Source: Maricaulis sp. (lineage in GTDB: Bacteria; Pseudomonadota; Alphaproteobacteria; Caulobacterales; Maricaulaceae). From it: 64,000 nucleotides of DNA. The notes under the pieces are model-generated. The model saw only the letters and a program-made list of their open reading frames with translations. It was not told the origin of the DNA and ran no database searches. The stretch is taken from the NCBI RefSeq assembly GCF_017642925.1, contig NZ_JAEPOL010000010.1, positions 1 to 64,000 of the forward strand. Direction: 5' to 3'. A program made the translations under genes and the position numbers. Below, one piece after another: positions 1 through 64,000 of the stretch (positions are counted from its first letter, which is position 1; the number at the start of each line of letters is the position of its first letter).

Positions 1-153
1 CGGAGCCTGATGATGTCACCCACCAGGCGCGTACGAGCTCCGCACGCTCCCGGGCACAAGGGACTGAGCTCAAGCCTCCCATCCCGGAAACCACTGACGA
101 TCTTACGCGCAGTTGAACGGGCGGGGATAAGTTTCCGATATCCGCTCCACACT

Positions 154-325
154 CCGTCATCCTGACGAAAGTCAGGACCCAGATCGTAAAGGGAGATTTT
201 CGCCAGGCGGGCTCGGTCTGAGCGGTGGTGACGTGCGGGATATGTGCGAACTCGCGGCCACCGCGCCCTATGAACTGGGCTCTGACTGAAGCCTGCGCCC
301 GCGAAAGCGGGTGTCAGGGTGACGG
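154..325. repeat. Composite inverted repeat, about 170 bp (family 1)
   Basis: The outer ends are inverted: CCGTCATCCTGA at the left and TCAGGGTGACGG at the right. Smaller palindromes sit inside each arm. Size and organisation match the copies at 44663-44836 and 47069-47236, which share the GTCATCC type of end. I infer an intergenic, structured-RNA-forming dispersed repeat; the boundaries are approximate. Confidence 0.6.
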
Positions 326-365
326 TGCTTGTTGCGGCGTTCTCACTCTGTCTTCCAACCGCCTC

Positions 366-497
366 ACTTTTTCCCGGACGGAGGCCTGCGAAGGCAGGCT
401 GCAGATCCGGGACCGACCGAAAGTCATCTCAAGCGATGTGTTTCCCGCAGATCCCGGCGCTTCGCCCGGCCTCCGCCGGGCATGCGACCGGGAAAAG
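366..497. repeat. Second composite inverted repeat next to family 1 copy
   Basis: The ends are inverted (TTTTCCCGG at the left, CCGGGAAAA at the right) and enclose two GC-rich hairpins, including CGGAGGCCTGCGAAGGCAGG and its CCGGCCTCCGCCGG-like partner. It resembles the family 1 composites in plan but has different ends, so it may be a related subtype. Boundaries are approximate. Confidence 0.45.
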
Positions 498-703
498 CGG
501 CGGGGTGTTTAGGGTGAAGGGCGCCGCTTCACACCTCCACTCCCAAGGTCGAGACGCGTCTCCATCGGCATTGACTAGAGCTTTCATTCGTGAAAACGGA
601 ACGCCGCCGCGCGCCAAGCCTGCCATGCCGATTGCCCAAACGGCCGCTCTCGGTTAGACGGTGCGGTTCAGGCTTCCCCCAAGACCAAGAGAACCGAACC
701 GCA

Positions 704-2371
704 ATGGCCGCCTATAAATACGTCTACCATATGGACAAGCTGTCGAAGACCTATCCGGGTGCTTCCAAGCCGGTCTTCCAGGACATTTCCCTCCACTTCC
801 TGCCCGACGCCAAGATCGGTGTCGTCGGCGTCAACGGTGCGGGCAAGTCCACCCTGCTGAAGATCATGGCGGGCATGGACACGGAGTTCACCGGCGAGGC
901 CTGGGCCGAGAAGGGCGTGAAGGTCGGCTATCTGCCCCAGGAACCGCAGCTCGACGAGAGCAAGACGGTCTGGGAAAACGTCATCGAGGGTTCCGAGCAG
1001 AAGCAGCTTCTGGAAGAGTTCAACGCCATCTCCATGCAGCTCGCCGAGGATTATTCCGACGAGCTGATGGAGAAGATGACGGCGCTCCAGGAAAAGATCG
1101 ACGCCGAGAACGCCTGGGATATCGACAGCAAGATCGAGATGGCGATGACGGCGCTGCGCTGCCCGCCGTCCGACTGGGGCGTGGCCGAACTGTCCGGTGG
1201 TGAGCGCCGCCGCGTGGCGCTGTGCCGCCTCCTCCTGTCCGAACCGCACATGCTGCTGCTCGACGAACCGACCAACCATCTGGACGCGGAAAGCGTGCAC
1301 TGGCTGCAGACCTATCTGGAAAAGTTCGAGGGCGCCGTCCTGATCGTCACCCACGACCGTTACTTCCTCGACAGTATCACCACCTGGACGCTGGAGCTCG
1401 ATCGCGGCCGCGGTGTGCCTTATGAGGGCGGCTATTCGGCCTGGCTGGAGCAGAAGGCCAAGCGCATGGCCCAGGAAGAGCGCGAAGCCTCGTCCAAGGA
1501 CAAGGCGCTGGCGCGCGAACTGGAATGGATCCGCTCCTCGCCCAAGGCCCGCCAGGCCAAGTCCAAGGCGCGTATCAAGTCCTATGAGGAACTGCGCGAG
1601 AGCGCCGAGAAGCGCGAGATCAACCACGCCCAGATCAACATCCCGCCGGGGCCGCGCCTGGGCGGTGTCGTGGTGGAAGTCGAGAACCTGAAGAAGGGGT
1701 TCGAGGACAAGCTGCTGATCGACGGCCTGTCGTTCAAACTGCCGCCGGGCGGTGTGGTTGGCGTGATCGGCCCCAACGGCGCCGGCAAGTCCACCCTGTT
1801 CAAGATGATCACCGGCCAGGACAAGCCGGACGAGGGTTCGATCCGTCTGGGCGAGACGGTGAAACTGTCCTATGTCGACCAGTCGCGCGATGCGCTCGAT
1901 CCGAACAAGACCGTCTGGGAGGAAATCTCCGGCGGCAATGACATGATCGATCTGGGCGGCAAGGAAGTGCCGAGCCGGGCCTATGTTGGTGCCTTCAATT
2001 TCAAGGGCGGCAATCAGCAGAAGAAGGTCGGCTTGCTGTCGGGCGGTGAGCGCAATCGCGTCCACCTCGCCAAGACGCTGCAGACCGGCGGCAACCTCCT
2101 GCTGCTCGACGAACCGACCAACGATCTGGACGTGGAAACCCTCGCGGCGCTGGAACAGGCCCTGGAAGTCTATCCGGGCTGCGCCGTGGTGATCTCGCAC
2201 GACCGTTTCTTCCTCGACCGTCTGGCCACCCACATTCTCGCCTTCGAAGGCGACAGCCATGTGGAATGGTTCGAAGGCAATTTCGCGGACTATATGGAAG
2301 ACAAGAAGCGCCGGCTCGGCCCCGATGCCGAAATGCCCCGGCGCATCAAGTTCCAGAAGTTCGCCCGCTAG
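704..2371 (+). CDS. ettA: ABC-F translation factor EttA (energy-dependent translational throttle)
   Basis: A 555-residue soluble ABC-F protein, the length usual for EttA. It binds the ribosomal E site and gates the first peptide bond according to ATP/ADP. Two ABC domains are visible: Walker A GVNGAGKST at about 42-50 and GPNGAGKST at about 355; LSGGE signatures near 163 and 444; Walker B LLLLDEPTNHLD near 184 and LLLLDEPTNDLD near 466. A charged linker separates the halves. I chose the ATG at 704 because it gives the family N-terminus MAAYKYVYHMDKLSKTYPG. A longer in-frame start at 590 would add 38 unlikely residues. No transmembrane segments are present. Confidence 0.95.
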   Translation: MAAYKYVYHMDKLSKTYPGASKPVFQDISLHFLPDAKIGVVGVNGAGKSTLLKIMAGMDTEFTGEAWAEKGVKVGYLPQEPQLDESKTVWENVIEGSEQKQLLEEFNAISMQLAEDYSDELMEKMTALQEKIDAENAWDIDSKIEMAMTALRCPPSDWGVAELSGGERRRVALCRLLLSEPHMLLLDEPTNHLDAESVHWLQTYLEKFEGAVLIVTHDRYFLDSITTWTLELDRGRGVPYEGGYSAWLEQKAKRMAQEEREASSKDKALARELEWIRSSPKARQAKSKARIKSYEELRESAEKREINHAQINIPPGPRLGGVVVEVENLKKGFEDKLLIDGLSFKLPPGGVVGVIGPNGAGKSTLFKMITGQDKPDEGSIRLGETVKLSYVDQSRDALDPNKTVWEEISGGNDMIDLGGKEVPSRAYVGAFNFKGGNQQKKVGLLSGGERNRVHLAKTLQTGGNLLLLDEPTNDLDVETLAALEQALEVYPGCAVVISHDRFFLDRLATHILAFEGDSHVEWFEGNFADYMEDKKRRLGPDAEMPRRIKFQKFAR

Positions 2372-2373
2372 GC

Positions 2374-3057
2374 ATGCTGGCGGACGACGAGCGTCGCGAG
2401 TTGAGGGCCTGGCGGTCACGCCAGGCCCTTGCCGTATGGGTGCTCGGGCTCGTCCTTCTGCCGGCCCTCTCGCTGGCTATCGTTGCGGTTGCATCTGCGC
2501 CGGAGAACCTGTTTCGCACGCCGCTGGCGGTGCTGATCCCCGCGGGGCTTCTCTGGATCTGGCTGCTGGGCCGGGCGCCGGTGCGCTGGCTCCGGGCGCG
2601 TGAAGACGAACGCACGGGTGATATCCGCAGTGTCCGCGGCGAGGTGACGGTCGATATACGCCGCGGCGTCGGCCTGATCGCCCCGTCGCGCTATGTATTG
2701 CGGATCCGGAACGAGACCTTCGAGATCGGCGCGTTCTGGGCGGAGCAGCTCATTCCCGGCAAGACCTATACCGTGCGCTTTGCACCGCGCAGCCGGGCCG
2801 TCGTGTCGATTGCCCGTCAGGACAGGACGGCCGTTCATGACGAGGCCCCTGCGGATATCGATCTTACCCGCCGCGAACGCGATCTGCTGCGCCTGATCGC
2901 CGAGGGGCTGACCGACAAGGAAATCGCCCGCGAGCTCAATCTCTCGCCGGCGACGGTGCGGACCTATAATTCCGACCTCTACGCCAAGCTGGGCATTTCC
3001 CGGCGCACCCAGGCCGTGCCGATTGCCGACCGGCTGGGGCTGACCGCGCAGGATTGA
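2374..3057 (+). CDS. Membrane-anchored LuxR-type HTH regulator
   Basis: 227 residues. Two hydrophobic segments (about 18-40 and 50-66) are followed by a small beta-rich region (about 75-150). A LuxR/GerE helix-turn-helix follows at about 164-215, with TRRERDLLRLIAEGLTDKEI and SPATVRTYNSDLYAKL typical of the family. There is no receiver domain. The ATG at 2374 lies two bases after the ettA stop, so the pair is probably co-transcribed. I infer a transcription factor held at the inner membrane, perhaps sensing the envelope; signal and targets are unknown. The last residues follow the pattern seen in LuxR-HTH proteins, so the frame is intact. Confidence 0.8.
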   Translation: MLADDERRELRAWRSRQALAVWVLGLVLLPALSLAIVAVASAPENLFRTPLAVLIPAGLLWIWLLGRAPVRWLRAREDERTGDIRSVRGEVTVDIRRGVGLIAPSRYVLRIRNETFEIGAFWAEQLIPGKTYTVRFAPRSRAVVSIARQDRTAVHDEAPADIDLTRRERDLLRLIAEGLTDKEIARELNLSPATVRTYNSDLYAKLGISRRTQAVPIADRLGLTAQD

Positions 3058-3083
3058 TCTCCGGGGGCGGCGTCACGCTCCCG

Positions 3084-3230
3084 TCCTCCCCCTTGATGGG
3101 GGAGGGGGACCGCAGCTTTGCTGCGGTGGAGGGGGTGGGGGCGAGGTTTCTGCAAGCTATCGAGCACCGGGGTTCACCCCTTCCGACCCAGCGCTGCGCG
3201 CTGGGCCACCTTCCCCATCAAGGGGAAGGA
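3084..3230. repeat. Dispersed repeat, about 147 bp (family 2)
   Basis: Terminal palindromic arms (CCTTGATGGG type at both ends, inverted) enclose a GC-rich hairpin next to each end and a less conserved middle. Read on the minus strand it aligns along its whole length with 34185-34330, including ends, hairpin positions and the CTCGCCCCCACC core block. It fills most of the 306-base gap between the LuxR-type gene and the CPBP gene. Confidence 0.75.
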
Positions 3231-3269
3231 TGACGCGGTGCGACGACGCGGTTCCCTTCTGCAGTATTC

Positions 3270-3308
3270 AACATCTGTCGACTGACAGATTGCCGACATC
3301 TGTCGATG
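3270..3308. promoter_or_regulatory. Candidate operator upstream of the CPBP gene
   Basis: A near-perfect inverted repeat, ATCTGTC-GACT-GACAGAT, spans about 3272-3289. A second copy of the left half (ACATCTGTCGAT) follows at about 3296-3307 as a direct repeat. The layout fits a dimeric repressor site about 60-90 bp upstream of the 3364 start. No regulator gene adjoins it, so the binding protein is unknown. Confidence 0.45.
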
Positions 3309-3363
3309 GTCCGGCCGGGCGGGCCGGGCAAGGCTCGCCTCCGCATCAAGACGGAGGCGGTAC

Positions 3364-4125
3364 ATGCAGTCCACGACATCCAGTTTCCAAAGCCCCTGGC
3401 GTTTCTGGCACGGGGCGGCCGTGCTCGCCTCGGCGATGACGCTCTACATCCTGCTCAGCTGGGCGCATATGGAAATCGTCCGCCAGACCGTCGGCATGCA
3501 GGCCTATCTGGGCGAGGGGCCGCGCCTGCCGCCGCATGTCCTGGTCGCCGGGCAGGCGATCAAGGCGGGCGCGCTACTGACCATGCTCTGGCTGGTCGGA
3601 CTGCGGGTGAAGGGCCTGCCGGCGCGCTGGATCGGACTGGTGCCGGTCGCGCCGGTCTGGATCGCGCTGGGCGTGCTGACGGGCGTGGGCGGGTTCTGTG
3701 TCCTGCTGGCGCTGGCGAAGCTGATCGTCGTCATCGTGCCGGACTGGCTGGCTTTCGCGCAGGCGCCCTTTGCGCTCGATGCCGGCAATTCGCTGGCGGG
3801 CAGTCTGGCCTTCCTGGTCATGACCATCGCCATCACGCCGGTGGCCGAGGAGATTTTCTTCCGGGGGTTCCTGTTCCGCTGGATGAGTGGGCATCACCGT
3901 GTCTGGCTGGCTGCGGGTGTGAGCTCGGTGATGTTCGGCGTCGCCCATATCCTGCCGCCCCAGGCGATCGCGGCGACGCTGATGGGGCTGGTGCTGTGCT
4001 GGCTCTACTGGCGCACCGGTTCGATCTGGCCGTCGGTCGCGGCGCATGTGACCAATAACGTGATCGGGATCGGCCTGGGCGCGGCGGCCGCCGGCGGGCA
4101 TCTGCCCGCCTGGCTGACACCGTGA
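3364..4125 (+). CDS. CPBP family intramembrane metalloprotease (CAAX protease-like)
   Basis: A 253-residue multi-span inner-membrane protein. The family signature is present: EEIFFRGFLFRW near residues 161-172 (EExxxR glutamates), FGVAHILPP near 193 and AHVTNN near 227, which supply the metal-binding and catalytic residues. The family cleaves or processes membrane-associated substrates; the substrate here cannot be told. The ATG at 3364 has a GGAGG ribosome binding site about six bases upstream. The gene is preceded by a palindromic operator-like site and stands alone, convergent with the S41 peptidase gene. Confidence 0.85.
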   Translation: MQSTTSSFQSPWRFWHGAAVLASAMTLYILLSWAHMEIVRQTVGMQAYLGEGPRLPPHVLVAGQAIKAGALLTMLWLVGLRVKGLPARWIGLVPVAPVWIALGVLTGVGGFCVLLALAKLIVVIVPDWLAFAQAPFALDAGNSLAGSLAFLVMTIAITPVAEEIFFRGFLFRWMSGHHRVWLAAGVSSVMFGVAHILPPQAIAATLMGLVLCWLYWRTGSIWPSVAAHVTNNVIGIGLGAAAAGGHLPAWLTP

Positions 4126-4138
4126 CGCGGCGAAGCGG

Positions 4139-5464
4139 TCAGTTGGCCTCGCGCAGATGGGCGATCAGCGCGTCGATCTGCGTCTCGCGCGGACCTTCCA
4201 GAGGAATGTCCGGAATGACCGGCGCGCTGGATGTGTCGCCGGAGGGGCGGATGAAGACATAGATCGGCGCGGCCACTTCCAGCCCGGTATGGGTGAGCGT
4301 GCGCAGCTGTACCTGGCCGGTGGAATTGGCGCGGCCTTCCGTGCCCGGACCGGCTACCGGCGCGATGCCGAAATCCTGCACCGTGGCCGCCAGAACGATG
4401 GCCTGGGAATAGGTGCCGGCACCGACGAGAAAGGCTGTCCGGCCGGTGAAGCGGTTGGCGAGCTCCGCGGGCGGCTCGACCCATCGGGCAAAGGGCATCG
4501 ACATCACGTCGCCGATCTGTGAACCCGGGATCTGCGCCTGGTTCTGTTCGGTGATGCGGGCCGTGACGGCCGACAGGGGCGTGTGACGCTGTGTCGTCAG
4601 ATAGGCCAACAGGTGGTCGGACAGCATGTGGGCGCCGCCGCCATTGGCGCTGATATCGACGATCAGGATCTCGCTGCCGCGCGCGGCAATGTCGGCGAAG
4701 GCCTGGTCGATGAAGGCCCTGAATTCGGTCTCCACGGTCGGCGCGAACGTGTTGAGGGTGAGGATGGCGGCGTCGTCTCGGAAGGCGAGGTCCCAGTTGC
4801 TGGGCGTGCCTGTGGCGCGGTCGATGGTGGGGTCGGGCGTGACCTCGCGGCGTTCGCCGTCAGGCGCTTCCAGGGTGACGGTCCAGCTTCGAGCGCCACC
4901 GGTCAGCGCCCAGAGATATTGCGGGAAGCGGGTCTCGACGAGATGGGCGCGCAGGCCGGGCGTATCGCCATGCGTGCGGCGCAGCGCCTGTTCGACGAGT
5001 GTGCGGGTGTCGGTGCCGTTGATCGCAAGAACGGTCTCGCCCGGCTCGATCGTGCTGTCGGCCGCGATCGTGTCGGCGACGACGGGCCGGCCGTCCGCCA
5101 GACGCACGGGCAGGGTGAAGGCGATGCCGCCATGGGCGAGATCGGCCTCATAGGCCTCCTGCGGCAGGCGGATTGCGACATGCCCGTCATTGAACAGTGG
5201 ATTGAGTGGCGACAGGGCGAGCCAGGCCTCGCGCTCGGTATAGTCGCCCTCGATCCCGTCAATGACGGCGTCGAAGCCGGCATTCACGGCCTCGACATCC
5301 ATGCTGAAACCGGGCTGCGGGTGGGTCGCGAACAGCCAGTCGCGCCATTCGGCGACATCCGCGGCGACGGCGTCGGCGGGGATGGTATCGGCACCGCCGG
5401 CAAGGGCCGGGGCGGGGAGGGCGAGACCGGCCAGACCCGCCAGCAGCCTGAGTACTTTCATCAT
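4139..5464 (-). CDS. Secreted S41-like serine peptidase (C-terminal processing protease family)
   Basis: 441 residues with a signal peptide (about 1-22, ending LPAPALAG). A PDZ-like part (EPGETVLAINGTDTRTLVEQ) leads into an S41 core: LIVDISANGGG is the conserved beta-strand and glycine loop, and the TYSQA motif near residue 352 supplies the expected nucleophile serine. I infer a periplasmic peptidase; the substrate is unknown. Two adjacent ATG codons (5464 and 5461) are possible starts, and the ribosome binding site is weak. The gene is divergent from a MarR regulator, with a perfect palindrome between the two starts, so MarR control is likely. Confidence 0.75.
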   Translation of the reverse strand: MMKVLRLLAGLAGLALPAPALAGGADTIPADAVAADVAEWRDWLFATHPQPGFSMDVEAVNAGFDAVIDGIEGDYTEREAWLALSPLNPLFNDGHVAIRLPQEAYEADLAHGGIAFTLPVRLADGRPVVADTIAADSTIEPGETVLAINGTDTRTLVEQALRRTHGDTPGLRAHLVETRFPQYLWALTGGARSWTVTLEAPDGERREVTPDPTIDRATGTPSNWDLAFRDDAAILTLNTFAPTVETEFRAFIDQAFADIAARGSEILIVDISANGGGAHMLSDHLLAYLTTQRHTPLSAVTARITEQNQAQIPGSQIGDVMSMPFARWVEPPAELANRFTGRTAFLVGAGTYSQAIVLAATVQDFGIAPVAGPGTEGRANSTGQVQLRTLTHTGLEVAAPIYVFIRPSGDTSSAPVIPDIPLEGPRETQIDALIAHLREAN

Positions 5465-5488
5465 GGGACGAACCGTGTTCCAATAAAG

Positions 5489-5513
5489 CGTTACTAGTAA
5501 CGTAACTGGTAAC
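5489..5513. promoter_or_regulatory. MarR-type operator in a divergent promoter region
   Basis: CGTTACTAGTAACG (5489-5502) is a perfect 14-bp palindrome. It is followed immediately by an imperfect second copy (GTAACTGGTAACG). The site lies between the divergent S41 peptidase gene (start 5464) and the MarR gene (start 5542). I infer that it is bound by that MarR protein and controls both genes. Confidence 0.65.
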
Positions 5514-5541
5514 GCAAATTTCGAAGCGAGGCAATCGGGGC

Positions 5542-6039
5542 ATGGCAGACGTGGACGGGAACGGACTGGACGGGCTGATTCACGGCGAGATGGCGCCGGG
5601 CTTTATCGGCCTTCTGCTCGGGCGGATCGTCGACCGGCTGGTCGATGAGGGTGTGCCGCCGGCGCGTGAGGCGGGCATCGCCGCGCCACCGCGCACCTTC
5701 TCCATGATCATGCTGCTCGCCCGGGCCAGCCAGACCGTGACCGAGCTGGCGCAACGCCTCGGCGTCACTCATGCCGCCGTCATCAAAACGGAACGCATGC
5801 TGGAAAAACTCGGTCTTGTTGAGCGCGGGCAGGATGCCGGCGATGCCCGGCGAAAACCGCTCTGCCTGACGGCGCAGGGCGAGGCGGAGGCGGAACGCAT
5901 CGCTAAATTCATGGCCCGGGTGAACCGGGTCTATGCCGGACTGTTCGACGAGATCGGCGTCGACTTCTTCGCCGCCGCCCGGGCCTTCGATGCGGCACTG
6001 GACCGGGAAGGATTCGCCGAGCGGTATCGCCGCATCTAG
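5542..6039 (+). CDS. MarR family transcriptional regulator
   Basis: 165 residues with a MarR winged-helix core: VTELAQRLGVTHAAVIKTERMLEKLGLVER at about 67-96 is the recognition region, and DAGDARRKPLCLTAQG is the wing. It is probably a dimeric repressor that responds to a small ligand. It is transcribed divergently from the S41-like peptidase, and the TTAC/GTAA palindrome lies 29-53 bases before its start. Its stop codon overlaps the stop of the convergent HxlR gene. Confidence 0.88.
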   Translation: MADVDGNGLDGLIHGEMAPGFIGLLLGRIVDRLVDEGVPPAREAGIAAPPRTFSMIMLLARASQTVTELAQRLGVTHAAVIKTERMLEKLGLVERGQDAGDARRKPLCLTAQGEAEAERIAKFMARVNRVYAGLFDEIGVDFFAAARAFDAALDREGFAERYRRI

Positions 6040-6359
6040 TCTTCGTCCGCAGGCGCCGGGCGTTCCTTCTCCCAGCGGCGGGACCAGTCGGTCAGTTGCG
6101 GGAGGATGTCGCCGAGACCGCGGCACAATTCCGTCGGTTCGTAGCCCTCATCGCCCAGCTCGACCAGGCCCGCTTCGCGCAGTGCCGCAAGGCGCTGGTT
6201 GAGCACGGTTGGCGAGACATTGTCGCACCGTGCGCGCAAGGCGCGGAAGGTCAGCGGCGCATCGCGCAGCTCCCAGAGGATGCGCAGCATCCACTTCTGC
6301 CCGACCAGCTCCAGCACGGCCATGACCGGCTGCCTCGAATTTGCCTTGATATCGGCCAA
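6036..6359 (-). CDS. HxlR family transcriptional regulator
   Basis: 107 residues of HxlR-type winged helix: LVGQKWMLRILWELRDAPLTF and VSPTVLNQRLAALREAGLVE are diagnostic. The best-supported start is a TTG at 6359; the first in-frame ATG (6323) would cut into the first helix. The cysteine found near the N-terminus of redox-sensing members such as HypR/YodB is not visible, so the signal is unknown. It is divergent from the autotransporter hydrolase, with two tandem 17-bp inverted repeats immediately upstream. It is convergent with the MarR gene and shares stop-codon bases with it (6036-6039). Confidence 0.85.
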   Translation of the reverse strand: MADIKANSRQPVMAVLELVGQKWMLRILWELRDAPLTFRALRARCDNVSPTVLNQRLAALREAGLVELGDEGYEPTELCRGLGDILPQLTDWSRRWEKERPAPADED

Positions 6360-6372
6360 TTCCCGCCCTTGC

Positions 6373-6415
6373 GCTACAAAATCTGTAGCAGTATGAGTGC
6401 TACATAAAGCGTAGC
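6373..6415. promoter_or_regulatory. Tandem HxlR-type operators
   Basis: Two 17-bp inverted repeats: GCTACA-5-TGTAGC at 6373-6389 and GCTAC-7-GTAGC at 6399-6415. Their centres are 26 bp apart. They lie just upstream of the HxlR start (6359) in the 202-base gap to the autotransporter gene. The paired sites and their position suggest autoregulation plus control of the divergent gene. Confidence 0.65.
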
Positions 6416-6534
6416 AAATGGTCTTGCGCGCTGCAAATGGAATGACACGACATGACCGCGCTTTGAAAATCGTACTCGCTCGCCGGCAGACCGGCCGGGC
6501 CGCTAACTGAACAGACCTCCCCCGAAATCACAAC

Positions 6535-6549
6535 GGACCGCAACGGTCC
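6535..6549. promoter_or_regulatory. Short inverted repeat before the autotransporter ribosome binding site
   Basis: GGACCG-CAA-CGGTCC is a perfect 6-3-6 hairpin placed directly before the AGGAGA ribosome binding site of the gene at 6562. It could fold in the leader RNA or act as an operator; nothing distinguishes these options. Confidence 0.35.
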
Positions 6550-6561
6550 CAGGAGACAAGA

Positions 6562-8475
6562 ATGACTCGCAGACCGACTGCGTGCCCGAAGACGTGCGCG
6601 CCTTTTTCCGCCTCCATCCTGCTCGCCGGAGCCGCTGCGGCAGCCCTGCTGGCGCCTGTCGCCCAGGCCCAGGCCGGCAGCGGCAACTGGTATTTCTTCG
6701 GTGACAGCAATATCGGCCAGGGCAATTTCTCCGCCATTGTCGGATCGCGTGGCGAAGATTTCTTCCCGAATTCCTCGAACAATGGCTTCGAGCGCGACTC
6801 CAACGGCCTTGTGTGGGCGGAGATGATGGGGCGCGATGTCGATATCGTCCTCGATCCGGACGCCGACTCCCCGAACATCAACTTCGCCATTTCCGGTGCA
6901 CACATGACCCGCGGCGGCGATCTGGTGCCCTTCGGTGTCGAGACTGGCGTGACGGTCCAGACCGAGGGTTTTGGCGCCCTGGTCGAGGCGGGCGCGCTGG
7001 AGGTCGGCCAGAACGATGTCGCCTTCATGATCGCCGGTGCCAATGACTTCCTGGACCGGCTGGACGCCAATGAGGCGGCCGATACGATCATCGCCGATGT
7101 CGCCGAGGCGGCCGCGGGTAATATCGAGCGCCTCGCCGATCACGGTATCCGCACGGTGATCATCTCGGAGATCCAGCCGCTGCAATACGCCCCGCTGGTC
7201 GCCGGCGATGCCGAGACGCAAGCAGAACTTGCCGCGCTGGTCGATGCGGCCAATACGGCGCTGTTCGATGCGATTGCCGCGGCCGACCTGCCGGATGGCA
7301 TGAATGTCGTGACGATGAAGTACTCCGACTTCATGGCGCATATCGACCGGAATGCGGCGGCACTCGGCTTCGACAGTATCGGCACGGCCTGTTTCGACGA
7401 GGCAGCCGGTACGCTCTGCGCGACAACTTTCGAGGACCAGAACCGCTACCTCTTCCTGGACGATCTGCACATGACCGAAGCCGGTCATCGCCTGGCGGCG
7501 CAATGGTGGATGGCGACCCTGGAAGGGGCCAATGGTGAAGCGGCCCGCGAAACCGGACGAATGCCGTCCGTGATCGCGCTGGGTCAGGACATGGTGGGCC
7601 GCAGTGCAGGTGGCAGCCGGTTCCGCACCGAGGCGGAAAACCGGGTGCTTTTTGCCGACTATATCCACGCCCAGCCGCGCCTGGACGGCGCCGCTGGCGA
7701 ACCGGACGCCCGGTTCGAACTGCGTGGCTTCGTGCTGGGCGGCGAAACCCGTATCGGTGAGCGCACCTATGCGGGTGCGGCTGCCAGTATCGCCGATACC
7801 GATGCCGACCTGTCGACGGGCGGCGCCTTCTCCTCCCGCGGCCGGTCGGCCCATGGCTGGGCCGGCTATCGCGCGGGCGCTTTCGACGTCTCGGCCAATG
7901 CCGTCTACGGCGTGTTCGACATCGACGACATCCAGCGCCAGACGGGCGTCGACCTCCTGACGGCACGCGCATCGACGCAGGGCCGATACTGGGATGTCAG
8001 CCTGGCAGCCTCGGTCCGGTTCGATCTCGGCGAGATGGGCCATGTCGACCTGCGCAATGCGATCAGCATCTCGGAAACCGCGATCGACGGTTATGCCGAG
8101 ACCGGTGCCGACGGCCTGGCGCTGGCCTATGAGGACCAGACCCTGCGCAGCGAACGCTACACGCTGGAAGCCGAGTATCGCGGTGAGGTGTGGGCCGTGT
8201 CGCCGGGTGTTTCGGTACGTCCTGTCGCCGGCCTGTCCTGGCGGCATGAATTCGGACCGGATAGTCACGCGCTGACCTCGCGCCTGATCGACAATACGGC
8301 ACTGCCCTCGACGATCCGTTCGGCCGGTGCGGCAGAGAACCGGTTCGACGGCACGACCGGTTTCGATGTCGAGTTCGGCGGCCGCTGGACGGCGGGTGTG
8401 CGCTACACCTACGACTGGTCCGACGATATCGGCGATGGCGACAGTGCGCGCATCTTTGCCCGCATGACCTTCTAG
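6562..8475 (+). CDS. Autotransporter GDSL/SGNH esterase
   Basis: 637 residues. A signal peptide ends near APVAQAQA (about 38). A GDSL-type passenger follows: FFGDSN puts the nucleophile Ser at about 49 (GDSN in place of GDSL), AGAND lies near 158, and DDLHMTEAGH near 299 supplies the catalytic Asp and His. The last 260 or so residues alternate like a type V autotransporter beta-barrel and end in phenylalanine (RIFARMTF). I infer a surface-displayed or secreted lipase/esterase of the EstA type. A good AGGAGA site precedes the ATG. The divergent HxlR gene and the operators at 6373-6415 suggest regulated expression. Confidence 0.85.
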   Translation: MTRRPTACPKTCAPFSASILLAGAAAAALLAPVAQAQAGSGNWYFFGDSNIGQGNFSAIVGSRGEDFFPNSSNNGFERDSNGLVWAEMMGRDVDIVLDPDADSPNINFAISGAHMTRGGDLVPFGVETGVTVQTEGFGALVEAGALEVGQNDVAFMIAGANDFLDRLDANEAADTIIADVAEAAAGNIERLADHGIRTVIISEIQPLQYAPLVAGDAETQAELAALVDAANTALFDAIAAADLPDGMNVVTMKYSDFMAHIDRNAAALGFDSIGTACFDEAAGTLCATTFEDQNRYLFLDDLHMTEAGHRLAAQWWMATLEGANGEAARETGRMPSVIALGQDMVGRSAGGSRFRTEAENRVLFADYIHAQPRLDGAAGEPDARFELRGFVLGGETRIGERTYAGAAASIADTDADLSTGGAFSSRGRSAHGWAGYRAGAFDVSANAVYGVFDIDDIQRQTGVDLLTARASTQGRYWDVSLAASVRFDLGEMGHVDLRNAISISETAIDGYAETGADGLALAYEDQTLRSERYTLEAEYRGEVWAVSPGVSVRPVAGLSWRHEFGPDSHALTSRLIDNTALPSTIRSAGAAENRFDGTTGFDVEFGGRWTAGVRYTYDWSDDIGDGDSARIFARMTF

Positions 8476-8499
8476 GCGCGCACGGGCTTCAAGGCCCGG

Positions 8500-8539
8500 C
8501 CCTTCTCGGCGGCGCCTAGAAACGTGCCGCCGAGAAGGG
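8500..8539. terminator. Strong hairpin between convergent genes
   Basis: A perfect 14-bp stem (CCCTTCTCGGCGGC at 8500-8513, its complement at 8526-8539) with a 12-base loop. It lies between the autotransporter and dadA-like genes and includes the last codons and stop of the latter. No U-tract follows on either side, so it may be a weak bidirectional terminator or an mRNA 3'-end stabiliser. Confidence 0.5.
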
Positions 8540-9784
8540 GGCTGTAGTGACCGGCGGCGTCTCTTCGCTCATCAGGGCGGCGAGGAGGTCGCCGGAGCCC
8601 ATGGCCTGGGTCCAGCCGAGATGGCCGTGCCCGGTGATCAGCCAGAGCCCTTTCGCGCGGGTTTCGCCGATGAAGGGGCGGCCATCGGCCGACATGGGCC
8701 GGAAACCGGTCCAGGCCTGCTGGTCGCCGGCGAGGAGCTGCGGGGCGAGGTCGGGATAAAGATCGCGGAGCATGCGGCGCAGATTCTCGATCCGCTCTTC
8801 GCGCAGCACCGGATCGAGCCCGGCGAACTCCGCCGTGCCGGCGATGCGCAGCCGGTCGCCCATGGGGGTGGCAATGGCGTGACGCGCCTCGTCCACCACC
8901 GGCAGGCCGGGGCGCTGGTTGAGGCCGGACATGTCCAGGGTGAGCGAATAGCCCTTCACCGGCCGCACCGGCAGATGCAGGCCGAGCGGCTGCAACAGGC
9001 GCCAGCTCGTGTGGCCGGTGGCGAGCACGATATCGTCGACCTCGATCTCCTCCTCGAGGGTGCGCACGCCGACAATGCGGCCGCCGCGGTCGACGAGGTC
9101 GACAATCTGCGTATTCCATTCAAAGCGCACACCGGCCCGTTCGGCCGCAGCGGCGAGCCCGCGCGTGAAGGCGCGCGCATCGCCCGACTCATCGTCCGGA
9201 TAGAAGATCGATCCGGCAATCCGGTCGGCGACGGAGGCCAGCAGGGGTTCTTTCTCGATCGTCGCGTCGCGGTCCAGCAGCTCCAGACGCAGTCCGGCAT
9301 CGCGCAGCATCTCCCCCATGCGACGCCGCTCTTCCATCGGCGCCGTCGTGCCGCAGACCTTCAGCGTGCCGCGGGTGAGATTGTCGAATTCCAGCGCCTC
9401 GCTGTCACGCACGGCCTGGGTAAGGGCGAGCGAGTGGCGCGACAGGGCGAAATTGGCGCGGCAGGACGCTTCATAGCGTTTGCGCGTGGAGTTCGCGAGA
9501 AAGCGCAGCCCCCAGGGTACAAGACCCGGCAGGGGTTTCAGGCGCAGCTTCATCGCGGAATGCGGGTCCGGCAGCGAGCGCAGCAATTGCCAGTGCACGC
9601 CCGGCGCATTCCAGGGTTCCGGCTCGGACGGGGTCAGCGCGCCGGCATTGGCGAACGAGGTTTCGCAGGCGGCCTGGTCGTGGATGTCCATGACCGTGAC
9701 CGAATGACCGCGCTGTCGCAGGGCCCAGGCGGCGGCGATCCCGGCGAGCCCGGCGCCGACGATGAGGATTTCCTTTGTAGTCAA
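8516..9784 (-). CDS. dadA: DadA-like FAD-dependent D-amino acid dehydrogenase
   Basis: 422 residues of the DAO fold. The N-terminal Rossmann motif VGAGLAGIAAAWALRQRG binds FAD. The C-terminal part has GFRPMSADGRPFIGE and GLWLITGHGHLGWTQA, typical of DadA. The family oxidises D-amino acids to 2-oxo acids, passing electrons to the membrane; the exact substrate is uncertain and another glycine-oxidase-like function is possible. The start is a TTG at 9784 with GGAGA about six bases upstream. Its 3' end forms one arm of the hairpin at 8500-8539. It is divergent from the ArsR-methyltransferase gene. Confidence 0.8.
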   Translation of the reverse strand: MTTKEILIVGAGLAGIAAAWALRQRGHSVTVMDIHDQAACETSFANAGALTPSEPEPWNAPGVHWQLLRSLPDPHSAMKLRLKPLPGLVPWGLRFLANSTRKRYEASCRANFALSRHSLALTQAVRDSEALEFDNLTRGTLKVCGTTAPMEERRRMGEMLRDAGLRLELLDRDATIEKEPLLASVADRIAGSIFYPDDESGDARAFTRGLAAAAERAGVRFEWNTQIVDLVDRGGRIVGVRTLEEEIEVDDIVLATGHTSWRLLQPLGLHLPVRPVKGYSLTLDMSGLNQRPGLPVVDEARHAIATPMGDRLRIAGTAEFAGLDPVLREERIENLRRMLRDLYPDLAPQLLAGDQQAWTGFRPMSADGRPFIGETRAKGLWLITGHGHLGWTQAMGSGDLLAALMSEETPPVTTAPFSAARF

Positions 9785-9881
9785 AGCGCTCTCCGGCGGG
9801 TCCGCCTACATGCGGCCATTTGAACTTCGTGGGGATGCAGATAAAAGCAAGGGGGCATTCGCACTTATCGACTCGGAATTC

Positions 9882-10820
9882 ATGGACGCACTGGTTGCAC
9901 AGCTCAAGGCTCTGGCGGAACCCACGCGCTTGCGCATCGTCGCACTGTTGTCGCGGGGGGAGCTGACCGTGTCCGAACTGGTCCAGATCCTGGGCCAGAG
10001 CCAGCCGCGCGTCTCGCGTCACCTTAAACTGCTGACCGATGCCGGCCTGGCCGAACGGCTGCCCGAAGGCGCCTATGTCTTCTATCGCCTGACCGATGCC
10101 GGCGGCGGCCGGCGCCTGGCCCAGATCGCCCATGATCTCCTGCCCGAGGAGGATCCGGTGATGACGCGCGACTTCTCCCGGCTCGAATCCATCAAGCAGG
10201 CGCGGGCCCAGGCGGCCCAGGCCTATTTCGAGAGCGTCGCCGACGACTGGGACCGCATCCGCTCCTTCCACCTGGCCGATCACGAGGTCGAGGCGGCGAT
10301 GCGCCGTCTGGCAGGCGAGGGCCCGTTCGGCCTGATGATCGATGTCGGTGTGGGCACAGGGCGTATCCTCGAGCTTTTCTCCGACCGGGTCGATCGCGGT
10401 ATCGGCGTGGATATCAACCACTCCATGCTCAATGTCGCGCGGCTCAATCTGGAAAAGGCCGGGCTGCGGCACTGTTCCGTGCGCCACGCCGATGTCGGGG
10501 CGCTGCCCTTCGAGAACGGTGTGGCCGATCTCGTGACCGTCCACCAGGTGCTTCACTACCTGGAAGACCCGGCCCTGGCGGTCGACGAATGCGCCCGTGT
10601 GCTGAAGCCGGGCGGCAATCTGCTGATTGTCGACTTCGCGCCGCACCAGCTGGAAACGCTGCGCGAGGATCACTATCACCGCCGGCTGGGCTTCTCCGAC
10701 GAGGAGATGGCGGGCTGGATCGAGCAGGCCGGGCTGGAGCTGGTCGAGAAGGCCGCGCTGCATCCGGAGGAGCCGTCCGGACAGCTGACCATGAAGATCT
10801 GGGTCGCACGCCAGGGCTGA
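9882..10820 (+). CDS. ArsR-type HTH fused to SAM-dependent methyltransferase
   Basis: 312 residues. Residues 1-90 are an ArsR winged helix (LKALAEPTRLRIVALLSRGE, SQPRVSRHLKLLTDAGL). Residues about 130-312 are a class I methyltransferase (IDVGVGTGRILELFSDR near 152, then DLVTVHQVLHYLEDP). No metal-binding cysteine motif is seen in the HTH part. Such fusions are common in alphaproteobacteria near methionine-cycle genes; here no met gene adjoins, so target and methyl acceptor are unknown. I chose the ATG at 9882 because it gives the usual MDALVAQLKALAEPTR start. An earlier start would overlap the divergent gene's promoter. Confidence 0.85.
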   Translation: MDALVAQLKALAEPTRLRIVALLSRGELTVSELVQILGQSQPRVSRHLKLLTDAGLAERLPEGAYVFYRLTDAGGGRRLAQIAHDLLPEEDPVMTRDFSRLESIKQARAQAAQAYFESVADDWDRIRSFHLADHEVEAAMRRLAGEGPFGLMIDVGVGTGRILELFSDRVDRGIGVDINHSMLNVARLNLEKAGLRHCSVRHADVGALPFENGVADLVTVHQVLHYLEDPALAVDECARVLKPGGNLLIVDFAPHQLETLREDHYHRRLGFSDEEMAGWIEQAGLELVEKAALHPEEPSGQLTMKIWVARQG

Positions 10821-10860
10821 GGCCGGATGCGCGTATAGCGCCCGCCCCCTGTGCAGATAT

Positions 10861-10879
10861 CCCGTTGTGCTATAACGGG
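10861..10879 (+). promoter_or_regulatory. Promoter-like inverted repeat before the RimK-like gene
   Basis: CCCGTT and AACGGG form a 6-7-6 inverted repeat. It contains TGCTATAAC, an extended -10-like element, about 30 bases before the ATG at 10908. A promoter with an overlapping operator is plausible. No good -35 box is evident. Confidence 0.4.
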
Positions 10880-10907
10880 TTCACCAAACGAGACGGGAGA
10901 CGTTCGA

Positions 10908-12323
10908 ATGGCGGATGCTTTCATGCTGGGTTGGGAAGAGTGGGCTGCCTTCCCCAAGCTCAACATTCCGGCCGTCAAGGCGAAGGTGGATACGGGCGCG
11001 CGGACCTCTGCGCTGCATGCGGTGTCGGTCGAGCCCTTCGGTCCGCTGGAAAGTCCGCAGGTCCGTTTCGTGCTGCACCCGATTCCCGACAAGCCGGAGA
11101 TCGAGGTGGTGTGTTCCGCACCCGCCGTCGACCGCCGCGAAGTGATTTCCTCGAATGGCGAACGTGAACTGCGCTGGGTGATCGAGACGCCGGTACGCAT
11201 GGGCGACCGGGAATGGCCGGTCGAGCTGACGCTGACCAATCGCGAGACGATGATGTATCGCATGCTGCTGGGGCGTCAGGCGATCCGCGAGGACATGATG
11301 GTCAATCCCACCCTGTCTTATTGCCAGGGCGAGCTGAGCTACGATCTCTACAAGGATTTCCCGAAACGCCGGCCGGTGAAGCGTCCGCTGCGCATCGCCA
11401 TCCTGACACGCGAGCCCAACAATTATTCCTCGCAGCGCCTGAAGGATTCCGCGGAGACGCGCGGCCATGTCGTCGAGATGATCAATACGGCGCGCTGCAC
11501 CCTGGCCATCGATGCCTCCGATCCGGACGTCTATTACGACGGCAAACCGCTGCCGCATTATGATGCCGTGATCCCGCGCATCGGTGCGTCCATGACCTCC
11601 TACGGCATGGCGGTGCTGCGCCAGTTCTCGATGATGGGCGCCTATTGCCTGAACGTCCCCGAAGCGATCGGTGCTTCGCGCGACAAGCTCTATGCCCACC
11701 AGGTGCTGGCACGGGCCGGGATCCAGATGCCGGTGACGGCCTTTGCCCACTCGCCGAAGGACACGGCCAATCTGATCTCCCACGTGCGCGGTGCGCCGCT
11801 GGTCGTGAAACTGCTGCAATCCACCCAGGGGCGCGGTGTCGTGCTGGCGGAGACGCGCAAGGCGGCCGAGTCGGTGATCGACGCTTTCCGCGGCCTCGAC
11901 GCCAACTTTATCGTCCAGGAATTCGTCAAGGAGGCCGATGGCGCCGACATCCGCTGCTTTGTCGTGGGCGGCAAGGTGGTGGCCTCGATGATGCGCCAGG
12001 CCGAGAGCGGCGAGTTCCGCTCCAACCTGCACCGTGGCGGCTCTGCCAAACGGGTCCGGATCACCAAGGAAGAGCGCTCGTCCGCGGTCCAGGCCGCCAA
12101 GGCGCTGGGCCTGTCTGTCGCCGGCGTCGACATGCTGCGCTCGTCGACCGGGCCGAAGATTCTCGAGGTGAATTCCTCGCCGGGTCTGGAAGGTGTGGAA
12201 CGCACTTCGGGCAAGGATGTCGCTGGCATGATCGTCGAATACATCGAGGGGCATGTGCGCCAGGTCCCGCCGCGCCGGGTCGGCAAACGCCGCACGCGTT
12301 CAGCCGAGGAAGTGGCGGAATAG
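10908..12323 (+). CDS. Retropepsin-like (RimB/Zn_protease) domain fused to RimK ATP-grasp ligase
   Basis: 471 residues. The N-terminal part (about 1-150) is the PF05618-type domain, recognised by [19 protein letters not shown] with its DTG retropepsin-like active-site triplet. The C-terminal part (about 160-450) is a RimK-type ATP-grasp ligase ([31 protein letters not shown]). RimK enzymes add glutamate-like residues to a C-terminus, classically ribosomal protein S6; the paired domain may trim or process the same tail. The substrate is not shown by context. The ATG at 10908 has a GGGAGA site. The gene is convergent with the oxoprolinase gene. Confidence 0.82.
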
Positions 12324-12352
12324 CGGCTGCCTGACGTGCTGCGCAGGATCAG

Positions 12353-15300
12353 CTAGGCGCCATACCCGCCGCCGCCCGGGGTCTCGATCTCGACGGCGTC
12401 GCCGGCTTCCACATCGATGCGGAACAGGCCGGGCAGGTCTTCCACTGCACCGCCTGCGCGGATCACCCTTTGATGTCCCGGATAGGCGTCGCCGCCGCCG
12501 GCCAGGCCGAACGGGTTTTCCGACCGGCGCGAGGACAGGAGGGCGACCTCCATGGGTTCCAGGAAGGTGAGCCGGCGCTGGCTGCCATCGCCGCCGCGCC
12601 AGCGTCCGGTGCCGCCGGAACCGTGGCGGATGCGGTGATGATCGACGCGGACCGGGTAGCGCCGCTCCAGCACTTCCGGGTCGGTCATGCGTGAATTGGT
12701 CATGTGCGTGTGGATCGCGCTCTCGCCGGCAAAGCCGTCGCCCTCGGCGTCCACGCCCGCACCGGCACCGCCGCAGATCGTTTCGTAATACTGGTGGCGG
12801 TCATTGCCGAAGGTGAGATTGTTCATCGTGCCCTGGGCCGCCGCCATGCGGCCCGTCGCGCCGAACAGGGCATCGACGACCAGCTGGCTGGTCTCCACAT
12901 TGCCCGCCACCACGGCTGCAGGCGGCCGCGGATTGAGCAGGCAGCCATCCGGAATGATCAGTTCGATCGGTTTCAGACAGCCCTCATTCAGCGGAATGGA
13001 GTCGCCCACCAGGCAGCGGAAAACGTAGAGCACGGCCGCGCGGGCGACCGAGGACGGGGCGTTGAAATTGCTGTGGCGCTGGGGCGAGGTGCCGGTGAAA
13101 TCGACGGTCGCCGAACGGTTCTCGCGGTCGACGGAGATCGCGACACGGATCTGCGCGCCATCGTCCAGACGCACCGTGTGCACGCCGTCATCCAGAGCAT
13201 CGATCACCCGGCGCACGGCGCGTTCGGCATTGTCCTGCACATGGCCCATATAGGCTTTCACCACGTCGAGCCCGTTATCGGCGACCAGGCGGTGGAGTTC
13301 GTCGGCCCCCTTTGCGCAGGCGGCGAGCTGGGCCTTCATGTCGGCGATATTCTGGTCGGGCCGGCGCGCCGGGTGCAGGCCCGAGGCGAGCACCTCGCGC
13401 ACGGTGGCTTCCAGGAAGCGGCCCTTCTCCATCACCTTCACATTGCGGAATTGCACACCTTCCTCGTCGATGGTCTGCGAGAAGGGCGGCATGGAGCCCG
13501 GGGCGATGCCGCCGACATCGGCGTGGTGCCCTCTCGATGCGACATAGAAGAGACGTTCCTGCGACACAGGGTCATGCACAGGTGTGACAAGTGTGATGTC
13601 CGGAAGATGCGTTCCGCCATCATAGGGCGCATTTACGGCGACCGCATCGCCGGGACCGAGATCGGGATGCGCTTCGGCGGCGGCCCGGACCGAAGCCGAC
13701 ATGGATCCCAGATGCACCGGCATGTGCGGCGCGTTGGCGACCAGCCCGCCCTCGGCGTCGAAAACGGCGCAGGAGAAGTCGAGGCGTTCCTTGATATTCA
13801 CCGAATGCGCGGTGCGCTCGAGGGCGACGCCCATCTGTTCGGCGACGGACATGAAGCGCTTGTTGAACAATTCCAGACGGATCGGGTCGAGCCCGGTGCC
13901 GCCGCGATGATCGTCTGCGGCTTCGGCGCGGGACAGCGACAGCGTGCCGTCCTCAAGGCGCGTGGCGGTCCAGCCGCGGTCGACCACAATGGTGGAATTG
14001 GGATCCATGATCAGTGCCGGACCGGTCTCGCTCATGCCGGCTGCGAACTGGTCGATGGCGTAGACGGGGACCTCGTTCCACTCGCCGGCATCGAACATGC
14101 GGGCACGCGCCTTCGGGCGCGGCGTGCCGGCTTCCGGTGCGGGCATGTCGATTGACCAGTCGGACGATCCGGGCGGCGAGCATTCGGCTTCACGCGTGAC
14201 CGATTCAACGATCAGCTCTCCTTCCGGGATGAAGCCGAAGAGGCGTTTGTGAGCTTCGCGGAAGGCCGCTTCCATCATGTCGCGCGATCCGGCGGGCACA
14301 GGGATGGACGTGTCCGAACCGGAAACCTTGAGCCGCCACTCGCCGTGCGAGCGGATGGCGCCGGCGGGCAGGTCCTGGGCGGCGAGGGCGCTGCGGGCCT
14401 CCTCGTCCAGCCGGTCAGCAATACGGCCGGCCTCGTCGAACGCGCTTTCCAGCGGCGCCTCGACCGCAGCCATGCGGGTTTCGCGGATATCGGCCAGGCC
14501 AATGCCCAGGGCGGACAGCAGGCCGCCATAGGGGTGGATCAGCACCGTCGTCATGCCCAGCGCGTCGGCGACGCGGCAGGCATGTTGGGCGCCGGCCCCG
14601 CCGAAGGCGGCGAGCGCATAGCCGGACGGGTTCACGCCCTGGCCGATGGAGATCTGCTTGATCGCCTGGGCCATGCTTTCCACGGCCACGGCGAGAAAGC
14701 CCTCCGCGGCCTCTTCGGCGCTGGCCAGACCCATCTCGTCCGCCAGGGCGGAGAGGGCGGTGCGGCTGGCCTCGACATCGAGCGGCGCGTCGGAGGTTTC
14801 GCCGAAGACTTTTGGAAACCAGTCCGGCTGGATGCGGCCCAGCACGATGTTGGCGTCGGTCACCGCCGCCGGTCCGCCGCGGCCATAGCCAGCCGGGCCG
14901 GGCATGGCACCGGCACTGTCCGGGCCGACGCGGGCACGTTCGCCGTCGAAAGTGAGGATGGAACCGCCGCCGGCGGCGACCGTATGCACCGCCATCATCG
15001 GCGCGCGCAGGCGGAGGCCGGCCACCAGGGTTTCCTGCACCCGGTCATACTGGTCGCCATCATAGCGCGACACATCGGTGGAAGTGCCGCCCATGTCGAA
15101 CCCGATCACCTTGGGCTGGCCGGCGCGCTTGGCGGTCTTGGCCATGCCGACCACGCCGCCGGCCGGACCGGACAGCACGGCGTCGCGGGCATGGAAGGCT
15201 CCGGCCGGGGCAAGCCCGCCGGAGGACTGCATGAAGAAGAGCGGCGTGCCCTCCAGCCCCGTGTCGACCCGGTTCACATAATTTCGCAGCACCGGGGTGA

Positions 15301-15928
15301 GATAGGCATCCAGCACGGTGGTCGAGGCACGCGGTACGATCTTGACCAGCGGCGAGGCGACCGAGGAACGCACGATCGTCGTGAAGCCCGCGTCGCTGGC
15401 CAGGACTTCCAGGCGCGCTTCGTGCGTGTCGTTGGCATAGGCGTGCATGAGCGCTATCGCGACGGTCTCGATACCGTCAGCGCGGGCGGCGTCGAGCGCG
15501 CGGCGGGCGGCGTCCTCGTCCAGCTCCTGCACGATTTCACCTTCGGCATCGAGGCGTTCCGCGATTTCCACCACCCGGTCATAGAGCGGGTCGGGACGGC
15601 TCAGATCGAGGGCGAAGATGTCGGGGCGCGTCTGGTCGCCGATCACCAAGAGATCGGCAAAGCCCTGCGTCACCAGGAAGAGCGTGCGCGCACCCTTGCG
15701 TTCCAGCAGCGCATTCGTGGCGACAGTCGTGCCCATCTTCACCGCAGCGACCGGCTCGCCGCCCGACAGACGCCGCACGCCCTCGGTGGCGGCATCGGGA
15801 TAGTCCGGGCTTTCCGACAGGAGTTTGAGCGCTTGCAGCCGGCCGTCCGGTGCGCGGCCGATCACATCGGTGAAGGTGCCGCCCCGGTCGATCCAGAATT
15901 CCCATTCGCTGCGCGCGCTGCCGGTCAT
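12353..15928 (-). CDS. 5-oxoprolinase / hydantoinase, HyuA-HyuB fusion
   Basis: 1191 residues, the size of single-chain ATP-dependent 5-oxoprolinases. The HyuA half (about 1-680) begins with [19 protein letters not shown] and contains [13 protein letters not shown], an actin-like ATP-binding motif. The HyuB half (about 690-1190) starts near [21 protein letters not shown] and includes [10 protein letters not shown]. The enzyme opens 5-oxoproline to glutamate at the cost of ATP in glutathione or pyroglutamate salvage. The gene stands alone. Substrate choice between 5-oxoproline and a hydantoin cannot be settled from sequence, though the fused form favours 5-oxoproline. Confidence 0.88.
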
Positions 15929-16081
15929 CGATTTTCATCCGTTCCTGCTGGGCGGGGGAGGTTAAGCATGGCGTGCAGCCACGCAACCGGATTAAGCTGG
16001 GGCGGAACTGTCATTCTTCAACCCCAGGGGCTCGCGCAGCGCGCGGGCAGTGCCTACATGGGCACACCGGAGGGCGCGCGC

Positions 16082-16783
16082 ATGAGTTTCTGGAGCAGGC
16101 TGGCTGACCGGCTGAGGGGCCGGGAATGCTTCCTGGAGTGCGATGGCTGCGACGAGCGTGCGCGGCTGCACCAGGTCGAGGATGCCGATTTCGCCATGGC
16201 CCTGATCGGGCTGGGCGCCAAGATGGCCAAGGCTGACGGGGCTGTGACGCGCAGCGAGGTCCGGGCCTTTTACGAGGTCTTCCGGCCACCGCCGGAGGGC
16301 CGCGACGCGCTGGACCGCGCCTTTCAGCTGGCAACCCAGACGACGCTGGGCTTTGACGGCTATGCCCGCCGCCTGGCCAAGCGTTTCAACTGCTACCCCG
16401 CGCTTCTGGAAGATGTGCTCGACGGCCTGTTCCACATCGCCAAGGCCGATGGCGCCGTCACGCCGGACGAGATGCACTATCTGGAACGCGTGGCCGATAT
16501 TTTCGGCTTTTCGGAAACCGAGTTCCGCCGCATTCGCTCGGCCCATATCGATGCCGGGGATCACGACCCGTATGTGATCCTGGGAATCGAGGCGGACATC
16601 TCCGATCTCGACCTGCGCCGGGCCTATCGCCGGATCGCCTCGCAGAATCACCCCGACCGCCTGATCGCCCGCGGCGCACCGCCGGAAATCCAGCGTATGG
16701 CCGACGAGAAAATGGCTGCGATCAACAGTGCTTACGGCCAGATTCTCCAGGAGCGCGGTCTCGTCGCATCCGCCGCCAATTGA
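16082..16783 (+). CDS. TerB-like / J-domain co-chaperone (DjlA-like)
   Basis: 233 residues. Residues about 30-150 form a TerB-like helical domain (ALIGLGAKMAKADGAVTRSE and LFHIAKADGAVTPDEMHYLE, two internal repeats). Residues about 165-228 form a J domain with the HPD triplet in SQNHPDRL near 190. This order matches DjlA, which stimulates DnaK at the membrane, but the usual N-terminal transmembrane helix is not evident. I chose the ATG at 16082 for its CGGAGG ribosome binding site. The reading frame stays open far upstream, but that part lies opposite the oxoprolinase gene and has no protein character. Confidence 0.85.
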   Translation: MSFWSRLADRLRGRECFLECDGCDERARLHQVEDADFAMALIGLGAKMAKADGAVTRSEVRAFYEVFRPPPEGRDALDRAFQLATQTTLGFDGYARRLAKRFNCYPALLEDVLDGLFHIAKADGAVTPDEMHYLERVADIFGFSETEFRRIRSAHIDAGDHDPYVILGIEADISDLDLRRAYRRIASQNHPDRLIARGAPPEIQRMADEKMAAINSAYGQILQERGLVASAAN

Positions 16784-16848
16784 CTGTTGCCCCAAGAATG
16801 CCAACATGGAGCTTACAGTAGGGGGCGAACTGGACTGGATAGGACGAC

Positions 16849-17133
16849 ATGACTGACGCCCGTCAAGCCAATACCGACTTCTTCGCTTCCAAGGCGGGGC
16901 GCATCGTGCGCGATGTGCTGGCCGCCCTGATCGCGCTCGCCTTCCTGGGCCTGGTGATCTTCCTGGCCGCCATGCTGACGGCCGCCTTCCTGGTCCTGGC
17001 CGGCATTGCCCTGCTTGCCGGCGGCGCCTACTGGCTGTGGCGCAAACTGCGCGGCTCGCCCCGGGGGGCGGAAGACGATGTGCTCGTCGCCACGCGCGGT
17101 CCCGATGGCTGGACCGTCGATCTGGGCCGGTAA
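16849..17133 (+). CDS. Small membrane protein of unknown function
   Basis: 94 residues. A charged N-terminus leads into a long hydrophobic stretch (about 22-65), enough for two transmembrane helices with a tight turn. A basic segment (WLWRKLRGSPRG) and a short polar tail follow, so both ends probably face the cytoplasm. I do not recognise a family. It sits 65 bases after the J-domain gene in the same direction and could be co-transcribed with it. Confidence 0.6.
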   Translation: MTDARQANTDFFASKAGRIVRDVLAALIALAFLGLVIFLAAMLTAAFLVLAGIALLAGGAYWLWRKLRGSPRGAEDDVLVATRGPDGWTVDLGR

Positions 17134-17220
17134 GCACCGCCGCTCCCGCAATCGTGACTGTCCGCCGCCCGGGCCCTTGCTAGTCTGGACGTCATTCCCG
17201 TCTCGTGAGGTCGTGCCGCC

Positions 17221-18453
17221 GTGCGCCGTTTCATTCCGCTTTTCCTGATTGTTGCCCTGCCGCTGATGCTGGTCGGCTGTGTGTCCATGGCCCTGCCCAA
17301 AGTGTCGGCGCGTCATGGCGGCGAGGCTGCGCGTCCGCCGCTCGAGACAGCGGGGCTGACACGGCAGTCCTGGGAGGCGGGGCAGGCGGATTTGCGCGCG
17401 GCCTTCGAGGCCGAGGTCTATGGCGCCTGGCCTGAGGCCGGGCCGGCGCGGGTTCTCGATCACACGGTTGTCGATGCCGCCGCCTATGACGGGGCTGGCC
17501 GCATCGAGGAATACACGCTCGACCTGGCGGGCGCGCAGACCCATCTGGCCACCGTGCTCCCGGTGGCGGCCGACGGGCCGGTGCCGGTGGTGGTGATGCA
17601 GATGTTCTGCGGCAATCACGCGGCGCTCGGCTGGCATGAGGGTGTCAGCGGCCCGGCCACCGACCGTGCGCCGGATTGTGCGCCGTCCGGTTTTGCCAGC
17701 TGGTCGACACGGCAGATTTTCGGCCGCCACATCATGGAGCCGCCGGTCGCCGAGATCCTCGCGCATGGCTATGCGCTGGCCTTCATCTATGCCGGCGATA
17801 TCGTGCCGGACAGCGCTGCAGCGGCCGACGAAGCCCTGGACGAATTGTCGGCGGATGTTCAGACCGGCGCCATCGCCGCCTGGGCCTGGGCCTATTCCCG
17901 CGTCATCGACGTGCTGGAGGCCGACGACCGCTATGACCGGCAGCGCATGGCGGTGTGGGGGCATTCGCGCAACGGCAAGTCGGCCCTGCTGGCCGCCGCC
18001 TTCGATCCGCGCATCGACCTCGTCATCGCACACCAGTCAGGCACCGGCGGTACGACGCTGACCCGCTCGGATGCCGGCGAGAGCGTCGCCCAGATCACCG
18101 AGGCCTATCCCTACTGGTTCAACGACCGTTTCGAAAGCTATGCCGGCCGGGAAGAGGAAATCCCGGTCGATCAGCATCAGCTGATCGGCCTGATGGCGCC
18201 GCGGCCGCTCCTGATCGGCGGGGCCTGGCGGGATCAGTGGTCCGATCCGAACGGCAGCTGGCGCGCGGCGCGCGGCGCCAATCCGGTCTATGCGCTTTAT
18301 GGCTCGGACGGGCTGGAGCAGGATGCGCTGGGGGCGTTCGACCCCGAGGCCGATATCGCCGTCTTCATGCGCCGCGGCCTGCATGGTGTGAATGCCGCCG
18401 ACTGGCGTCATTTCCTCGCCTTTCTCGATGCGCATTTCGGCGCTGGCGAATAG
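17221..18453 (+). CDS. Lipoprotein alpha/beta hydrolase, CE15 glucuronoyl esterase-like
   Basis: 410 residues. A lipoprotein signal with lipobox LVGC puts the acylated Cys at 20. The hydrolase core has GHSRNGKSAL near 246, matching the serine-containing GxSRxGK motif of CE15 glucuronoyl methylesterases. It is followed by the family-like HQSGTGGTTLTRSDAGES segment and a late HGVNAADWRHF region that could give the catalytic His. CE15 enzymes cut lignin-carbohydrate ester links; activity on algal or plant polymers would suit a marine bacterium but is inference. The start is GTG with GAGG ten bases upstream. The gene is convergent with a small lipoprotein gene. Confidence 0.75.
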   Translation: MRRFIPLFLIVALPLMLVGCVSMALPKVSARHGGEAARPPLETAGLTRQSWEAGQADLRAAFEAEVYGAWPEAGPARVLDHTVVDAAAYDGAGRIEEYTLDLAGAQTHLATVLPVAADGPVPVVVMQMFCGNHAALGWHEGVSGPATDRAPDCAPSGFASWSTRQIFGRHIMEPPVAEILAHGYALAFIYAGDIVPDSAAAADEALDELSADVQTGAIAAWAWAYSRVIDVLEADDRYDRQRMAVWGHSRNGKSALLAAAFDPRIDLVIAHQSGTGGTTLTRSDAGESVAQITEAYPYWFNDRFESYAGREEEIPVDQHQLIGLMAPRPLLIGGAWRDQWSDPNGSWRAARGANPVYALYGSDGLEQDALGAFDPEADIAVFMRRGLHGVNAADWRHFLAFLDAHFGAGE

Positions 18454-18500
18454 GCGATGCGGGCGCGCGGACCGGCCACGCGCCCGGTTCATCAAACGAT

Positions 18501-18941
18501 CTAGCAGTCGCGGCCCTGATAGATGCCCATCAGGCTGGTACGGCGCAGTTCGGCGCGGCGCACATTTTCCTCGCGGCGTTCTGCTTCCGCCTGGGCCTGG
18601 GCCTGGGCGTGTCCACCGGCGGCATTGGCCGCAAAGCCAAGGCCCGGAACACGGCCCAGAGCGCCGGAATAGGCGGCTGCGTTGATGGCGGCGCTGGTGC
18701 CGGCGGCCGCGGCGCTGCCGCGGGCTTCCGCGTTTGCAGCCGCCTGCATGTCGGCCCCCATCATCTGGTCCATGCGGCCGATCTCGGCGCTGAGCTGCTC
18801 GCAGCTCATATCGGCATCGCCGGGGCTGTTGACCTGCAGCAGGGCTGTGGCCGGTTCGGAGCTGGATGTGGTGGCACAACCGGCCGCCATGAGCGCCATT
18901 GCGGCCGTCAGGCCAAATGCGGTGATACGGGTTGTCGTCAT
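18501..18941 (-). CDS. Small lipoprotein of unknown function
   Basis: 146 residues. The signal peptide ends in lipobox AAGC, with the lipidated Cys near 22. The mature part has an N-terminal segment with one internal Cys (DMSCEQLSAEIGRMDQMMG), an Ala-rich helical or low-complexity middle, and a charged C-terminal stretch with many Arg and Glu that ends in Cys. I recognise no family. The ATG at 18941 has a strong GGGGAGAGGA site. It is divergent from the EamA transporter. Confidence 0.65.
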   Translation of the reverse strand: MTTTRITAFGLTAAMALMAAGCATTSSSEPATALLQVNSPGDADMSCEQLSAEIGRMDQMMGADMQAAANAEARGSAAAAGTSAAINAAAYSGALGRVPGLGFAANAAGGHAQAQAQAEAERREENVRRAELRRTSLMGIYQGRDC

Positions 18942-19070
18942 AGTCCTCTCCCCTGGGCAAGTAGACGCGCAGGGAGGGTGCCGACGGCGCCCGAGATCAG
19001 CCATCCCCCGTTCGGGGGAGCCAAGGATTTGCGCTTGCCCGCCCGGGCGGCGCAGTCCAAGACAATCGCC

Positions 19071-19985
19071 ATGCGGTTGCGCGATTTCCTGGCCCTGTTT
19101 GCCGTCTGTGTCGTCTGGGGCATCAATTTCGTGGTGGCCAAGTTCTCGGTGACCGGTGCACCGGGCTGGGTCGACGGCTTCGAGGGCGTGCCGCCCTTCT
19201 TTTTCGCCTTCCTGCGCTTTGTTCTTCTCTATGCGGTGCTGGCGCCCTGGCTGCGCCCGATCCCGGCCAAGCTGGGCACGATGATCGCCATCGGCCTGAC
19301 CATGGGGGCGGGCCAGTACGCGCTGATGTTCCTGGGGCTGAAATGGGCCACGCCTTCGGCGATGGCGATCGCCGTGCAAACCGGCGTGCCCTTTGCGACC
19401 ATCCTGTCGGTTCTCTTCCTGAAGGAGAAGGTCGGCCTGCCGCGGATCGCCGGCATTCTCCTGTCCTTTGCCGGTGTGGCGCTGGTGATTGCCAATCCGG
19501 CCGAGCTCGACCTGTCGATCGGTCTGATGATCGGCATCGGTGCGGCCTTCGCCTCGGCGGTCGGCATGATCCTGGTCAAGCAGATGCCGCTGGATTCAAT
19601 CCGCATGCAGGCCTGGATCGGGCTGATCTCGGCGCCGCCGCTGCTGGCGCTGTCGCTGACCTTCGAGACCGGGCAGATGCAGTCGGTCGTCAGCGGCGGC
19701 TGGGCGATCGGCGCGGCCGTCGCCTTCACCGTCCTGCTGGTGAATGTGTTCGGCCATGGCGTCTTCTACAATCTTCTGCAGCGCTATGACGCGACCCTGA
19801 TCGCGCCGCTGACCCTGATGGCACCGCTGATCGGCGTGATCGCGGGGCTCACGGTCACAGGCGATCCGCTCGGCTGGCGCCTGATCGCCGGTGGTGCGCT
19901 GACCCTGCTGGGTGTCGGCATCATCGCCCTGCGCCGGAACCGCAAATTGCCGACCGCCGCACTGGCGCGGGAGAAGACGCTGTGA
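19071..19985 (+). CDS. EamA/DMT family transporter
   Basis: 304 residues with about ten hydrophobic segments in two EamA repeats. The first contains VVWGINFVVAKF and ATPSAMAIAVQTGVPF; the second contains NLLQRYDATLIAPLTLMAPL. The family mostly exports amino acids or other metabolites, and the O-acetylserine/cysteine exporter subgroup is similar. The substrate is not determinable. The ATG at 19071 gives the normal family N-terminus MRLRDFLALFAVCVVWG. The stop overlaps the start of the amidase gene (GTGA), so the two are translationally coupled. Confidence 0.82.
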   Translation: MRLRDFLALFAVCVVWGINFVVAKFSVTGAPGWVDGFEGVPPFFFAFLRFVLLYAVLAPWLRPIPAKLGTMIAIGLTMGAGQYALMFLGLKWATPSAMAIAVQTGVPFATILSVLFLKEKVGLPRIAGILLSFAGVALVIANPAELDLSIGLMIGIGAAFASAVGMILVKQMPLDSIRMQAWIGLISAPPLLALSLTFETGQMQSVVSGGWAIGAAVAFTVLLVNVFGHGVFYNLLQRYDATLIAPLTLMAPLIGVIAGLTVTGDPLGWRLIAGGALTLLGVGIIALRRNRKLPTAALAREKTL

Positions 19986-20647
19986 GCCTGGTTTTCCGGG
20001 ACACGCCGTCGCCCAACTTCAACGACCGCAAGGGCCCGCTCGCCTATATCGTGCTGCACTATACCGGCATGGAGACGGGCGCCGCGGCGCTGGAGCGGAT
20101 GTGCGATCCGCAGGCTCAGGTGTCCGCCCACTACATGGTCGAGGAAGACGGCGCGGTATGCCGGCTCGTGGATGAAACCCGCCGTGCCTGGCATGCCGGG
20201 GTCAGCTATTGGCGCGGCGAGCGCGATCTGAACTCGGCCTCGATCGGCATCGAGATCGTCAATGGCGGGCATGATTTCGGTCTGCCCGGGTTTCCGGCTG
20301 TCCAGATTGCGGCGGTGACCGCCCTGGTGCGGGACATCATGGGACGGCATGGGATTGCGCCGCGCGACGTGATCGGCCATTCCGATATCGCCCCCGGGCG
20401 CAAGATCGATCCGGGCGAGGAATTCCCATGGACACAGCTGGCGGAAGCAGGCTGCGCGCTGGCGCTGCCGCAGGCGCGCATGGCAGGTGAGCCGGACGTG
20501 CTGCTGGAGCGGATCGGTTACGGTCTGGAGCCGGGCCTGCCCGCGGTGGTCGAGGCGTTCCAGCGGCGCTGGAGGCCACACCGGGTCGACGGGCAGCTGG
20601 ACGACGAGACGCGCGATCTCATTGCCCGTGTGGCGTCGGCCGCTTGA
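19982..20647 (+). CDS. N-acetylmuramoyl-L-alanine amidase (AmpD/Amidase_2 type)
   Basis: 221 residues. Amidase_2 core motifs are present: VLHYTGM with the first zinc-binding His, SAHYMVEEDG, AWHAGVSYW and IGHSDIAPGRKIDPG with the later zinc ligands. A C-terminal segment of about 60 residues resembles a peptidoglycan-binding domain (FQRRWRPHRVDGQLDDET). It cleaves the amide between MurNAc or anhydroMurNAc and the stem peptide. No signal peptide is seen, so a cytoplasmic AmpD-like role in cell wall recycling is likely. The GTG start overlaps the transporter stop. Confidence 0.85.
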   Translation: MSLVFRDTPSPNFNDRKGPLAYIVLHYTGMETGAAALERMCDPQAQVSAHYMVEEDGAVCRLVDETRRAWHAGVSYWRGERDLNSASIGIEIVNGGHDFGLPGFPAVQIAAVTALVRDIMGRHGIAPRDVIGHSDIAPGRKIDPGEEFPWTQLAEAGCALALPQARMAGEPDVLLERIGYGLEPGLPAVVEAFQRRWRPHRVDGQLDDETRDLIARVASAA

Positions 20648-20672
20648 CGGGCTGACGCGTTTGACCGATCTA
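20644..20672 (+). promoter_or_regulatory. Candidate rnpB promoter overlapping the amidase stop codon
   Basis: TTGACG (20644-20649), a 17-base spacer and a weak -10 (GATCTA, 20667-20672) lie seven bases before the inferred RNase P RNA 5' end at 20679. The geometry is right and the -35 is close to consensus, but the -10 is poor. The -35 box contains the amidase TGA. Confidence 0.45.
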
Positions 20673-20678
20673 GACCGC

Positions 20679-21065
20679 GATCAGGTGGCCGGGCGGCCGC
20701 GGCGGCAAGTCCGGAAACGGCGCCGTCGAGGAAAGTCCGGGCTCCATGGAGACAAGGTGCCGGATAACGTCCGGCGGGGGTGACCCCAGGGAAAGCGCAG
20801 CAGAGAACAGACCGCCAGGCCTTCGGGCCCGGCAAGGGTGAAACGGTGCGGTAAGAGCGCACCGCCCCGACCGCAAGGAAGGGGGCTAGGCAAGCCCCAC
20901 CTGGAGCAAGACCGAATAGGGATGAGCGCGGCTTGCCGCACATGTGTCTCCGCATGTCATCCGGGTAGGTCGCACCAGGCCGGCCGCAAGGCCGGTCGCA
21001 GATGAATGGTCGCCACCCCGGACTCCGGTCCGGGGGACAGAACCCGGCTTACAGGCCGCCTGATC
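20679..21065 (+). ncRNA. rnpB: RNase P RNA, bacterial type A
   Basis: The conserved P4 strand GAGGAAAGTCCGGGCTCC lies near 20727-20744. The matching 3' region includes ACAGAACCCGGCTTACAGGC near 21037-21056. P1 pairs GATCAGGTGGCC (20679-20690) with GGCCGCCTGATC (21054-21065), which sets both ends. Other typical blocks are GGGTGACCCCAGGG, AAGGGTGAAACGGTGCGGTAAG and GGCAAGCCCCACCTGGAGCA. It is the catalytic RNA that removes tRNA 5' leaders. The gene lies directly after the amidase gene. Confidence 0.95.
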
Positions 21066-21396
21066 CTTCTTTCCTGATTTTCTGCCCCCGCGTGAGCGGG
21101 GGAAGCGGGCCGCAGCAAAGCTGCGGGTCGAAGGGGGCTCTTCTGCAGCCGAAGGCGGAGGAAGGGCGGTCGCGCCGGGTTCCACCATTCCGCCGTGCTT
21201 CGCGCGGCGGCCCCTCCGCCCCTTCGGAGCACCTCCCCCGCCCGGGGCGGTGGAGGAAAGTCGCTTCACGGAACCATCTGTTCCGGATCGGAAACAATCT
21301 CCGAAGTGGCCCCTGTGGGTGGCAATCCCATGTCGCACTCGCCCGGGGGCTGTGGATATTAACTTAATGTTCCGCGTCTGTTCTTGTTTTCCTGTG
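21066..21396. other. Gap between rnpB and the dcw control region
   Basis: It holds a family 2-like repeat (about 21088-21250) and then roughly 145 bases with AT-rich patches (TGGATATTAACTTAATGTTC near 21350) that probably include promoters for the dcw cluster. I could not choose a single promoter. No protein-coding gene is supported. Confidence 0.55.
21088..21250. repeat. Dispersed GC-rich repeat (family 2b)
   Basis: A chain of hairpins: CCCCCGCGTGAGCGGGGG at the left, GCCGCAGCAAAGCTGCGG next, then AGCCGAAGGCGGAGG, GCCGTGCTTCGCGCGGC and a final CCCCGCCCGGGGCGG. The GTGAGCGGGGGAAG opening and the GGTCGAAGGGGG block also occur at 49944-50090. It begins about 20 bases after rnpB and may serve as its transcription end. 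Confidence 0.55.
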
Positions 21397-21413
21397 ATCT
21401 GAATACTTCAGAT
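21397..21413. promoter_or_regulatory. Perfect 7-3-7 inverted repeat upstream of mraZ
   Basis: ATCTGAA-TAC-TTCAGAT is a perfect inverted repeat about 40 bases upstream of the MraZ boxes, in an AT-richer section. It could be an operator for an unidentified dimeric regulator of the dcw cluster. Confidence 0.4.
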
Positions 21414-21454
21414 GGCGTGTTAATCCATGAAAAACGAACCTTTCGTCATTGTTT

Positions 21455-21490
21455 CCCATGCTGTCCCATGTTATCCCATCATTAACCATG
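21455..21490. promoter_or_regulatory. MraZ operator: four phased boxes
   Basis: CCCATG, CCCATG, CCCATC and a degenerate ACCATG recur at exactly 10-bp spacing (the minus strand reads TGGGA/TGGGAT). This is the direct-repeat pattern that MraZ recognises upstream of its own operon. The last box also contains TTAACCAT, a CtrA half-site-like sequence. The array also argues that the mraZ start lies downstream, at 21527. Confidence 0.8.
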
Positions 21491-21526
21491 CAGGGTTCGT
21501 CCGCATGGGCGCAGGGGGTCAAGCGC

Positions 21527-21988
21527 GTGTTTCTGTCGACGACGATCAATGGTGTGGACGCAAAGGGACGGGTTTCCGTGCCGGCGGGTTTCCGTGCCGT
21601 CGTCAAGAACGACCCCGAGGAGAAGATCTACGTGTGGCCCTCGTTCGAAGGCGGGTATCTGGAAGGCGGCGGGCAGGCCCTGCTCGACCGCTATCTGAAC
21701 CTGCTCGAGGAGATGGACCCGTATGACGACGCCCGTGCCGCCTTCGAGCAGACGATCTTCGGCGACACGCGCGGTCTGGCTTTTGACGGTACCGGCCGTG
21801 TCACCCTGCCGAAGGATCTGATCGAGCATGCCGGCCTGGACAGCAAGGCGGCCTTCGTCGGTCTCGGCTCGCGCTTCGAGATCTGGAATCCGGACCGTCT
21901 GGCCGAGCGCAAGGCCAATGCCCGCGACTTCGCGCGCGAGAACAAGAAGTCGCTGCGCCTGCCGCCCCGTACGGGAGGGGGGGCATGA
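21527..21988 (+). CDS. mraZ: MraZ, transcriptional regulator of the dcw operon
   Basis: 153 residues with two SpoVT/AbrB-like halves: [20 protein letters not shown] at the start and [19 protein letters not shown] from about 85. MraZ forms a ring and represses its own operon through phased TGGGA boxes, which are present at 21455-21490. I chose the GTG at 21527 (VFLSTTING) because CAGGGGG lies about nine bases upstream and the operator lies before it; earlier ATGs would put the operator inside the gene. The end overlaps rsmH (ATGA). Confidence 0.92.
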
Positions 21989-22989
21989 CCGGCTCGCCGC
22001 ACATCCCCGTCATGCTGGACGAGGTCCTGCACGCGCTCGAGCCGCGTGACGGTGCGCTCTATATCGATGGCACATTCGGCGCCGGCGGCTATTCGCGGGC
22101 CATCCTGTCGGCGGCCGACTGCCGCCTGATCGGCATCGACCGCGATCCGTCTGTCCGCCCCGCCGCCGAGCATCTCAAGCAGGCGGCCGGTGGCCGTTTT
22201 GCCTTTGTCGAGGCGCCGTTCTCGGCGATGGAAGAGGTGGTGCGCACCAGCGGCGGCTCGCATGTCGACGGCATCGTGCTGGATATCGGCGTGTCGTCCA
22301 TGCAGATCGACCAGGCCGAGCGCGGCTTCTCCTTCCAGAAGGCCGGTCCGCTGGACATGCGCATGGCCGGTTCCGGCCCCACGGCAGCCGATGCGGTCAA
22401 CCTGCTGAGCGAGCAGGAGTTGGCAGACATATTTTATGTTTACGGCGAAGAGCGCCGCTCGCGCCGTGTCGCCAAGTTCATTCTGACCGCCCGCGAAGAG
22501 GCGCCGATCGAGACGACGGACCGGCTGGCCGAAATCGTCTCGCGCGCAACTGGCGGAAAACATTCGAAAATCCATCCTGCGACGCGCGTCTTCCAGGCGC
22601 TGCGCATTTTCGTCAATGACGAGCTGGGTGAACTGGCCCGCGCGCTGGAGGCGTCCGAGCGCCTGCTGGCGCCGCTCGGGCGGCTTGTCGTGGTTACCTT
22701 CCATTCACTGGAGGACCGCATGGTTAAGTCCTTCCTGCGGGCCCGTGCCGGGCTGGCAGGAGGGGGCGGTTCGCGTCATGCGCCAGTCGCCGAAGCAGGC
22801 CCCGAGCCGAGTTTCCGTCTCCTGTATCGCAAGGCCGTCGAGGCCGGCGCGGCGGAGGCTGGTGCCAATCCGCGGGCCCGTTCGGCCAAGCTGCGCGCCG
22901 CCATTCGTACCGATGCACCGGCCGTCACCGACGGTTCGGAACTGTATCGGAGTGTCGTTCCGCTTGCCCGTCTGGAGGCCGCGCTATGA
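21985..22989 (+). CDS. rsmH: 16S rRNA m4C1402 methyltransferase RsmH (MraW)
   Basis: 334 residues. It methylates N4 of C1402 in 16S rRNA using SAM. Family marks are [13 protein letters not shown] at the start, the SAM loop [14 protein letters not shown] near 31, [23 protein letters not shown] near 92-115 and [21 protein letters not shown] near 200. It overlaps mraZ by four bases and ftsL by four, consistent with coupled translation. Confidence 0.95.
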
Positions 22990-23372
22990 TCCGCACGTTC
23001 AATGCGATCGCGTTCGTCGTCGCCGCGGCGCTGGCAGTGGCACTCTATATCGCGAAAGCCGAGGCGAAGAGCTCGCAGGAGCGGCTGGAAGGCATCCAGG
23101 CGCAACTGGCCGAGGAGCGCCGGCAGATCAATGTGCTCAATGTCGAGATTGCCCACCTGGAAGATCCCGAGCGCCTGCGCGCGCTGGCGCGCCGCTATCT
23201 CGGTTTCGAGCCGCTGGATCCCTCGCGCGAGGTCAATCTGAGCGATCTTCCCCTGCTGGCAGGCGCCGACGAGCGCCGCGACACGCTGCGCTCCGACAGC
23301 CACATCGTGCGCGAGGAGCGTATCGAGGGGCTGGCAATGGCCGAGCCGCGAGAAGTGGGAGGCCCGGACTGA
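22986..23372 (+). CDS. ftsL: Cell division protein FtsL
   Basis: 128 residues in a bitopic layout: a short cytoplasmic N-terminus, a transmembrane helix at about 7-24, then a periplasmic coiled coil ([20 protein letters not shown] through [11 protein letters not shown]) and a polar tail. FtsL joins FtsB and FtsQ and helps activate FtsWI at the septum. Sequence identity in this family is low; position between rsmH and ftsI and topology make the call. The start overlaps rsmH (ATGA) and the stop shares one base with the ftsI start. Confidence 0.88.
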
Positions 23373-25129
23373 TGCGCCTCTGGCCGTTCCGCAGGCAGGT
23401 TTCCGCCAAGTCGCGCAGTGTTGCACTGCCGCCGCTGGCCGAGGCTGCGCCGGCGGACATGTCGCGCCTTCTGCGCATCGAAAGCGACGAGACCAAGGCC
23501 CTGGATGCGGCGCGTTCGCGCCTGCGTATCATCGGCATGAGCCTGGGTGTCGGTTTCCTGCTGCTGGCAGGCCGGGCCGTCGATATTGCCGTGATGGGCC
23601 CCGCCGATGCAGCGCCGGTGATCCGCCAGGCTGCGCATGCGGAGACGCGTGGCGATCTGTTCGACCGGACCGGTCAGGTGCTGGCGACCACGCTGCAAAC
23701 CCACTCGCTCTACGCCGACCCAAGCCTGGTGTGGGATGCGCGCGAGACTGCCGAGGCACTGGCGACCGTTTTGCCCGATATCGATGTCGACGCGCTGACC
23801 GAGGAACTTGGCGGCCGCGGCCGTTTTGTCTGGGTGCAGCGCAATCTCACCCCGCGCCAGCGCCAGGCCGTTTTCTCGCTGGGCCTGCCCGGGCTGGGCT
23901 TCCGCATGGAGCCGCGCCGGGTCTATCCGCGCGGCCGGCTCGCTTCGCACATTGTGGGCTATACCGACCGTGACATGGCCGGTCTGGCCGGGGCCGAGCG
24001 CGCTTTCGACAGCGCACTCCTGTCCGGCGACGGGCGCCCGGTGGCGCTGTCGATCGACATGTCCGTCCAGTTCCATGTCGACGAAGTGCTGCGCTCGACC
24101 ATGGCCGAGTTCGAGGCCGAAGCCGCTGTCGGCGTGGTGATGAATGTGCGCACCGGCGAGATCCTCTCCATGGTCTCGCTGCCGGACTATGATCCCAACC
24201 GTCCGACCGATGCGGATGCCGGCGGCCGCCTCAATCGCGCCGCACAGTCGGTCTACGAGATGGGCTCGACCTTCAAGGCATTCACGGTGGCGATGGCGCT
24301 GGAAAACGGAACGGCGACACTGGAAAGCGGCTATGACGCGTCCAATCCGCTGCGCATTGGCGGTCACACCATCCACGACTACCACGCCGAGAACCGCCAG
24401 CTGACCCTGACAGAGATCTTCACCCACTCCTCGAATATCGGTTCCAGCCTGATTGCGCTGGAAGCGGGCGCCGAGGCCCAGCGCGGCTTCCTGGGCGATC
24501 TGCGCCTTCTCGAGCGCGCGCCGATCGAGCTGGCCGAGAGCGCCGATCCGCTGCTGCCGCGCCAATGGGGGCCGACCGAGACGGCGACCATCTCCTACGG
24601 GCACGGTCTGGCCGTCAGCCCGATCGCGACGATTGCGGCTTTTGCGGCCATTGCCAATGACGGCGTCTATGTGCCGCCGACGCTTCTGCCGGTTGCGGCC
24701 GACGAGACGATTGTCGGCGAGCGGGTGATGTCCTCGGAGGCTGCGCGCACGGTGATCGATCTGATGCGCGAGAATGTGACCGATGGCTCGGGCGGCTATG
24801 CCGAGGCGATCGGCTATCGCGTGGCGGGCAAGACCGGCACGGCGGAAAAACCCTCGCGCGGCGGCTATGACCGCAACCGGCTGATCTCCTCCTTCTCGGC
24901 GGTCTTCCCGTCCGACGATCCGCAATATGCAGTTCTGGTGCTGCTGGACGAACCGCACGGCAATGAATCGACCTATGGCTATGCCACGGGTGGATGGACG
25001 GCCGCGCCCGCGGTCGGCGACATTGTCTCCCGTATTGCCCCCATTCTCGGTGTGGAGCGTGCGGAAACCGATCACGGTGAACGCGCGGCCCTGATCCGCG
25101 CCGCCCTCATGCCGGAGATCATCCCGTGA
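23372..25129 (+). CDS. ftsI: Septal peptidoglycan transpeptidase FtsI (PBP3)
   Basis: 585 residues. A cytoplasmic N-terminus, one transmembrane helix (about 52-70), a class B PBP dimerisation domain starting at AETRGDLFDRTGQVLATTLQ, then the transpeptidase domain. The active-site motifs are MGSTFKAF (nucleophile Ser in SxxK, near 299), HSSNIG near 353 and GKTGTAEK near 487. It cross-links septal peptidoglycan with FtsW as partner. The ATG at 23372 overlaps the ftsL TGA by one base. The end overlaps murE (GTGA). Confidence 0.95.
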   Translation: MRLWPFRRQVSAKSRSVALPPLAEAAPADMSRLLRIESDETKALDAARSRLRIIGMSLGVGFLLLAGRAVDIAVMGPADAAPVIRQAAHAETRGDLFDRTGQVLATTLQTHSLYADPSLVWDARETAEALATVLPDIDVDALTEELGGRGRFVWVQRNLTPRQRQAVFSLGLPGLGFRMEPRRVYPRGRLASHIVGYTDRDMAGLAGAERAFDSALLSGDGRPVALSIDMSVQFHVDEVLRSTMAEFEAEAAVGVVMNVRTGEILSMVSLPDYDPNRPTDADAGGRLNRAAQSVYEMGSTFKAFTVAMALENGTATLESGYDASNPLRIGGHTIHDYHAENRQLTLTEIFTHSSNIGSSLIALEAGAEAQRGFLGDLRLLERAPIELAESADPLLPRQWGPTETATISYGHGLAVSPIATIAAFAAIANDGVYVPPTLLPVAADETIVGERVMSSEAARTVIDLMRENVTDGSGGYAEAIGYRVAGKTGTAEKPSRGGYDRNRLISSFSAVFPSDDPQYAVLVLLDEPHGNESTYGYATGGWTAAPAVGDIVSRIAPILGVERAETDHGERAALIRAALMPEIIP

Positions 25130-26580
25130 AACTGTCAGAGCTGATGCCCGAAGACGAGTTCGCGCCGGAAGACGGCGCCGTCGAGGTGCGCGGCCTGACC
25201 CTGGACAGCCGGAAGGTTGAGCCGGGCTTCCTGTTTGCCGCCCTGCCGGGCGTGAAGGCGCATGGGCGGGACTTCATCCCCCAGGCGGTCGCCCAGGGCG
25301 CGGCGGTGATCCTGACCGATATCGCGGTCGAGGGGCTGGACATTCCGGTCCTTGTCACCGACGAGCCGGCCGCCGTGCTGGCGGAACTGGCGGCGCGTTT
25401 CTATCCGCGCCAGCCGGAGCATGTGGTGGCCGTGACCGGGACAAACGGCAAGAGCTCGACCGTGGAATTCCTTCGCCAGGTCTGGTCGGCCGCTGGGCGC
25501 GATGCCGCCTGTCTGGGCACGCTGGGCGTGACCCGGGGCACAGCGCGTGAAGTGACCGGCTATACCACGCCGGATGCAGTGGCCCTGCATCGTGCCCTCG
25601 ATGCGCTCGCAAGCGACGGGGTCACGCATCTGGCGATGGAAGCCTCCAGCCACGGGCTCAAGCAGCACCGTATGGACGGGGTCACGGTGAGCGTCGGCGC
25701 CTTCACGAATCTGACCCAGGATCACCTGGACTATCATCCCGATTTCGCCGATTACTTCGCATCCAAAGAATTGCTCTTCTCAGAGCGCGTCGCCGAAGGT
25801 GGCCGGGCCGTCGTCAATGTTGACAGCGAGTGGGGCCGCCGCATGGCCGAGACAGCGCAGCGGCGCGGTCTGGATACGGTCACGATCGGCTGGCGCGGCG
25901 AGGACCTGTCGATCCGCGAGATCACGCCGCGCCCGGCGAGCCAGGATGTCAGCTTTGCCTGGAAGGGTGCCGAGCACAGTCTGGAAATCCCGCTGGTCGG
26001 CGAGTTCCAGATCCTCAACGCCCTGTGTGCCGCAGCCATCGCCTTGGGCGACGGGGTCGAGACCGAAACCGTTCTGGCCACGCTGCGGCAGCTGGAAGGC
26101 GTGCCCGGCCGGCTGGAGAAAGTTGGCGAGACGCGGGAGGCCGCGCCGGTCCTGGTGGACTATGCCCACACGCCGGACGGTCTGGACAAGCTGTTGCGCG
26201 CGGCCCGGCCGCACACGCAGGGGCGGGTCATCGTCGTCTTCGGATGCGGCGGCGATCGCGATCCGTCCAAGCGCCAGAAAATGGGGGCGATTGCGGCCAG
26301 CCAGGCCGACCACATCATCGTCACCGACGACAATCCGCGGTCGGAAGATCCCGCGGCGATCCGTGCGGCAGTCCTCAAGGGCTGTCCGGAGGCCGAGGAA
26401 ATCGCCGACCGCAGCGCCGCGATCCGCCGCGGCGTTTCCCTGCTGGGCGAGGGCGACTGCCTGCTGATCGCCGGCAAGGGACATGAGACGGGGCAGATCG
26501 TGAATGGGACCACGCTGCCTTTCGACGACCGCGAGGAGGCCCGCAAAGCTCTGGGGGAAAGGGAGGCCGCGCATGTCTGA
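25126..26580 (+). CDS. murE: UDP-MurNAc-tripeptide synthetase MurE (meso-DAP adding)
   Basis: 484 residues. Mur ligase motifs: ATP loop VTGTNGKSSTVEF near 103, MEASSHGLKQHRMDG near 170 and the substrate-selecting DNPRSEDPAAIRA near 402. The DNPR sequence is the mark of meso-diaminopimelate-adding enzymes. It adds the third residue of the stem peptide in the cytoplasm. The GTG start overlaps the ftsI stop. The end overlaps murF by eight bases. Confidence 0.95.
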   Translation: MKLSELMPEDEFAPEDGAVEVRGLTLDSRKVEPGFLFAALPGVKAHGRDFIPQAVAQGAAVILTDIAVEGLDIPVLVTDEPAAVLAELAARFYPRQPEHVVAVTGTNGKSSTVEFLRQVWSAAGRDAACLGTLGVTRGTAREVTGYTTPDAVALHRALDALASDGVTHLAMEASSHGLKQHRMDGVTVSVGAFTNLTQDHLDYHPDFADYFASKELLFSERVAEGGRAVVNVDSEWGRRMAETAQRRGLDTVTIGWRGEDLSIREITPRPASQDVSFAWKGAEHSLEIPLVGEFQILNALCAAAIALGDGVETETVLATLRQLEGVPGRLEKVGETREAAPVLVDYAHTPDGLDKLLRAARPHTQGRVIVVFGCGGDRDPSKRQKMGAIAASQADHIIVTDDNPRSEDPAAIRAAVLKGCPEAEEIADRSAAIRRGVSLLGEGDCLLIAGKGHETGQIVNGTTLPFDDREEARKALGEREAAHV

Positions 26581-27985
26581 ACCGCTCTGGACAGCCCGAC
26601 AGGCCATGGCCGCGACCGGCGGCATGCTGATCGGCGATACCGGCTGGACCTGTTCCGGCATCTCGATCGACAGCCGCACGATCCAGCCCGGCGATCTCTT
26701 CGTCGCTCTCAAGGACGAGCGCGACGGGCACGACTATGCCGCCGCGGCCCTGAAGGCCGGTGCCGCGGCCTGTCTGATCTCCCGCAGCGATCTGGCCCTC
26801 GAACCGGCGCTGCAGGTGAAGGACACGCTGGCCGCGCTGCGCAGTCTGGGCGAGGCCGCCCGCGACCGTTGCGACGCGATCCGGGTCGCGGTGACGGGCA
26901 GTGTCGGCAAGACCACCGTCAAGGACGCGCTGGCCGCCGTGTTCCGCGCCGCCGGTCCGGCGCACTGGAGCGTGAAGTCGTACAATAATCACTGGGGCGT
27001 CCCGCTGACGCTGGCGCGCATGCCGCGCGACACGCAGCGTGCTGTCTTCGAGATGGGCATGAACCATGCCGGCGAGATCCGCGACCTGTCCTCCATGGTC
27101 CGGCCGCATGTGGCGATGATCACCCGTATCGCGCCGGCCCACCTGGAACATCTGGGCTCGATCGAGGCGATCGCCGATGCCAAGTCGGAGATCTATGAGG
27201 GCCTGGAAACGGACGGCGTCGCGATCTATCCCGCCGACGATCCCCAGGCCGAACGTCTGGCGCGCCATGCCCGCCATTCCGGCGCGGCCTTCATGCTGGA
27301 TTTCGGCACGGCGAAGGACGCCGCGATCCGTATCGAGTCGTTTGAAACGGGGCTCGACGGATCGCGCGGCATCGCCAATGTACTGGGCATGCGCGTGCCT
27401 TTCTCGGTCAAGGCGTCGGGCATGCACTGGGCCTGGAATATCGCCGCCATCTTCGCCGCTTCGGCCGGGGCCGGTCTCGATGCCGGTGATGTTGCCGAAG
27501 CGCTGGCGGGGCTTGAAGCCGGTGCGGGGCGTGGCCGCGTGCTGACCCTGGCGCATCCCGCCGGCGGCAGCTTCACCCTGCTCGACGACGCCTATAACGC
27601 CAATCCGGTTTCCATGGCCGCCGCGATCTCGGCGCTCGGTGCCGCACGTCCCGGTGAGGGCGGGCGTCGCATCGCCGTTCTGGGCGACATGCTGGAGCTG
27701 GGACCGGACGAGGGCGCCATGCACGCCGCACTCGCCGAACCGCTCGAGGCGGCCGGTGTCGACGAGGTCTATACGTGTGGCAGCCGGATGCGCAGCCTCC
27801 ACGACGCCTTGCCCGCGACCCGCCGCGCAGGCTATGCGGCAAATGCGGACGAGGGGCTTGACCTGATCAGGGCAGCAATCCGGCCGGGGGATGTTGTGCT
27901 CGTCAAAGGGTCGAATGCCTCCGGTCTCCACAGGATTGCCGCATATCTGGCCGACGGTTCCGCGCTCGGATTGACGGAGGCCTGA
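26573..27985 (+). CDS. murF: UDP-MurNAc-tripeptide D-Ala-D-Ala ligase MurF
   Basis: 470 residues. The N-terminal substrate domain contains [20 protein letters not shown]. The ATP loop [12 protein letters not shown] lies near 107-118. [11 protein letters not shown] and [13 protein letters not shown] (near 340) are typical. It completes the UDP-MurNAc pentapeptide. I chose the ATG at 26573 because GGGGGAAAGGGAGG precedes it and the protein starts as expected; it lies inside the end of murE. Confidence 0.95.
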
Positions 27986-27992
27986 TCCGCCC

Positions 27993-29096
27993 ATGCTGTA
28001 TTTGTTGCTGTCGCCGCTGGCTGAAGACCTCCAGCTGGCCAATCTGTTCCGCTACATCACCTTCCGCACCGGCGGCGCACTGATGACGGCCATGCTGATC
28101 GCCTTCCTGCTCGGCAAGCCGATGATTGCCTGGCTGCGCAAGAAGCAGGGCAAGGGCCAGCCGATCCGCGCCGAGGGGATCGAGCGTCACGTGGTCGAGA
28201 AGACCGGCACGCCGACCATGGGCGGCTTTCTGATCCTGCTAGGTGTCATGGTCGGCACGCTCCTGTGGGCGGACCTGTCGAATGCCTATGTCTGGATCGT
28301 CGTCTTCGTCACGGCCGGTTTCGGTGTGATCGGTTTCATCGACGACTATCTCAAGGTCACCAAGCAATCGACGGCGGGCTTCTCCGGCCGGCTGAAGCTG
28401 GCGACGGAATTCATCATCGCGCTGGTCGCCGTCGTCTGGGCGACGGTGACGGCGCGGGGCCTGGGCATGGAAACCGGGATGTCGACCTCGATCGCCTTTC
28501 CCTTCTTCAAGGACCTGGTGATCAATATCGGTCCGCTCTTCTATGCGTTCGGCTGTATCGTCATTGTCGGCGCCGGCAATGCGGTGAACATGACCGACGG
28601 CCTGGACGGGCTGGCCATCGTGCCCGTGATGATTGCCGCGGCGACTTTCGGCGCCATTGCCTATGTCGTCGGCCGGGTCGACTTTGCCGAATACCTGCAG
28701 GTCCACTACACAGCGGGCACCGGCGAGCTGCTGGTTTTCTGCGGCGCGCTGATCGGCGCGGGACTGGGCTTTTTGTGGTGGAATGCACCGCCGGCCATGG
28801 TCTTCATGGGCGATACCGGCTCGCTGTCGCTGGGCGGCGCGCTGGGCGCCATCGCGGTCGCCGTGAAGCACGAGATCGTGCTGGCAATCGTCGGCGGGCT
28901 GTTCGTGCTCGAGATCGTCTCGGTGATGGTGCAGGTCGCCAGCTTCAAGCTGACCGGCAAGCGTGTTTTCAAGATGGCGCCGATCCACCACCATTTCGAA
29001 CGGCATGGCTGGGCCGAGCCCACCATTGTCATCCGCTTCTGGATCATTGCCGTTGTGCTCGCATTGATTGGACTTGCAACCCTGAAGCTGAGATAA
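27993..29096 (+). CDS. mraY: Phospho-MurNAc-pentapeptide transferase MraY
   Basis: 367 residues with about ten transmembrane helices. Conserved catalytic-site segments are [18 protein letters not shown] near 110, [14 protein letters not shown] near 193 and [13 protein letters not shown] near 327. It transfers phospho-MurNAc-pentapeptide to undecaprenyl phosphate to make lipid I at the inner membrane. The ATG lies seven bases after the murF stop, with GGAGG inside the murF end. Confidence 0.96.
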
Positions 29097-29105
29097 CAGC
29101 CCTTC

Positions 29106-30530
29106 ATGATCCCGATCCATGCATATGAAGGCCGCCGTGTCGCTGTGTTCGGATTGGGGCGCACAGGCATAGCCACGGCCAAGGCCCTCGCCGCAGGCGG
29201 CGCAGACGTATCCTGCTGGGATGACAGCGAGGCTGCGCGCGATCGTGCCCTGGCCGCCGGCCTGCAGCCGGACGATCTCAACCGGCGCGACTGGGGCGAT
29301 ATCGCCGCGCTGGTCCTGTCGCCGGGCATTCCGCTGACCCACCCCAAGCCGCACCGCATGGTCGAGCTGGCCAACAGTGTCGGCGCGCCGGTGATCGGCG
29401 ATATCGAGCTGTTCGCCCTGGCGCTTCGCGATGTGCCGGAAAAGCGCCGGCCGAAAGTGATCGGTATTACCGGCACCAACGGCAAGTCGACCACGACCGC
29501 ACTGATCGGCCACATCCTGCGTGAAACCGGCCGCAAGACTGTCGTCGGCGGCAATATCGGCGACGCCATCCTGGCGCAGGATCCGCCCAGCCCGGGCCTG
29601 CACTACGTGCTGGAACTGTCCTCCTACCAGATCGATCTGACGCATTCGCTCGCCTGTGACGTCGCGGTGCTGCTTAACATCACGCCGGATCACATCGACC
29701 GGCACGGCGATTTCGACGGCTATTTCCGTGCCAAGCAGCGCCTGTTCGAAATGCAGGCACCGTCGGGCCAGGCCGTGATCGGCATCGACGACAACGACAC
29801 CGCCGCCTTCTTCTCCCGGCTGCGGCAGTCCCGGCGTGAGGAACAGGTCGTTCCGATCTCGTCCGGCCGCGTGTTTGCGCGGGGCGTCTATGCGCTGGGC
29901 GACCGGGTCTATGACGCGCTGGATACAGCCTCGCATCCGGCGGTCGATCTGAAACGGGCACCGGCCCTGCCGGGGCGCCACAATGCCCAGAATGTCGCCG
30001 CAGCGCTCGCCGCCGTGCGGCTGATGGGTGTGTCGGCCCGCGCCGCGGCCGAGGCGATCTATACATTCCCCGGCCTGCCGCACCGCCAGGAAAGCGTCGC
30101 GACCCTTGGTGGCATCCGCTTCGTCAATGACAGCAAGGCCACCAATGCCGAAGCCGCCATCCAGGCGCTCACCTGCTATGACAGCATCCGCTGGATTGTC
30201 GGCGGGCGGGCCAAGGAAGGCGGGCTGAAAGCGGCCATGGGCGCCGCCGGACGGATCGCCCGGGCCTATCTGATCGGCGAGGCCGAGGACCGGTTCGCTG
30301 GCGAACTGGACGGCCGGATCCCGTTCACACGCTGCGGCACGCTGGAAGCCGCTGTGGCGGCTGCCGCACGCGATGCCTGGGCAGAGGGACGCCCGGGCGA
30401 GGTGGTGCTGCTGTCGCCGGCCGCGGCCTCCTTTGACCAGTTCACCTCCTATGAGGCGCGCGGCGATGCCTTCCGCTCGATCGTCTCCGGCCTCACCGTG
30501 CCGGACGATGCTGCGGAGCATGTCTCGTGA
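29106..30530 (+). CDS. murD: UDP-MurNAc-L-alanine:D-glutamate ligase MurD
   Basis: 474 residues. The N-terminal Rossmann-like part starts VAVFGLGRTGIATAKAL. The ATP loop GITGTNGKSTTTALIGHIL lies near 119. LPHRQESVATLGGIRFVNDS marks the start of the C-terminal domain. It adds D-glutamate, the second stem residue. It lies nine bases after mraY and overlaps ftsW by four bases (GTGA). Confidence 0.95.
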   Translation: MIPIHAYEGRRVAVFGLGRTGIATAKALAAGGADVSCWDDSEAARDRALAAGLQPDDLNRRDWGDIAALVLSPGIPLTHPKPHRMVELANSVGAPVIGDIELFALALRDVPEKRRPKVIGITGTNGKSTTTALIGHILRETGRKTVVGGNIGDAILAQDPPSPGLHYVLELSSYQIDLTHSLACDVAVLLNITPDHIDRHGDFDGYFRAKQRLFEMQAPSGQAVIGIDDNDTAAFFSRLRQSRREEQVVPISSGRVFARGVYALGDRVYDALDTASHPAVDLKRAPALPGRHNAQNVAAALAAVRLMGVSARAAAEAIYTFPGLPHRQESVATLGGIRFVNDSKATNAEAAIQALTCYDSIRWIVGGRAKEGGLKAAMGAAGRIARAYLIGEAEDRFAGELDGRIPFTRCGTLEAAVAAAARDAWAEGRPGEVVLLSPAAASFDQFTSYEARGDAFRSIVSGLTVPDDAAEHVS

Positions 30531-31654
30531 TCCAGGACGTTTCCCGGGGATTGGGGACCTGGTGGCGCGGGGTCGACCGGACGCTGCTGGTCGTGGTCAT
30601 CGCGCTTATCGTGATCGGCCTGATCCTGTCCATGGCTGCCAGCCCTGCCATCGCCGGGCGGATCGGCATCGACGACCCTTTCCACTTCTTCTACCGCCAG
30701 AGCGTGTTCGCGGTGGCCGGCCTTGTCGGCATGCTGGGCGTATCGGCGCTCAATCCCAAGGGCGCGCGGCGGCTGGCCGTGATTGCGCTGGGCTGCTCGC
30801 TTCTGTTGATGGTGGCGACGCTCTTCATCGGCAATGAGGTGAAGGGCGCGACCCGCTGGATACGCGTCGGCCCGCTTTCCCTGCAGGCCTCCGAGTTTCT
30901 CAAGCCGGCGCTGATCGTCACGGCCGCCTGGCTGTTTGCCGAGGAAAAGCGTGGCGCGCCGATCCCGGGCCGGGCGATCGCCTTCGGCATCTATATCGTG
31001 TCCATCGGGCTTCTGATGGCGCAGCCGGATTTCGGCCAGACCGTGCTTTTGACCCTGTGTTTCGGCGGCGTCTTCTTTGCCTCCGGCCTGTCCTGGCTGT
31101 GGGTGTCGGTGCTGGGCGGGCTGGCGGCGACCGGCTCGACGCTGGCCTATTTCACCTTCCCGCACGTCGCCAGCCGGGTCGACCGCTTCATGAATCCGGA
31201 GAGCGGCGACACCTACCAGATCGACCAGGCCATCGAGGCGATCTCGCGCGGCGGGATCGCCGGCGCCGGGCCGGGCGAGGGGGAGGTGAAGAACTTCCTG
31301 CCCGACGCCCATGCCGACTTCATCTTCGCCGTCGCTGCCGAGGAATTCGGCCTGATGGCCTCGCTCGCCATCATCGGCCTGTTCGCGATCCTGGTGGCGC
31401 GCGCCTGGACCCAGGCGATGCGGCTGCAGGACAATTTCGCCCAGCTGGCGGTCGCCGGGCTGGCGCTGCAATTTGCACTGCAGGCGCTCGTCAACATCGG
31501 CGTGAACTTGAACCTCATCCCGCCCAAGGGCATGACTTTGCCCTTCGTATCCTACGGAGGGTCCTCCATGCTTGCGCTCGCCTTCGGGGCCGGCCTCCTT
31601 CTGGCTTTCACCCGCCGCCGTCCCGGCGCCTATTCGCTGCGGCATTCGGCATGA
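30527..31654 (+). CDS. ftsW: Septal SEDS glycosyltransferase FtsW
   Basis: 375 residues, about ten transmembrane helices, SEDS family. GATRWIRVGPLSLQASEFLKP (near 105), AEEFGLMASLAIIGLF and the terminal NLIPPKGMTLPFVSYGGSSM are diagnostic. It polymerises lipid II into glycan strands at the septum together with FtsI. The GTG start overlaps the murD stop and the end overlaps murG (ATGA). Confidence 0.95.
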   Translation: MIQDVSRGLGTWWRGVDRTLLVVVIALIVIGLILSMAASPAIAGRIGIDDPFHFFYRQSVFAVAGLVGMLGVSALNPKGARRLAVIALGCSLLLMVATLFIGNEVKGATRWIRVGPLSLQASEFLKPALIVTAAWLFAEEKRGAPIPGRAIAFGIYIVSIGLLMAQPDFGQTVLLTLCFGGVFFASGLSWLWVSVLGGLAATGSTLAYFTFPHVASRVDRFMNPESGDTYQIDQAIEAISRGGIAGAGPGEGEVKNFLPDAHADFIFAVAAEEFGLMASLAIIGLFAILVARAWTQAMRLQDNFAQLAVAGLALQFALQALVNIGVNLNLIPPKGMTLPFVSYGGSSMLALAFGAGLLLAFTRRRPGAYSLRHSA

Positions 31655-32757
31655 CGCCGCGCCGTTGCCTGATTGCCGCCGGCGGGACCGGCGGTCACAT
31701 CTTTCCGGCGCGCGCTGCGGCCGATGCGCTGATCGCGCGCGGCTGGCAGGTGCGGCTCGTCACGGATACGCGCGGCCTGCGCCATGCGGCGGATTTTCCG
31801 GCTGTCGCGGTCGACGAGATCCATGCCGCCAGCCCGTCGACGAAAAACCCGGTCAAGCTGGCCAAGGCGGCGCTGGAGCTGACCCAGGGCCTGGCCCAGA
31901 CGCGCGGCATCGTACAGCGCTGGAAGCCGGACGTGGTCGCCGGCTTTGGCGGCTATCCTGCCTTTCCCGCGCTTGGCGTGGCACAATCGATGCGCATCCC
32001 CTTTGCCATTCACGAGCAGAATGCGGTGCTGGGCCGGGTCAATCGCATGTTTGCGGCCCGCGCCGGCTTTGTCGCGTCCGGCTTCGAGCGCCTGGACAGG
32101 CTGCCGGAGAAGGCGCGCAAGCGTCACATCCTCACCGGCAATCCGCTGCGCACCCCCATCGTCGAGGCGCGGGCGGCCGGCTATCCGGCGCTGACGGCTG
32201 ACGGGCGGATCAACCTGCTCGTGCTCGGCGGCTCGCTGGGCGCGCGCATCCTGTCGGAAACCGTGCCGGCGGCGGTGGCAAAACTCCCGGAAAAGCTGCG
32301 ATCTCGCCTTGATGTCGTCCAACAGACCCGTGAGGAATCCCTCCCCATGGCCCGCGAGACCTATGCCCAAGCCGGCGTCAACGCCATTTGCGAACCCTTC
32401 TTCGAGGATGTCGGCGCGCTTTATGCGGCCAGCCATCTCGTGATCGGCCGCTCCGGCGCGTCCACCGTGTCCGAAGTGGCCGGTGTGGGACGCCCGGCGA
32501 TCTTCTGCCCGCTTGCCATCGCAACAGACGACCACCAGGCCGCCAATGCCGACGGTCTGGTCCAGGCCGTCGCCGCCGACATGCTGCGCGAAGCCGACTT
32601 CACGGCCGATCGCGTCGCCAAACTGCTTGAAACCCGCCTTACCAACCCCGAAGACTTGGCCGAACGGGCCGCCGCAGCCCGCACGCTGGGCCGGCCCGAC
32701 GCCGCGGAAACGCTGGCGAAATCGATCGACGGCCTGGTGCGAGGAGCCCTCGTATGA
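31651..32757 (+). CDS. murG: Lipid II synthase MurG
   Basis: 368 residues, GT28 family. The glycine-rich loop [19 protein letters not shown] opens the protein. [14 protein letters not shown] marks the second domain, and [21 protein letters not shown] contributes to the UDP-GlcNAc site. It adds GlcNAc to lipid I on the inner face of the membrane. The ATG overlaps the ftsW stop; its own stop overlaps the murC start. Confidence 0.95.
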
Positions 32758-34160
32758 AATTTGCCGCCCTGCCTTTCCCTGTCGGCCCTGTCCATTTCGT
32801 CGGTATCGGCGGCATCGGCATGAGCGGCATTGCCGAGGTCATGCTGAATCTCGGCTATCAGGTGCAGGGATCGGACATCCGCGCCAATCCGAATGTCGAG
32901 CGTCTGGAAGGCCTGGGCGCGCGGGTTGCGATCGGTCATGCGGGCGAGAATGTCGAAGGGGCAGGCGCCATCGTCGTCTCCTCTGCAATCAAGCCGGACA
33001 ATCCCGAACTCGTCGCGGCACGGGCCAAGAAAATCCCCGTCGTGCGCCGGGCTGAAATGCTGGCCGAACTCATGCGGTTGAAATTCGCCGTCGCCGTCGG
33101 CGGCACGCACGGCAAGACGACAACCACATCGCTGGTCTCGGTGCTGATGGATGCGGCGGGCGTCGATCCGACCGTGATCAATGGCGGCATCATCTCGGCC
33201 TATGGCTCGAACGCCAAGATGGGCCTGGGCGACTGGATGGCGGTCGAGGCCGATGAAAGCGACGGCTCCTTCCTGAAACTGCGGTCGACGGTGGCCATCG
33301 TCACCAATATCGATCCGGAGCACATGGAGCACTACGGCAGTTTCGATGCGCTGCGGCAGGCCTTCTTCCGCTTTGTCGAGAACCTGCCCTTCTACGGTTT
33401 TGCCGTGCTGTGCACCGATCATCCCGAAGTGCAGTCGCTGGCCAGCCGGATCGAGGACCGCCGCGTCATCACCTACGGCAAGAACCCGCAGGCCGATGTG
33501 CGTCTGGAAAACCTGCGTATGGAGCCGTCCGGTTCGACTTTCGACGTCACCTTCCGCCTGCGCGACCAGGCGCCGGAGACCTGGCGCGATATCGTTTTGC
33601 CGATGATGGGTGAGCACAATGTGCTCAATGCTGTCGCGGCCCTGGCAACGGCGCGTGAGCTCGGTCTTACCGAAGACGCCGCCAAGGGCGCTCTGAAGGG
33701 CTTCGGCGGGGTGAAGCGGCGCTTTACGCAGACCGGCAGCTGGAAAGGCGCGACCATTATCGACGATTACGGCCACCACCCGGTCGAGATCGCTGCCGTG
33801 TTGCGCGCTGCGCGCCAGGCCGCGACCGGCAAGGTGGTCGCCGTGATGCAGCCGCACCGCTATTCCCGCCTGCACGACCTGTTCGAGGATTTCTCGACCT
33901 GTTTCAACGATGCCGACAGCGTGCTGGTGGCCCCGGTCTATACCGCCGGCGAGGACCCGATCGAGGGGGCCGACCGCGACCATCTCGTCGCCAGCCTGAC
34001 CGCGCACGGCCATCGCGACGCCCTGGCCATCACCCGCGACAGCGTTGCTGCCGAAGTCGCCAAACGGGCCGGGAAGGGCGATGTCGTCGTCTGCCTCGGC
34101 GCCGGCGACATCACGCAATGGGCCTACGCGCTTCCGGGTGAGCTGGAGGCGTTGGGCTAG
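32754..34160 (+). CDS. murC: UDP-MurNAc:L-alanine ligase MurC
   Basis: 468 residues. The N-terminal nucleotide-sugar motif [15 protein letters not shown] is followed by ATP loop [14 protein letters not shown] near 115 and EADESDGSF near 163. [12 protein letters not shown] (near 338) and [14 protein letters not shown] complete the family pattern. It adds the first L-Ala. It closes the tightly overlapped rsmH-murC run; after it a repeat separates murB. Confidence 0.95.
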
Positions 34161-34184
34161 TGGAGCAAGCCGGTGAAACCGCGG

Positions 34185-34330
34185 TCCTTCCCCTTGATGG
34201 GGAAGGTGGGCCGAAGCGGAGCTTCGGGCCGGAAGGGGTGAAGCCCGGTGCCGGCGTTTTCACACACCTCGCCCCCACCCCATCCACCCCGCCTTCGGCG
34301 CGGTCCCCCTTCCCCGTCGAGGGGAAGGAT
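34185..34330. repeat. Dispersed repeat (family 2) inside the dcw cluster
   Basis: The ends are inverted TCCTTCCCCTTGATGGGGAA and its partner CCCGTCGAGGGGAAGGA. One GC-rich hairpin lies near each end (CCGAAGCGGAGCTTCGG; CCGCCTTCGGCGCGG). It aligns end to end with the reverse complement of 3084-3230. It fills the murC-murB gap, the only gap of more than 100 bases between mraZ and ftsA. Its right end abuts the murB ribosome binding site. Confidence 0.78.
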
Positions 34331-34341
34331 GGAGGCCTGTT

Positions 34342-35277
34342 GTGACGAACCTTCTCGCCCAGCTCCCGCCCGTTCGCGGCAAATATATCGAACAGGCGCC
34401 GCTCAGGGATATCACCTGGCTGCGCGTCGGCGGTCCGGCGGATGTGCTCTACCTGCCGGCCGACGAGGCCGATCTGGCGCGCTTCCTGGCCGAGACACCG
34501 GACGAGATCCCGGTTCATGTCCTGGGTGCCGGATCGAATACGCTGGTGCGCGATGGCGGTGTGCCGGGCGTGGTGATCCGGCTCGGTCCGCCCTTCGCGA
34601 AGACCGAGGCCCTGGACGGCAATCGTCTGCGGGCCGGCGCCGGTGCGCTGGACCGCATGGTCGCCAAGGCCGCTGCCAAGGCAGGCCTGGCGGGTATGGA
34701 GTATCTGATCGGTGTGCCCGGTACGATCGGCGGCGCGTTGCGCATGAATGCCGGCTGCTATGACCAGGAAACCGCCGATGTGATCGTCGAGGCCGTGGCG
34801 CTCGACCGGTCCGGGCGGCGCATCGTCGCCTCACCGGACGAGCTGGCCTATTCCTATCGTCATTGCGAGGCGCCGGAGGACTGGATCTTCACCGAAGCCG
34901 TCTTCCAGGGCACGCCGGACGAGCCCGCCGCGATCGAGGCGCGCATGGGCGAGATCACCGCCCGCCGCGAACAGACCCAGCCGATCCGGGAAAAGACATC
35001 GGGCTCGACCTTCGCCAATCCCGACCCGCCCGGCACGCCGGACCAGCGCAAGTCCTGGCAGCTGATCGACAGTGTCGGCGGCCGCGGCTTCTCGGTCGGG
35101 GGCGCACGGTTTTCCGAACAGCACTGCAATTTCCTGATCAATGACGGTTCCGCCTCGGCGGCCGATCTGGAAGAGGTAGGCGAGACGATCCGGGCCCGCA
35201 TCCGCGAGACGCACGGGATCGACCTGCGCTGGGAAGTGCGGCGCATCGGCAAGAGCCAGGAGGAGCAATCCAGATGA
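34342..35277 (+). CDS. murB: UDP-N-acetylenolpyruvoylglucosamine reductase MurB
   Basis: 311 residues. FAD-binding motifs: TWLRVGGPADVLYLP, HVLGAGSNTLVRDGG and PGTIGGALRMNAGCY. The catalytic-serine segment is KTSGSTFANPD near 230, and GGARFSEQHCNFLIN follows; this is the type I form. It reduces UDP-GlcNAc-enolpyruvate to UDP-MurNAc. The start is GTG at 34342 with GGATGGAGG seven to fourteen bases before it, sequence partly supplied by the upstream repeat. The stop overlaps the next gene (ATGA). Confidence 0.95.
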   Translation: MTNLLAQLPPVRGKYIEQAPLRDITWLRVGGPADVLYLPADEADLARFLAETPDEIPVHVLGAGSNTLVRDGGVPGVVIRLGPPFAKTEALDGNRLRAGAGALDRMVAKAAAKAGLAGMEYLIGVPGTIGGALRMNAGCYDQETADVIVEAVALDRSGRRIVASPDELAYSYRHCEAPEDWIFTEAVFQGTPDEPAAIEARMGEITARREQTQPIREKTSGSTFANPDPPGTPDQRKSWQLIDSVGGRGFSVGGARFSEQHCNFLINDGSASAADLEEVGETIRARIRETHGIDLRWEVRRIGKSQEEQSR

Positions 35278-35870
35278 CCCAGGATTTCATCACGGCCATC
35301 GAGCCGATCCGCAACCAGTATGTGAACGGTTACGCGACCTGGCTGGCCGACAAGGCCAAGGCCTATCCCCAGGGTGCCGGCGAATACCTGTTCGAAATCC
35401 AGGCGCAGACCAATTTCGCGCGCAAGCTTTGCCGCGTCGATTTCGTTTCGGCCCCGGGCGACAACGCGCCGCCGCATGAATACAGCCTCAAATCCATGCT
35501 CGGCTTCGCGCCGATGTCCGACCGGATCGACGGTGTCGCGGTCCAGCTCAATCCATTCCGCTGGGACAGCGCGGTGGTCGAGGTCCCCGGCGCGATCTGG
35601 GATCGCGACAAGGTGATCGAGTGGTTCAATCGCTGGTTCGGCTTCAACGGCAAGACGCCCTGGGTCACCGTGCGCGACAAGCCGAGCGGCGTGCTGCACA
35701 TCTGTGCCTGGGTCGAGCCGGGCATGCTGCGGATCGATTTCGGGTCTGCGCCGGCTGAAGCCCTGGCGGAACTCATCCCGATCGCCCGTGACAGCGGCGC
35801 GCAGGTGATGTCCATCCGCGATGCCAGCCAGATGGCTGCCCGGCCCGATGCCGGCCATGTGATAGGCTAG
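35274..35870 (+). CDS. Unrecognised protein encoded between murB and ddl
   Basis: 198 residues, soluble, with no signal peptide or transmembrane segment. Its composition is ordinary, with many aromatic residues in the middle (EWFNRWFGFNGKTPWVTV, ICAWVEPGMLRIDFGS). I cannot assign a family or catalytic motif. Its start overlaps the murB stop (ATGA) and its stop lies three bases before ddl, so it is translated as part of the cluster. A role tied to cell wall synthesis or division is a reasonable guess from position only. Confidence 0.85.
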   Translation: MTQDFITAIEPIRNQYVNGYATWLADKAKAYPQGAGEYLFEIQAQTNFARKLCRVDFVSAPGDNAPPHEYSLKSMLGFAPMSDRIDGVAVQLNPFRWDSAVVEVPGAIWDRDKVIEWFNRWFGFNGKTPWVTVRDKPSGVLHICAWVEPGMLRIDFGSAPAEALAELIPIARDSGAQVMSIRDASQMAARPDAGHVIG

Positions 35871-35873
35871 ATC

Positions 35874-36788
35874 ATGACGAAACGTATCGCCGTCCTGCTG
35901 GGCGGTCTGTCTCCGGAGCGCGATGTGTCCCTGGTCTCCGGCGCGGCCTGTGCGAAGGGGCTGCGCGAGAAGGGCTATGACGTCGTCGAGATCGATGCAG
36001 GCCGCGACCTCTATCGTCAGCTGGAGGAGGCGGCGCCGGACATTGTTTTCAACGCGCTGCACGGCGAGTGGGGCGAGGACGGGCTGGTGCAGGGCGTGCT
36101 CGAGCATTTCGGCAAGCCCTATACGCACTCCGGCGTCCTGGCCTCGGCGCTGGCCATGGACAAGCAGAAAGCCAAGGACGTGCTGCGCGCGGCCGGCATT
36201 CCCTGTCCGGAAGGTTTCATCGCCAACCGCTTCGAGGCGGCCAAATCGCATGCCATGAAGCCGCCCTATGTCGCCAAGCCGAATGCGCAGGGCTCGTCGG
36301 TGGGCGTGCATATCGTGCTGGAAGGTGCCAACCGGCCGCCGGCCGAGCTGGGCTCGACTGCCTGGGCGCTGGGCGAAGAGGTTCTGATCGAGCGCTATAT
36401 CCCCGGCCGCGAGCTGACCGTCGCCGTGATGGAAGACCGCGCGCTGTGCGTCACCGAAATCGTGCCGAAGACGACTTTCTACGATTATGACGCCAAGTAT
36501 GCTGCGGGCGGGTCCGATCATATTTTACCCGCGCCGGTGCCGGAAGAAATCGCAGAGCGGGCCTGTGAACTGGCGCTGAAAGCCCACAAGGCCTTGGGAT
36601 GCCGCGGTCTGACGCGGTCGGATTTCCGTTACGATTCCACGTCCGAAGAACCGCTATGGTTACTCGAAATTAACACCCAGCCGGGCATGACTCCGACATC
36701 TCTTGCGCCCGAACAGGCGCAGTATTGCGGGATCGCCTTCAGCGATCTCGTGCAATGGATGGCGGAGAATGCGTCGTGTCGAAGGTGA
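35874..36788 (+). CDS. ddl: D-alanine-D-alanine ligase
   Basis: 304 residues, ATP-grasp, usual DdlB length. [17 protein letters not shown] at the start is the family signature (commonly GGxSxER). [29 protein letters not shown] and the metal-binding [14 protein letters not shown] follow. It makes D-Ala-D-Ala for MurF in the cytoplasm. It follows the unrecognised gene by three bases and overlaps ftsQ by 13 bases. Confidence 0.95.
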
Positions 36789-37684
36789 GGCGCGGCGGGT
36801 CGCGTAAGACGACCCGGCGCACGTCCCAACCCCGATCCGCCGCGGTGTCCGCACCGCGGCGTTTGCGTAACTGGGCCGAGGCCCGGGTCCGGGGTGCGAA
36901 ATACCGTATGGCGAAGACAGCCCGTCTCGGCGGGCTGGCGGTGACAGGCCTGGTGGCGGTCACCGTAGGCGGACTTGCGCTCTTCGGCCAGCTCGACGAC
37001 GCCGCCATGGAAATCCGCGACTTTGCCGGCTATCGCCTGTCCGGTGTCGGCTTTGCCGTGCGTGCCGTCGATGTCACCGGCGCCAGCGGAGCCGATGCTC
37101 ATGCCATTGTCGTCGCCAGCGAAGTCTATGACGGGCAGCCGATTTTCGCCGTCAATCCCGACATCATCCGCCGCCGCGTCGAAGCCTTGCCGGCCGTTCG
37201 CCGCGCGACCGTCGCGCGCCTGCTGCCGGACCGGATCGCGATCGTGGTCGAGACCCGCGAAGCGTATGCGCTCTGGCAGGTCGACGGGGATCTGCGTGTG
37301 ATCGACCGCCACGGTGTCGTGCTGGCGCATGCCGACCCGATGAACCCTTTGCCGCTGCCGCTCGTTGTCGCAGAGGGTGCCAATGAAGCGGTCGTCGAGA
37401 TCGTCGAGGCGCTCGACAATTACCCCATCGTTCGTGACCGCGTCGTCGGTGCGGTGCGGGTGGGTGAGCGCCGCTGGAATCTGCGCCTGGACAGCGGCGC
37501 CGATGTGAAGTTGCCGGAAGGCGATGTCACGGCATCGATTGCCATCCTGGCGCGATTGCAGGCCGAGCGGGGCGTGTTGCGCCTGGCGGCCGAGAGTTTC
37601 GATCTGCGGGGCGAGGGCGATCTGATCGTCCGGGCCCGGCCGGACCGCGCACAGGCGGCGGGATTGCGGGAGCGTGAAGCGTGA
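36776..37684 (+). CDS. ftsQ: Cell division protein FtsQ
   Basis: 302 residues. A long basic cytoplasmic N-terminus ([19 protein letters not shown]) is followed by a transmembrane helix near 45-65. A POTRA domain begins at [20 protein letters not shown], and a beta domain contains [20 protein letters not shown] and [17 protein letters not shown]. It recruits FtsL and FtsB in the periplasm. The GTG at 36776 is preferred because GGCGGAG lies about eight bases upstream; ATG at 36755 is the alternative. It overlaps ftsA by four bases. Confidence 0.92.
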
Positions 37685-39009
37685 GTGTGCTGGATTTCTT
37701 TCGGTCGCGGCAGGCGGACTCGGTAACCGGCGGCAAGTCCGCAGGCGGTGTCTGCGCCGCGCTGGATGTCGGTTCGTCCAAGATTGCCTGCTTCATTGCC
37801 CGGACCGATCAGACCGTATCCGGCCCCCGTCCGCGCGTGGTCGGTGTCGGTCACCAGTCCTCGCGCGGTGTGCGCGCCGGCGCGGTTGTCGACATGGACG
37901 CCGCCGCCGAGGCGATCCGCGCCGCGGTCGAGCAGGCCGAACGCATGGCCTCCCAGGCCGTCAGCTCCGTCACCGTCACGCTGTCGTCCGGACAGCCCAG
38001 CTCGACACGCATCGCTGCGGAAATCGACCTGCCGCAGCGCGAAGTCACCGAACGCGAACTGCGCCGCCTGCTCGACGGGGCGCTGAGCGAGTTCGATGCC
38101 GAGGACCGGGTCGTGCTGCACGCCATCCCGCTGTCCTGGTCGGTCGACGATCATCGCGGCATCCGCGACCCGCGCGGCATGTTCGGACGTACGCTGGGTG
38201 TGGAAGTCCACGTGATCACGGCGGCCATTGGCCCGCTGCGCAATCTTCTGACCTGTGTCGAGCGCTGCCATTTCGATCTGCGCGGCGTGGTGGCCACGCC
38301 CTATGCTTCGGGCCTTTCCGCCCTGGCCGATGATGAAGTCCAGCTGGGCGCGACCCTGATCGACATGGGCGCCGGCGCAACGACGGCAGCCGTGTTCGCC
38401 GAAGGCGCGCTCCTGCATATCGACGCGGTTCCCGTGGGCGGTTCGCATGTCACGTCCGACGTGGCGCGCGGCCTGTCGACGCCGCTGGTGGCGGCCGAGC
38501 GCCTCAAGACGCTGTACGGCTCGGCGCTGGACAGCCCGGAAGACGACCAGCAGATGATCGAGGTGCCCTCGGTCTCCGGCGAGAACGGCGCGATGTATGA
38601 CAGCGCACCGCGTTCCCTGCTCAACTCCATCATCCGGCCGCGTCTGGAAGAAACCTTTGAACTGATCCGTGACCGCCTCGACGCGGCCGGTGTGGGCAAG
38701 TCCTCCGGCCGCCGTCTGGTGCTGACCGGGGGCGGGGCCCAGATGCCCGGCGCCGGCGAGCTTGCGGCCCGGGTGTTCGGCAAACAGGTGCGTATCGCCG
38801 GCCCGACCGGTGTGACCGGCCTGGGCGATGCCGTGTCCGGTCCGGCCTTCTCCGCCGTCGCCGGCATTGTGCGCCGCGAGACACGCGGGGCGGCCGAGGC
38901 GATCTCAGGCCCGCCGCGCATGGGCGGCTTTACCGTTGCGGCGCGCCGCAACCGCGCCGAAGCAGGCTCTGCCGGCTCGATGTGGCGCTGGTTTGCCGAA
39001 AGCTTCTGA
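37681..39009 (+). CDS. ftsA: Cell division protein FtsA
   Basis: 442 residues, actin-like. The first phosphate loop is ALDVGSSKIACFIA near 23. The family 1C subdomain lies near 110-190, and LIDMGAGATTAAVFAEG (near 224) and VLTGGGAQMPGAGELAARVF (near 347) are nucleotide-binding motifs. The C-terminal end MWRWFAESF is the amphipathic membrane-targeting helix. It ties FtsZ to the membrane. The GTG start overlaps the ftsQ stop. Confidence 0.95.
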   Translation: MSVLDFFRSRQADSVTGGKSAGGVCAALDVGSSKIACFIARTDQTVSGPRPRVVGVGHQSSRGVRAGAVVDMDAAAEAIRAAVEQAERMASQAVSSVTVTLSSGQPSSTRIAAEIDLPQREVTERELRRLLDGALSEFDAEDRVVLHAIPLSWSVDDHRGIRDPRGMFGRTLGVEVHVITAAIGPLRNLLTCVERCHFDLRGVVATPYASGLSALADDEVQLGATLIDMGAGATTAAVFAEGALLHIDAVPVGGSHVTSDVARGLSTPLVAAERLKTLYGSALDSPEDDQQMIEVPSVSGENGAMYDSAPRSLLNSIIRPRLEETFELIRDRLDAAGVGKSSGRRLVLTGGGAQMPGAGELAARVFGKQVRIAGPTGVTGLGDAVSGPAFSAVAGIVRRETRGAAEAISGPPRMGGFTVAARRNRAEAGSAGSMWRWFAESF

Positions 39010-39026
39010 TCGTCCGTGACCGGAAA

Positions 39027-39045
39027 ACCGCCGTCGTCCGGCGGT
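39027..39045 (+). terminator. Hairpin after ftsA
   Basis: ACCGCCG-TCGTC-CGGCGGT is a perfect 7-5-7 hairpin 18 bases after the ftsA stop. No run of T follows, so it is at best a partial terminator or an mRNA end-stabilising structure between ftsQA and ftsZ. Confidence 0.4.
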
Positions 39046-39110
39046 GTTGAGGTCCGGTACTGAAATATGACCTGCGAAGATTAAGCATTTTTGCGGCGCG
39101 CCGCAGGAAC

Positions 39111-39125
39111 TTAACGCCTGATTAA
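39111..39125. promoter_or_regulatory. CtrA box upstream of ftsZ
   Basis: TTAA-CGCCTGA-TTAA is an exact match to the TTAA-N7-TTAA CtrA site. It lies 68 bases before the ftsZ start in an AT-richer 183-base region. In Caulobacter CtrA represses ftsZ in swarmer cells from such a site. Another TTAAG lies at 39081 and a TTAACC at about 39160. Confidence 0.75.
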
Positions 39126-39146
39126 GCGTCTCTGGTAGAGACTGCC

Positions 39147-39151
39147 GACTC
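39147..39151. promoter_or_regulatory. GANTC (CcrM methylation) site before ftsZ
   Basis: GACTC lies 42 bases before the chosen ftsZ start and 22 bases after the CtrA box. GANTC sites near the ftsZ promoter are methylated by CcrM and affect ftsZ expression in Caulobacter. A single short motif is weak evidence on its own. Confidence 0.45.
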
Positions 39152-39192
39152 AAGAGCCCGTTAACCTTACCGCTTCGTGCATGGGGTCCCAC

Positions 39193-40833
39193 ATGACGCT
39201 GAATCTCTCCATTCCTGAAACAACCGAATTGCGGCCCCGGATTGTCGTGTTCGGTGTCGGTGGCGCCGGGGGGAACGCTGTCAACAACATGATCGAGTCG
39301 AGCCTCGAGGGTGTCGACTTCGTGGTCGCCAACACCGACGCGCAGGCACTGACGCGCTCGAAGTCGGAAAAGCGCATCCAGATGGGCGCGGCGATCACCG
39401 AAGGCCTGGGCGCGGGCGCCCGGCCGGAAGTCGGCGAACAATCGGCCGAAGACTCCATCGATGACATTCGCGAGCACCTTGCCGGTGCGCACATGGTTTT
39501 CATCACAGCCGGCATGGGCGGCGGAACGGGGACGGGCGCGGGACCGGTCGTGGCACGGGCGGCCCGGGAAATGGGTATTCTGACCGTCGGCGTGGTGACC
39601 AAGCCGTTCCACTTCGAAGGCTCGCGCCGCATGAAGCTGGCCGAGGCCGGCATCGAGCAGCTGCAGGAACATGTCGATACGCTGATCGTCATTCCGAACC
39701 AGAACCTGTTCCGTATCGCCACCGAGAAGACGACCTTTGCCGAGGCCTTCTCCATGGCCGACCAGGTGCTGCATTCCGGCGTGCGCGGCATTACCGACCT
39801 GATGGTCATGCCGGGCCTGATCAATCTCGACTTCGCCGACGTCCGCGCCGTGATGAACGAGATGGGCAAGGCGATGATGGGTACGGGCGAGGCTTCCGGC
39901 GAGAAGCGCGCCGTCGACGCTGCCCAGGCCGCCATCTCCAACCCGCTGCTGGACGATGTCTCGATGAAGGGCGCCACGGGCGTGCTGATCAACATCACCG
40001 GCGGTTACGACATGACCCTCTACGAGGTCGACGAAGCCGCCAACGAGATCCGTTCGGAAGTCGATCCGGAAGCCAATATCATTGTCGGTTCCACCTTCGA
40101 CGAGACCATGGAAGGCTCCATGCGCGTCTCCGTCGTTGCCACGGGTATCGATGCCGAGGCGGCTGTCGTGAACGATACGCGCAGCCGTCAGCGCACCGCG
40201 CCGCAGACAGCCGAACGCTCCAGCCCGAACGATGCAATCCTGCCGTGGAAGCGCACCGGGTCCGACCGTCCGGGCCGCGTCAATCCGCCGGCCACGCCCG
40301 AGCGCACCGTCGCCGCGCGTCCGGAGCCGGTCACGACACGCACCGAGACGCGCGAAATGCCGGAAACCGAAATCGAGCCGCAGGCCGAACCGCTCAAGCG
40401 GGCGGTCGGTGCGGAAGACCTGTCCGACGCGATTGCCGATACCGAAATCACACGTGACAGCGATCCCTATGTGATGGAAACCCGTCCCGCAGCGATCTCC
40501 GAGACGCTGGTCGAGGTGCAACAGCCGCAGGTGCTGCGCGACCAGGCCCGTCTGGCCGAGGAGGCTGCCAGCCTCAACGCCCGTTACGAGCAGCGCCGTG
40601 CCACGGTGAGCCAGCCGGATGTCGCCGCGGATGACGACGAACCCAAGCGCGGTTTCTCGCTTTTCGGCCGCCGCCGCAAGCCGGCCGAGCCGGCGCCGGT
40701 CAAGGCCGCGCCCGTGACCAAGACCGCACCGGTCCAGACCTCCCAGCCGCGCGCATCGGGCGATCTGTTCGGTGACAGCCTGGAAGAGGGCGATCTGGAA
40801 ATTCCGGCCTTCCTGCGCCGTCAGGCGAACTAG
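39193..40833 (+). CDS. ftsZ: Cell division GTPase FtsZ
   Basis: 546 residues. The tubulin-like GTPase domain covers about 1-315: [15 protein letters not shown] near 18, the [10 protein letters not shown] loop near 109 and [20 protein letters not shown] for the T7 loop. A long, disordered, Pro/Glu/Arg-rich linker (about 316-530) is typical of alphaproteobacteria. The C-terminal peptide [13 protein letters not shown] binds FtsA and other partners. The ATG at 39193 (MTLNLSIPE) has GGGG seven bases upstream; ATG 39181 lacks a site. Transcription is probably separable from ftsQA and cell-cycle regulated. Confidence 0.96.
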
Positions 40834-40856
40834 GCTAACGCATTGAATTACAAGAT

Positions 40857-40891
40857 GGCCCGCTGGCAGTCGCCGGCGGGCCGTTTTGTTT
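40857..40891 (+). terminator. Rho-independent terminator after ftsZ
   Basis: GGCCCGC (40857-40863) pairs with GCGGGCC (40876-40882), and GTTTTGTTT follows directly. This is the clearest intrinsic terminator in the window. It ends the dcw transcripts, so lpxC needs its own promoter. Confidence 0.85.
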
Positions 40892-41067
40892 GAAGCGTCT
40901 TGCTGCGAGTGCGTAACAAAACGCAACAATGCTTTAATTGCGTGCTGGAGCCCCGTGGTGTTGTGTGCCAGCCAGGGACGACGGCTTCCGTCGGGGCCTG
41001 GCCCGCTTGGCCAGACCGCCGAGTGAGTCAGACCGTTGAGTAAGATAGTAGCAGGCGGCGTTAGACA
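40892..41067 (+). promoter_or_regulatory. lpxC leader/promoter region
   Basis: The region begins with an AT-richer section (GTAACAAAACGCAACAATGC near 40913-40932), suited to a promoter. It then has GC-rich short hairpins (CGACGG-CTT-CCGTCG and CTGGCC-5-GGCCAG) and a GAGTC site near 41024. I cannot place a single -35/-10 pair with confidence. Confidence 0.35.
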
Positions 41068-41967
41068 GTGACTTACCGGCAGACATTGGCAGCCCCCGCA
41101 GTCTGTGCGGGTATCGGTCTCCACTCCGGCGAACGGGTCCGCATGGTCCTGCAACCGGCCTCCGCCGGCTCGGGTATCCGCTTCATCCGCTCCGACATTG
41201 ATGATCGCGACAACCGTATCGCTGCGCGCGCCGACGCTGTCAGCGAAGTCCGTCTCGGTACCACCCTGCAGAATGACGCCGGTGTGACGATTGCCACGGT
41301 CGAACACCTGATGGCGGCTCTGGCCGGCCTGGGTGTCGACGATGCCGTGATCGAGGTCGACGGTCCGGAAATCCCGGTGATGGACGGTTCGTCCGAGCCC
41401 TTCGTCAAGCTGATCCGCCAGGTCGGCCTGAAATCCCAGTCCGTGCCGCGCCGCGCCATCCAGGTGCTCAAGCCGGTGACGCTGGATCTGGACGATCGCT
41501 GCGCGCGTTTCCTGCCTGCGCTCAAGCCGATGATCGAGATCGAGATCGCCTTCGAGCACCAGGCCGTCGGCCGGCAGGCCTGCGTGTTCGACATCACGCC
41601 GGAAATCTTCTCCACCGATATCGCCCGTGCCCGCACCTTCGGTTTCCGCAAGGATTACGACGCGCTGCTGGCGGCCGGTCTCGCCCGCGGCGGCTCGATG
41701 GACAATGCCGTCGTGCTCGACGACACGGGAATCGCCAATCCGGAAGGGCTGCGCTTCAAGGACGAGTTCGTGCGGCACAAGGCGCTGGATGCCCTGGGTG
41801 ATCTCTATCTCGCCGGCGCGCCGATCATCGGCTGCTATTCCGCCGAGCGTCCGGGCCATGCCATCAACAACATGGCCGTGCGTGCCCTGCTTGAGGATAC
41901 GAGCGCCTGGAAGTGGGTGAACATGCGCGATGGCGTCACCCGCGACATGGCGCTGGCGCACTCCTGA
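41068..41967 (+). CDS. lpxC: UDP-3-O-acyl-GlcNAc deacetylase LpxC
   Basis: 299 residues. Zinc enzyme motifs: GIGLHSGERVRM near 15, TVEHLMAALAGLGVDDAVIE near 75 with a zinc-binding His, FEHQAVGRQACVFDIT near 165, and VRHKALDALGDLYLAG near 233 with the later metal and catalytic residues. It carries out the first committed step of lipid A synthesis in the cytoplasm. The start is GTG at 41068. Placement after ftsZ is usual in proteobacteria. Confidence 0.95.
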   Translation: MTYRQTLAAPAVCAGIGLHSGERVRMVLQPASAGSGIRFIRSDIDDRDNRIAARADAVSEVRLGTTLQNDAGVTIATVEHLMAALAGLGVDDAVIEVDGPEIPVMDGSSEPFVKLIRQVGLKSQSVPRRAIQVLKPVTLDLDDRCARFLPALKPMIEIEIAFEHQAVGRQACVFDITPEIFSTDIARARTFGFRKDYDALLAAGLARGGSMDNAVVLDDTGIANPEGLRFKDEFVRHKALDALGDLYLAGAPIIGCYSAERPGHAINNMAVRALLEDTSAWKWVNMRDGVTRDMALAHS

Positions 41968-42085
41968 CACGCGGTTGACCGTCAAGGTTACTGAAGGGGT
42001 ACTTTTGCCCCGGCCAATCATCCGCTACAACGCTGATTGAACGGGTGGTCGTCCGGCCGCCAAAATTGTCGAGCCCCGTGTCCCC

Positions 42086-42919
42086 ATGACCCTTTCGCCG
42101 CGTACTCTGTTTCCGCTTGCCATTGCTGTTGTCCTTGCGGGGTGTTCTTCCAACCGTCCGGATACGGCTGTCGCCTATGTCGAGCGCCCGGCGGAAACCA
42201 TCTATGCGGAAGCCATCCAGCGGATGGACCGGAATCAGTACGACATCGCTGCGGCGATGTTCGACGAGGTCGAGCGCCAGCACCCCTATTCGGAGTGGGC
42301 CCGCCGCTCGATGCTGATGGCGGCCTTCGCCAACTACCAGTCGAACAATTACGAGGAAGCGATCTCGGACTCCGAACGCTTCATCTCGCTGCACCCGGGC
42401 AATCGCAGTGCGGCCTACGCCTACTATCTGATCGCGATCTGCTATTTCGAGCAGATCATGGATGTCGGCCGTGACCAGGCTGCGACCCAGCAGGCGCTGG
42501 ATGCGCTGGAGCAGGTCGTGCGTCGCTATCCGGAAAGCCGCTACGCCACGGATGCGCGTCTGAAGATCGACATGACGCGCGACCACCTGGCCGGCAAGGA
42601 AATGAGCGTCGGCCGCTGGTATCTGCGCCGCAATTATCACCTGGCCGCCATCAACCGCTTCCGCAATGTGCTGCAGGAATACGGTACGACCTCGCACGTG
42701 CCCGAAGCGCTGCACCGCCTGGTGGAGTCCTATGTGGCGCTCGGCGTCGACGAGGAAGCCCGCCAGGTCGCGTCCGTGCTCGGCTACAATTTCCCGGGCA
42801 GCGAGTGGTACCAGAACAGCTACGACCTCCTGACGCGTGAGGGCATTACGCTCGAGGTCGATCCCGAGCGCGAGGACCCGTCCTATTTCGAACGGGCCTG
42901 GCGTCGTCTGTTCGGCTGA
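42086..42919 (+). CDS. bamD: Outer membrane assembly lipoprotein BamD
   Basis: 277 residues. The signal peptide has lipobox VLAGC with Cys near 20. Tetratricopeptide-like repeats follow from about 40: AEAIQRMDRNQYDIAAAMFD, AFANYQSNNYEEAISDSERF and WYLRRNYHLAAINRFRNVLQ. BamD is the essential lipoprotein of the Bam complex that inserts beta-barrels; the autotransporter at 6562 would depend on it. A possible promoter (TTGACC at 41975) lies in the 118-base gap after lpxC. Confidence 0.93.
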   Translation: MTLSPRTLFPLAIAVVLAGCSSNRPDTAVAYVERPAETIYAEAIQRMDRNQYDIAAAMFDEVERQHPYSEWARRSMLMAAFANYQSNNYEEAISDSERFISLHPGNRSAAYAYYLIAICYFEQIMDVGRDQAATQQALDALEQVVRRYPESRYATDARLKIDMTRDHLAGKEMSVGRWYLRRNYHLAAINRFRNVLQEYGTTSHVPEALHRLVESYVALGVDEEARQVASVLGYNFPGSEWYQNSYDLLTREGITLEVDPEREDPSYFERAWRRLFG

Positions 42920-42944
42920 CGGGTCGGGGGTGCGAACGCCCTGA

Positions 42945-44642
42945 ATGCTGCTCTCCCTCTCCATTCGCAATGTCGTCCTGATCGATACGCTGGATGCGGT
43001 CTTCGAGAGCGGGCTCTGTGCCCTGACCGGCGAAACCGGCGCGGGTAAATCCATTCTTCTCGGGGCTTTGGGCCTGGCGGCCGGCGAACGGGCCGATCGC
43101 GCCCAGGTGCGCGCCGGTGCCGACGAAGCCCAGGCCGTCGCCGAATTCGAACTGCCCGACAGCCATCCCGCCCGTGCCCTGCTCGACGAGGCGGGGATCG
43201 CGGTCGAACCCGGCGAGCCCCTGATCCTGCGCCGCCGGCTTGGCGAGGACGGCCGCTCGCGTGCCCATGTCAACGACCAGGCGGCCAGTATCGGCCTCCT
43301 GCGCTCGCTGGGCGATGTGCTGGTGGAAGTCCACGGACAGCATGACGGGCGCGGCCTGATGGATCCGAAAACCCATCGCGGCTATCTGGACACCTATGCC
43401 GGGCATGACGATCTGCGCGCCGCCTGCCGCACGGCCTGGAAGGAGTATTCCGGGGCCCGACGCCGGCTGGATGAGCTGGTGAGTGCCAATCGCGCCTCGG
43501 ACGAGGAAAAGGCCTTTCTCACCCACGCCCTGGAAGAGCTTGAAGCCCTGTCGCCGAAGACCGGTGAAGAAGCCGAGCTGGCCGAAGAGCGTCAGTTCCT
43601 GCAGGGCGCCGAGCGGGCGCTGGGCGATCTGCAGGAGGCCCAGGAGGCCCTGGCCGGCGATGGCGGCGGTCTTGAAGGCCGGCTGAACGCAGCCCTGCGG
43701 GGCCTGGAGCGTGTGCGCGGCCATATCGGCGAGGGCGGCGGTGCCGCCGGCGAGGCGCTGGACCGGGCCGCCTCCGCCATCGACCGCGCATTGATCGAGT
43801 TCACCGAGGCAGAAGACGCGCTGGGCGATGCCGCCCAGGCTTTCGATGTCGAGCCCGGCCGGCTGGATGCGGTGGAGGAGCGGCTCTTCGCCCTGCGCGG
43901 CCTGTCGCGCAAGCACAATGTCGATGTCGACGAACTGCCCGCCCTGCATGGCCGGCTCGCCGAACAGCTCGACGCGATCGAGAATGCCGCCGACCGCATT
44001 GCCGAGGCCGAGAAGGCCGTGACCGCGGCCCGCGCCCGCTATGACGATGCTGCGCATGCGCTATCACGCAGCCGCGAGAAGGCGGGCGAGGCGCTGGCCG
44101 GGGCCGTGGCCGCCGAACTGCCGCCGCTGAAAATGGACAAGGCGCGCTTCCGCGTCTCCGTCACCTCCGACGATGAGCGCGCCGGCCCGGATGGCCGCGA
44201 CAGCGTGGTCTTCGAGGTCGCGACCAATCCCGGCGCGCCCTTCGGTGCGCTGGACAAGATCGCATCGGGCGGCGAACTCTCGCGCTTCGGCCTGGCCCTG
44301 AAAGTCTCGCTCGCGGGCGAGGATGAGGGCCTGGTCCTGGTATTCGACGAGGTCGACCAGGGCGTGGGCGGGGCTGTCGCCGACGCCGTCGGCCGCCGCT
44401 TGAAACGCCTCGCCGAGAAAGGCCAGACATTGGTCGTCACCCACTCGCCGCAAGTCGCCGCCGTGGCCGATCACCACTGGAAGATCGTCAAGGATGATGA
44501 CGGCAAGGGCGGGGTGTGCACCACGCTCGTCCGCCTTGAAGGCGACGAACGCCGCGAGGAAATCGCCCGCATGCTCTCCGGAGCAGAGGTGACCGACGCA
44601 GCGCGCGCCCAGGCGGATGCGCTGATGTCAGTGAAGGTTTAG
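42945..44642 (+). CDS. recN: DNA repair protein RecN
   Basis: 565 residues, SMC-like. Walker A GETGAGKSILLGAL near 28 opens the head domain. Long heptad-rich coiled coils occupy about 155-370. The ABC signature IASGGELSRFGLALK near 443 and Walker B LVLVFDEVDQGVGG near 464 close it. RecN acts early in double-strand break repair. It starts 25 bases after bamD, an order common in alphaproteobacteria. Confidence 0.94.
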   Translation: MLLSLSIRNVVLIDTLDAVFESGLCALTGETGAGKSILLGALGLAAGERADRAQVRAGADEAQAVAEFELPDSHPARALLDEAGIAVEPGEPLILRRRLGEDGRSRAHVNDQAASIGLLRSLGDVLVEVHGQHDGRGLMDPKTHRGYLDTYAGHDDLRAACRTAWKEYSGARRRLDELVSANRASDEEKAFLTHALEELEALSPKTGEEAELAEERQFLQGAERALGDLQEAQEALAGDGGGLEGRLNAALRGLERVRGHIGEGGGAAGEALDRAASAIDRALIEFTEAEDALGDAAQAFDVEPGRLDAVEERLFALRGLSRKHNVDVDELPALHGRLAEQLDAIENAADRIAEAEKAVTAARARYDDAAHALSRSREKAGEALAGAVAAELPPLKMDKARFRVSVTSDDERAGPDGRDSVVFEVATNPGAPFGALDKIASGGELSRFGLALKVSLAGEDEGLVLVFDEVDQGVGGAVADAVGRRLKRLAEKGQTLVVTHSPQVAAVADHHWKIVKDDDGKGGVCTTLVRLEGDERREEIARMLSGAEVTDAARAQADALMSVKV

Positions 44643-47056
<2,414 letters not shown>

Positions 47057-47068
47057 GGACCATCGCGG

Positions 47069-47236
47069 GTGTCATCCCGGATGGATGCCCGGCGAAGGCC
47101 GGGCGCAAGTCCGGGACCTATAATCCCGGTGCCCATCCAGCTGTCGCGGGCAGCGGACCTGCTTCCGGCCGGCAATAGCGCGTATGGGTCCCGGCCCTGC
47201 GGCCCGCCTGCGCGGGCCGTGCGGCCGGGATGACAG
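47069..47236. repeat. Composite inverted repeat (family 1) downstream of ligA
   Basis: It starts GTGTCATCCCGGATGG and ends GGCCGGGATGACA. On the minus strand it matches 44663-44836 along most of its length. It lies between the convergent ligA and lipoprotein genes, where it may end transcription from both sides. Confidence 0.75.
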
Positions 47237-47249
47237 GCAGAACTGCCCC

Positions 47250-47783
47250 CTACTCCTCCACCCGCCGGTACACCCCGTCCACCGGCAGCTCACCGTCAAA
47301 CCCGGCGACATAGCTCAGCAGTACGGCTTCCAGCACGTCCCAGTCTTCCAGGCGGCAGGTGCCGGGTTCGATCTCGTTCTCGAAGATCTCGTAGCGATTG
47401 CGTTCGGCTTCGGCGAGGTCGTCGCATTGCGGCTGGTGATAGGCGGCCACACCGCCCTCATAGACATAGACCAGCCCGTAGAGCCACACATCGTCATTCT
47501 GTCTCATCCCGGCATAGAGGCCCGGTGAGATCTCGCGCAGGCGCACGCCTTCATGGGGAAAGTTGGCGATGTCGGAATGATAGCGCCCGCCGCGCTGTTC
47601 CACATAGCCCGTCCACATCGGCCGGTCGAAGGGACGGCCGTCGGGATGGTTGGGCGTGTGGGCATAAACGCCTTCTTCCAGCGGGAAGTCGGCCGAGAAC
47701 CGGCCGATCAGGGCCCGGTCGGAATAAAAGCAGCCGCCCAGAAGGGCGGCTGCTGTGATGATGACAAGGCCGGTGCGGATCAC
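47250..47783 (-). CDS. Lipoprotein of unknown function, coupled to aminopeptidase P
   Basis: 177 residues. A signal peptide with lipobox LLGGC puts the acylated Cys at 18. The mature part is acidic and rich in Tyr and Trp (DDVWLYGLVYVYEGGVAAYH), with two further Cys (QPQCDDL, GTCRLED). I recognise no family. The GTG start overlaps the stop of the aminopeptidase gene (GTGA), so it is made with it. Confidence 0.7.
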   Translation of the reverse strand: MIRTGLVIITAAALLGGCFYSDRALIGRFSADFPLEEGVYAHTPNHPDGRPFDRPMWTGYVEQRGGRYHSDIANFPHEGVRLREISPGLYAGMRQNDDVWLYGLVYVYEGGVAAYHQPQCDDLAEAERNRYEIFENEIEPGTCRLEDWDVLEAVLLSYVAGFDGELPVDGVYRRVEE

Positions 47784-49618
47784 GGCGTGGCGCCGGCCAG
47801 CGGTTCGGTCGCCTTGAGCAGCCAGTCGGCCACCTCGCCGGAGACCAGCGGCAGCACGCGCTGGCGCACCATGGCGTGATAGCTGTCCAGCCAGGCCAGC
47901 TCGTCGGCGGTCAGCAGATGCGTGTCGATCAGCCCTTTGTGGATCGGCGCGACGGTCAGCGTCTCGAAGCCCAGCATCGGCCGTTCGCCGCCGGGGATAT
48001 CGGCCGCCTCGGTGACGAATTGCAGGTTCTCGATGCGGATGCCATAGCCGTCCGCCTTGTAATAGCCCGGCTCGTTCGAGACGATCATGCCCGGCTCCAG
48101 CGGCACGGTATTGGACGCCTTGGAAATCCGCTGCGGCCCTTCATGCACGCCCAGGAAACTGCCCACGCCATGGCCGGTGCCATGGTCATAGTCGAACCCG
48201 GCCTGCCACAGGGGCAGACGCGCCAGCACGTCCAGCTGGGTGCCGGTCGTGCCCTTGGGGAAGCGCACCATAGACAGGGCGATATGGCCCTTCAGCACGC
48301 GCGTGAACTGGGTGCGCATCTCGGCCGTCGGCGCGCCGATCGGCACGGTGCGGGTGATATCCGTCGTGCCGTCGGGATACTGGCCGCCACTGTCCACGAG
48401 GTAGAGCGTGCCTTCGGCCAGTTTCAGATTGGTCGCTTCGGAGACGCGATAGTGCGCAAAGGCGCCATTGCCCTGGGCGCCGGAGATCGTGTCGAAGGAG
48501 AGGTCGCGCAATTCGGGCAATTGCTTGCGGAAGCTTTCCAGCTTCTGGGCGGCCTCGATCTCGTCGACCTCGCCGGACTGGGCGAACGTGTCCAGCCAGT
48601 GCAGGAATTGCACGATCGCGCCGCCATCGCGGATATGCGCCTGGCGGGCGCCCTCGATCTCGGCGGCATTCTTGCGCGCCTTGGGACGCATCACCGGGTC
48701 CTCGGCCTGCTGCACGTCGGCACCGCCGCCGCGCAGGCTCTCCAGCACCCAGGCCGAGGCCGTGGTCGGATCGACGCGTACGGTCTTGCCGTTGTACTCG
48801 GCCAGGCCCGCCCCGAACTCGCTCTCCGGACGCAGGGCGATCTCATTGCCCAGATGCGCGCGGGTCTCGTCGGTGATCTTCTCCGGCGCGACGAAGAAAG
48901 TGGCTGTGCCGTCCTTGTCGATGATCGCGGCCGACAGGGGCAGGGGCGAGCGCGACACGTCGCTGCCGCGCACATTGAACAGCCAGGCGATCGAGGGCGG
49001 TGCCGTGATGACCGCCGCATCGGCGCCTTCCTTGCCGACAATCGCGCCGATCCGGGTGCGCTTGGAGCCGTGATCCTCGCCGGCATATTCGATCGGGTGC
49101 GGGATGACCGGGGTCATCGGCGGTTCCGGACGGTCGGTCCAGGCCCGGTCGACCGGATTCTCGCTCACCGGAACCAGTGTCACACCGGCCCGGCCTGCCG
49201 CGACCTGAAGACGGTGCAGCGCGGCGGGCGAGTGCAGGCGGGCGTCATAGCCGATCTTTTCGCCGGCCTTGCCCTTGTCCTCGATCCAGCCGGCCATGCC
49301 CTGTTCCACAAGGTCGGCGTATTCGAAAATCTCGCCATCGACCTGGTTTTTCACCTGCAGGGTATAGCGCCCGTCGACGAAGACCGCGGCGCGGTCCTTC
49401 ATCACCAGGGCGGCGCCGGCGGAGCCGGAAAACCCGGTCGCCCACAACAGGCGTTCATTGCAGTCGGGCAGGTACTCATTGTCGTACTCGTCCTCGTGCG
49501 GGATCAGGAAACCGTCCAGGCCGAGCTCGTCGAGTGCGGCGCGGATCTTCGGGACGTTCTCGCGACCATAGTGCGGGCCGCCTTTGACGTCGAAAGTCTG
49601 GGAAATCATCTGGGTCAT
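47780..49618 (-). CDS. pepP: Aminopeptidase P family metallopeptidase (PepP-like, three-domain form)
   Basis: 612 residues. Two creatinase-like N-terminal domains (about 20-320) precede a pita-bread catalytic domain with metal-ligand segments LYLVDSGGQYPDGTTDITRT, DHGTGHGVGSFLGVHEGP and GMIVSNEPGYY, plus a C-terminal extension. It removes N-terminal residues before proline; the long form resembles XPNPEP1-type enzymes. No signal peptide is seen, so it is cytoplasmic. I chose the ATG at 49618, which gives MTQMISQTFDVKGGPHYG; upstream codons lack protein character. Confidence 0.9.
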   Translation of the reverse strand: MTQMISQTFDVKGGPHYGRENVPKIRAALDELGLDGFLIPHEDEYDNEYLPDCNERLLWATGFSGSAGAALVMKDRAAVFVDGRYTLQVKNQVDGEIFEYADLVEQGMAGWIEDKGKAGEKIGYDARLHSPAALHRLQVAAGRAGVTLVPVSENPVDRAWTDRPEPPMTPVIPHPIEYAGEDHGSKRTRIGAIVGKEGADAAVITAPPSIAWLFNVRGSDVSRSPLPLSAAIIDKDGTATFFVAPEKITDETRAHLGNEIALRPESEFGAGLAEYNGKTVRVDPTTASAWVLESLRGGGADVQQAEDPVMRPKARKNAAEIEGARQAHIRDGGAIVQFLHWLDTFAQSGEVDEIEAAQKLESFRKQLPELRDLSFDTISGAQGNGAFAHYRVSEATNLKLAEGTLYLVDSGGQYPDGTTDITRTVPIGAPTAEMRTQFTRVLKGHIALSMVRFPKGTTGTQLDVLARLPLWQAGFDYDHGTGHGVGSFLGVHEGPQRISKASNTVPLEPGMIVSNEPGYYKADGYGIRIENLQFVTEAADIPGGERPMLGFETLTVAPIHKGLIDTHLLTADELAWLDSYHAMVRQRVLPLVSGEVADWLLKATEPLAGATP

Positions 49619-49773
49619 GGCGCGGAAGGTATGCCCGCGCGCGAACGGGTTCAATCCTTGTCGCAGCGGGTCTTCCGCCAAGCCATGCGATTGTGCAGGG
49701 GCGAATTGCCGGGACGCAGATTGTGCGGCGCACAAACTCATGGGAAACGCCCGGTAAACCAAGGGAGTTTTCC

Positions 49774-49935
49774 ATGTTCTACGGGATCGACGACTGGCGT
49801 CACATGAATGCCAACGCCATGATCAACCGCGCCCTCGACCGGTCGCGCGAGCGCGCCGGCGTGCGCACCCAGCCGCGCACCACCGATGTCGACGCCTTCC
49901 TGGCCGGCGCCGGCCTCAACGCGAAGCGGAAGTAA
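49774..49935 (+). CDS. Small protein of 53 residues, unknown function
   Basis: The ATG at 49774 has AAGGGAG six bases upstream. The product starts MFYGIDDWRHMNANAMINRA, is basic, has an amphipathic look (INRALDRSRERAGVR), and ends KRK. There is no signal or transmembrane segment. It is divergent from the pepP-like gene by about 155 bases and followed by a repeat. The good ribosome binding site and ordinary codon use suggest a real gene, but I know no family. Confidence 0.55.
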   Translation: MFYGIDDWRHMNANAMINRALDRSRERAGVRTQPRTTDVDAFLAGAGLNAKRK

Positions 49936-49943
49936 AAGGCTTC

Positions 49944-50090
49944 CCCTGCGTGAGCGGGGGAAGTGGCCGAACCCGGCCTGGGCCGGGGGAGGTCGAAGGG
50001 GGTAGGTCTGCGCGCTGGCGCGCTCCATGGCGCTCCGCGCCACCCCCTCAGTCCGCTGACGCGGACAGCTCCCCCGCGAGCGGGGTGAGC
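49944..50090. repeat. Dispersed GC-rich repeat (family 2b) between convergent genes
   Basis: Outer arms are TCCCCTGCGTGAGCGGGGGA and CTCCCCCGCGAGCGGGGTGA. Internal hairpins include CGCGCTGGCGCG and GTCCGCTGACGCGGAC. The opening GCGTGAGCGGGGGAAG and the GGTCGAAGGGGG block match 21088-21250. It separates the 53-residue gene from prmA. Confidence 0.6.
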
Positions 50091-50091
50091 C

Positions 50092-50949
50092 CTATTTGAC
50101 CGCGATCAGGGTTTCCCAGCCCTCGATCGGCTTGCGGCGCTCGACGGTGAGGCCGGCATCCGTGTAGGCCTCGCGCACGCGGGCTTCCTGTTCGGTCAGC
50201 AGGCCGGACAGGATCACCTTGCCGCCCGGCGTCAGGGCCTGCGCGATACCCGGCGCCAGATCGACCAGCGGGCCGGCGAGGATATTGGCGAAGATCAGTT
50301 CGAACCGGCGGCCGGCGAGTTTGGGATGGTCGAGGCCTTCGGCGACGAAGCAGTCGATCCCCGGCGTCGCATTCTTGGCGCAGTTCCCGGCACTTTCCTC
50401 GACCGCTTCCGGGTCGATGTCCGAAGCCAGCACCTCGGCGTCCGGCAGCACTTTCGCCGCCGCGATGGCCAGCACGGCCGTGCCGCAGCCCAGATCGAAC
50501 ACGGTTGCCGGGCTTTCGCCGGCCTCCAGCATGTCCGAGAAGGCCATCAGGCAGCCGCGCGTCGTGCCGTGATGGCCGGTACCGAAGGCGGGGCCGGCCT
50601 CGATCTCGATACCGGTCTGGCCGGCCGCGACCGCATCGCGGTCATGAGCGCCGAACAGGGTGAAGCGCCCGGCCTCGACCGGCTTCAGCCCTTCCAGCGA
50701 CAGGCGCACCCAGTCCTCTTCCGGCATCGGGCCGAATTCCACCGGGATGGCCTCGGTCAGACCGCAGATATCGCGGAAAGTGTCGATGTCCGGCATGGTT
50801 TCGAACAGCACGTCCAGCCGCGCGCTGTCGCCATCCTCGAACAGCGACCAGGACAGGGCGGGCGCCGAGGCGGCAGCGTCCAGCCGCTCGACGGCGTCGG
50901 CGAGGATCGCGAAATCGGCATGCGCGACAAGGCGCCAGAGCGTGGACAT
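50092..50949 (-). CDS. prmA: Ribosomal protein L11 methyltransferase PrmA
   Basis: 285 residues. The PrmA SAM site is FGTGHHGTTRGCLMAFSDML followed by VFDLGCGTAVLAIAAAKVLP near 160, and LIFANILAGPLVDLAPGIAQ carries the NxLA-type motif. It trimethylates L11. Two in-frame ATGs are possible; 50949 is preferred because AGGAG lies nine bases before it, while 50958 would sit right against the site. Confidence 0.92.
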   Translation of the reverse strand: MSTLWRLVAHADFAILADAVERLDAAASAPALSWSLFEDGDSARLDVLFETMPDIDTFRDICGLTEAIPVEFGPMPEEDWVRLSLEGLKPVEAGRFTLFGAHDRDAVAAGQTGIEIEAGPAFGTGHHGTTRGCLMAFSDMLEAGESPATVFDLGCGTAVLAIAAAKVLPDAEVLASDIDPEAVEESAGNCAKNATPGIDCFVAEGLDHPKLAGRRFELIFANILAGPLVDLAPGIAQALTPGGKVILSGLLTEQEARVREAYTDAGLTVERRKPIEGWETLIAVK

Positions 50950-51001
50950 GGGCGGCATCTCCTGAAACTGGCGCGGGTGATGGACGTTCAGGGCCGCAAA
51001 A

Positions 51002-51835
51002 TCAAGCGGGGCCGACCGGCTGTGGCGGCACGGGCGGCAGCAGCGCCTCGTCGATGGTCAGATGCACCTGCTGGCCGTCGGCCTCGGCATGGCGGTCGAC
51101 CTCGGCCAGCTTGTCGATCCGGGCCAGCACGATCGCCGTGTGTCCGGCCGACGAGCTGATCGCGCCGATCTTGGCGGTGCCCGCCATCACGGCGGTGCCG
51201 CGCGGCGGCGCTTCGCCCGCGAAGACCGCCGGGATGGAGCGTTTGCGGATCGTGCCGCGGCGCTTCATGCGCGAGACGACTTCCTGGCCGATGAAACAGC
51301 CCTTCTTCCAGCCCACCCCGCCATAGACGTCCAGATTGACGTCGGTGGGGAAGACTTCCGCTTCGCCGTAATCGCGGCCGAAGGCCGGCACGCCGGCCTC
51401 GAATTCATAGGCGTCCAGCGGCTTGTCCTCGCCGGCTTCCAGGGCGCGGGCGATGCCGCGATGGATACGGCCGCCCAGGCGTGGATCGGGCGCCGAGCCG
51501 GGGAAGGGCGCGGTCGCCCACACGGCGGCCAGATCGGTATTCATGACGATCTCGGCCTTGGCCCGCAGCCTGAACAGGGTGAGGCGTTTCACCAGCCCTT
51601 CGGCAGAGGCTTCCGGCACGTCCAGCCAGACCGTGTTGTTCTCGGCGAAAATCATGAAGTCCGTGAGGATCTTGCCCTGCGGCGTCAAGAGCGCGCCGGG
51701 CCGGCATTCGCCAGGCTCCAGGCCGGTGACATCGGCGGTGATCACCCGCTGCAGGAAGCTGCGGGCCTCGTCTCCGGCGACGGAGATCACGGTGCGGCCG
51801 GGCAGGCGGCGGGGCGGGGTGTCGGGCAGGGTCAT
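51002..51835 (-). CDS. ygfZ: Folate-binding protein YgfZ (Fe-S / tRNA modification factor)
   Basis: 277 residues, GcvT-like fold. The family signature KKGCFIGQEVVSRM lies near 185, with the conserved Cys of KGCxxGQE. YgfZ uses tetrahydrofolate to support Fe-S enzymes such as MiaB. The start at 51835 (MTLPDTPPRR) fits the family; an upstream ATG (51871) adds 12 residues. It is divergent from the glycosyltransferase gene. Confidence 0.9.
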   Translation of the reverse strand: MTLPDTPPRRLPGRTVISVAGDEARSFLQRVITADVTGLEPGECRPGALLTPQGKILTDFMIFAENNTVWLDVPEASAEGLVKRLTLFRLRAKAEIVMNTDLAAVWATAPFPGSAPDPRLGGRIHRGIARALEAGEDKPLDAYEFEAGVPAFGRDYGEAEVFPTDVNLDVYGGVGWKKGCFIGQEVVSRMKRRGTIRKRSIPAVFAGEAPPRGTAVMAGTAKIGAISSSAGHTAIVLARIDKLAEVDRHAEADGQQVHLTIDEALLPPVPPQPVGPA

Positions 51836-51899
51836 GCAATGGCATATGGCATTGTGTTCGCGTCTGGCCAAGACCTGCCATGCGCGCTATTGCGGCGGC

Positions 51900-52856
51900 A
51901 TGGAACGCGTCCTTTTCATCACCTCGACCCGGATCGGTGACGCCATCATCAATTCCGGGGTGCTGAACCATCTCGTCGAAACGCGTCCGGATGCCCGTTT
52001 CACCATCGCCTGCGGCCCCCTGGCGGCCTCGCTCTTTGCCGCCGTGCCGCGGCTGGAGCGGGTCATCGTCATGGCCAAGAAGCCGGCCGGCGGCCACTGG
52101 TTCGACCTGTGGCGCCAGACGGTGGGGACTGAGTGGGATCTGGTTGTCGACCTGCGCTGTTCGGCAACGGCGTGGCTGCTGCGCGCGCGCGAACGCCGCA
52201 TTCTGCGCCAGGCGGACGAACCGGTGCACAAGGTGATCGAGGCGGCCAGCGTTCTCGGGCTGGAAGACACACCGCCCGATCCGGGCCTGTGGCTGTCGGA
52301 GACCGACCGCGCCGCGGCGCTGGAACACATGCCCGAGGGGCATGAATATCTGGCGATCTGCCCGTCCGCCTCGTGGATATTCAAGGTCTGGCCGCCGGAG
52401 AAATTCGCCGAATTCATCCTGCGCTTTACCGGGCCGGACGGCGTCATGCCCGGCGCGCGGGTGGTGATGCTGGGCGGGCCGCATGATGCCGCCTATGCCC
52501 AGCCGATCTATGACGCCCTGCCGGAATTCGACTTTGTCGACCTTCTGGGCCTGGGCCTGCCGGAAACCGCTGCCTGCCTGGCGCGGGCACGCCTCTATGT
52601 CGGCAATGACAGCGGGCTGATGCACATGTCGGCCGCGATGGGCACGCCGACGCTGGGCCTGTTCGGCCCGTCCGACGACCGCTGCTATGCGCCCTGGGGC
52701 GATCATTGCGAGGCGGTGCGCGGCCCGGCCACATTCGACGAGATCGACCGCGCCCACGGCGACCGGCGCAAACACCCGGAAAGCCTGCTCGCGGACCTCG
52801 CCGTCGATACGGTATATGATGCCGCCCGAAGCCTGTTCGAAAGGACCAAGCCATGA
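51900..52856 (+). CDS. Glycosyltransferase family 9 (heptosyltransferase-like)
   Basis: 318 residues. It starts RVLFITSTRIGDAIINSGVL, the GT9 opening. The second domain has YLAICPSASWIFKVWPPEKFAEFI and YVGNDSGLMHMSAAMGTPTLGLFGPSD, the ADP-heptose-binding region. It probably adds a heptose or related sugar to LPS or another cell-surface glycan. It overlaps the dihydroorotase start (ATGA). Confidence 0.85.
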   Translation: MERVLFITSTRIGDAIINSGVLNHLVETRPDARFTIACGPLAASLFAAVPRLERVIVMAKKPAGGHWFDLWRQTVGTEWDLVVDLRCSATAWLLRARERRILRQADEPVHKVIEAASVLGLEDTPPDPGLWLSETDRAAALEHMPEGHEYLAICPSASWIFKVWPPEKFAEFILRFTGPDGVMPGARVVMLGGPHDAAYAQPIYDALPEFDFVDLLGLGLPETAACLARARLYVGNDSGLMHMSAAMGTPTLGLFGPSDDRCYAPWGDHCEAVRGPATFDEIDRAHGDRRKHPESLLADLAVDTVYDAARSLFERTKP

Positions 52857-54193
52857 GCCGGACATTCGACCTGATCCTGAAGGGCGGCGATGTCGTCAAT
52901 CACAATGGACGCGGCGTCGCCGATATCGGCGTCATCGACGGCAAGACGGTGGAGATCGGCGATCTCTCGCAAGCCTCGGCGGCCGAGACGATCGACTGCA
53001 CCGGCCTGCTCGTCGTGCCCGGCGTGATCGACACCCAGGTGCATTTCCGCGAACCGGGCATGGAGTGGAAGGAAGACCTGCAAACCGGCTCGCTCGCCGC
53101 CGTGATGGGCGGTGTGACGGCGGTGTTCGAAATGCCGAATACCGAGCCGACCACCACCTCGCCGGACATGCATCTGGACAAGCTGGCCCGGGCGAAAAAC
53201 CGCATGCATTGCGATCACGCCTTCTATGCCGGGGCGACGTCGGAGAATTCCGCTGTGCTGCCCGAGATGGAGCGCATGGTCGGTTGTTGCGGTGTGAAGG
53301 TCTTCATGGGCGCCTCCACCGGTTCGCTGCTGGTGAAGGATGATGAAGGCGTCGAGCGCGTGCTGAACGCAATCTCGCGCCGTGCCGCCTTCCATTCCGA
53401 GGACGAATACCGGCTGGAAGAACGCCGCAGCCTGGCGGTCGAGGGCGACTGGACCAGCCACCCGGTGGTGCGCGATGCCGAGGCCGCCATCCTGTCGACC
53501 AAGCGCCTGGTGCGTCTGGCCCGCAAGACCGGCAAGCGCATCCACGTGCTGCACGTCTCGACGGCCGAGGAAATGGACTTCCTGGCCGCTCACCGCGATG
53601 TCGCCTCGGTGGAGGCCACGCCCCAGCACCTCACCCTGGAAGGCCCGGAGATCTACGAGCGCATCAAGGCGCGCGCCCAGATGAACCCGCCCGTGCGCGA
53701 CGCCTATCATCGCGCCGGCCTGTGGCGCGGCCTGCAACGCGGCATTGTCGATGTGATCGGCTCGGACCACGCGCCGCACACGCTGGAGGAAAAGGCGCGG
53801 CCCTATCCGGCCAGCCCGTCCGGCATGCCCGGTGTGCAGACCCTGGTCCCGATCATGCTGGACCACGTCAATGCCGGCCGGCTGACCATCGAGCGTTTCG
53901 TCGACCTCACCTCGCACGGCGCCCAGCGCATTTTCGGCATCGCCGGCAAGGGCCGCATGGCCGCCGGCTGGGATGCCGACTTCACCCTGATCGACATGAA
54001 GCGCTCGGTGGAGATCACCGATGACTGGTCGGCCTCCAAGTCCGGCTGGACGCCCTTCGCCGGCATGACCGTCACCGGCTGGCCCGTCGGCACGATCGTG
54101 CGCGGCAAGAGCGTCATGCGCGACGGCGCCCTGGTGACCGAAGGCGCCGGCGAACCCGTCATCTTCCAGGAAGCGCTGCCGAAACGCAGCTAG
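52853..54193 (+). CDS. pyrC: Dihydroorotase, class I type
   Basis: 446 residues, amidohydrolase fold. Zinc ligands: DTQVHFREPGM (HxH) near 63, the carboxylatable Lys in CCGVKVFMGAST near 148, the His in IHVLHVSTAEEMD and VIGSDHAPHT near 303. Dihydroorotase closes carbamoyl-aspartate in pyrimidine synthesis. No other pyr genes are near; the partners here are surface-sugar genes, so related activities (for example allantoinase-like) cannot be ruled out. The start overlaps the GT9 stop. Confidence 0.85.
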   Translation: MSRTFDLILKGGDVVNHNGRGVADIGVIDGKTVEIGDLSQASAAETIDCTGLLVVPGVIDTQVHFREPGMEWKEDLQTGSLAAVMGGVTAVFEMPNTEPTTTSPDMHLDKLARAKNRMHCDHAFYAGATSENSAVLPEMERMVGCCGVKVFMGASTGSLLVKDDEGVERVLNAISRRAAFHSEDEYRLEERRSLAVEGDWTSHPVVRDAEAAILSTKRLVRLARKTGKRIHVLHVSTAEEMDFLAAHRDVASVEATPQHLTLEGPEIYERIKARAQMNPPVRDAYHRAGLWRGLQRGIVDVIGSDHAPHTLEEKARPYPASPSGMPGVQTLVPIMLDHVNAGRLTIERFVDLTSHGAQRIFGIAGKGRMAAGWDADFTLIDMKRSVEITDDWSASKSGWTPFAGMTVTGWPVGTIVRGKSVMRDGALVTEGAGEPVIFQEALPKRS

Positions 54194-54208
54194 GATAGGA
54201 CAATCCCC

Positions 54209-54601
54209 GTGACCACGACCATCATGACGGCCATTGCGCCGGGCGAGCTGATCGACAAGATCACCATTCTGCGTATCAAGTCCGAGCGCATCGGCGACGA
54301 GGCGAAGCTGAAGAATGTCCGCACCGAGCTGGATATCCTGCAGAAGACCCAAGCCGCAGAAGTGCCGCAGAGCGACGAGATGGTGCGCCTGGAAGATGCG
54401 CTGAAGACCGTCAACGAGGCGCTGTGGGAGATCGAGGACGATATCCGCGACTGCGAGCGCAAGGGCGATTTCGGCGAGGAATTCATCCGTCTGGCCCGCG
54501 CCGTCTATGTCACCAATGACAAGCGCGCGGCGCTGAAGAAGGAGATCAATCTCCTTTTGGGCTCGACCATCGTGGAAGAAAAATCCTACGCCGAGTATTG
54601 A
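54209..54601 (+). CDS. DUF6165 family protein
   Basis: 130 residues, mostly helical and charged. PGELIDKITILRIKSERIGD near 11-30 is the mark of this family, which often accompanies glycosyltransferase genes; no function is established to my knowledge. Several heptad-like stretches suggest a coiled coil. GTG at 54209 with AGGATAGGA upstream is the likely start; ATG at 54224 is possible. It follows the dihydroorotase by 15 bases. Confidence 0.75.
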   Translation: MTTTIMTAIAPGELIDKITILRIKSERIGDEAKLKNVRTELDILQKTQAAEVPQSDEMVRLEDALKTVNEALWEIEDDIRDCERKGDFGEEFIRLARAVYVTNDKRAALKKEINLLLGSTIVEEKSYAEY

Positions 54602-54663
54602 ACCGGGCGCGGCGTCCCGTTATGCGGCGCTGAACATACAGCGCGACAGCAAGGACATCCAGC

Positions 54664-55425
54664 GTGGATCGCCAGAGCTTCTACTTCTTCGATATCGACG
54701 AGAATATTCTCCACCTGCCGACCCGGATCCATCTGCTCAACACGATGACCGGCGAAGAACAGGCGCTGCGCCAGCACGAGTATGAGGACATCAAGGCCTA
54801 TCTCGGCGTGCCGGGCCTGTGGGAGGACTGGGCCGATCCGCCGGCCCGCGCCTATCGCGAATTTGCCGACGGCAAGGACCGCAATGGCGAGGAATACCTG
54901 CTGCGCGATGTGCGCCGCGCGCTCGACACGGCCAGCTGGAAGGGCCCGTCCTGGGAGATTTTCAAATACGCCGTGCTCAAGCGCCGTCCGGTGGCGATCA
55001 TCACGGCGCGCCAGCACTCCCGCGAGACCATTCGCGAAGGGCTGAAACTCCTGGTCGAACACGGGCATCTGCCCGAAGAGCCGAATTATCTGGCGATCTA
55101 TCCCTGCTCCAATCCGGAAATCCGCGACGAGCTGGGCCCGCATCTCACCACGGCCGGCCTGAAGCGCCGCGCCATCCGGCAATGCGTCGAGATGGGGCTG
55201 GAACAGTATGGCCGCCAGCTGCCGCACTCTTTCGGCATGTCGGATGACGATCTGAAGAATGTCGACCTGATCACCTCGGCCATGCTCGAAAGCAAGCTGG
55301 ATCATCCCGACAAGCGCTTCTTCGTGATCTCCACCAATCGCCGCCGCCACGTAAAAATGGAAATCCTCCCCCCCCACAAGGACGAGGAAAAACTCCGCGC
55401 AGCCGAGGATGCGTATTACGGGTAG
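54664..55425 (+). CDS. HAD-like hydrolase of unknown substrate
   Basis: 253 residues. FYFFDIDENILHLP puts a DxD at 10 and 12, the HAD nucleophile and acid positions. VAIITARQHSRETIREGLK near 115 gives the motif II threonine. A cap-like insertion (about 30-100) lies between them. Later Lys and acidic motifs are less clear. GTG at 54664 has AAGGA eight bases upstream. It closes the GT9-dihydroorotase-DUF6165 run, so a sugar-phosphate phosphatase is possible, though unproven. Confidence 0.6.
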   Translation: MDRQSFYFFDIDENILHLPTRIHLLNTMTGEEQALRQHEYEDIKAYLGVPGLWEDWADPPARAYREFADGKDRNGEEYLLRDVRRALDTASWKGPSWEIFKYAVLKRRPVAIITARQHSRETIREGLKLLVEHGHLPEEPNYLAIYPCSNPEIRDELGPHLTTAGLKRRAIRQCVEMGLEQYGRQLPHSFGMSDDDLKNVDLITSAMLESKLDHPDKRFFVISTNRRRHVKMEILPPHKDEEKLRAAEDAYYG

Positions 55426-55433
55426 GCCTTGCG

Positions 55434-55451
55434 TGGCCGCTGCCGCGGCCA
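55434..55451. terminator. Hairpin between convergent genes
   Basis: TGGCCGC-TGCC-GCGGCCA is a perfect 7-4-7 hairpin in the 32-base gap between the HAD-like and ABC permease genes. There is no T-run. It could end both convergent transcripts. Confidence 0.4.
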
Positions 55452-55457
55452 GCAAAC

Positions 55458-56639
55458 CTATTCGCTCCGGTGCACCGTCAGCAGCGGTACATAGGCCGAG
55501 CGGATGGCGGGGACGAGGCCGCCGAAGAAGCCGATCACCACGGCCATCACCATGCCGGCAATCACCGATCCGCCGGTGACGGCGAAGGAGAACACCACCT
55601 GGGTGAAGCCCGAGCCGAGTGTGGAGGCCGAGACGCCGTTGAACAGGAGATAGATGGCGAGCGCGCCGACAAGGCCGCCAAGGGCGGCCAGGACGAGCGA
55701 TTCCACCATCGTGCCGACGGCGGCGGCAAAGCCGGAAAAGCCGATGGCCCGCAGGGTGGCGATCTCGCGCATGCGGGTATCGACCGAGGAATACATCGTG
55801 TTCCAGGCCCCGGCGAGCGCACCGATCGCCATGATGATGGCCAGCGGCCAGCCGACGAATTCGATCAGCACGGCGGTGCCGCCGGCCTGGCTGGCGAAGA
55901 AATCGGTCTCGCTCTCGATGTCCAGATTGACCCGCGGCTCGTCCTCTTCCCAGGCGCGCAGGTCCTCGATGGCCTCGACGGAGGTCAGGCGGGCGCGGAC
56001 GGACTGCACGGCAGTGCCGCGATTATAGAGGTTCTGGATGACGGCGATATCGGCCCAGATCTCGCTTTCGAACACGGACCCGCCGGTCGAGAAAATGCCG
56101 ACGACGACCCATTCATTGGAGCCCAGACGGATGGTCTCGCCCAGATCGAAGCCGGAAAACTCGCGCAGTACCGAGGCGCCGACGACCAGCTCGTTGGTGC
56201 CCGGCTCGAACATGCGGCCCTCGACCATTTCGAAGCCTTCACGCAGGGATAGCGCCTGCGGTCCCACGCCGCGAAGCGGCAGGTTGGCATCTGTGCCCGA
56301 GGCGCGCTTGGTGCCGTCGACGATGACGTAGAGCTCGCCGGAGACGAGCGGGCGGCCTTCGCTGTCCCGCGCAACACCGGGCGCTTCCTCGATCAGGCGG
56401 ACATCCTCGCTGGACAGGCCGGAATTGAGTTCGGCCTGGGAGCCGGCGCGCAGGGCAACGGCGACATTGTCGGACCCGGTGCCCTGAAGGGTCGCCCGGA
56501 AGCCGTTGGACATGGCCAGGAAGCCGAGCAGGACGCCGGTAACCAGGGCAATGGAGATGATCGTGGCCAGCGACAGGCCGGCGCGCTGCGGGATGGAGCG
56601 CAGATTGATCATCGTGACGGCGCCGATCTGTTTGAACAT
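55458..56639 (-). CDS. ABC exporter permease, MacB/FtsX type (second)
   Basis: 393 residues. One transmembrane helix lies near the N-terminus (about 18-40), then a large periplasmic domain (about 45-275), then three helices with an FtsX fold (YSSVDTRMREIATLRAIGFSG is the coupling segment). It is the last gene of the four-gene exporter operon; the ATG at 56639 has AGGAGA. MacB-type systems move substrates across the periplasm by mechanotransmission. The substrate is unknown. Confidence 0.85.
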   Translation of the reverse strand: MFKQIGAVTMINLRSIPQRAGLSLATIISIALVTGVLLGFLAMSNGFRATLQGTGSDNVAVALRAGSQAELNSGLSSEDVRLIEEAPGVARDSEGRPLVSGELYVIVDGTKRASGTDANLPLRGVGPQALSLREGFEMVEGRMFEPGTNELVVGASVLREFSGFDLGETIRLGSNEWVVVGIFSTGGSVFESEIWADIAVIQNLYNRGTAVQSVRARLTSVEAIEDLRAWEEDEPRVNLDIESETDFFASQAGGTAVLIEFVGWPLAIIMAIGALAGAWNTMYSSVDTRMREIATLRAIGFSGFAAAVGTMVESLVLAALGGLVGALAIYLLFNGVSASTLGSGFTQVVFSFAVTGGSVIAGMVMAVVIGFFGGLVPAIRSAYVPLLTVHRSE

Positions 56640-56649
56640 GGCGCGTCTC

Positions 56650-57810
56650 CTATTGCTTGCCGAGCGCGGTGACGATTTTCACGCGCTGGGCATTGATGGC
56701 GGGAATGATGCCGGTCAGCAGGCCGAGCAGGACCGCCAGCCCGACGCCGGCAATGAATACGTTCTGCGGCATGGAGAGGCCCGGCAGGAAGGCCGACACG
56801 CCCGGCGCGGCGGCGATGAGGGTCACCATGCCCCAGGCCAGGCCGAGGCCGAGCAGGCCGCCGACCAGCGACAGCATCACCGATTCCGACAGGACCATGC
56901 GGAAGATGCGCGGGGCCGGGAAGCCGAGTGTCTTCATCACGGCGATCTCGCCGGTCCGCTCATTGATCGCGGTCACCATGGTGAAGCCGACAATGATCAG
57001 GATGGTCGAGAAGGCCGAACCGACCACGAAAAGCAGGATCAGCGCGATATTGCCGAACTGGTTGGCAAATCCCTCGGAGAAGGCGGCCTCGGTCGCGGTT
57101 TCCGTTTCCGCCGGCGAGTTGGCGAACATGGTGTCGATCGTATCGGCGACGCTCGCGTTCATGTCGGCGCTCTGTGTCTGGATCACGATCCAGCCGATCT
57201 GGTCCTGATTGAAGGCCAGATCCTCGTTGTAATACTCGTAGTGGAACATCGCGTAGTTGGCCGGGTAATCCTCCCGCCCGTCAAACACGGCGCAGATGTC
57301 GAACTCCCAGGACGAACTGCCGTCCGACTTCTGCCAGATATTCGACAGCAGCGGGATACGGTCGCCCAGCGACCAGCCATAGAAGTCGGCGATGTCGCGC
57401 CCGACGGCCAGGCAGGTGCGGTTGGCGATGAAGGCCGCGCGCTGTTCCGGCTCGAAGACGAGTTCGGGATAGACGTTCAGATAGCTTTCCGGGTCGACGG
57501 CGAAGGTCTGAACCTGCCGGGTCGGCTCCTGGTAATAACCGCCGAACCAGTTGGCGAAACTGGCGGCCTCGACGCCCTCGACGGCCTGGATACGGCCCCA
57601 GTAGGCATAGGGCATGGTGACGGTGAAGTTGATCCGGTTGACCGTGACCAGCCGGTTGTCCGCCGCCAGCTCGGCGCCGGAATTCCAGACCTTGTAGAAG
57701 GCGCCCAGTACGCCGAAAATCAGGAAGGCGATCAGGATCGACAGGGTCAGCAGGATCGCCCTCAGCTTCTTGCGGAAGAGATTCTTCCGGATCAGCGTGA
57801 GATCGTTCAT
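56650..57810 (-). CDS. ABC exporter permease, MacB/FtsX type (first)
   Basis: 386 residues with the same four-helix layout: an N-terminal helix (about 17-38), a periplasmic domain (about 40-255) and three C-terminal helices with INERTGEIAVMKTLGFPAP as the coupling segment. It probably forms a heterodimer with the product of the next gene downstream. The ATG overlaps the ATPase stop (ATGA), and it lies 10 bases before the second permease. Confidence 0.85.
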   Translation of the reverse strand: MNDLTLIRKNLFRKKLRAILLTLSILIAFLIFGVLGAFYKVWNSGAELAADNRLVTVNRINFTVTMPYAYWGRIQAVEGVEAASFANWFGGYYQEPTRQVQTFAVDPESYLNVYPELVFEPEQRAAFIANRTCLAVGRDIADFYGWSLGDRIPLLSNIWQKSDGSSSWEFDICAVFDGREDYPANYAMFHYEYYNEDLAFNQDQIGWIVIQTQSADMNASVADTIDTMFANSPAETETATEAAFSEGFANQFGNIALILLFVVGSAFSTILIIVGFTMVTAINERTGEIAVMKTLGFPAPRIFRMVLSESVMLSLVGGLLGLGLAWGMVTLIAAAPGVSAFLPGLSMPQNVFIAGVGLAVLLGLLTGIIPAINAQRVKIVTALGKQ

Positions 57811-58502
57811 TGCGCCGGCTCCGCCTTGGCCTCGATGAAGCGGCCCTTGTCCAGATGCAGTTCGCGCGCGGCGTATTTGGCGGCCGACGGGTCGTGCGTG
57901 ACCATGACGATGGTCTTGCCGAGTTCCTTGTTCAGCAATTGCAGCGTTTCCAGGATCTCGTCGGCGGAGGCGCGGTCGAGGTCACCGGTCGGCTCGTCGC
58001 ACAACAGCACTTTCGGGTCGGCGACAATGGCGCGGGCAATCGCGACGCGCTGCTGCTGACCGCCGGAAAGCTGGCGCGGCCGGTGTCCCTTGCGGTCGGC
58101 CAGGCCGACAATGTCCAGCGCCGTGGCGACGCGGTCCTTGCGCTGCTTGCCCGAGAGTTTGGTGAGCAGAAGGGGAAGCTCGACATTCTGGGCCGCGGTG
58201 AGCGTGGGCATCAGATTGTAGAACTGGAAGATGAAGCCGACATGCTGCGAGCGCCACTTGGCCAGCTTGCCTTCCGACAGCTTGTCCACCCGCACGCCCT
58301 CGCATTCCACCGAACCGGAGGAGGGGCGGTCGATCCCGCCCAGCAGGTTGAGCAGGGTTGTCTTGCCAGAGCCGGACGGTCCCATGATGGCGATAAAATC
58401 GCCCTGCGGGATCGACATGGTCAGCTCTTCGAAGATGGTAATGCTCTCCTTGCCACGCGTATAGCGCTTGGACAGGTCCTTGAGTTCGTAGAGCGATGCC
58501 AT
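57807..58502 (-). CDS. ABC exporter ATPase, LolD/MacB type
   Basis: 231 residues. Walker A GPSGSGKTTLLNLLGGIDRP near 40, Q-loop FIFQFYNLMPTLTAAQNVEL, signature RQLSGGQQQRVAIARAI near 142, Walker B VLLCDEPTGDLD near 166 and H-loop VMVTHDP. It powers the two FtsX-type permeases encoded next. The combination with a membrane fusion protein upstream favours export of a lipid, peptide or drug rather than LolCDE lipoprotein release. Confidence 0.92.
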   Translation of the reverse strand: MASLYELKDLSKRYTRGKESITIFEELTMSIPQGDFIAIMGPSGSGKTTLLNLLGGIDRPSSGSVECEGVRVDKLSEGKLAKWRSQHVGFIFQFYNLMPTLTAAQNVELPLLLTKLSGKQRKDRVATALDIVGLADRKGHRPRQLSGGQQQRVAIARAIVADPKVLLCDEPTGDLDRASADEILETLQLLNKELGKTIVMVTHDPSAAKYAARELHLDKGRFIEAKAEPAQ

Positions 58503-58589
58503 TCTGTCAGTCCTCCCGGTCCGCCCGTCTCCTCCCCGGAGCGGGTGCCGTCATGATGTTCGGATTGCACTTTACAAAATAAAGTTCTT

Positions 58590-59615
58590 TTACTCAACAA
58601 AGATCACGCGGGCGGCCATTTCCGGCAGGATCCGGTCGTCGCGCTCGTCGAAGGCGACCCGCACCTGGATGGTGGCCCGGGCACGGTCGGCAGTCGGGAT
58701 GATCGCCTCGACATGGGCCGGGATGCGCCAGTCCGGATAGGCGTCCAGCCGTGCTTCCACACGCTGGCCCGGCGAGACGCGGCCGATCTGGCCCTCATTC
58801 ACGTCGACCTCGATCTCCAGCGAGGCCATGTCGACCAGGGTGGCGACACCGGTCCGGGTGAAGCCGCCACCGGCGGAGGCCGGAGACAGGATCTCGCCCA
58901 CCTGGGCATTCTTCGCGACAACGACACCGGCAAAGGGCGCGCGCACGACATGCCGGTCGACCAGGTCTTCCTGGCTGGCAACCTGGGCTGAGGCGGCCTG
59001 GTAGTCGGCGCGGGCGGCATTGATCTGGGCGGTCAGGCTGTCGGCCTGGGCGCGGGCAGCCGTGACGGCAGCCTGCGACCCGATATCCCGTTCGGCCAGG
59101 CTGCGGGCGCGCTCGAAGACACGCTCGGCCTCGGCCAGCTGGGCCATGAGGGAGCGCGTGCGCGCCTGCGCGGCCTCGCGCTGGGCCTCGAGCAATTGCA
59201 GCTGGATACGGGCACGGTCATCGTCCAGCCGGGCGACCACTTCGCCAGCCTCGACCACCGTGCCTTCCTCGACCAGCACCTCGCTGATCCGGCCGGTGAT
59301 CTCGGCCGACACCGTCGCCTGGCGCCGCGCCACGACATAGCCGGTCGCGACCAGTCCGGACGAACGCGGCGTGCGTTCGGTGCTCGTGGCAGCGGGCGCC
59401 GCCGGCTCGCTGGCTGGTGGGGGTGTGGCGGGCTGTTGCGCCGCGGGCGCCGGATCGGGCGCGCCGCTGCGGGTGAAATACCATGTTCCGCCGGCCGAAA
59501 GACCGGCGACCACCAGCGCGATCGCGGCGGTCACGCCAATAGAGACACCGCCGCCGCCTTCCGGCTCGTTGCGGTCGATACTCAAGGATTCCAGTTGTGA
59601 ACGGCGATCCGACAT
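58590..59615 (-). CDS. Membrane fusion (periplasmic adaptor) protein of the ABC exporter
   Basis: 341 residues. One N-terminal transmembrane helix near 24-45 and a Pro/Ala-rich spacer lead into a HlyD/MacA-type body: lipoyl halves ATVSAEITGRISEVLVEEGT and APFAGVVVAKNAQVGEILSP, flanking an alpha-helical hairpin (about 135-210). A beta-barrel part follows (DMASLEIEVDVNEGQIGRV). It bridges the permeases and an outer membrane duct encoded elsewhere. It is the first gene of the operon; 87 bases separate it from the ATPase gene. Confidence 0.88.
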   Translation of the reverse strand: MSDRRSQLESLSIDRNEPEGGGGVSIGVTAAIALVVAGLSAGGTWYFTRSGAPDPAPAAQQPATPPPASEPAAPAATSTERTPRSSGLVATGYVVARRQATVSAEITGRISEVLVEEGTVVEAGEVVARLDDDRARIQLQLLEAQREAAQARTRSLMAQLAEAERVFERARSLAERDIGSQAAVTAARAQADSLTAQINAARADYQAASAQVASQEDLVDRHVVRAPFAGVVVAKNAQVGEILSPASAGGGFTRTGVATLVDMASLEIEVDVNEGQIGRVSPGQRVEARLDAYPDWRIPAHVEAIIPTADRARATIQVRVAFDERDDRILPEMAARVIFVE

Positions 59616-59683
59616 CCTGTCCCCTCATTCCCGTCCGGGCATGAATAGACGGTCATGAAGAGATTTGAAACGGGACAATCGGG

Positions 59684-59726
59684 GCTTGTGTCCCACATGT
59701 CAAAAAAGTGCTTTTTTATCACAAGC
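59684..59726. promoter_or_regulatory. Nested inverted repeats between divergent genes
   Basis: Outer arms GCTTGTG (59684-59690) and CACAAGC (59720-59726) enclose a second perfect repeat AAAAAAG-TG-CTTTTTT (59702-59717). It lies midway between the exporter operon start (59615) and a lipoprotein gene (59790). It could be an operator for both or a cruciform; the T-run also resembles a terminator, although neither flanking gene points into it. Confidence 0.45.
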
Positions 59727-59789
59727 AATTAAAGGTTGTTGTTCGGGCGTTCCTGTGCTTGTCTGACATGGTCTGTCGGGGAGGGCAGG

Positions 59790-60476
59790 ATGCGCGCGGC
59801 AAGCTTGGCAGGTCTGGGAATAATCGCGATGGCGCTGGCCGCCTGCGCGACACCGCAGCACAATTACGTGCCCGAGCGCAGTGCCTTCAGCCGCCCGCCG
59901 ATCGGGGAAACGGTCACGGCGCGTGTCGGCGATGTATTGCTGGCGCAGGGCGAGGTGACGCGGACGCAGGGGATCGACGTCCCCGCGGGAACACAGATCG
60001 GCGGCTACACATTGCAGGGCGGCTTCTATCCGCAGACCGGGCAGGACGAGACCGATACCTATCACGGTTTCGCTTTCGGTTCGTCAGCGCCCGGCGGGCT
60101 GATCGCCGGTGCCTTCATGGACCCGCCGGTCTCGATCCGGGCTAGCAGAGAGGCCGGCCAGCTGTGTGTCGTCACGGCGTTCAATATCCGCGCCTGCCGG
60201 GACCGCGCCTTCGAACGCACCGAGCGCGTGCTTGAGCGCGACAACTCCTTCCAGCAGACCCTGATCTATAACGGGCGCGTCGGGGACCGCATCAATGTCG
60301 GCTATCGCGAATTCTCCGGAAACATGGCCCGGCCCGCCTTTTCCAATGCCGTGGAGTACGATCTCTCCGCCTCGACGCTGATCGGCTATCAGGGCGCGCA
60401 GCTGGAAATCCTCGAGGCCACCAACACCTCGATCACCTACCGGGTCTTGCGGAATTTCAACACCGCAACGCCTTGA
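59790..60476 (+). CDS. Lipoprotein of unknown function
   Basis: 228 residues. A signal peptide with lipobox ALAAC puts the Cys near 17. The mature protein is rich in beta-type alternation and small residues (YTLQGGFYPQTGQDETDTYH, TLIYNGRVGDRINVGYREFS), with two further Cys. I know no family. The ATG at 59790 has GGGGAGGGCAGG upstream; an earlier ATG at 59736 would precede the signal peptide by 18 residues. It is convergent with the TIGR02301-type gene. Confidence 0.7.
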   Translation: MRAASLAGLGIIAMALAACATPQHNYVPERSAFSRPPIGETVTARVGDVLLAQGEVTRTQGIDVPAGTQIGGYTLQGGFYPQTGQDETDTYHGFAFGSSAPGGLIAGAFMDPPVSIRASREAGQLCVVTAFNIRACRDRAFERTERVLERDNSFQQTLIYNGRVGDRINVGYREFSGNMARPAFSNAVEYDLSASTLIGYQGAQLEILEATNTSITYRVLRNFNTATP

Positions 60477-60492
60477 GAAGCGCCCGTTCCGG

Positions 60493-60924
60493 TCAGTCGA
60501 AATAGGCTGAGCGCATCATGTCGGAGAGGTCGCGGCCGCGATGGGCGAGCGCGCGGCGTTCCGCATCGGCCTCGGCGCCGCAACGGGCGCGGTAGCGCTG
60601 CTGCGAACGATAGCCCTCGTTGAAACTCTCGATCAGCCGGTCGCGGCGGCGGCCATTGTCCGAAGCTTCCATGGCGAGGAGTTCGACCATGCGGTCGCGC
60701 CATTGCTGGGCATTGTCGCCCTCGCAGGCATAGGCCAGATAGTGCAGCTCGCCGAGCGTATAGGCCAGGAAAGGCAGGGTACGGTCGAGGTCGAGATCCA
60801 GCTCGTAGCGGGCCTCGCCCTGTACAGGCTGGCGCGACGGCTTCTGCGCTTCGGCGAGGGCCGGCAAAGCCGTGGCCAGGGCGGCCGCAAGCAGGAGACG
60901 CGTCGGGATCATGGCCGGCATCAT
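60493..60924 (-). CDS. TIGR02301 family secreted protein
   Basis: 143 residues. A signal peptide ends near ALAEAQ (about 27). RTLPFLAYTLGELHYLAYAC and FNEGYRSQQRYRARCGAEAD are typical of this alphaproteobacterial family of unknown function; two conserved Cys may form a disulphide. The start overlaps the NUDIX gene stop (ATGA), so the two are coupled. A later ATG (60912) is an alternative. Confidence 0.8.
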   Translation of the reverse strand: MMPAMIPTRLLLAAALATALPALAEAQKPSRQPVQGEARYELDLDLDRTLPFLAYTLGELHYLAYACEGDNAQQWRDRMVELLAMEASDNGRRRDRLIESFNEGYRSQQRYRARCGAEADAERRALAHRGRDLSDMMRSAYFD

Positions 60925-61406
60925 GACGCCGATTGTGGCGCGCTCAAGGCTGGATCTGCTTGGGCGTCTACAATCGCGCGGGCCCGCCCGATCACGTTGC
61001 GCGTCGTGTCCCAGCGGGTCATCGCCACGGCCTCGTCATAGGGAAAGAACCCGGCCTCGCTGACATCGTCAGCCGCGACCGGTTCGCCGCCCGTCCACAC
61101 GCCGGCAAAGTCCACGAGGACATAGTGCCAGTCGCCCGGACGGCCGGGTTCGCGCGTGCCAATGGAATCGATGACATCGATCAGCCCGGCGATCCGGGCG
61201 GTCGTGCCGGTCTCTTCCGCCAGTTCGCGCAGGGCGGCTTCGGCGGCGGTCTCGCCATATTCGATCTTGCCGCCGGGCAGCGACCACTCGCCTTCATAGG
61301 GCGGTTTACCGCGCCGGATCAGCAGCACCTCCTCGCCGCGAAAAACGACGATGCCGGCGCCGGCGACGGGACGGGGCGCATCTGTATCCGGATGGGGGCC
61401 GGACAT
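60921..61406 (-). CDS. NUDIX hydrolase
   Basis: 161 residues. The Nudix box is complete in GGKIEYGETAAEAALRELAEETGT (about 46-69), with the REx2EE glutamates that bind Mg2+. It hydrolyses a nucleoside diphosphate linked to another group; the substrate is unknown, and ADP-ribose or a mutagenic dNTP is possible. The ATG at 61406 is preferred; a GTG one codon upstream is possible. Coupled to the TIGR02301 gene. Confidence 0.87.
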   Translation of the reverse strand: MSGPHPDTDAPRPVAGAGIVVFRGEEVLLIRRGKPPYEGEWSLPGGKIEYGETAAEAALRELAEETGTTARIAGLIDVIDSIGTREPGRPGDWHYVLVDFAGVWTGGEPVAADDVSEAGFFPYDEAVAMTRWDTTRNVIGRARAIVDAQADPALSAPQSAS

Positions 61407-61449
61407 CACCCGTATGCGGCCCTTATGTCATCCTTATGTGTGCGCAATG

Positions 61450-62250
61450 TCACTTCGCGGTCCATCCACCGTCAACGCTGATCCAGGACCCATTCATATT
61501 GGCTCCCGCGTCGGAGACAAGATAGAGCAGCGCGCCGGCGAGCTGGTCATAGGTGACAAACTGTTTGGTCGGCTGGGCAGCGAGCAGGACGTCGCGCACG
61601 ACCTCTTCCTCGGTAATCCCGCGCGCCTTTGCGGTGTCGCCGATCTGGTTCTCCACCAGCGGCGTCTTCACATAGCCCGGGCAGATCGCATTGCAGGTGA
61701 TACCCTGTTCGGCGACTTCCAGCGCCAGCGTCTTGGTGAAGCCCATCACCCCGTGCTTGGCGGCCACATAGGCCGACTTGAAGGGCGAGGCGACGAGACC
61801 GTGGGCCGAGGCGAGGTTGACGATCCGCCCCCTGCCCTGGCGCTTCATGATCGGCAGGGCGGCCTTCGCGCCGTGGAAGACCGAGGTGAGGTTGATGGCG
61901 ATGATGGCATCCCACTTGTCTTCCGGGAATTCATCGACCGGTGCGACATGCTGGATCCCGGCATTATTCATCAGAATGTCCAGGCGCCCGAACTCCCGCT
62001 TGGCGAACGCCACCATGTCGGCAATCTCACCGGATTTCAGCATGTTGGCGGGGTGGTAGCGCACCTCGACGCCGTGCCGTTCCGCGATCCCGGCGCGTTC
62101 TTTCTCGATCGCATCCGCATCGCCCAGACCGTTGATGATCACGTTCGCGCCGTTGGCCGCGAGGGCGTCGGCCATGGCGGCGCCGATGCCGCTTGTAGAG
62201 CCGGTGACAATGGCCACCTGGCCGGTCAGATCGGTGCGGATGGAAGACAT
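61450..62250 (-). CDS. bdhA: 3-hydroxybutyrate dehydrogenase, SDR family
   Basis: 266 residues. NAD-binding TGSTSGIGAAMADALAANGA near 17, ILMNNAGIQHVAPVDEFPED near 93 and catalytic SAHGLVASPFKSAYVAAKHG with Ser, Tyr and Lys near 147-164. The IQHVAPVDEFP segment and the C-terminal GSWISVDGGWTAK are typical of D-3-hydroxybutyrate dehydrogenases, which link polyhydroxybutyrate breakdown to acetoacetate. The ATG has AAAGGTGG upstream. Confidence 0.87.
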   Translation of the reverse strand: MSSIRTDLTGQVAIVTGSTSGIGAAMADALAANGANVIINGLGDADAIEKERAGIAERHGVEVRYHPANMLKSGEIADMVAFAKREFGRLDILMNNAGIQHVAPVDEFPEDKWDAIIAINLTSVFHGAKAALPIMKRQGRGRIVNLASAHGLVASPFKSAYVAAKHGVMGFTKTLALEVAEQGITCNAICPGYVKTPLVENQIGDTAKARGITEEEVVRDVLLAAQPTKQFVTYDQLAGALLYLVSDAGANMNGSWISVDGGWTAK

Positions 62251-62332
62251 GAACCACCTTTCAAGTTTGCACTCCGCGCAAGAAACGGCAGGCCGGAGGC
62301 CGGGTCAAGTGTGCATCCGACCCGATCACACA

Positions 62333-62364
62333 CCGTCATCCCCCGTCTTGTCCGGGGGACCTCG
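62333..62364. repeat. Left 32-bp terminal repeat of the GIY-YIG unit
   Basis: CCGTCATCCCCCGTCTTGTC followed by a GGGGGACCTCG end. It is the inverted match of 62849-62880 at 31 of 32 positions. The nuclease stop codon (62336-62338) and its last eight codons, ending SPGQDGG, lie within it. Confidence 0.85.
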
Positions 62365-62704
62365 TCTTCCATGGTCGCAGGTCTATTTCCGGATTCGTTG
62401 GAACGGCCCACAACGTGTCCCATAGATCCTCCCAGCGAGGATTGGCCGCCTCGATCAGGTTTATCTTCCACTGGCGCGGCCACTTTTTGATGCGCTTTTC
62501 CCGCTTGATGGCATCGACAATCAATCCATGGGCTTCCCACCATACAAGGCTGGTGCAGCGATATTTCCGCGTGAAGCCGGAGGCCGTGCCGTTCTTGTGC
62601 TGCTGGATGCGCCAGAGGAGGTGTGCGGTAACGCCGGTGTAGATCGCACCGTCGAACCGGTTGGCCATCATGTAGACGGCAATGGTCGCCTCTCGATCCT
62701 TCAT
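62336..62704 (-). CDS. GIY-YIG nuclease domain protein
   Basis: 122 residues. AVYMMANRFDGAIYTGVTAH at about 9-28 matches the GIY-YIG core with variant residues (VYM...IYTG). The catalytic-helix Arg is in LLWRIQQHKNG, and VWWEAHGLIVDAIKREKRIK contains the conserved Glu-containing segment. This is the small stand-alone class (COG2827-like). The last residues, RSPGQDGG, are encoded by the flanking repeat. There is no ribosome binding site; an AT-rich promoter-like stretch (62704-62732) suggests a very short leader. Function is unproven; a role in moving the flanking repeats is my inference. Confidence 0.85.
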   Translation of the reverse strand: MKDREATIAVYMMANRFDGAIYTGVTAHLLWRIQQHKNGTASGFTRKYRCTSLVWWEAHGLIVDAIKREKRIKKWPRQWKINLIEAANPRWEDLWDTLWAVPTNPEIDLRPWKTRSPGQDGG

Positions 62705-62742
62705 GCAATTTATGATTGTATATATTTAAATCCCCACCAAGC

Positions 62743-62788
62743 GCCGTCATCCCACGGTCCCTGCGTCAGCAGGGATCCGGGGGACCTC
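62743..62788. repeat. Internal variant copy of the terminal repeat
   Basis: It begins CCGTCATCCCACGG and ends TCCGGGGGACCTCAG like the left repeat, but holds an extra hairpin (TCCCTGCGTCAGCAGGGA). It has the same orientation as the left copy and the opposite orientation to the copy at 62849-62880. Confidence 0.7.
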
Positions 62789-62848
62789 AGCCAACCCTTG
62801 AGAGAATGCGCGCGGAGAGCAGCAAGTCTTGTTTTCAAACGGGTTAGT

Positions 62849-62880
62849 CGAGGTCCCCCGGACAAGCCGGGGGATGACGG
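62849..62880. repeat. Right 32-bp terminal repeat of the GIY-YIG unit
   Basis: The reverse complement of the left repeat with one mismatch (G for T at position 14 of the left copy). With the variant copy at 62743 it makes an inverted pair enclosing 60 bases. ATTTTTTG follows at 62881, so with its hairpin it also looks like an intrinsic terminator. Confidence 0.85.
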
Positions 62881-62912
62881 ATTTTTTGTTGGAGGCAAGA
62901 TTGTGGAGCGTT

Positions 62913-63698
62913 CTAAGCCGCCTTCGCCGCCACAGGCTGCGGGCGCGTGAACAGGAGTTCGTCCTCGCTGGAGCCGTCCGCCTCGAAACGATAGCCGCCC
63001 AGATCGAATTTGCGCAGTTCGGCCGGATCCTCGACGCGGTTCTGGATGACCCAGCGCGCCATCATGCCGCGCGCCTTCTTTGCGAAGACCATCAGGGCGC
63101 GCAATTGCCCATCCTTCTCTTCCTTGAAGTTCGCCGTGATGACGCGGCCCTTCAACTTCTTGCGGTCGACCGACTTGAAATACTCGTTCGAGGCGAGGTT
63201 CAGCACGACGGGATCGTCCTTGCCCTCCTGCAGAGTGTTGAGATGTTTCGCGATCCGGTCGCCCCAGAAATCATAGAGGTTCTCGCCGCGCCGCGTGTGA
63301 AGCTTGCGGCCCATCTCCAGCCGGTAGGGGTGGATGGCATCGAGCGGACGCAGCGCGCCATACATGCCCGACAGAATGCGCAGATGGTCCTGGGCATAGT
63401 CGAGATCGGCGTCCGGCAAGCTGCCGGCCTCGAGCCCGCGATAGACCTCGCCATTGAACGCGAAAGCTGCCTGCTTTTCGCCCGGTGTATCGGCATCGAA
63501 AGCCTGGAAGCGTTCGCGGTTGAGGCGCGCCAGATCGTCGGAGATCTTCATCATCGCCTTGATCTTCGGCGCCGTCAGCTGGCGCGTCGTCTTCGACAGG
63601 ATGCGGGTCTCGCCGATCAGCGGCGGCTCGGTGGCGGGCAGATCGCGTTCGACCGGGTCGAAATTCATGTTCTTGGCAGGCGACAGCAGAATCAGCAT
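62913..63698 (-). CDS. yaaA: Peroxide stress protein YaaA
   Basis: 261 residues. It begins MLILLSPAKNMNF, the family opening. GMYGALRPLDAIHPYRLEMG near 120, NLASNEYFKSVDRKK near 170 and VFAKKARGMMARWVIQNRV near 205 are conserved. YaaA limits intracellular iron and oxidative damage in E. coli. The ATG at 63698 has a perfect AGGAGG. Confidence 0.94.
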   Translation of the reverse strand: MLILLSPAKNMNFDPVERDLPATEPPLIGETRILSKTTRQLTAPKIKAMMKISDDLARLNRERFQAFDADTPGEKQAAFAFNGEVYRGLEAGSLPDADLDYAQDHLRILSGMYGALRPLDAIHPYRLEMGRKLHTRRGENLYDFWGDRIAKHLNTLQEGKDDPVVLNLASNEYFKSVDRKKLKGRVITANFKEEKDGQLRALMVFAKKARGMMARWVIQNRVEDPAELRKFDLGGYRFEADGSSEDELLFTRPQPVAAKAA

Positions 63699-63879
63699 GG
63701 CAGGCCTCCTTCTCCTCCGAAGGTAGGGGAGGCGGTCGGGCAGGAAAAGGCACCGGGCGCCGCTCTTGCTATGAGTTTTCTCAATGTCCGGCCACGGAAT
63801 TTCCAATGAGGCAGGCGTGCAGCCAATGGCGCGCCTCCCGTTTTGGTTGTATGGTTGCGGCAATCTGCGAGGTGTCGCC

Positions 63880-64000
63880 ATGTCGTTCTTCTACAGCCTG
63901 GACAAGACGAATCCGGTACAGCGGCGCATCGCGGCGCGCCTCCTCAGACTGGGCGCCCGGCTCGACGCCGAAATTCCCGCCAAGACACTGGACTCCACCC
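63880..64000 (+). CDS. Truncated gene at the right edge
   Basis: The first 40 codons of a gene that continues past the window. The ATG at 63880 has GAGGTG seven bases upstream. The product starts MSFFYSLDKTNPVQRRIAAR and is basic. There is too little sequence to assign a family. Confidence 0.6.
   Translation, partial: MSFFYSLDKTNPVQRRIAARLLRLGARLDAEIPAKTLDST

Follow-up and report, generated by a model that had tools for sequence, protein, structure and literature searches.

The locus considered here raises the question of why a small nuclease gene should stand between near-identical, inverted copies of a palindromic repeat. The gene lies in the window, that is, the whole 64,000-nucleotide stretch of Maricaulis DNA that was analysed, and it encodes a GIY-YIG protein; the initial annotation had seen in it a possible non-RAYT analogue, in which such an enzyme recognises and spreads palindromic repeats. 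The answer that we favour, with a probability of roughly 0.7, is that the gene and its repeats form a widespread two-part unit, made of a small stand-alone GIY-YIG nuclease and a cognate REP/REPIN family, which functions like RAYT/REPIN. The repeats of this unit often appear to belong to the CGTC-tagged superfamily, and the nuclease is probably related to UPF0213, as judged from its profile.

Table 1. Features of the nuclease locus and its neighbours (positions in the window).
Feature	Position	Strand	Remarks
GIY-YIG nuclease gene, 122 aa	62336..62704	-	PF01541; conserved residues Y11, Y22, G24, R32, H36, E69, N88
Left REP monomer	62333..62364	+	CCGTCA tag followed by a hairpin and a CCTC tail; the 3' end of the gene lies inside it
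REP variant with longer inner hairpin	62744..62788	+	First half of the right-hand REPIN
Right REP monomer	62849..62880	-	Inverted copy of the left REP, 31/32 bases; second half of the REPIN
Full REPIN: a pair of REPs in opposite orientation, tags facing outward	62744..62880		Upstream of the gene; layout recurs at 9/12 other own-genome core sites
Left neighbour, short-chain dehydrogenase (SDR)	61450..62250	-	Served to locate the orthologous site of each relative
Right neighbour, peroxide stress protein YaaA	62913..63698	-	

The layout of the locus is REP, gene, REPIN (Table 1), with a single REP on the left flank and a full REPIN on the right. The inverted repeat described in the initial annotation is indeed present, and when its arms were extended to 62333-62367 and 62846-62880, 33 of 35 bases were identical. 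The arms enclose the nuclease ORF and a variant repeat, as had been stated, the right-hand side being now refined to a complete REPIN in which the CCGTCATCC of the variant begins at 62744; the stop codon and the last eight codons of the nuclease do lie inside the left arm. The best inverted match between the flanks at this locus scored 30, compared with a maximum of 14.5 among 375 control windows. The further claim that GTCATCC palindromes occur elsewhere in the window held in part: the bare word is not significantly enriched (18 occurrences for 12.1 expected, a number reached in 9 of 100 shuffles), whereas REP-like hairpins of other families are found at about position 156, at 44665-44834 and at 47071-47234. 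Among the window hairpins (these three and 3190-3234), a CTTCCCC-type palindrome that resembles the repeat class of DUF559 genes was also noticed.

The 122-residue protein matched the PF01541 domain with an E-value of 2.7e-13 (50.5 bits, for a cut-off of 22.6). Among 60 sequences, G24, R32 and N88 are invariant and Y11, Y22, H36 and E69 are conserved in at least 90%; we take these positions to be catalytic-type residues of GIY-YIG enzymes. On the basis of the Pfam domain and of these residues, the protein is a member of the GIY-YIG superfamily. The values of dN/dS were between 0.02 and 0.19 in ten of eleven pairs, the eleventh being saturated, which indicates that the gene is under purifying selection. 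An AlphaFold model (pLDDT 85, pTM 0.76), whose last ten residues are unreliable, gave no match below an E-value of 0.001 in a structural search of the PDB, and the best fold matches, all weak, were UPF0213, At-HIGLE, UvrC and Slx1 entries. By sequence profile, two UPF0213 structures were matched with E-values of 4.6e-10 and 3.8e-7. No match was obtained in the PHROG phage families, nor in NCBIfam for three GIY-YIG proteins, one of which was tested with slightly inexact ends.

When the three copies of the repeat in the window were folded as single-stranded DNA, hairpins were obtained after the CCGTCA tag (z values of -1.7, -3.0 and -3.0), the tag itself being unpaired and preceding the stem in all three. 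The right arm has a stem of 8 bp and a loop of 5, the left arm 7 and 7, and the middle copy is longer. In the consulted passages of PMC3733652, CGTC-tagged REPs are described as having an unpaired CGTC (or TGTC, CCTC) tag before the hairpin, stems of 8-9 bp, loops of 4-5 and, for most of them, not all, a CCA-type tail. The window family shares the tag; its tail is CCTC and not of the CCA type, and ATCCA-type tails were seen at S. meliloti, Shinella, Azospirillum and Aeromonas loci. The window tags are CCGTCA and not GTAG, the tag of RAYT-type REPs. In one clade of nucleases, characterised by the motif GALYVGR or a close variant of it, repeat tags of the TTTTTCCCGG or CTTTCCCCGG type replace CGTC, as judged by eye at loci L005, L006, L073, L080, L093 and L107.

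The exact core TCCGGGGGACCTC is present in 21 copies in its own genome, where the reversed control is absent. The twelve other core sites of this genome consisted of nine two-REP REPINs with tags outward and three single REPs; eight core sites in other genomes, which had been chosen for two cores close together, were REPINs too. Dispersal of the window family thus takes place mostly as head-to-head dimers, in the same way as for CGTC-tagged REPs. A derivation of the REPIN spacers from gene ends was considered and rejected, no likeness being found on inspection by eye.

The own Maricaulis genome (G000, 3.61 Mb in 35 contigs) contains six GIY-YIG paralogs. Palindromic repeats were seen by eye near all six, and a matching pair was detected by score for five, the exception being L003. 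The repeat families of these paralogs mostly differ, and those of L002 and L003, which are 82% alike, are related. When 60 relatives were added, a homologue was present in 50 of the 61 genomes. Each gene was scored by aligning its two 250-bp flanks and taking the best local match, whether inverted or direct; repeats were called paired at a score of at least 16, a threshold fixed after the comparison with the 375 control windows.

By this measure, paired repeats flank 83 of the 113 close homologues with both flanks (four of 117 were excluded for short flanks, and four of 146 homologue matches for want of DNA); among the remaining ORFs of these loci, they flank 18 of 1119. The latter figure is, if anything, too high, since the 11 top-scoring control ORFs include one unlisted GIY-YIG gene and two DUF559 genes. 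When the controls were restricted to ORFs separated from each neighbour by 100 bp or more, 3 of 154 were paired. More distant or partial GIY-YIG matches were paired in 15 of 25 cases. A strict scan for exact hairpins, which is insensitive, found them on both sides of 34 of the 113 genes and 7 of the 1119 ORFs, and on either side of 58 and 151, respectively; no clear rule emerged from it for the orientation of the nearest repeat. At L107 (G010:C1:2163882-2164700), a tandem pair of very similar nuclease genes was observed, with their repeats between them.

The association extends beyond the relatives of Maricaulis. Across Pseudomonadota, 96 of 299 genomes had a match at an E-value of 1e-10, and 21 of 27 loci from newly seen genomes were paired (10 of 11 in other families of the class and 11 of 16 in other classes of the phylum), three of the initial 30 having been excluded as coming from genomes already used. 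Named loci were paired in 48 of 76 cases, one of 77 having been excluded for short flanks, as compared with 3 of 248 other ORFs; six of the 76 duplicate earlier contigs (L237-L241 and L247, five of them paired), and 43 of 70 are paired without them. Nine of ten loci hand-picked from 34 records of a plasmid collection were paired, the exception being Rhizobium tumorigenes; they include those of Azospirillum lipoferum, Sinorhizobium meliloti, Novosphingobium aromaticivorans and Neisseria gonorrhoeae. The first three of these species and a Neisseria are named in the CGTC text of PMC3733652, and the repeat that flanks the N. gonorrhoeae gene fits the description given there of CGTC-1 (8-bp stem, 4-base loop), which the same text equates with dRS3. 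Some plasmid-filed records (NZ_CP119140.1, NZ_AP026896.1 and CP090106.1, 2.2 to 4.9 Mb) look chromosomal, judging from their size. At this step, the expectation of the initial annotation that homologues would be flanked by repeats is supported across the phylum, well above control; against it stand the 30 of 113 close homologues in which paired repeats were absent by score.

In order to relate the repeats to the enzymes, protein identity was compared with the similarity of flanking repeats for 114 genes, that is, 6441 pairs, repeats being considered as shared at a score of at least 16. A synteny filter set aside 52 different-genome pairs with similar DNA at 300-1500 bp. Among the non-syntenic pairs from different genomes with at least 70% protein identity, repeats were shared in 77 of 84. 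Synteny may have escaped detection for some of the pairs located close to contig ends. The corresponding figures for different-genome pairs were 124 of 374 at 60-70% identity and 411 of 5802 below 60%. Within genomes, paralogs below 60% identity shared repeats in 12 of 103 cases, and all ten pairs with at least 80% identity did so, one of them being a tandem pair and the others being listed at different sites. For the filtered different-genome pairs, the Mantel coefficient was 0.46, and none of 2000 permutations was as high (maximum 0.11); the sequences are not independent and several assemblies are fragmented, relatedness being handled only by the synteny filter and the permutation. According to these data, the repeat type tracks the lineage of the nuclease rather than the host.

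Furthermore, sites with and without the gene could be compared. The SDR gene was located in 17 of 19 Maricaulis genomes. The nuclease stands beside it in four (G000, G013, G015 and G018) and was not found there in 13, including G008, which has the closest SDR protein (98%), and G001 and G016, in which repeats are present at the site. In 11 of these 13 relatives (L037, L040-L043, L045, L047, L048 and L050-L052), the SDR-yaaA gap contains a short, conserved ORF of some 30 codons, seen by eye after a GC-rich hairpin. The spacer of the window site differs throughout from that of the relatives, so the site is not a clean insertion. When the compared sites, whose flanks are much diverged, were inspected by eye, no recognisable target-site duplication was seen. 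A homologue of the window clade with 84% identity and the same repeats is found in G006 at a different site, neither SDR nor YaaA being found within 6.1 kb of it.

In A. lipoferum, the gap between sufB and sufC measures 617 bp and contains the gene with its REPINs; in A. ramasamyi and A. oryzae, it lacks the gene and measures 91 and 87 bp, respectively. In Shinella PSBB067 another GIY-YIG gene occupies the same gap, and in Sphingomonas parapaucimobilis it is occupied by a DUF559 gene (L201:1796-2206) with repeats of its own on either side. In Sphingobium TomMM7A and TomTYG46 the gene is located between two REPs, and one symmetric solo REP occupies the gene site in TomTYG64 and TomTYG74 (L204 and L203). 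The latter looks like a deletion scar in which the outer halves of the left and right REPs have been joined; these solo REPs could be either gene losses or target sites. At the compared site of Sphingobium TYG72, a CTCTCC-type repeat was found. The genes inspected sit among intergenic REPs, and gene-less sites in relatives, for which the initial annotation had recommended a search, exist at the Maricaulis SDR site, between sufB and sufC and in Sphingobium.

Some of these observations would also fit a homing-type passenger, that is, a nuclease which uses REPs as landing sites and is the guest of a REPIN, the REPs themselves spreading otherwise. At several loci the gene between two REPs resembles an enlarged REPIN spacer, REPs far outnumber the genes, and the solo REPs of Sphingobium TYG64 and TYG74 occupy the same site. 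However, the repeat family follows the nuclease lineage between genomes, which points to co-diversification and not to a free choice of hosts, and no match to Y1_Tnp, the enzyme class searched, was present in the own genome; we consider this explanation unlikely. Alternatively, the nuclease could be a domesticated housekeeping enzyme that processes REP hairpins or cruciforms in repair, in replication or at transcript ends, the flanking REPs being autoregulatory and the gene not mobile. The purifying selection, the weak resemblance in fold to UvrC and Slx1, the overlap of the last codons with the REP in the window and the 52 pairs set aside as syntenic, of which 22 have at least 80% protein identity, are in agreement with such a role. 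It is made quite improbable by the patchy presence of the gene (4 of 17 SDR-bearing genomes of the genus at this site, 96 of 299 genomes of the phylum), by the similar copies that carry the same repeats at different sites and by its occurrence at the sufB-sufC site in A. lipoferum but not in A. ramasamyi or A. oryzae.

The abundance of the repeats was then compared with the presence of the gene. Cores of the GTCATYCCSG type numbered 5264 in the 61 genomes, compared with 520 for the reversed control; the pattern occurs in all 61, in some of them (e.g. G026 and G051) no more often than the reversed control. The median excess of GTCAT-type cores per Mb was 27.1 in the 50 genomes with a GIY-YIG match and 14.7 in the 11 without (Mann-Whitney p 0.0013). 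Gene number and core excess were weakly correlated (rho 0.16, p 0.22), and these values do not support a simple dependence of repeat number on gene dosage. Six genomes with neither a GIY-YIG nor a DUF559 match still had an excess of 1.8 to 26 GTCAT-type cores per Mb. For three repeat families in the 19 Maricaulis genomes, density was higher where the cognate clade was present (p 0.029, 0.10 and 0.038; combined 0.006); when G000 was left out, no per-family density correlation was significant (p 0.14-0.18). G010 has 39 copies of the core of the window family (family 1) and no close homologue, and family 3 reaches 6.7 per Mb in G018, which lacks the cognate gene. Repeat abundance thus follows gene presence weakly. 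The initial annotation had proposed this comparison and had held that repeats equally abundant in gene-less relatives would speak against a link: repeats do persist in such relatives and gene number is a poor guide, whereas the higher density with the cognate clade favours the link.

In addition, a second nuclease family shows a similar arrangement. DUF559 genes are present in 44 of the 61 genomes. Thirty loci were taken from a longer list, one per genome (L157-L186), and the repeats were paired at 16 of them (Fisher p 6.5e-19 when compared with the 18 of 1119). All 16 carry CTCCC/GGGAG-type palindromes, as judged by eye. Exact hairpins of the CGTC type lie on both sides of 34 of 113 GIY-YIG genes and of none of the 30 DUF559 genes; those of the CTCCC type, conversely, on both sides of none of the 113 and of five of the 30. 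VsrA, a DUF559 protein of Caulobacter, is linked in the consulted part of PMC12907096 to SOS induction when a methyltransferase is missing; the word palindrom does not occur in PMC12907096. Neither this second family with its own repeat class nor the paralogs with different repeat families had been anticipated in the initial annotation.

A passive gathering of REPs and accessory genes in permissive intergenic sites, functionally unlinked, might be supposed from the sheer number of REPs (5264 cores against 520) and from the nuclease genes that lack paired repeats. It is highly improbable and was rejected on the basis of the matched control (3 of 154 gap-matched ORFs against 83 of 113 nuclease genes) and of the cognate pairing, repeat identity following nuclease lineage and the DUF559 and GIY-YIG genes carrying different repeat classes. 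That the REPs are ordinary ones driven by RAYT/IS200, the nuclease being incidental, is extremely improbable: Y1_Tnp matches exist in 12 of the 61 genomes, yet the core pattern is present in all 61, the other 49, own genome included, have no such match, and the 2013 survey, according to its consulted passages (PMC3733652), detected no gene for a tyrosine transposase with CGTC repeats on its flanks. The action of a RAYT in trans was likewise rejected, no Y1_Tnp (RAYT-type) domain being found in G000, where the 122-residue protein carries GIY-YIG only.

The two-part unit remains the preferred reading. The tie between gene and repeats, the lineage pairing, the different sites and the lack of Y1_Tnp matches in the own genome support in part the non-RAYT analogue proposed in the initial annotation, its binding, cleavage and spreading activities being conjectural. 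We infer that the nuclease cuts its cognate hairpin and that spread occurs via repair. According to this scheme, the enzyme would recognise the hairpin or cruciform of its cognate REP and would nick or cut close to the tag. Host repair or recombination would then copy REPs to new intergenic sites and, occasionally, the nuclease gene located between two REPs would be copied along. GIY-YIG enzymes would thereby play for CGTC REPs the role that RAYTs play for GTAG REPs, by hydrolysis and host repair and with no covalent tyrosine intermediate. The chances are about even that small hydrolytic nucleases constitute a class of REP-mobilising systems of their own, in which CGTC-type REPs have their missing partners in GIY-YIG enzymes and the CTCCC-type repeats have theirs in DUF559 (Vsr-like) enzymes; at least two unrelated folds would then have independently taken the RAYT role.

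According to the consulted passages of PMC3733652, published in 2013, there are two large superfamilies of REPs, and the CGTC-tagged one was reported to be without a dedicated transposase. The term GIY does not occur in the text-searched parts of PMC3733652 and of two later papers on CGTC-tagged REPs, and no link of GIY-YIG or DUF559 to REPs was found by title or abstract in the literature searched, which contains no bioRxiv preprints. Such nucleases may supply the partner so far missing from a major bacterial repeat class and thereby help it to persist and spread, and with a lineage-matched nuclease partner the enzyme question of CGTC REPs becomes directly testable. If this reading is true, it adds a non-transposase route for the dissemination of tiny repeats in bacterial genomes. 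A possible function would also be indicated for two gene families that the consulted records name only by domain or in generic terms, as 'GIY-YIG nuclease family protein', 'excinuclease ABC subunit C' or 'DUF559 domain-containing protein'.

Among known systems, the 'REPtrons' formed by RAYT (TnpA-REP) and GTAG REPINs combine a small nuclease gene with a REP family of its own on its flanks, the repeats following the enzyme lineage. The present units resemble them in the single small nuclease gene, its own flanking REPs, the dispersal as inverted dimers and the lineage-linked repeats; they differ by a GIY-YIG enzyme in place of the Y1 HUH tyrosine enzyme and by CGTC or related tags in place of GTAG. 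Free-standing GIY-YIG homing endonucleases, such as the Seg proteins of phage T4, are stand-alone and patchy and may move by cutting and repair. The stand-alone gene, the patchy distribution and possibly the cut-and-repair movement are common to both, but dispersed palindromes flank the gene here whereas a conserved target gene adjoins it there. With UPF0213, the N-terminal domain of UvrC and Slx1, our enzyme shares the UPF0213 profile, weak fold matches and conserved catalytic-type residues; no report of cognate repeats for these proteins was found in the literature searched. Finally, in comparison with the CGTC-tagged REPs, including dRS3 of Neisseria, as described in the consulted passages of PMC3733652, the succession of tag, hairpin and tail and the head-to-head dimers are alike, the window family being divergent by its CCTC tail and an imperfect outer stem; no dedicated enzyme had been found for them according to those passages, whereas a nuclease partner is proposed here.
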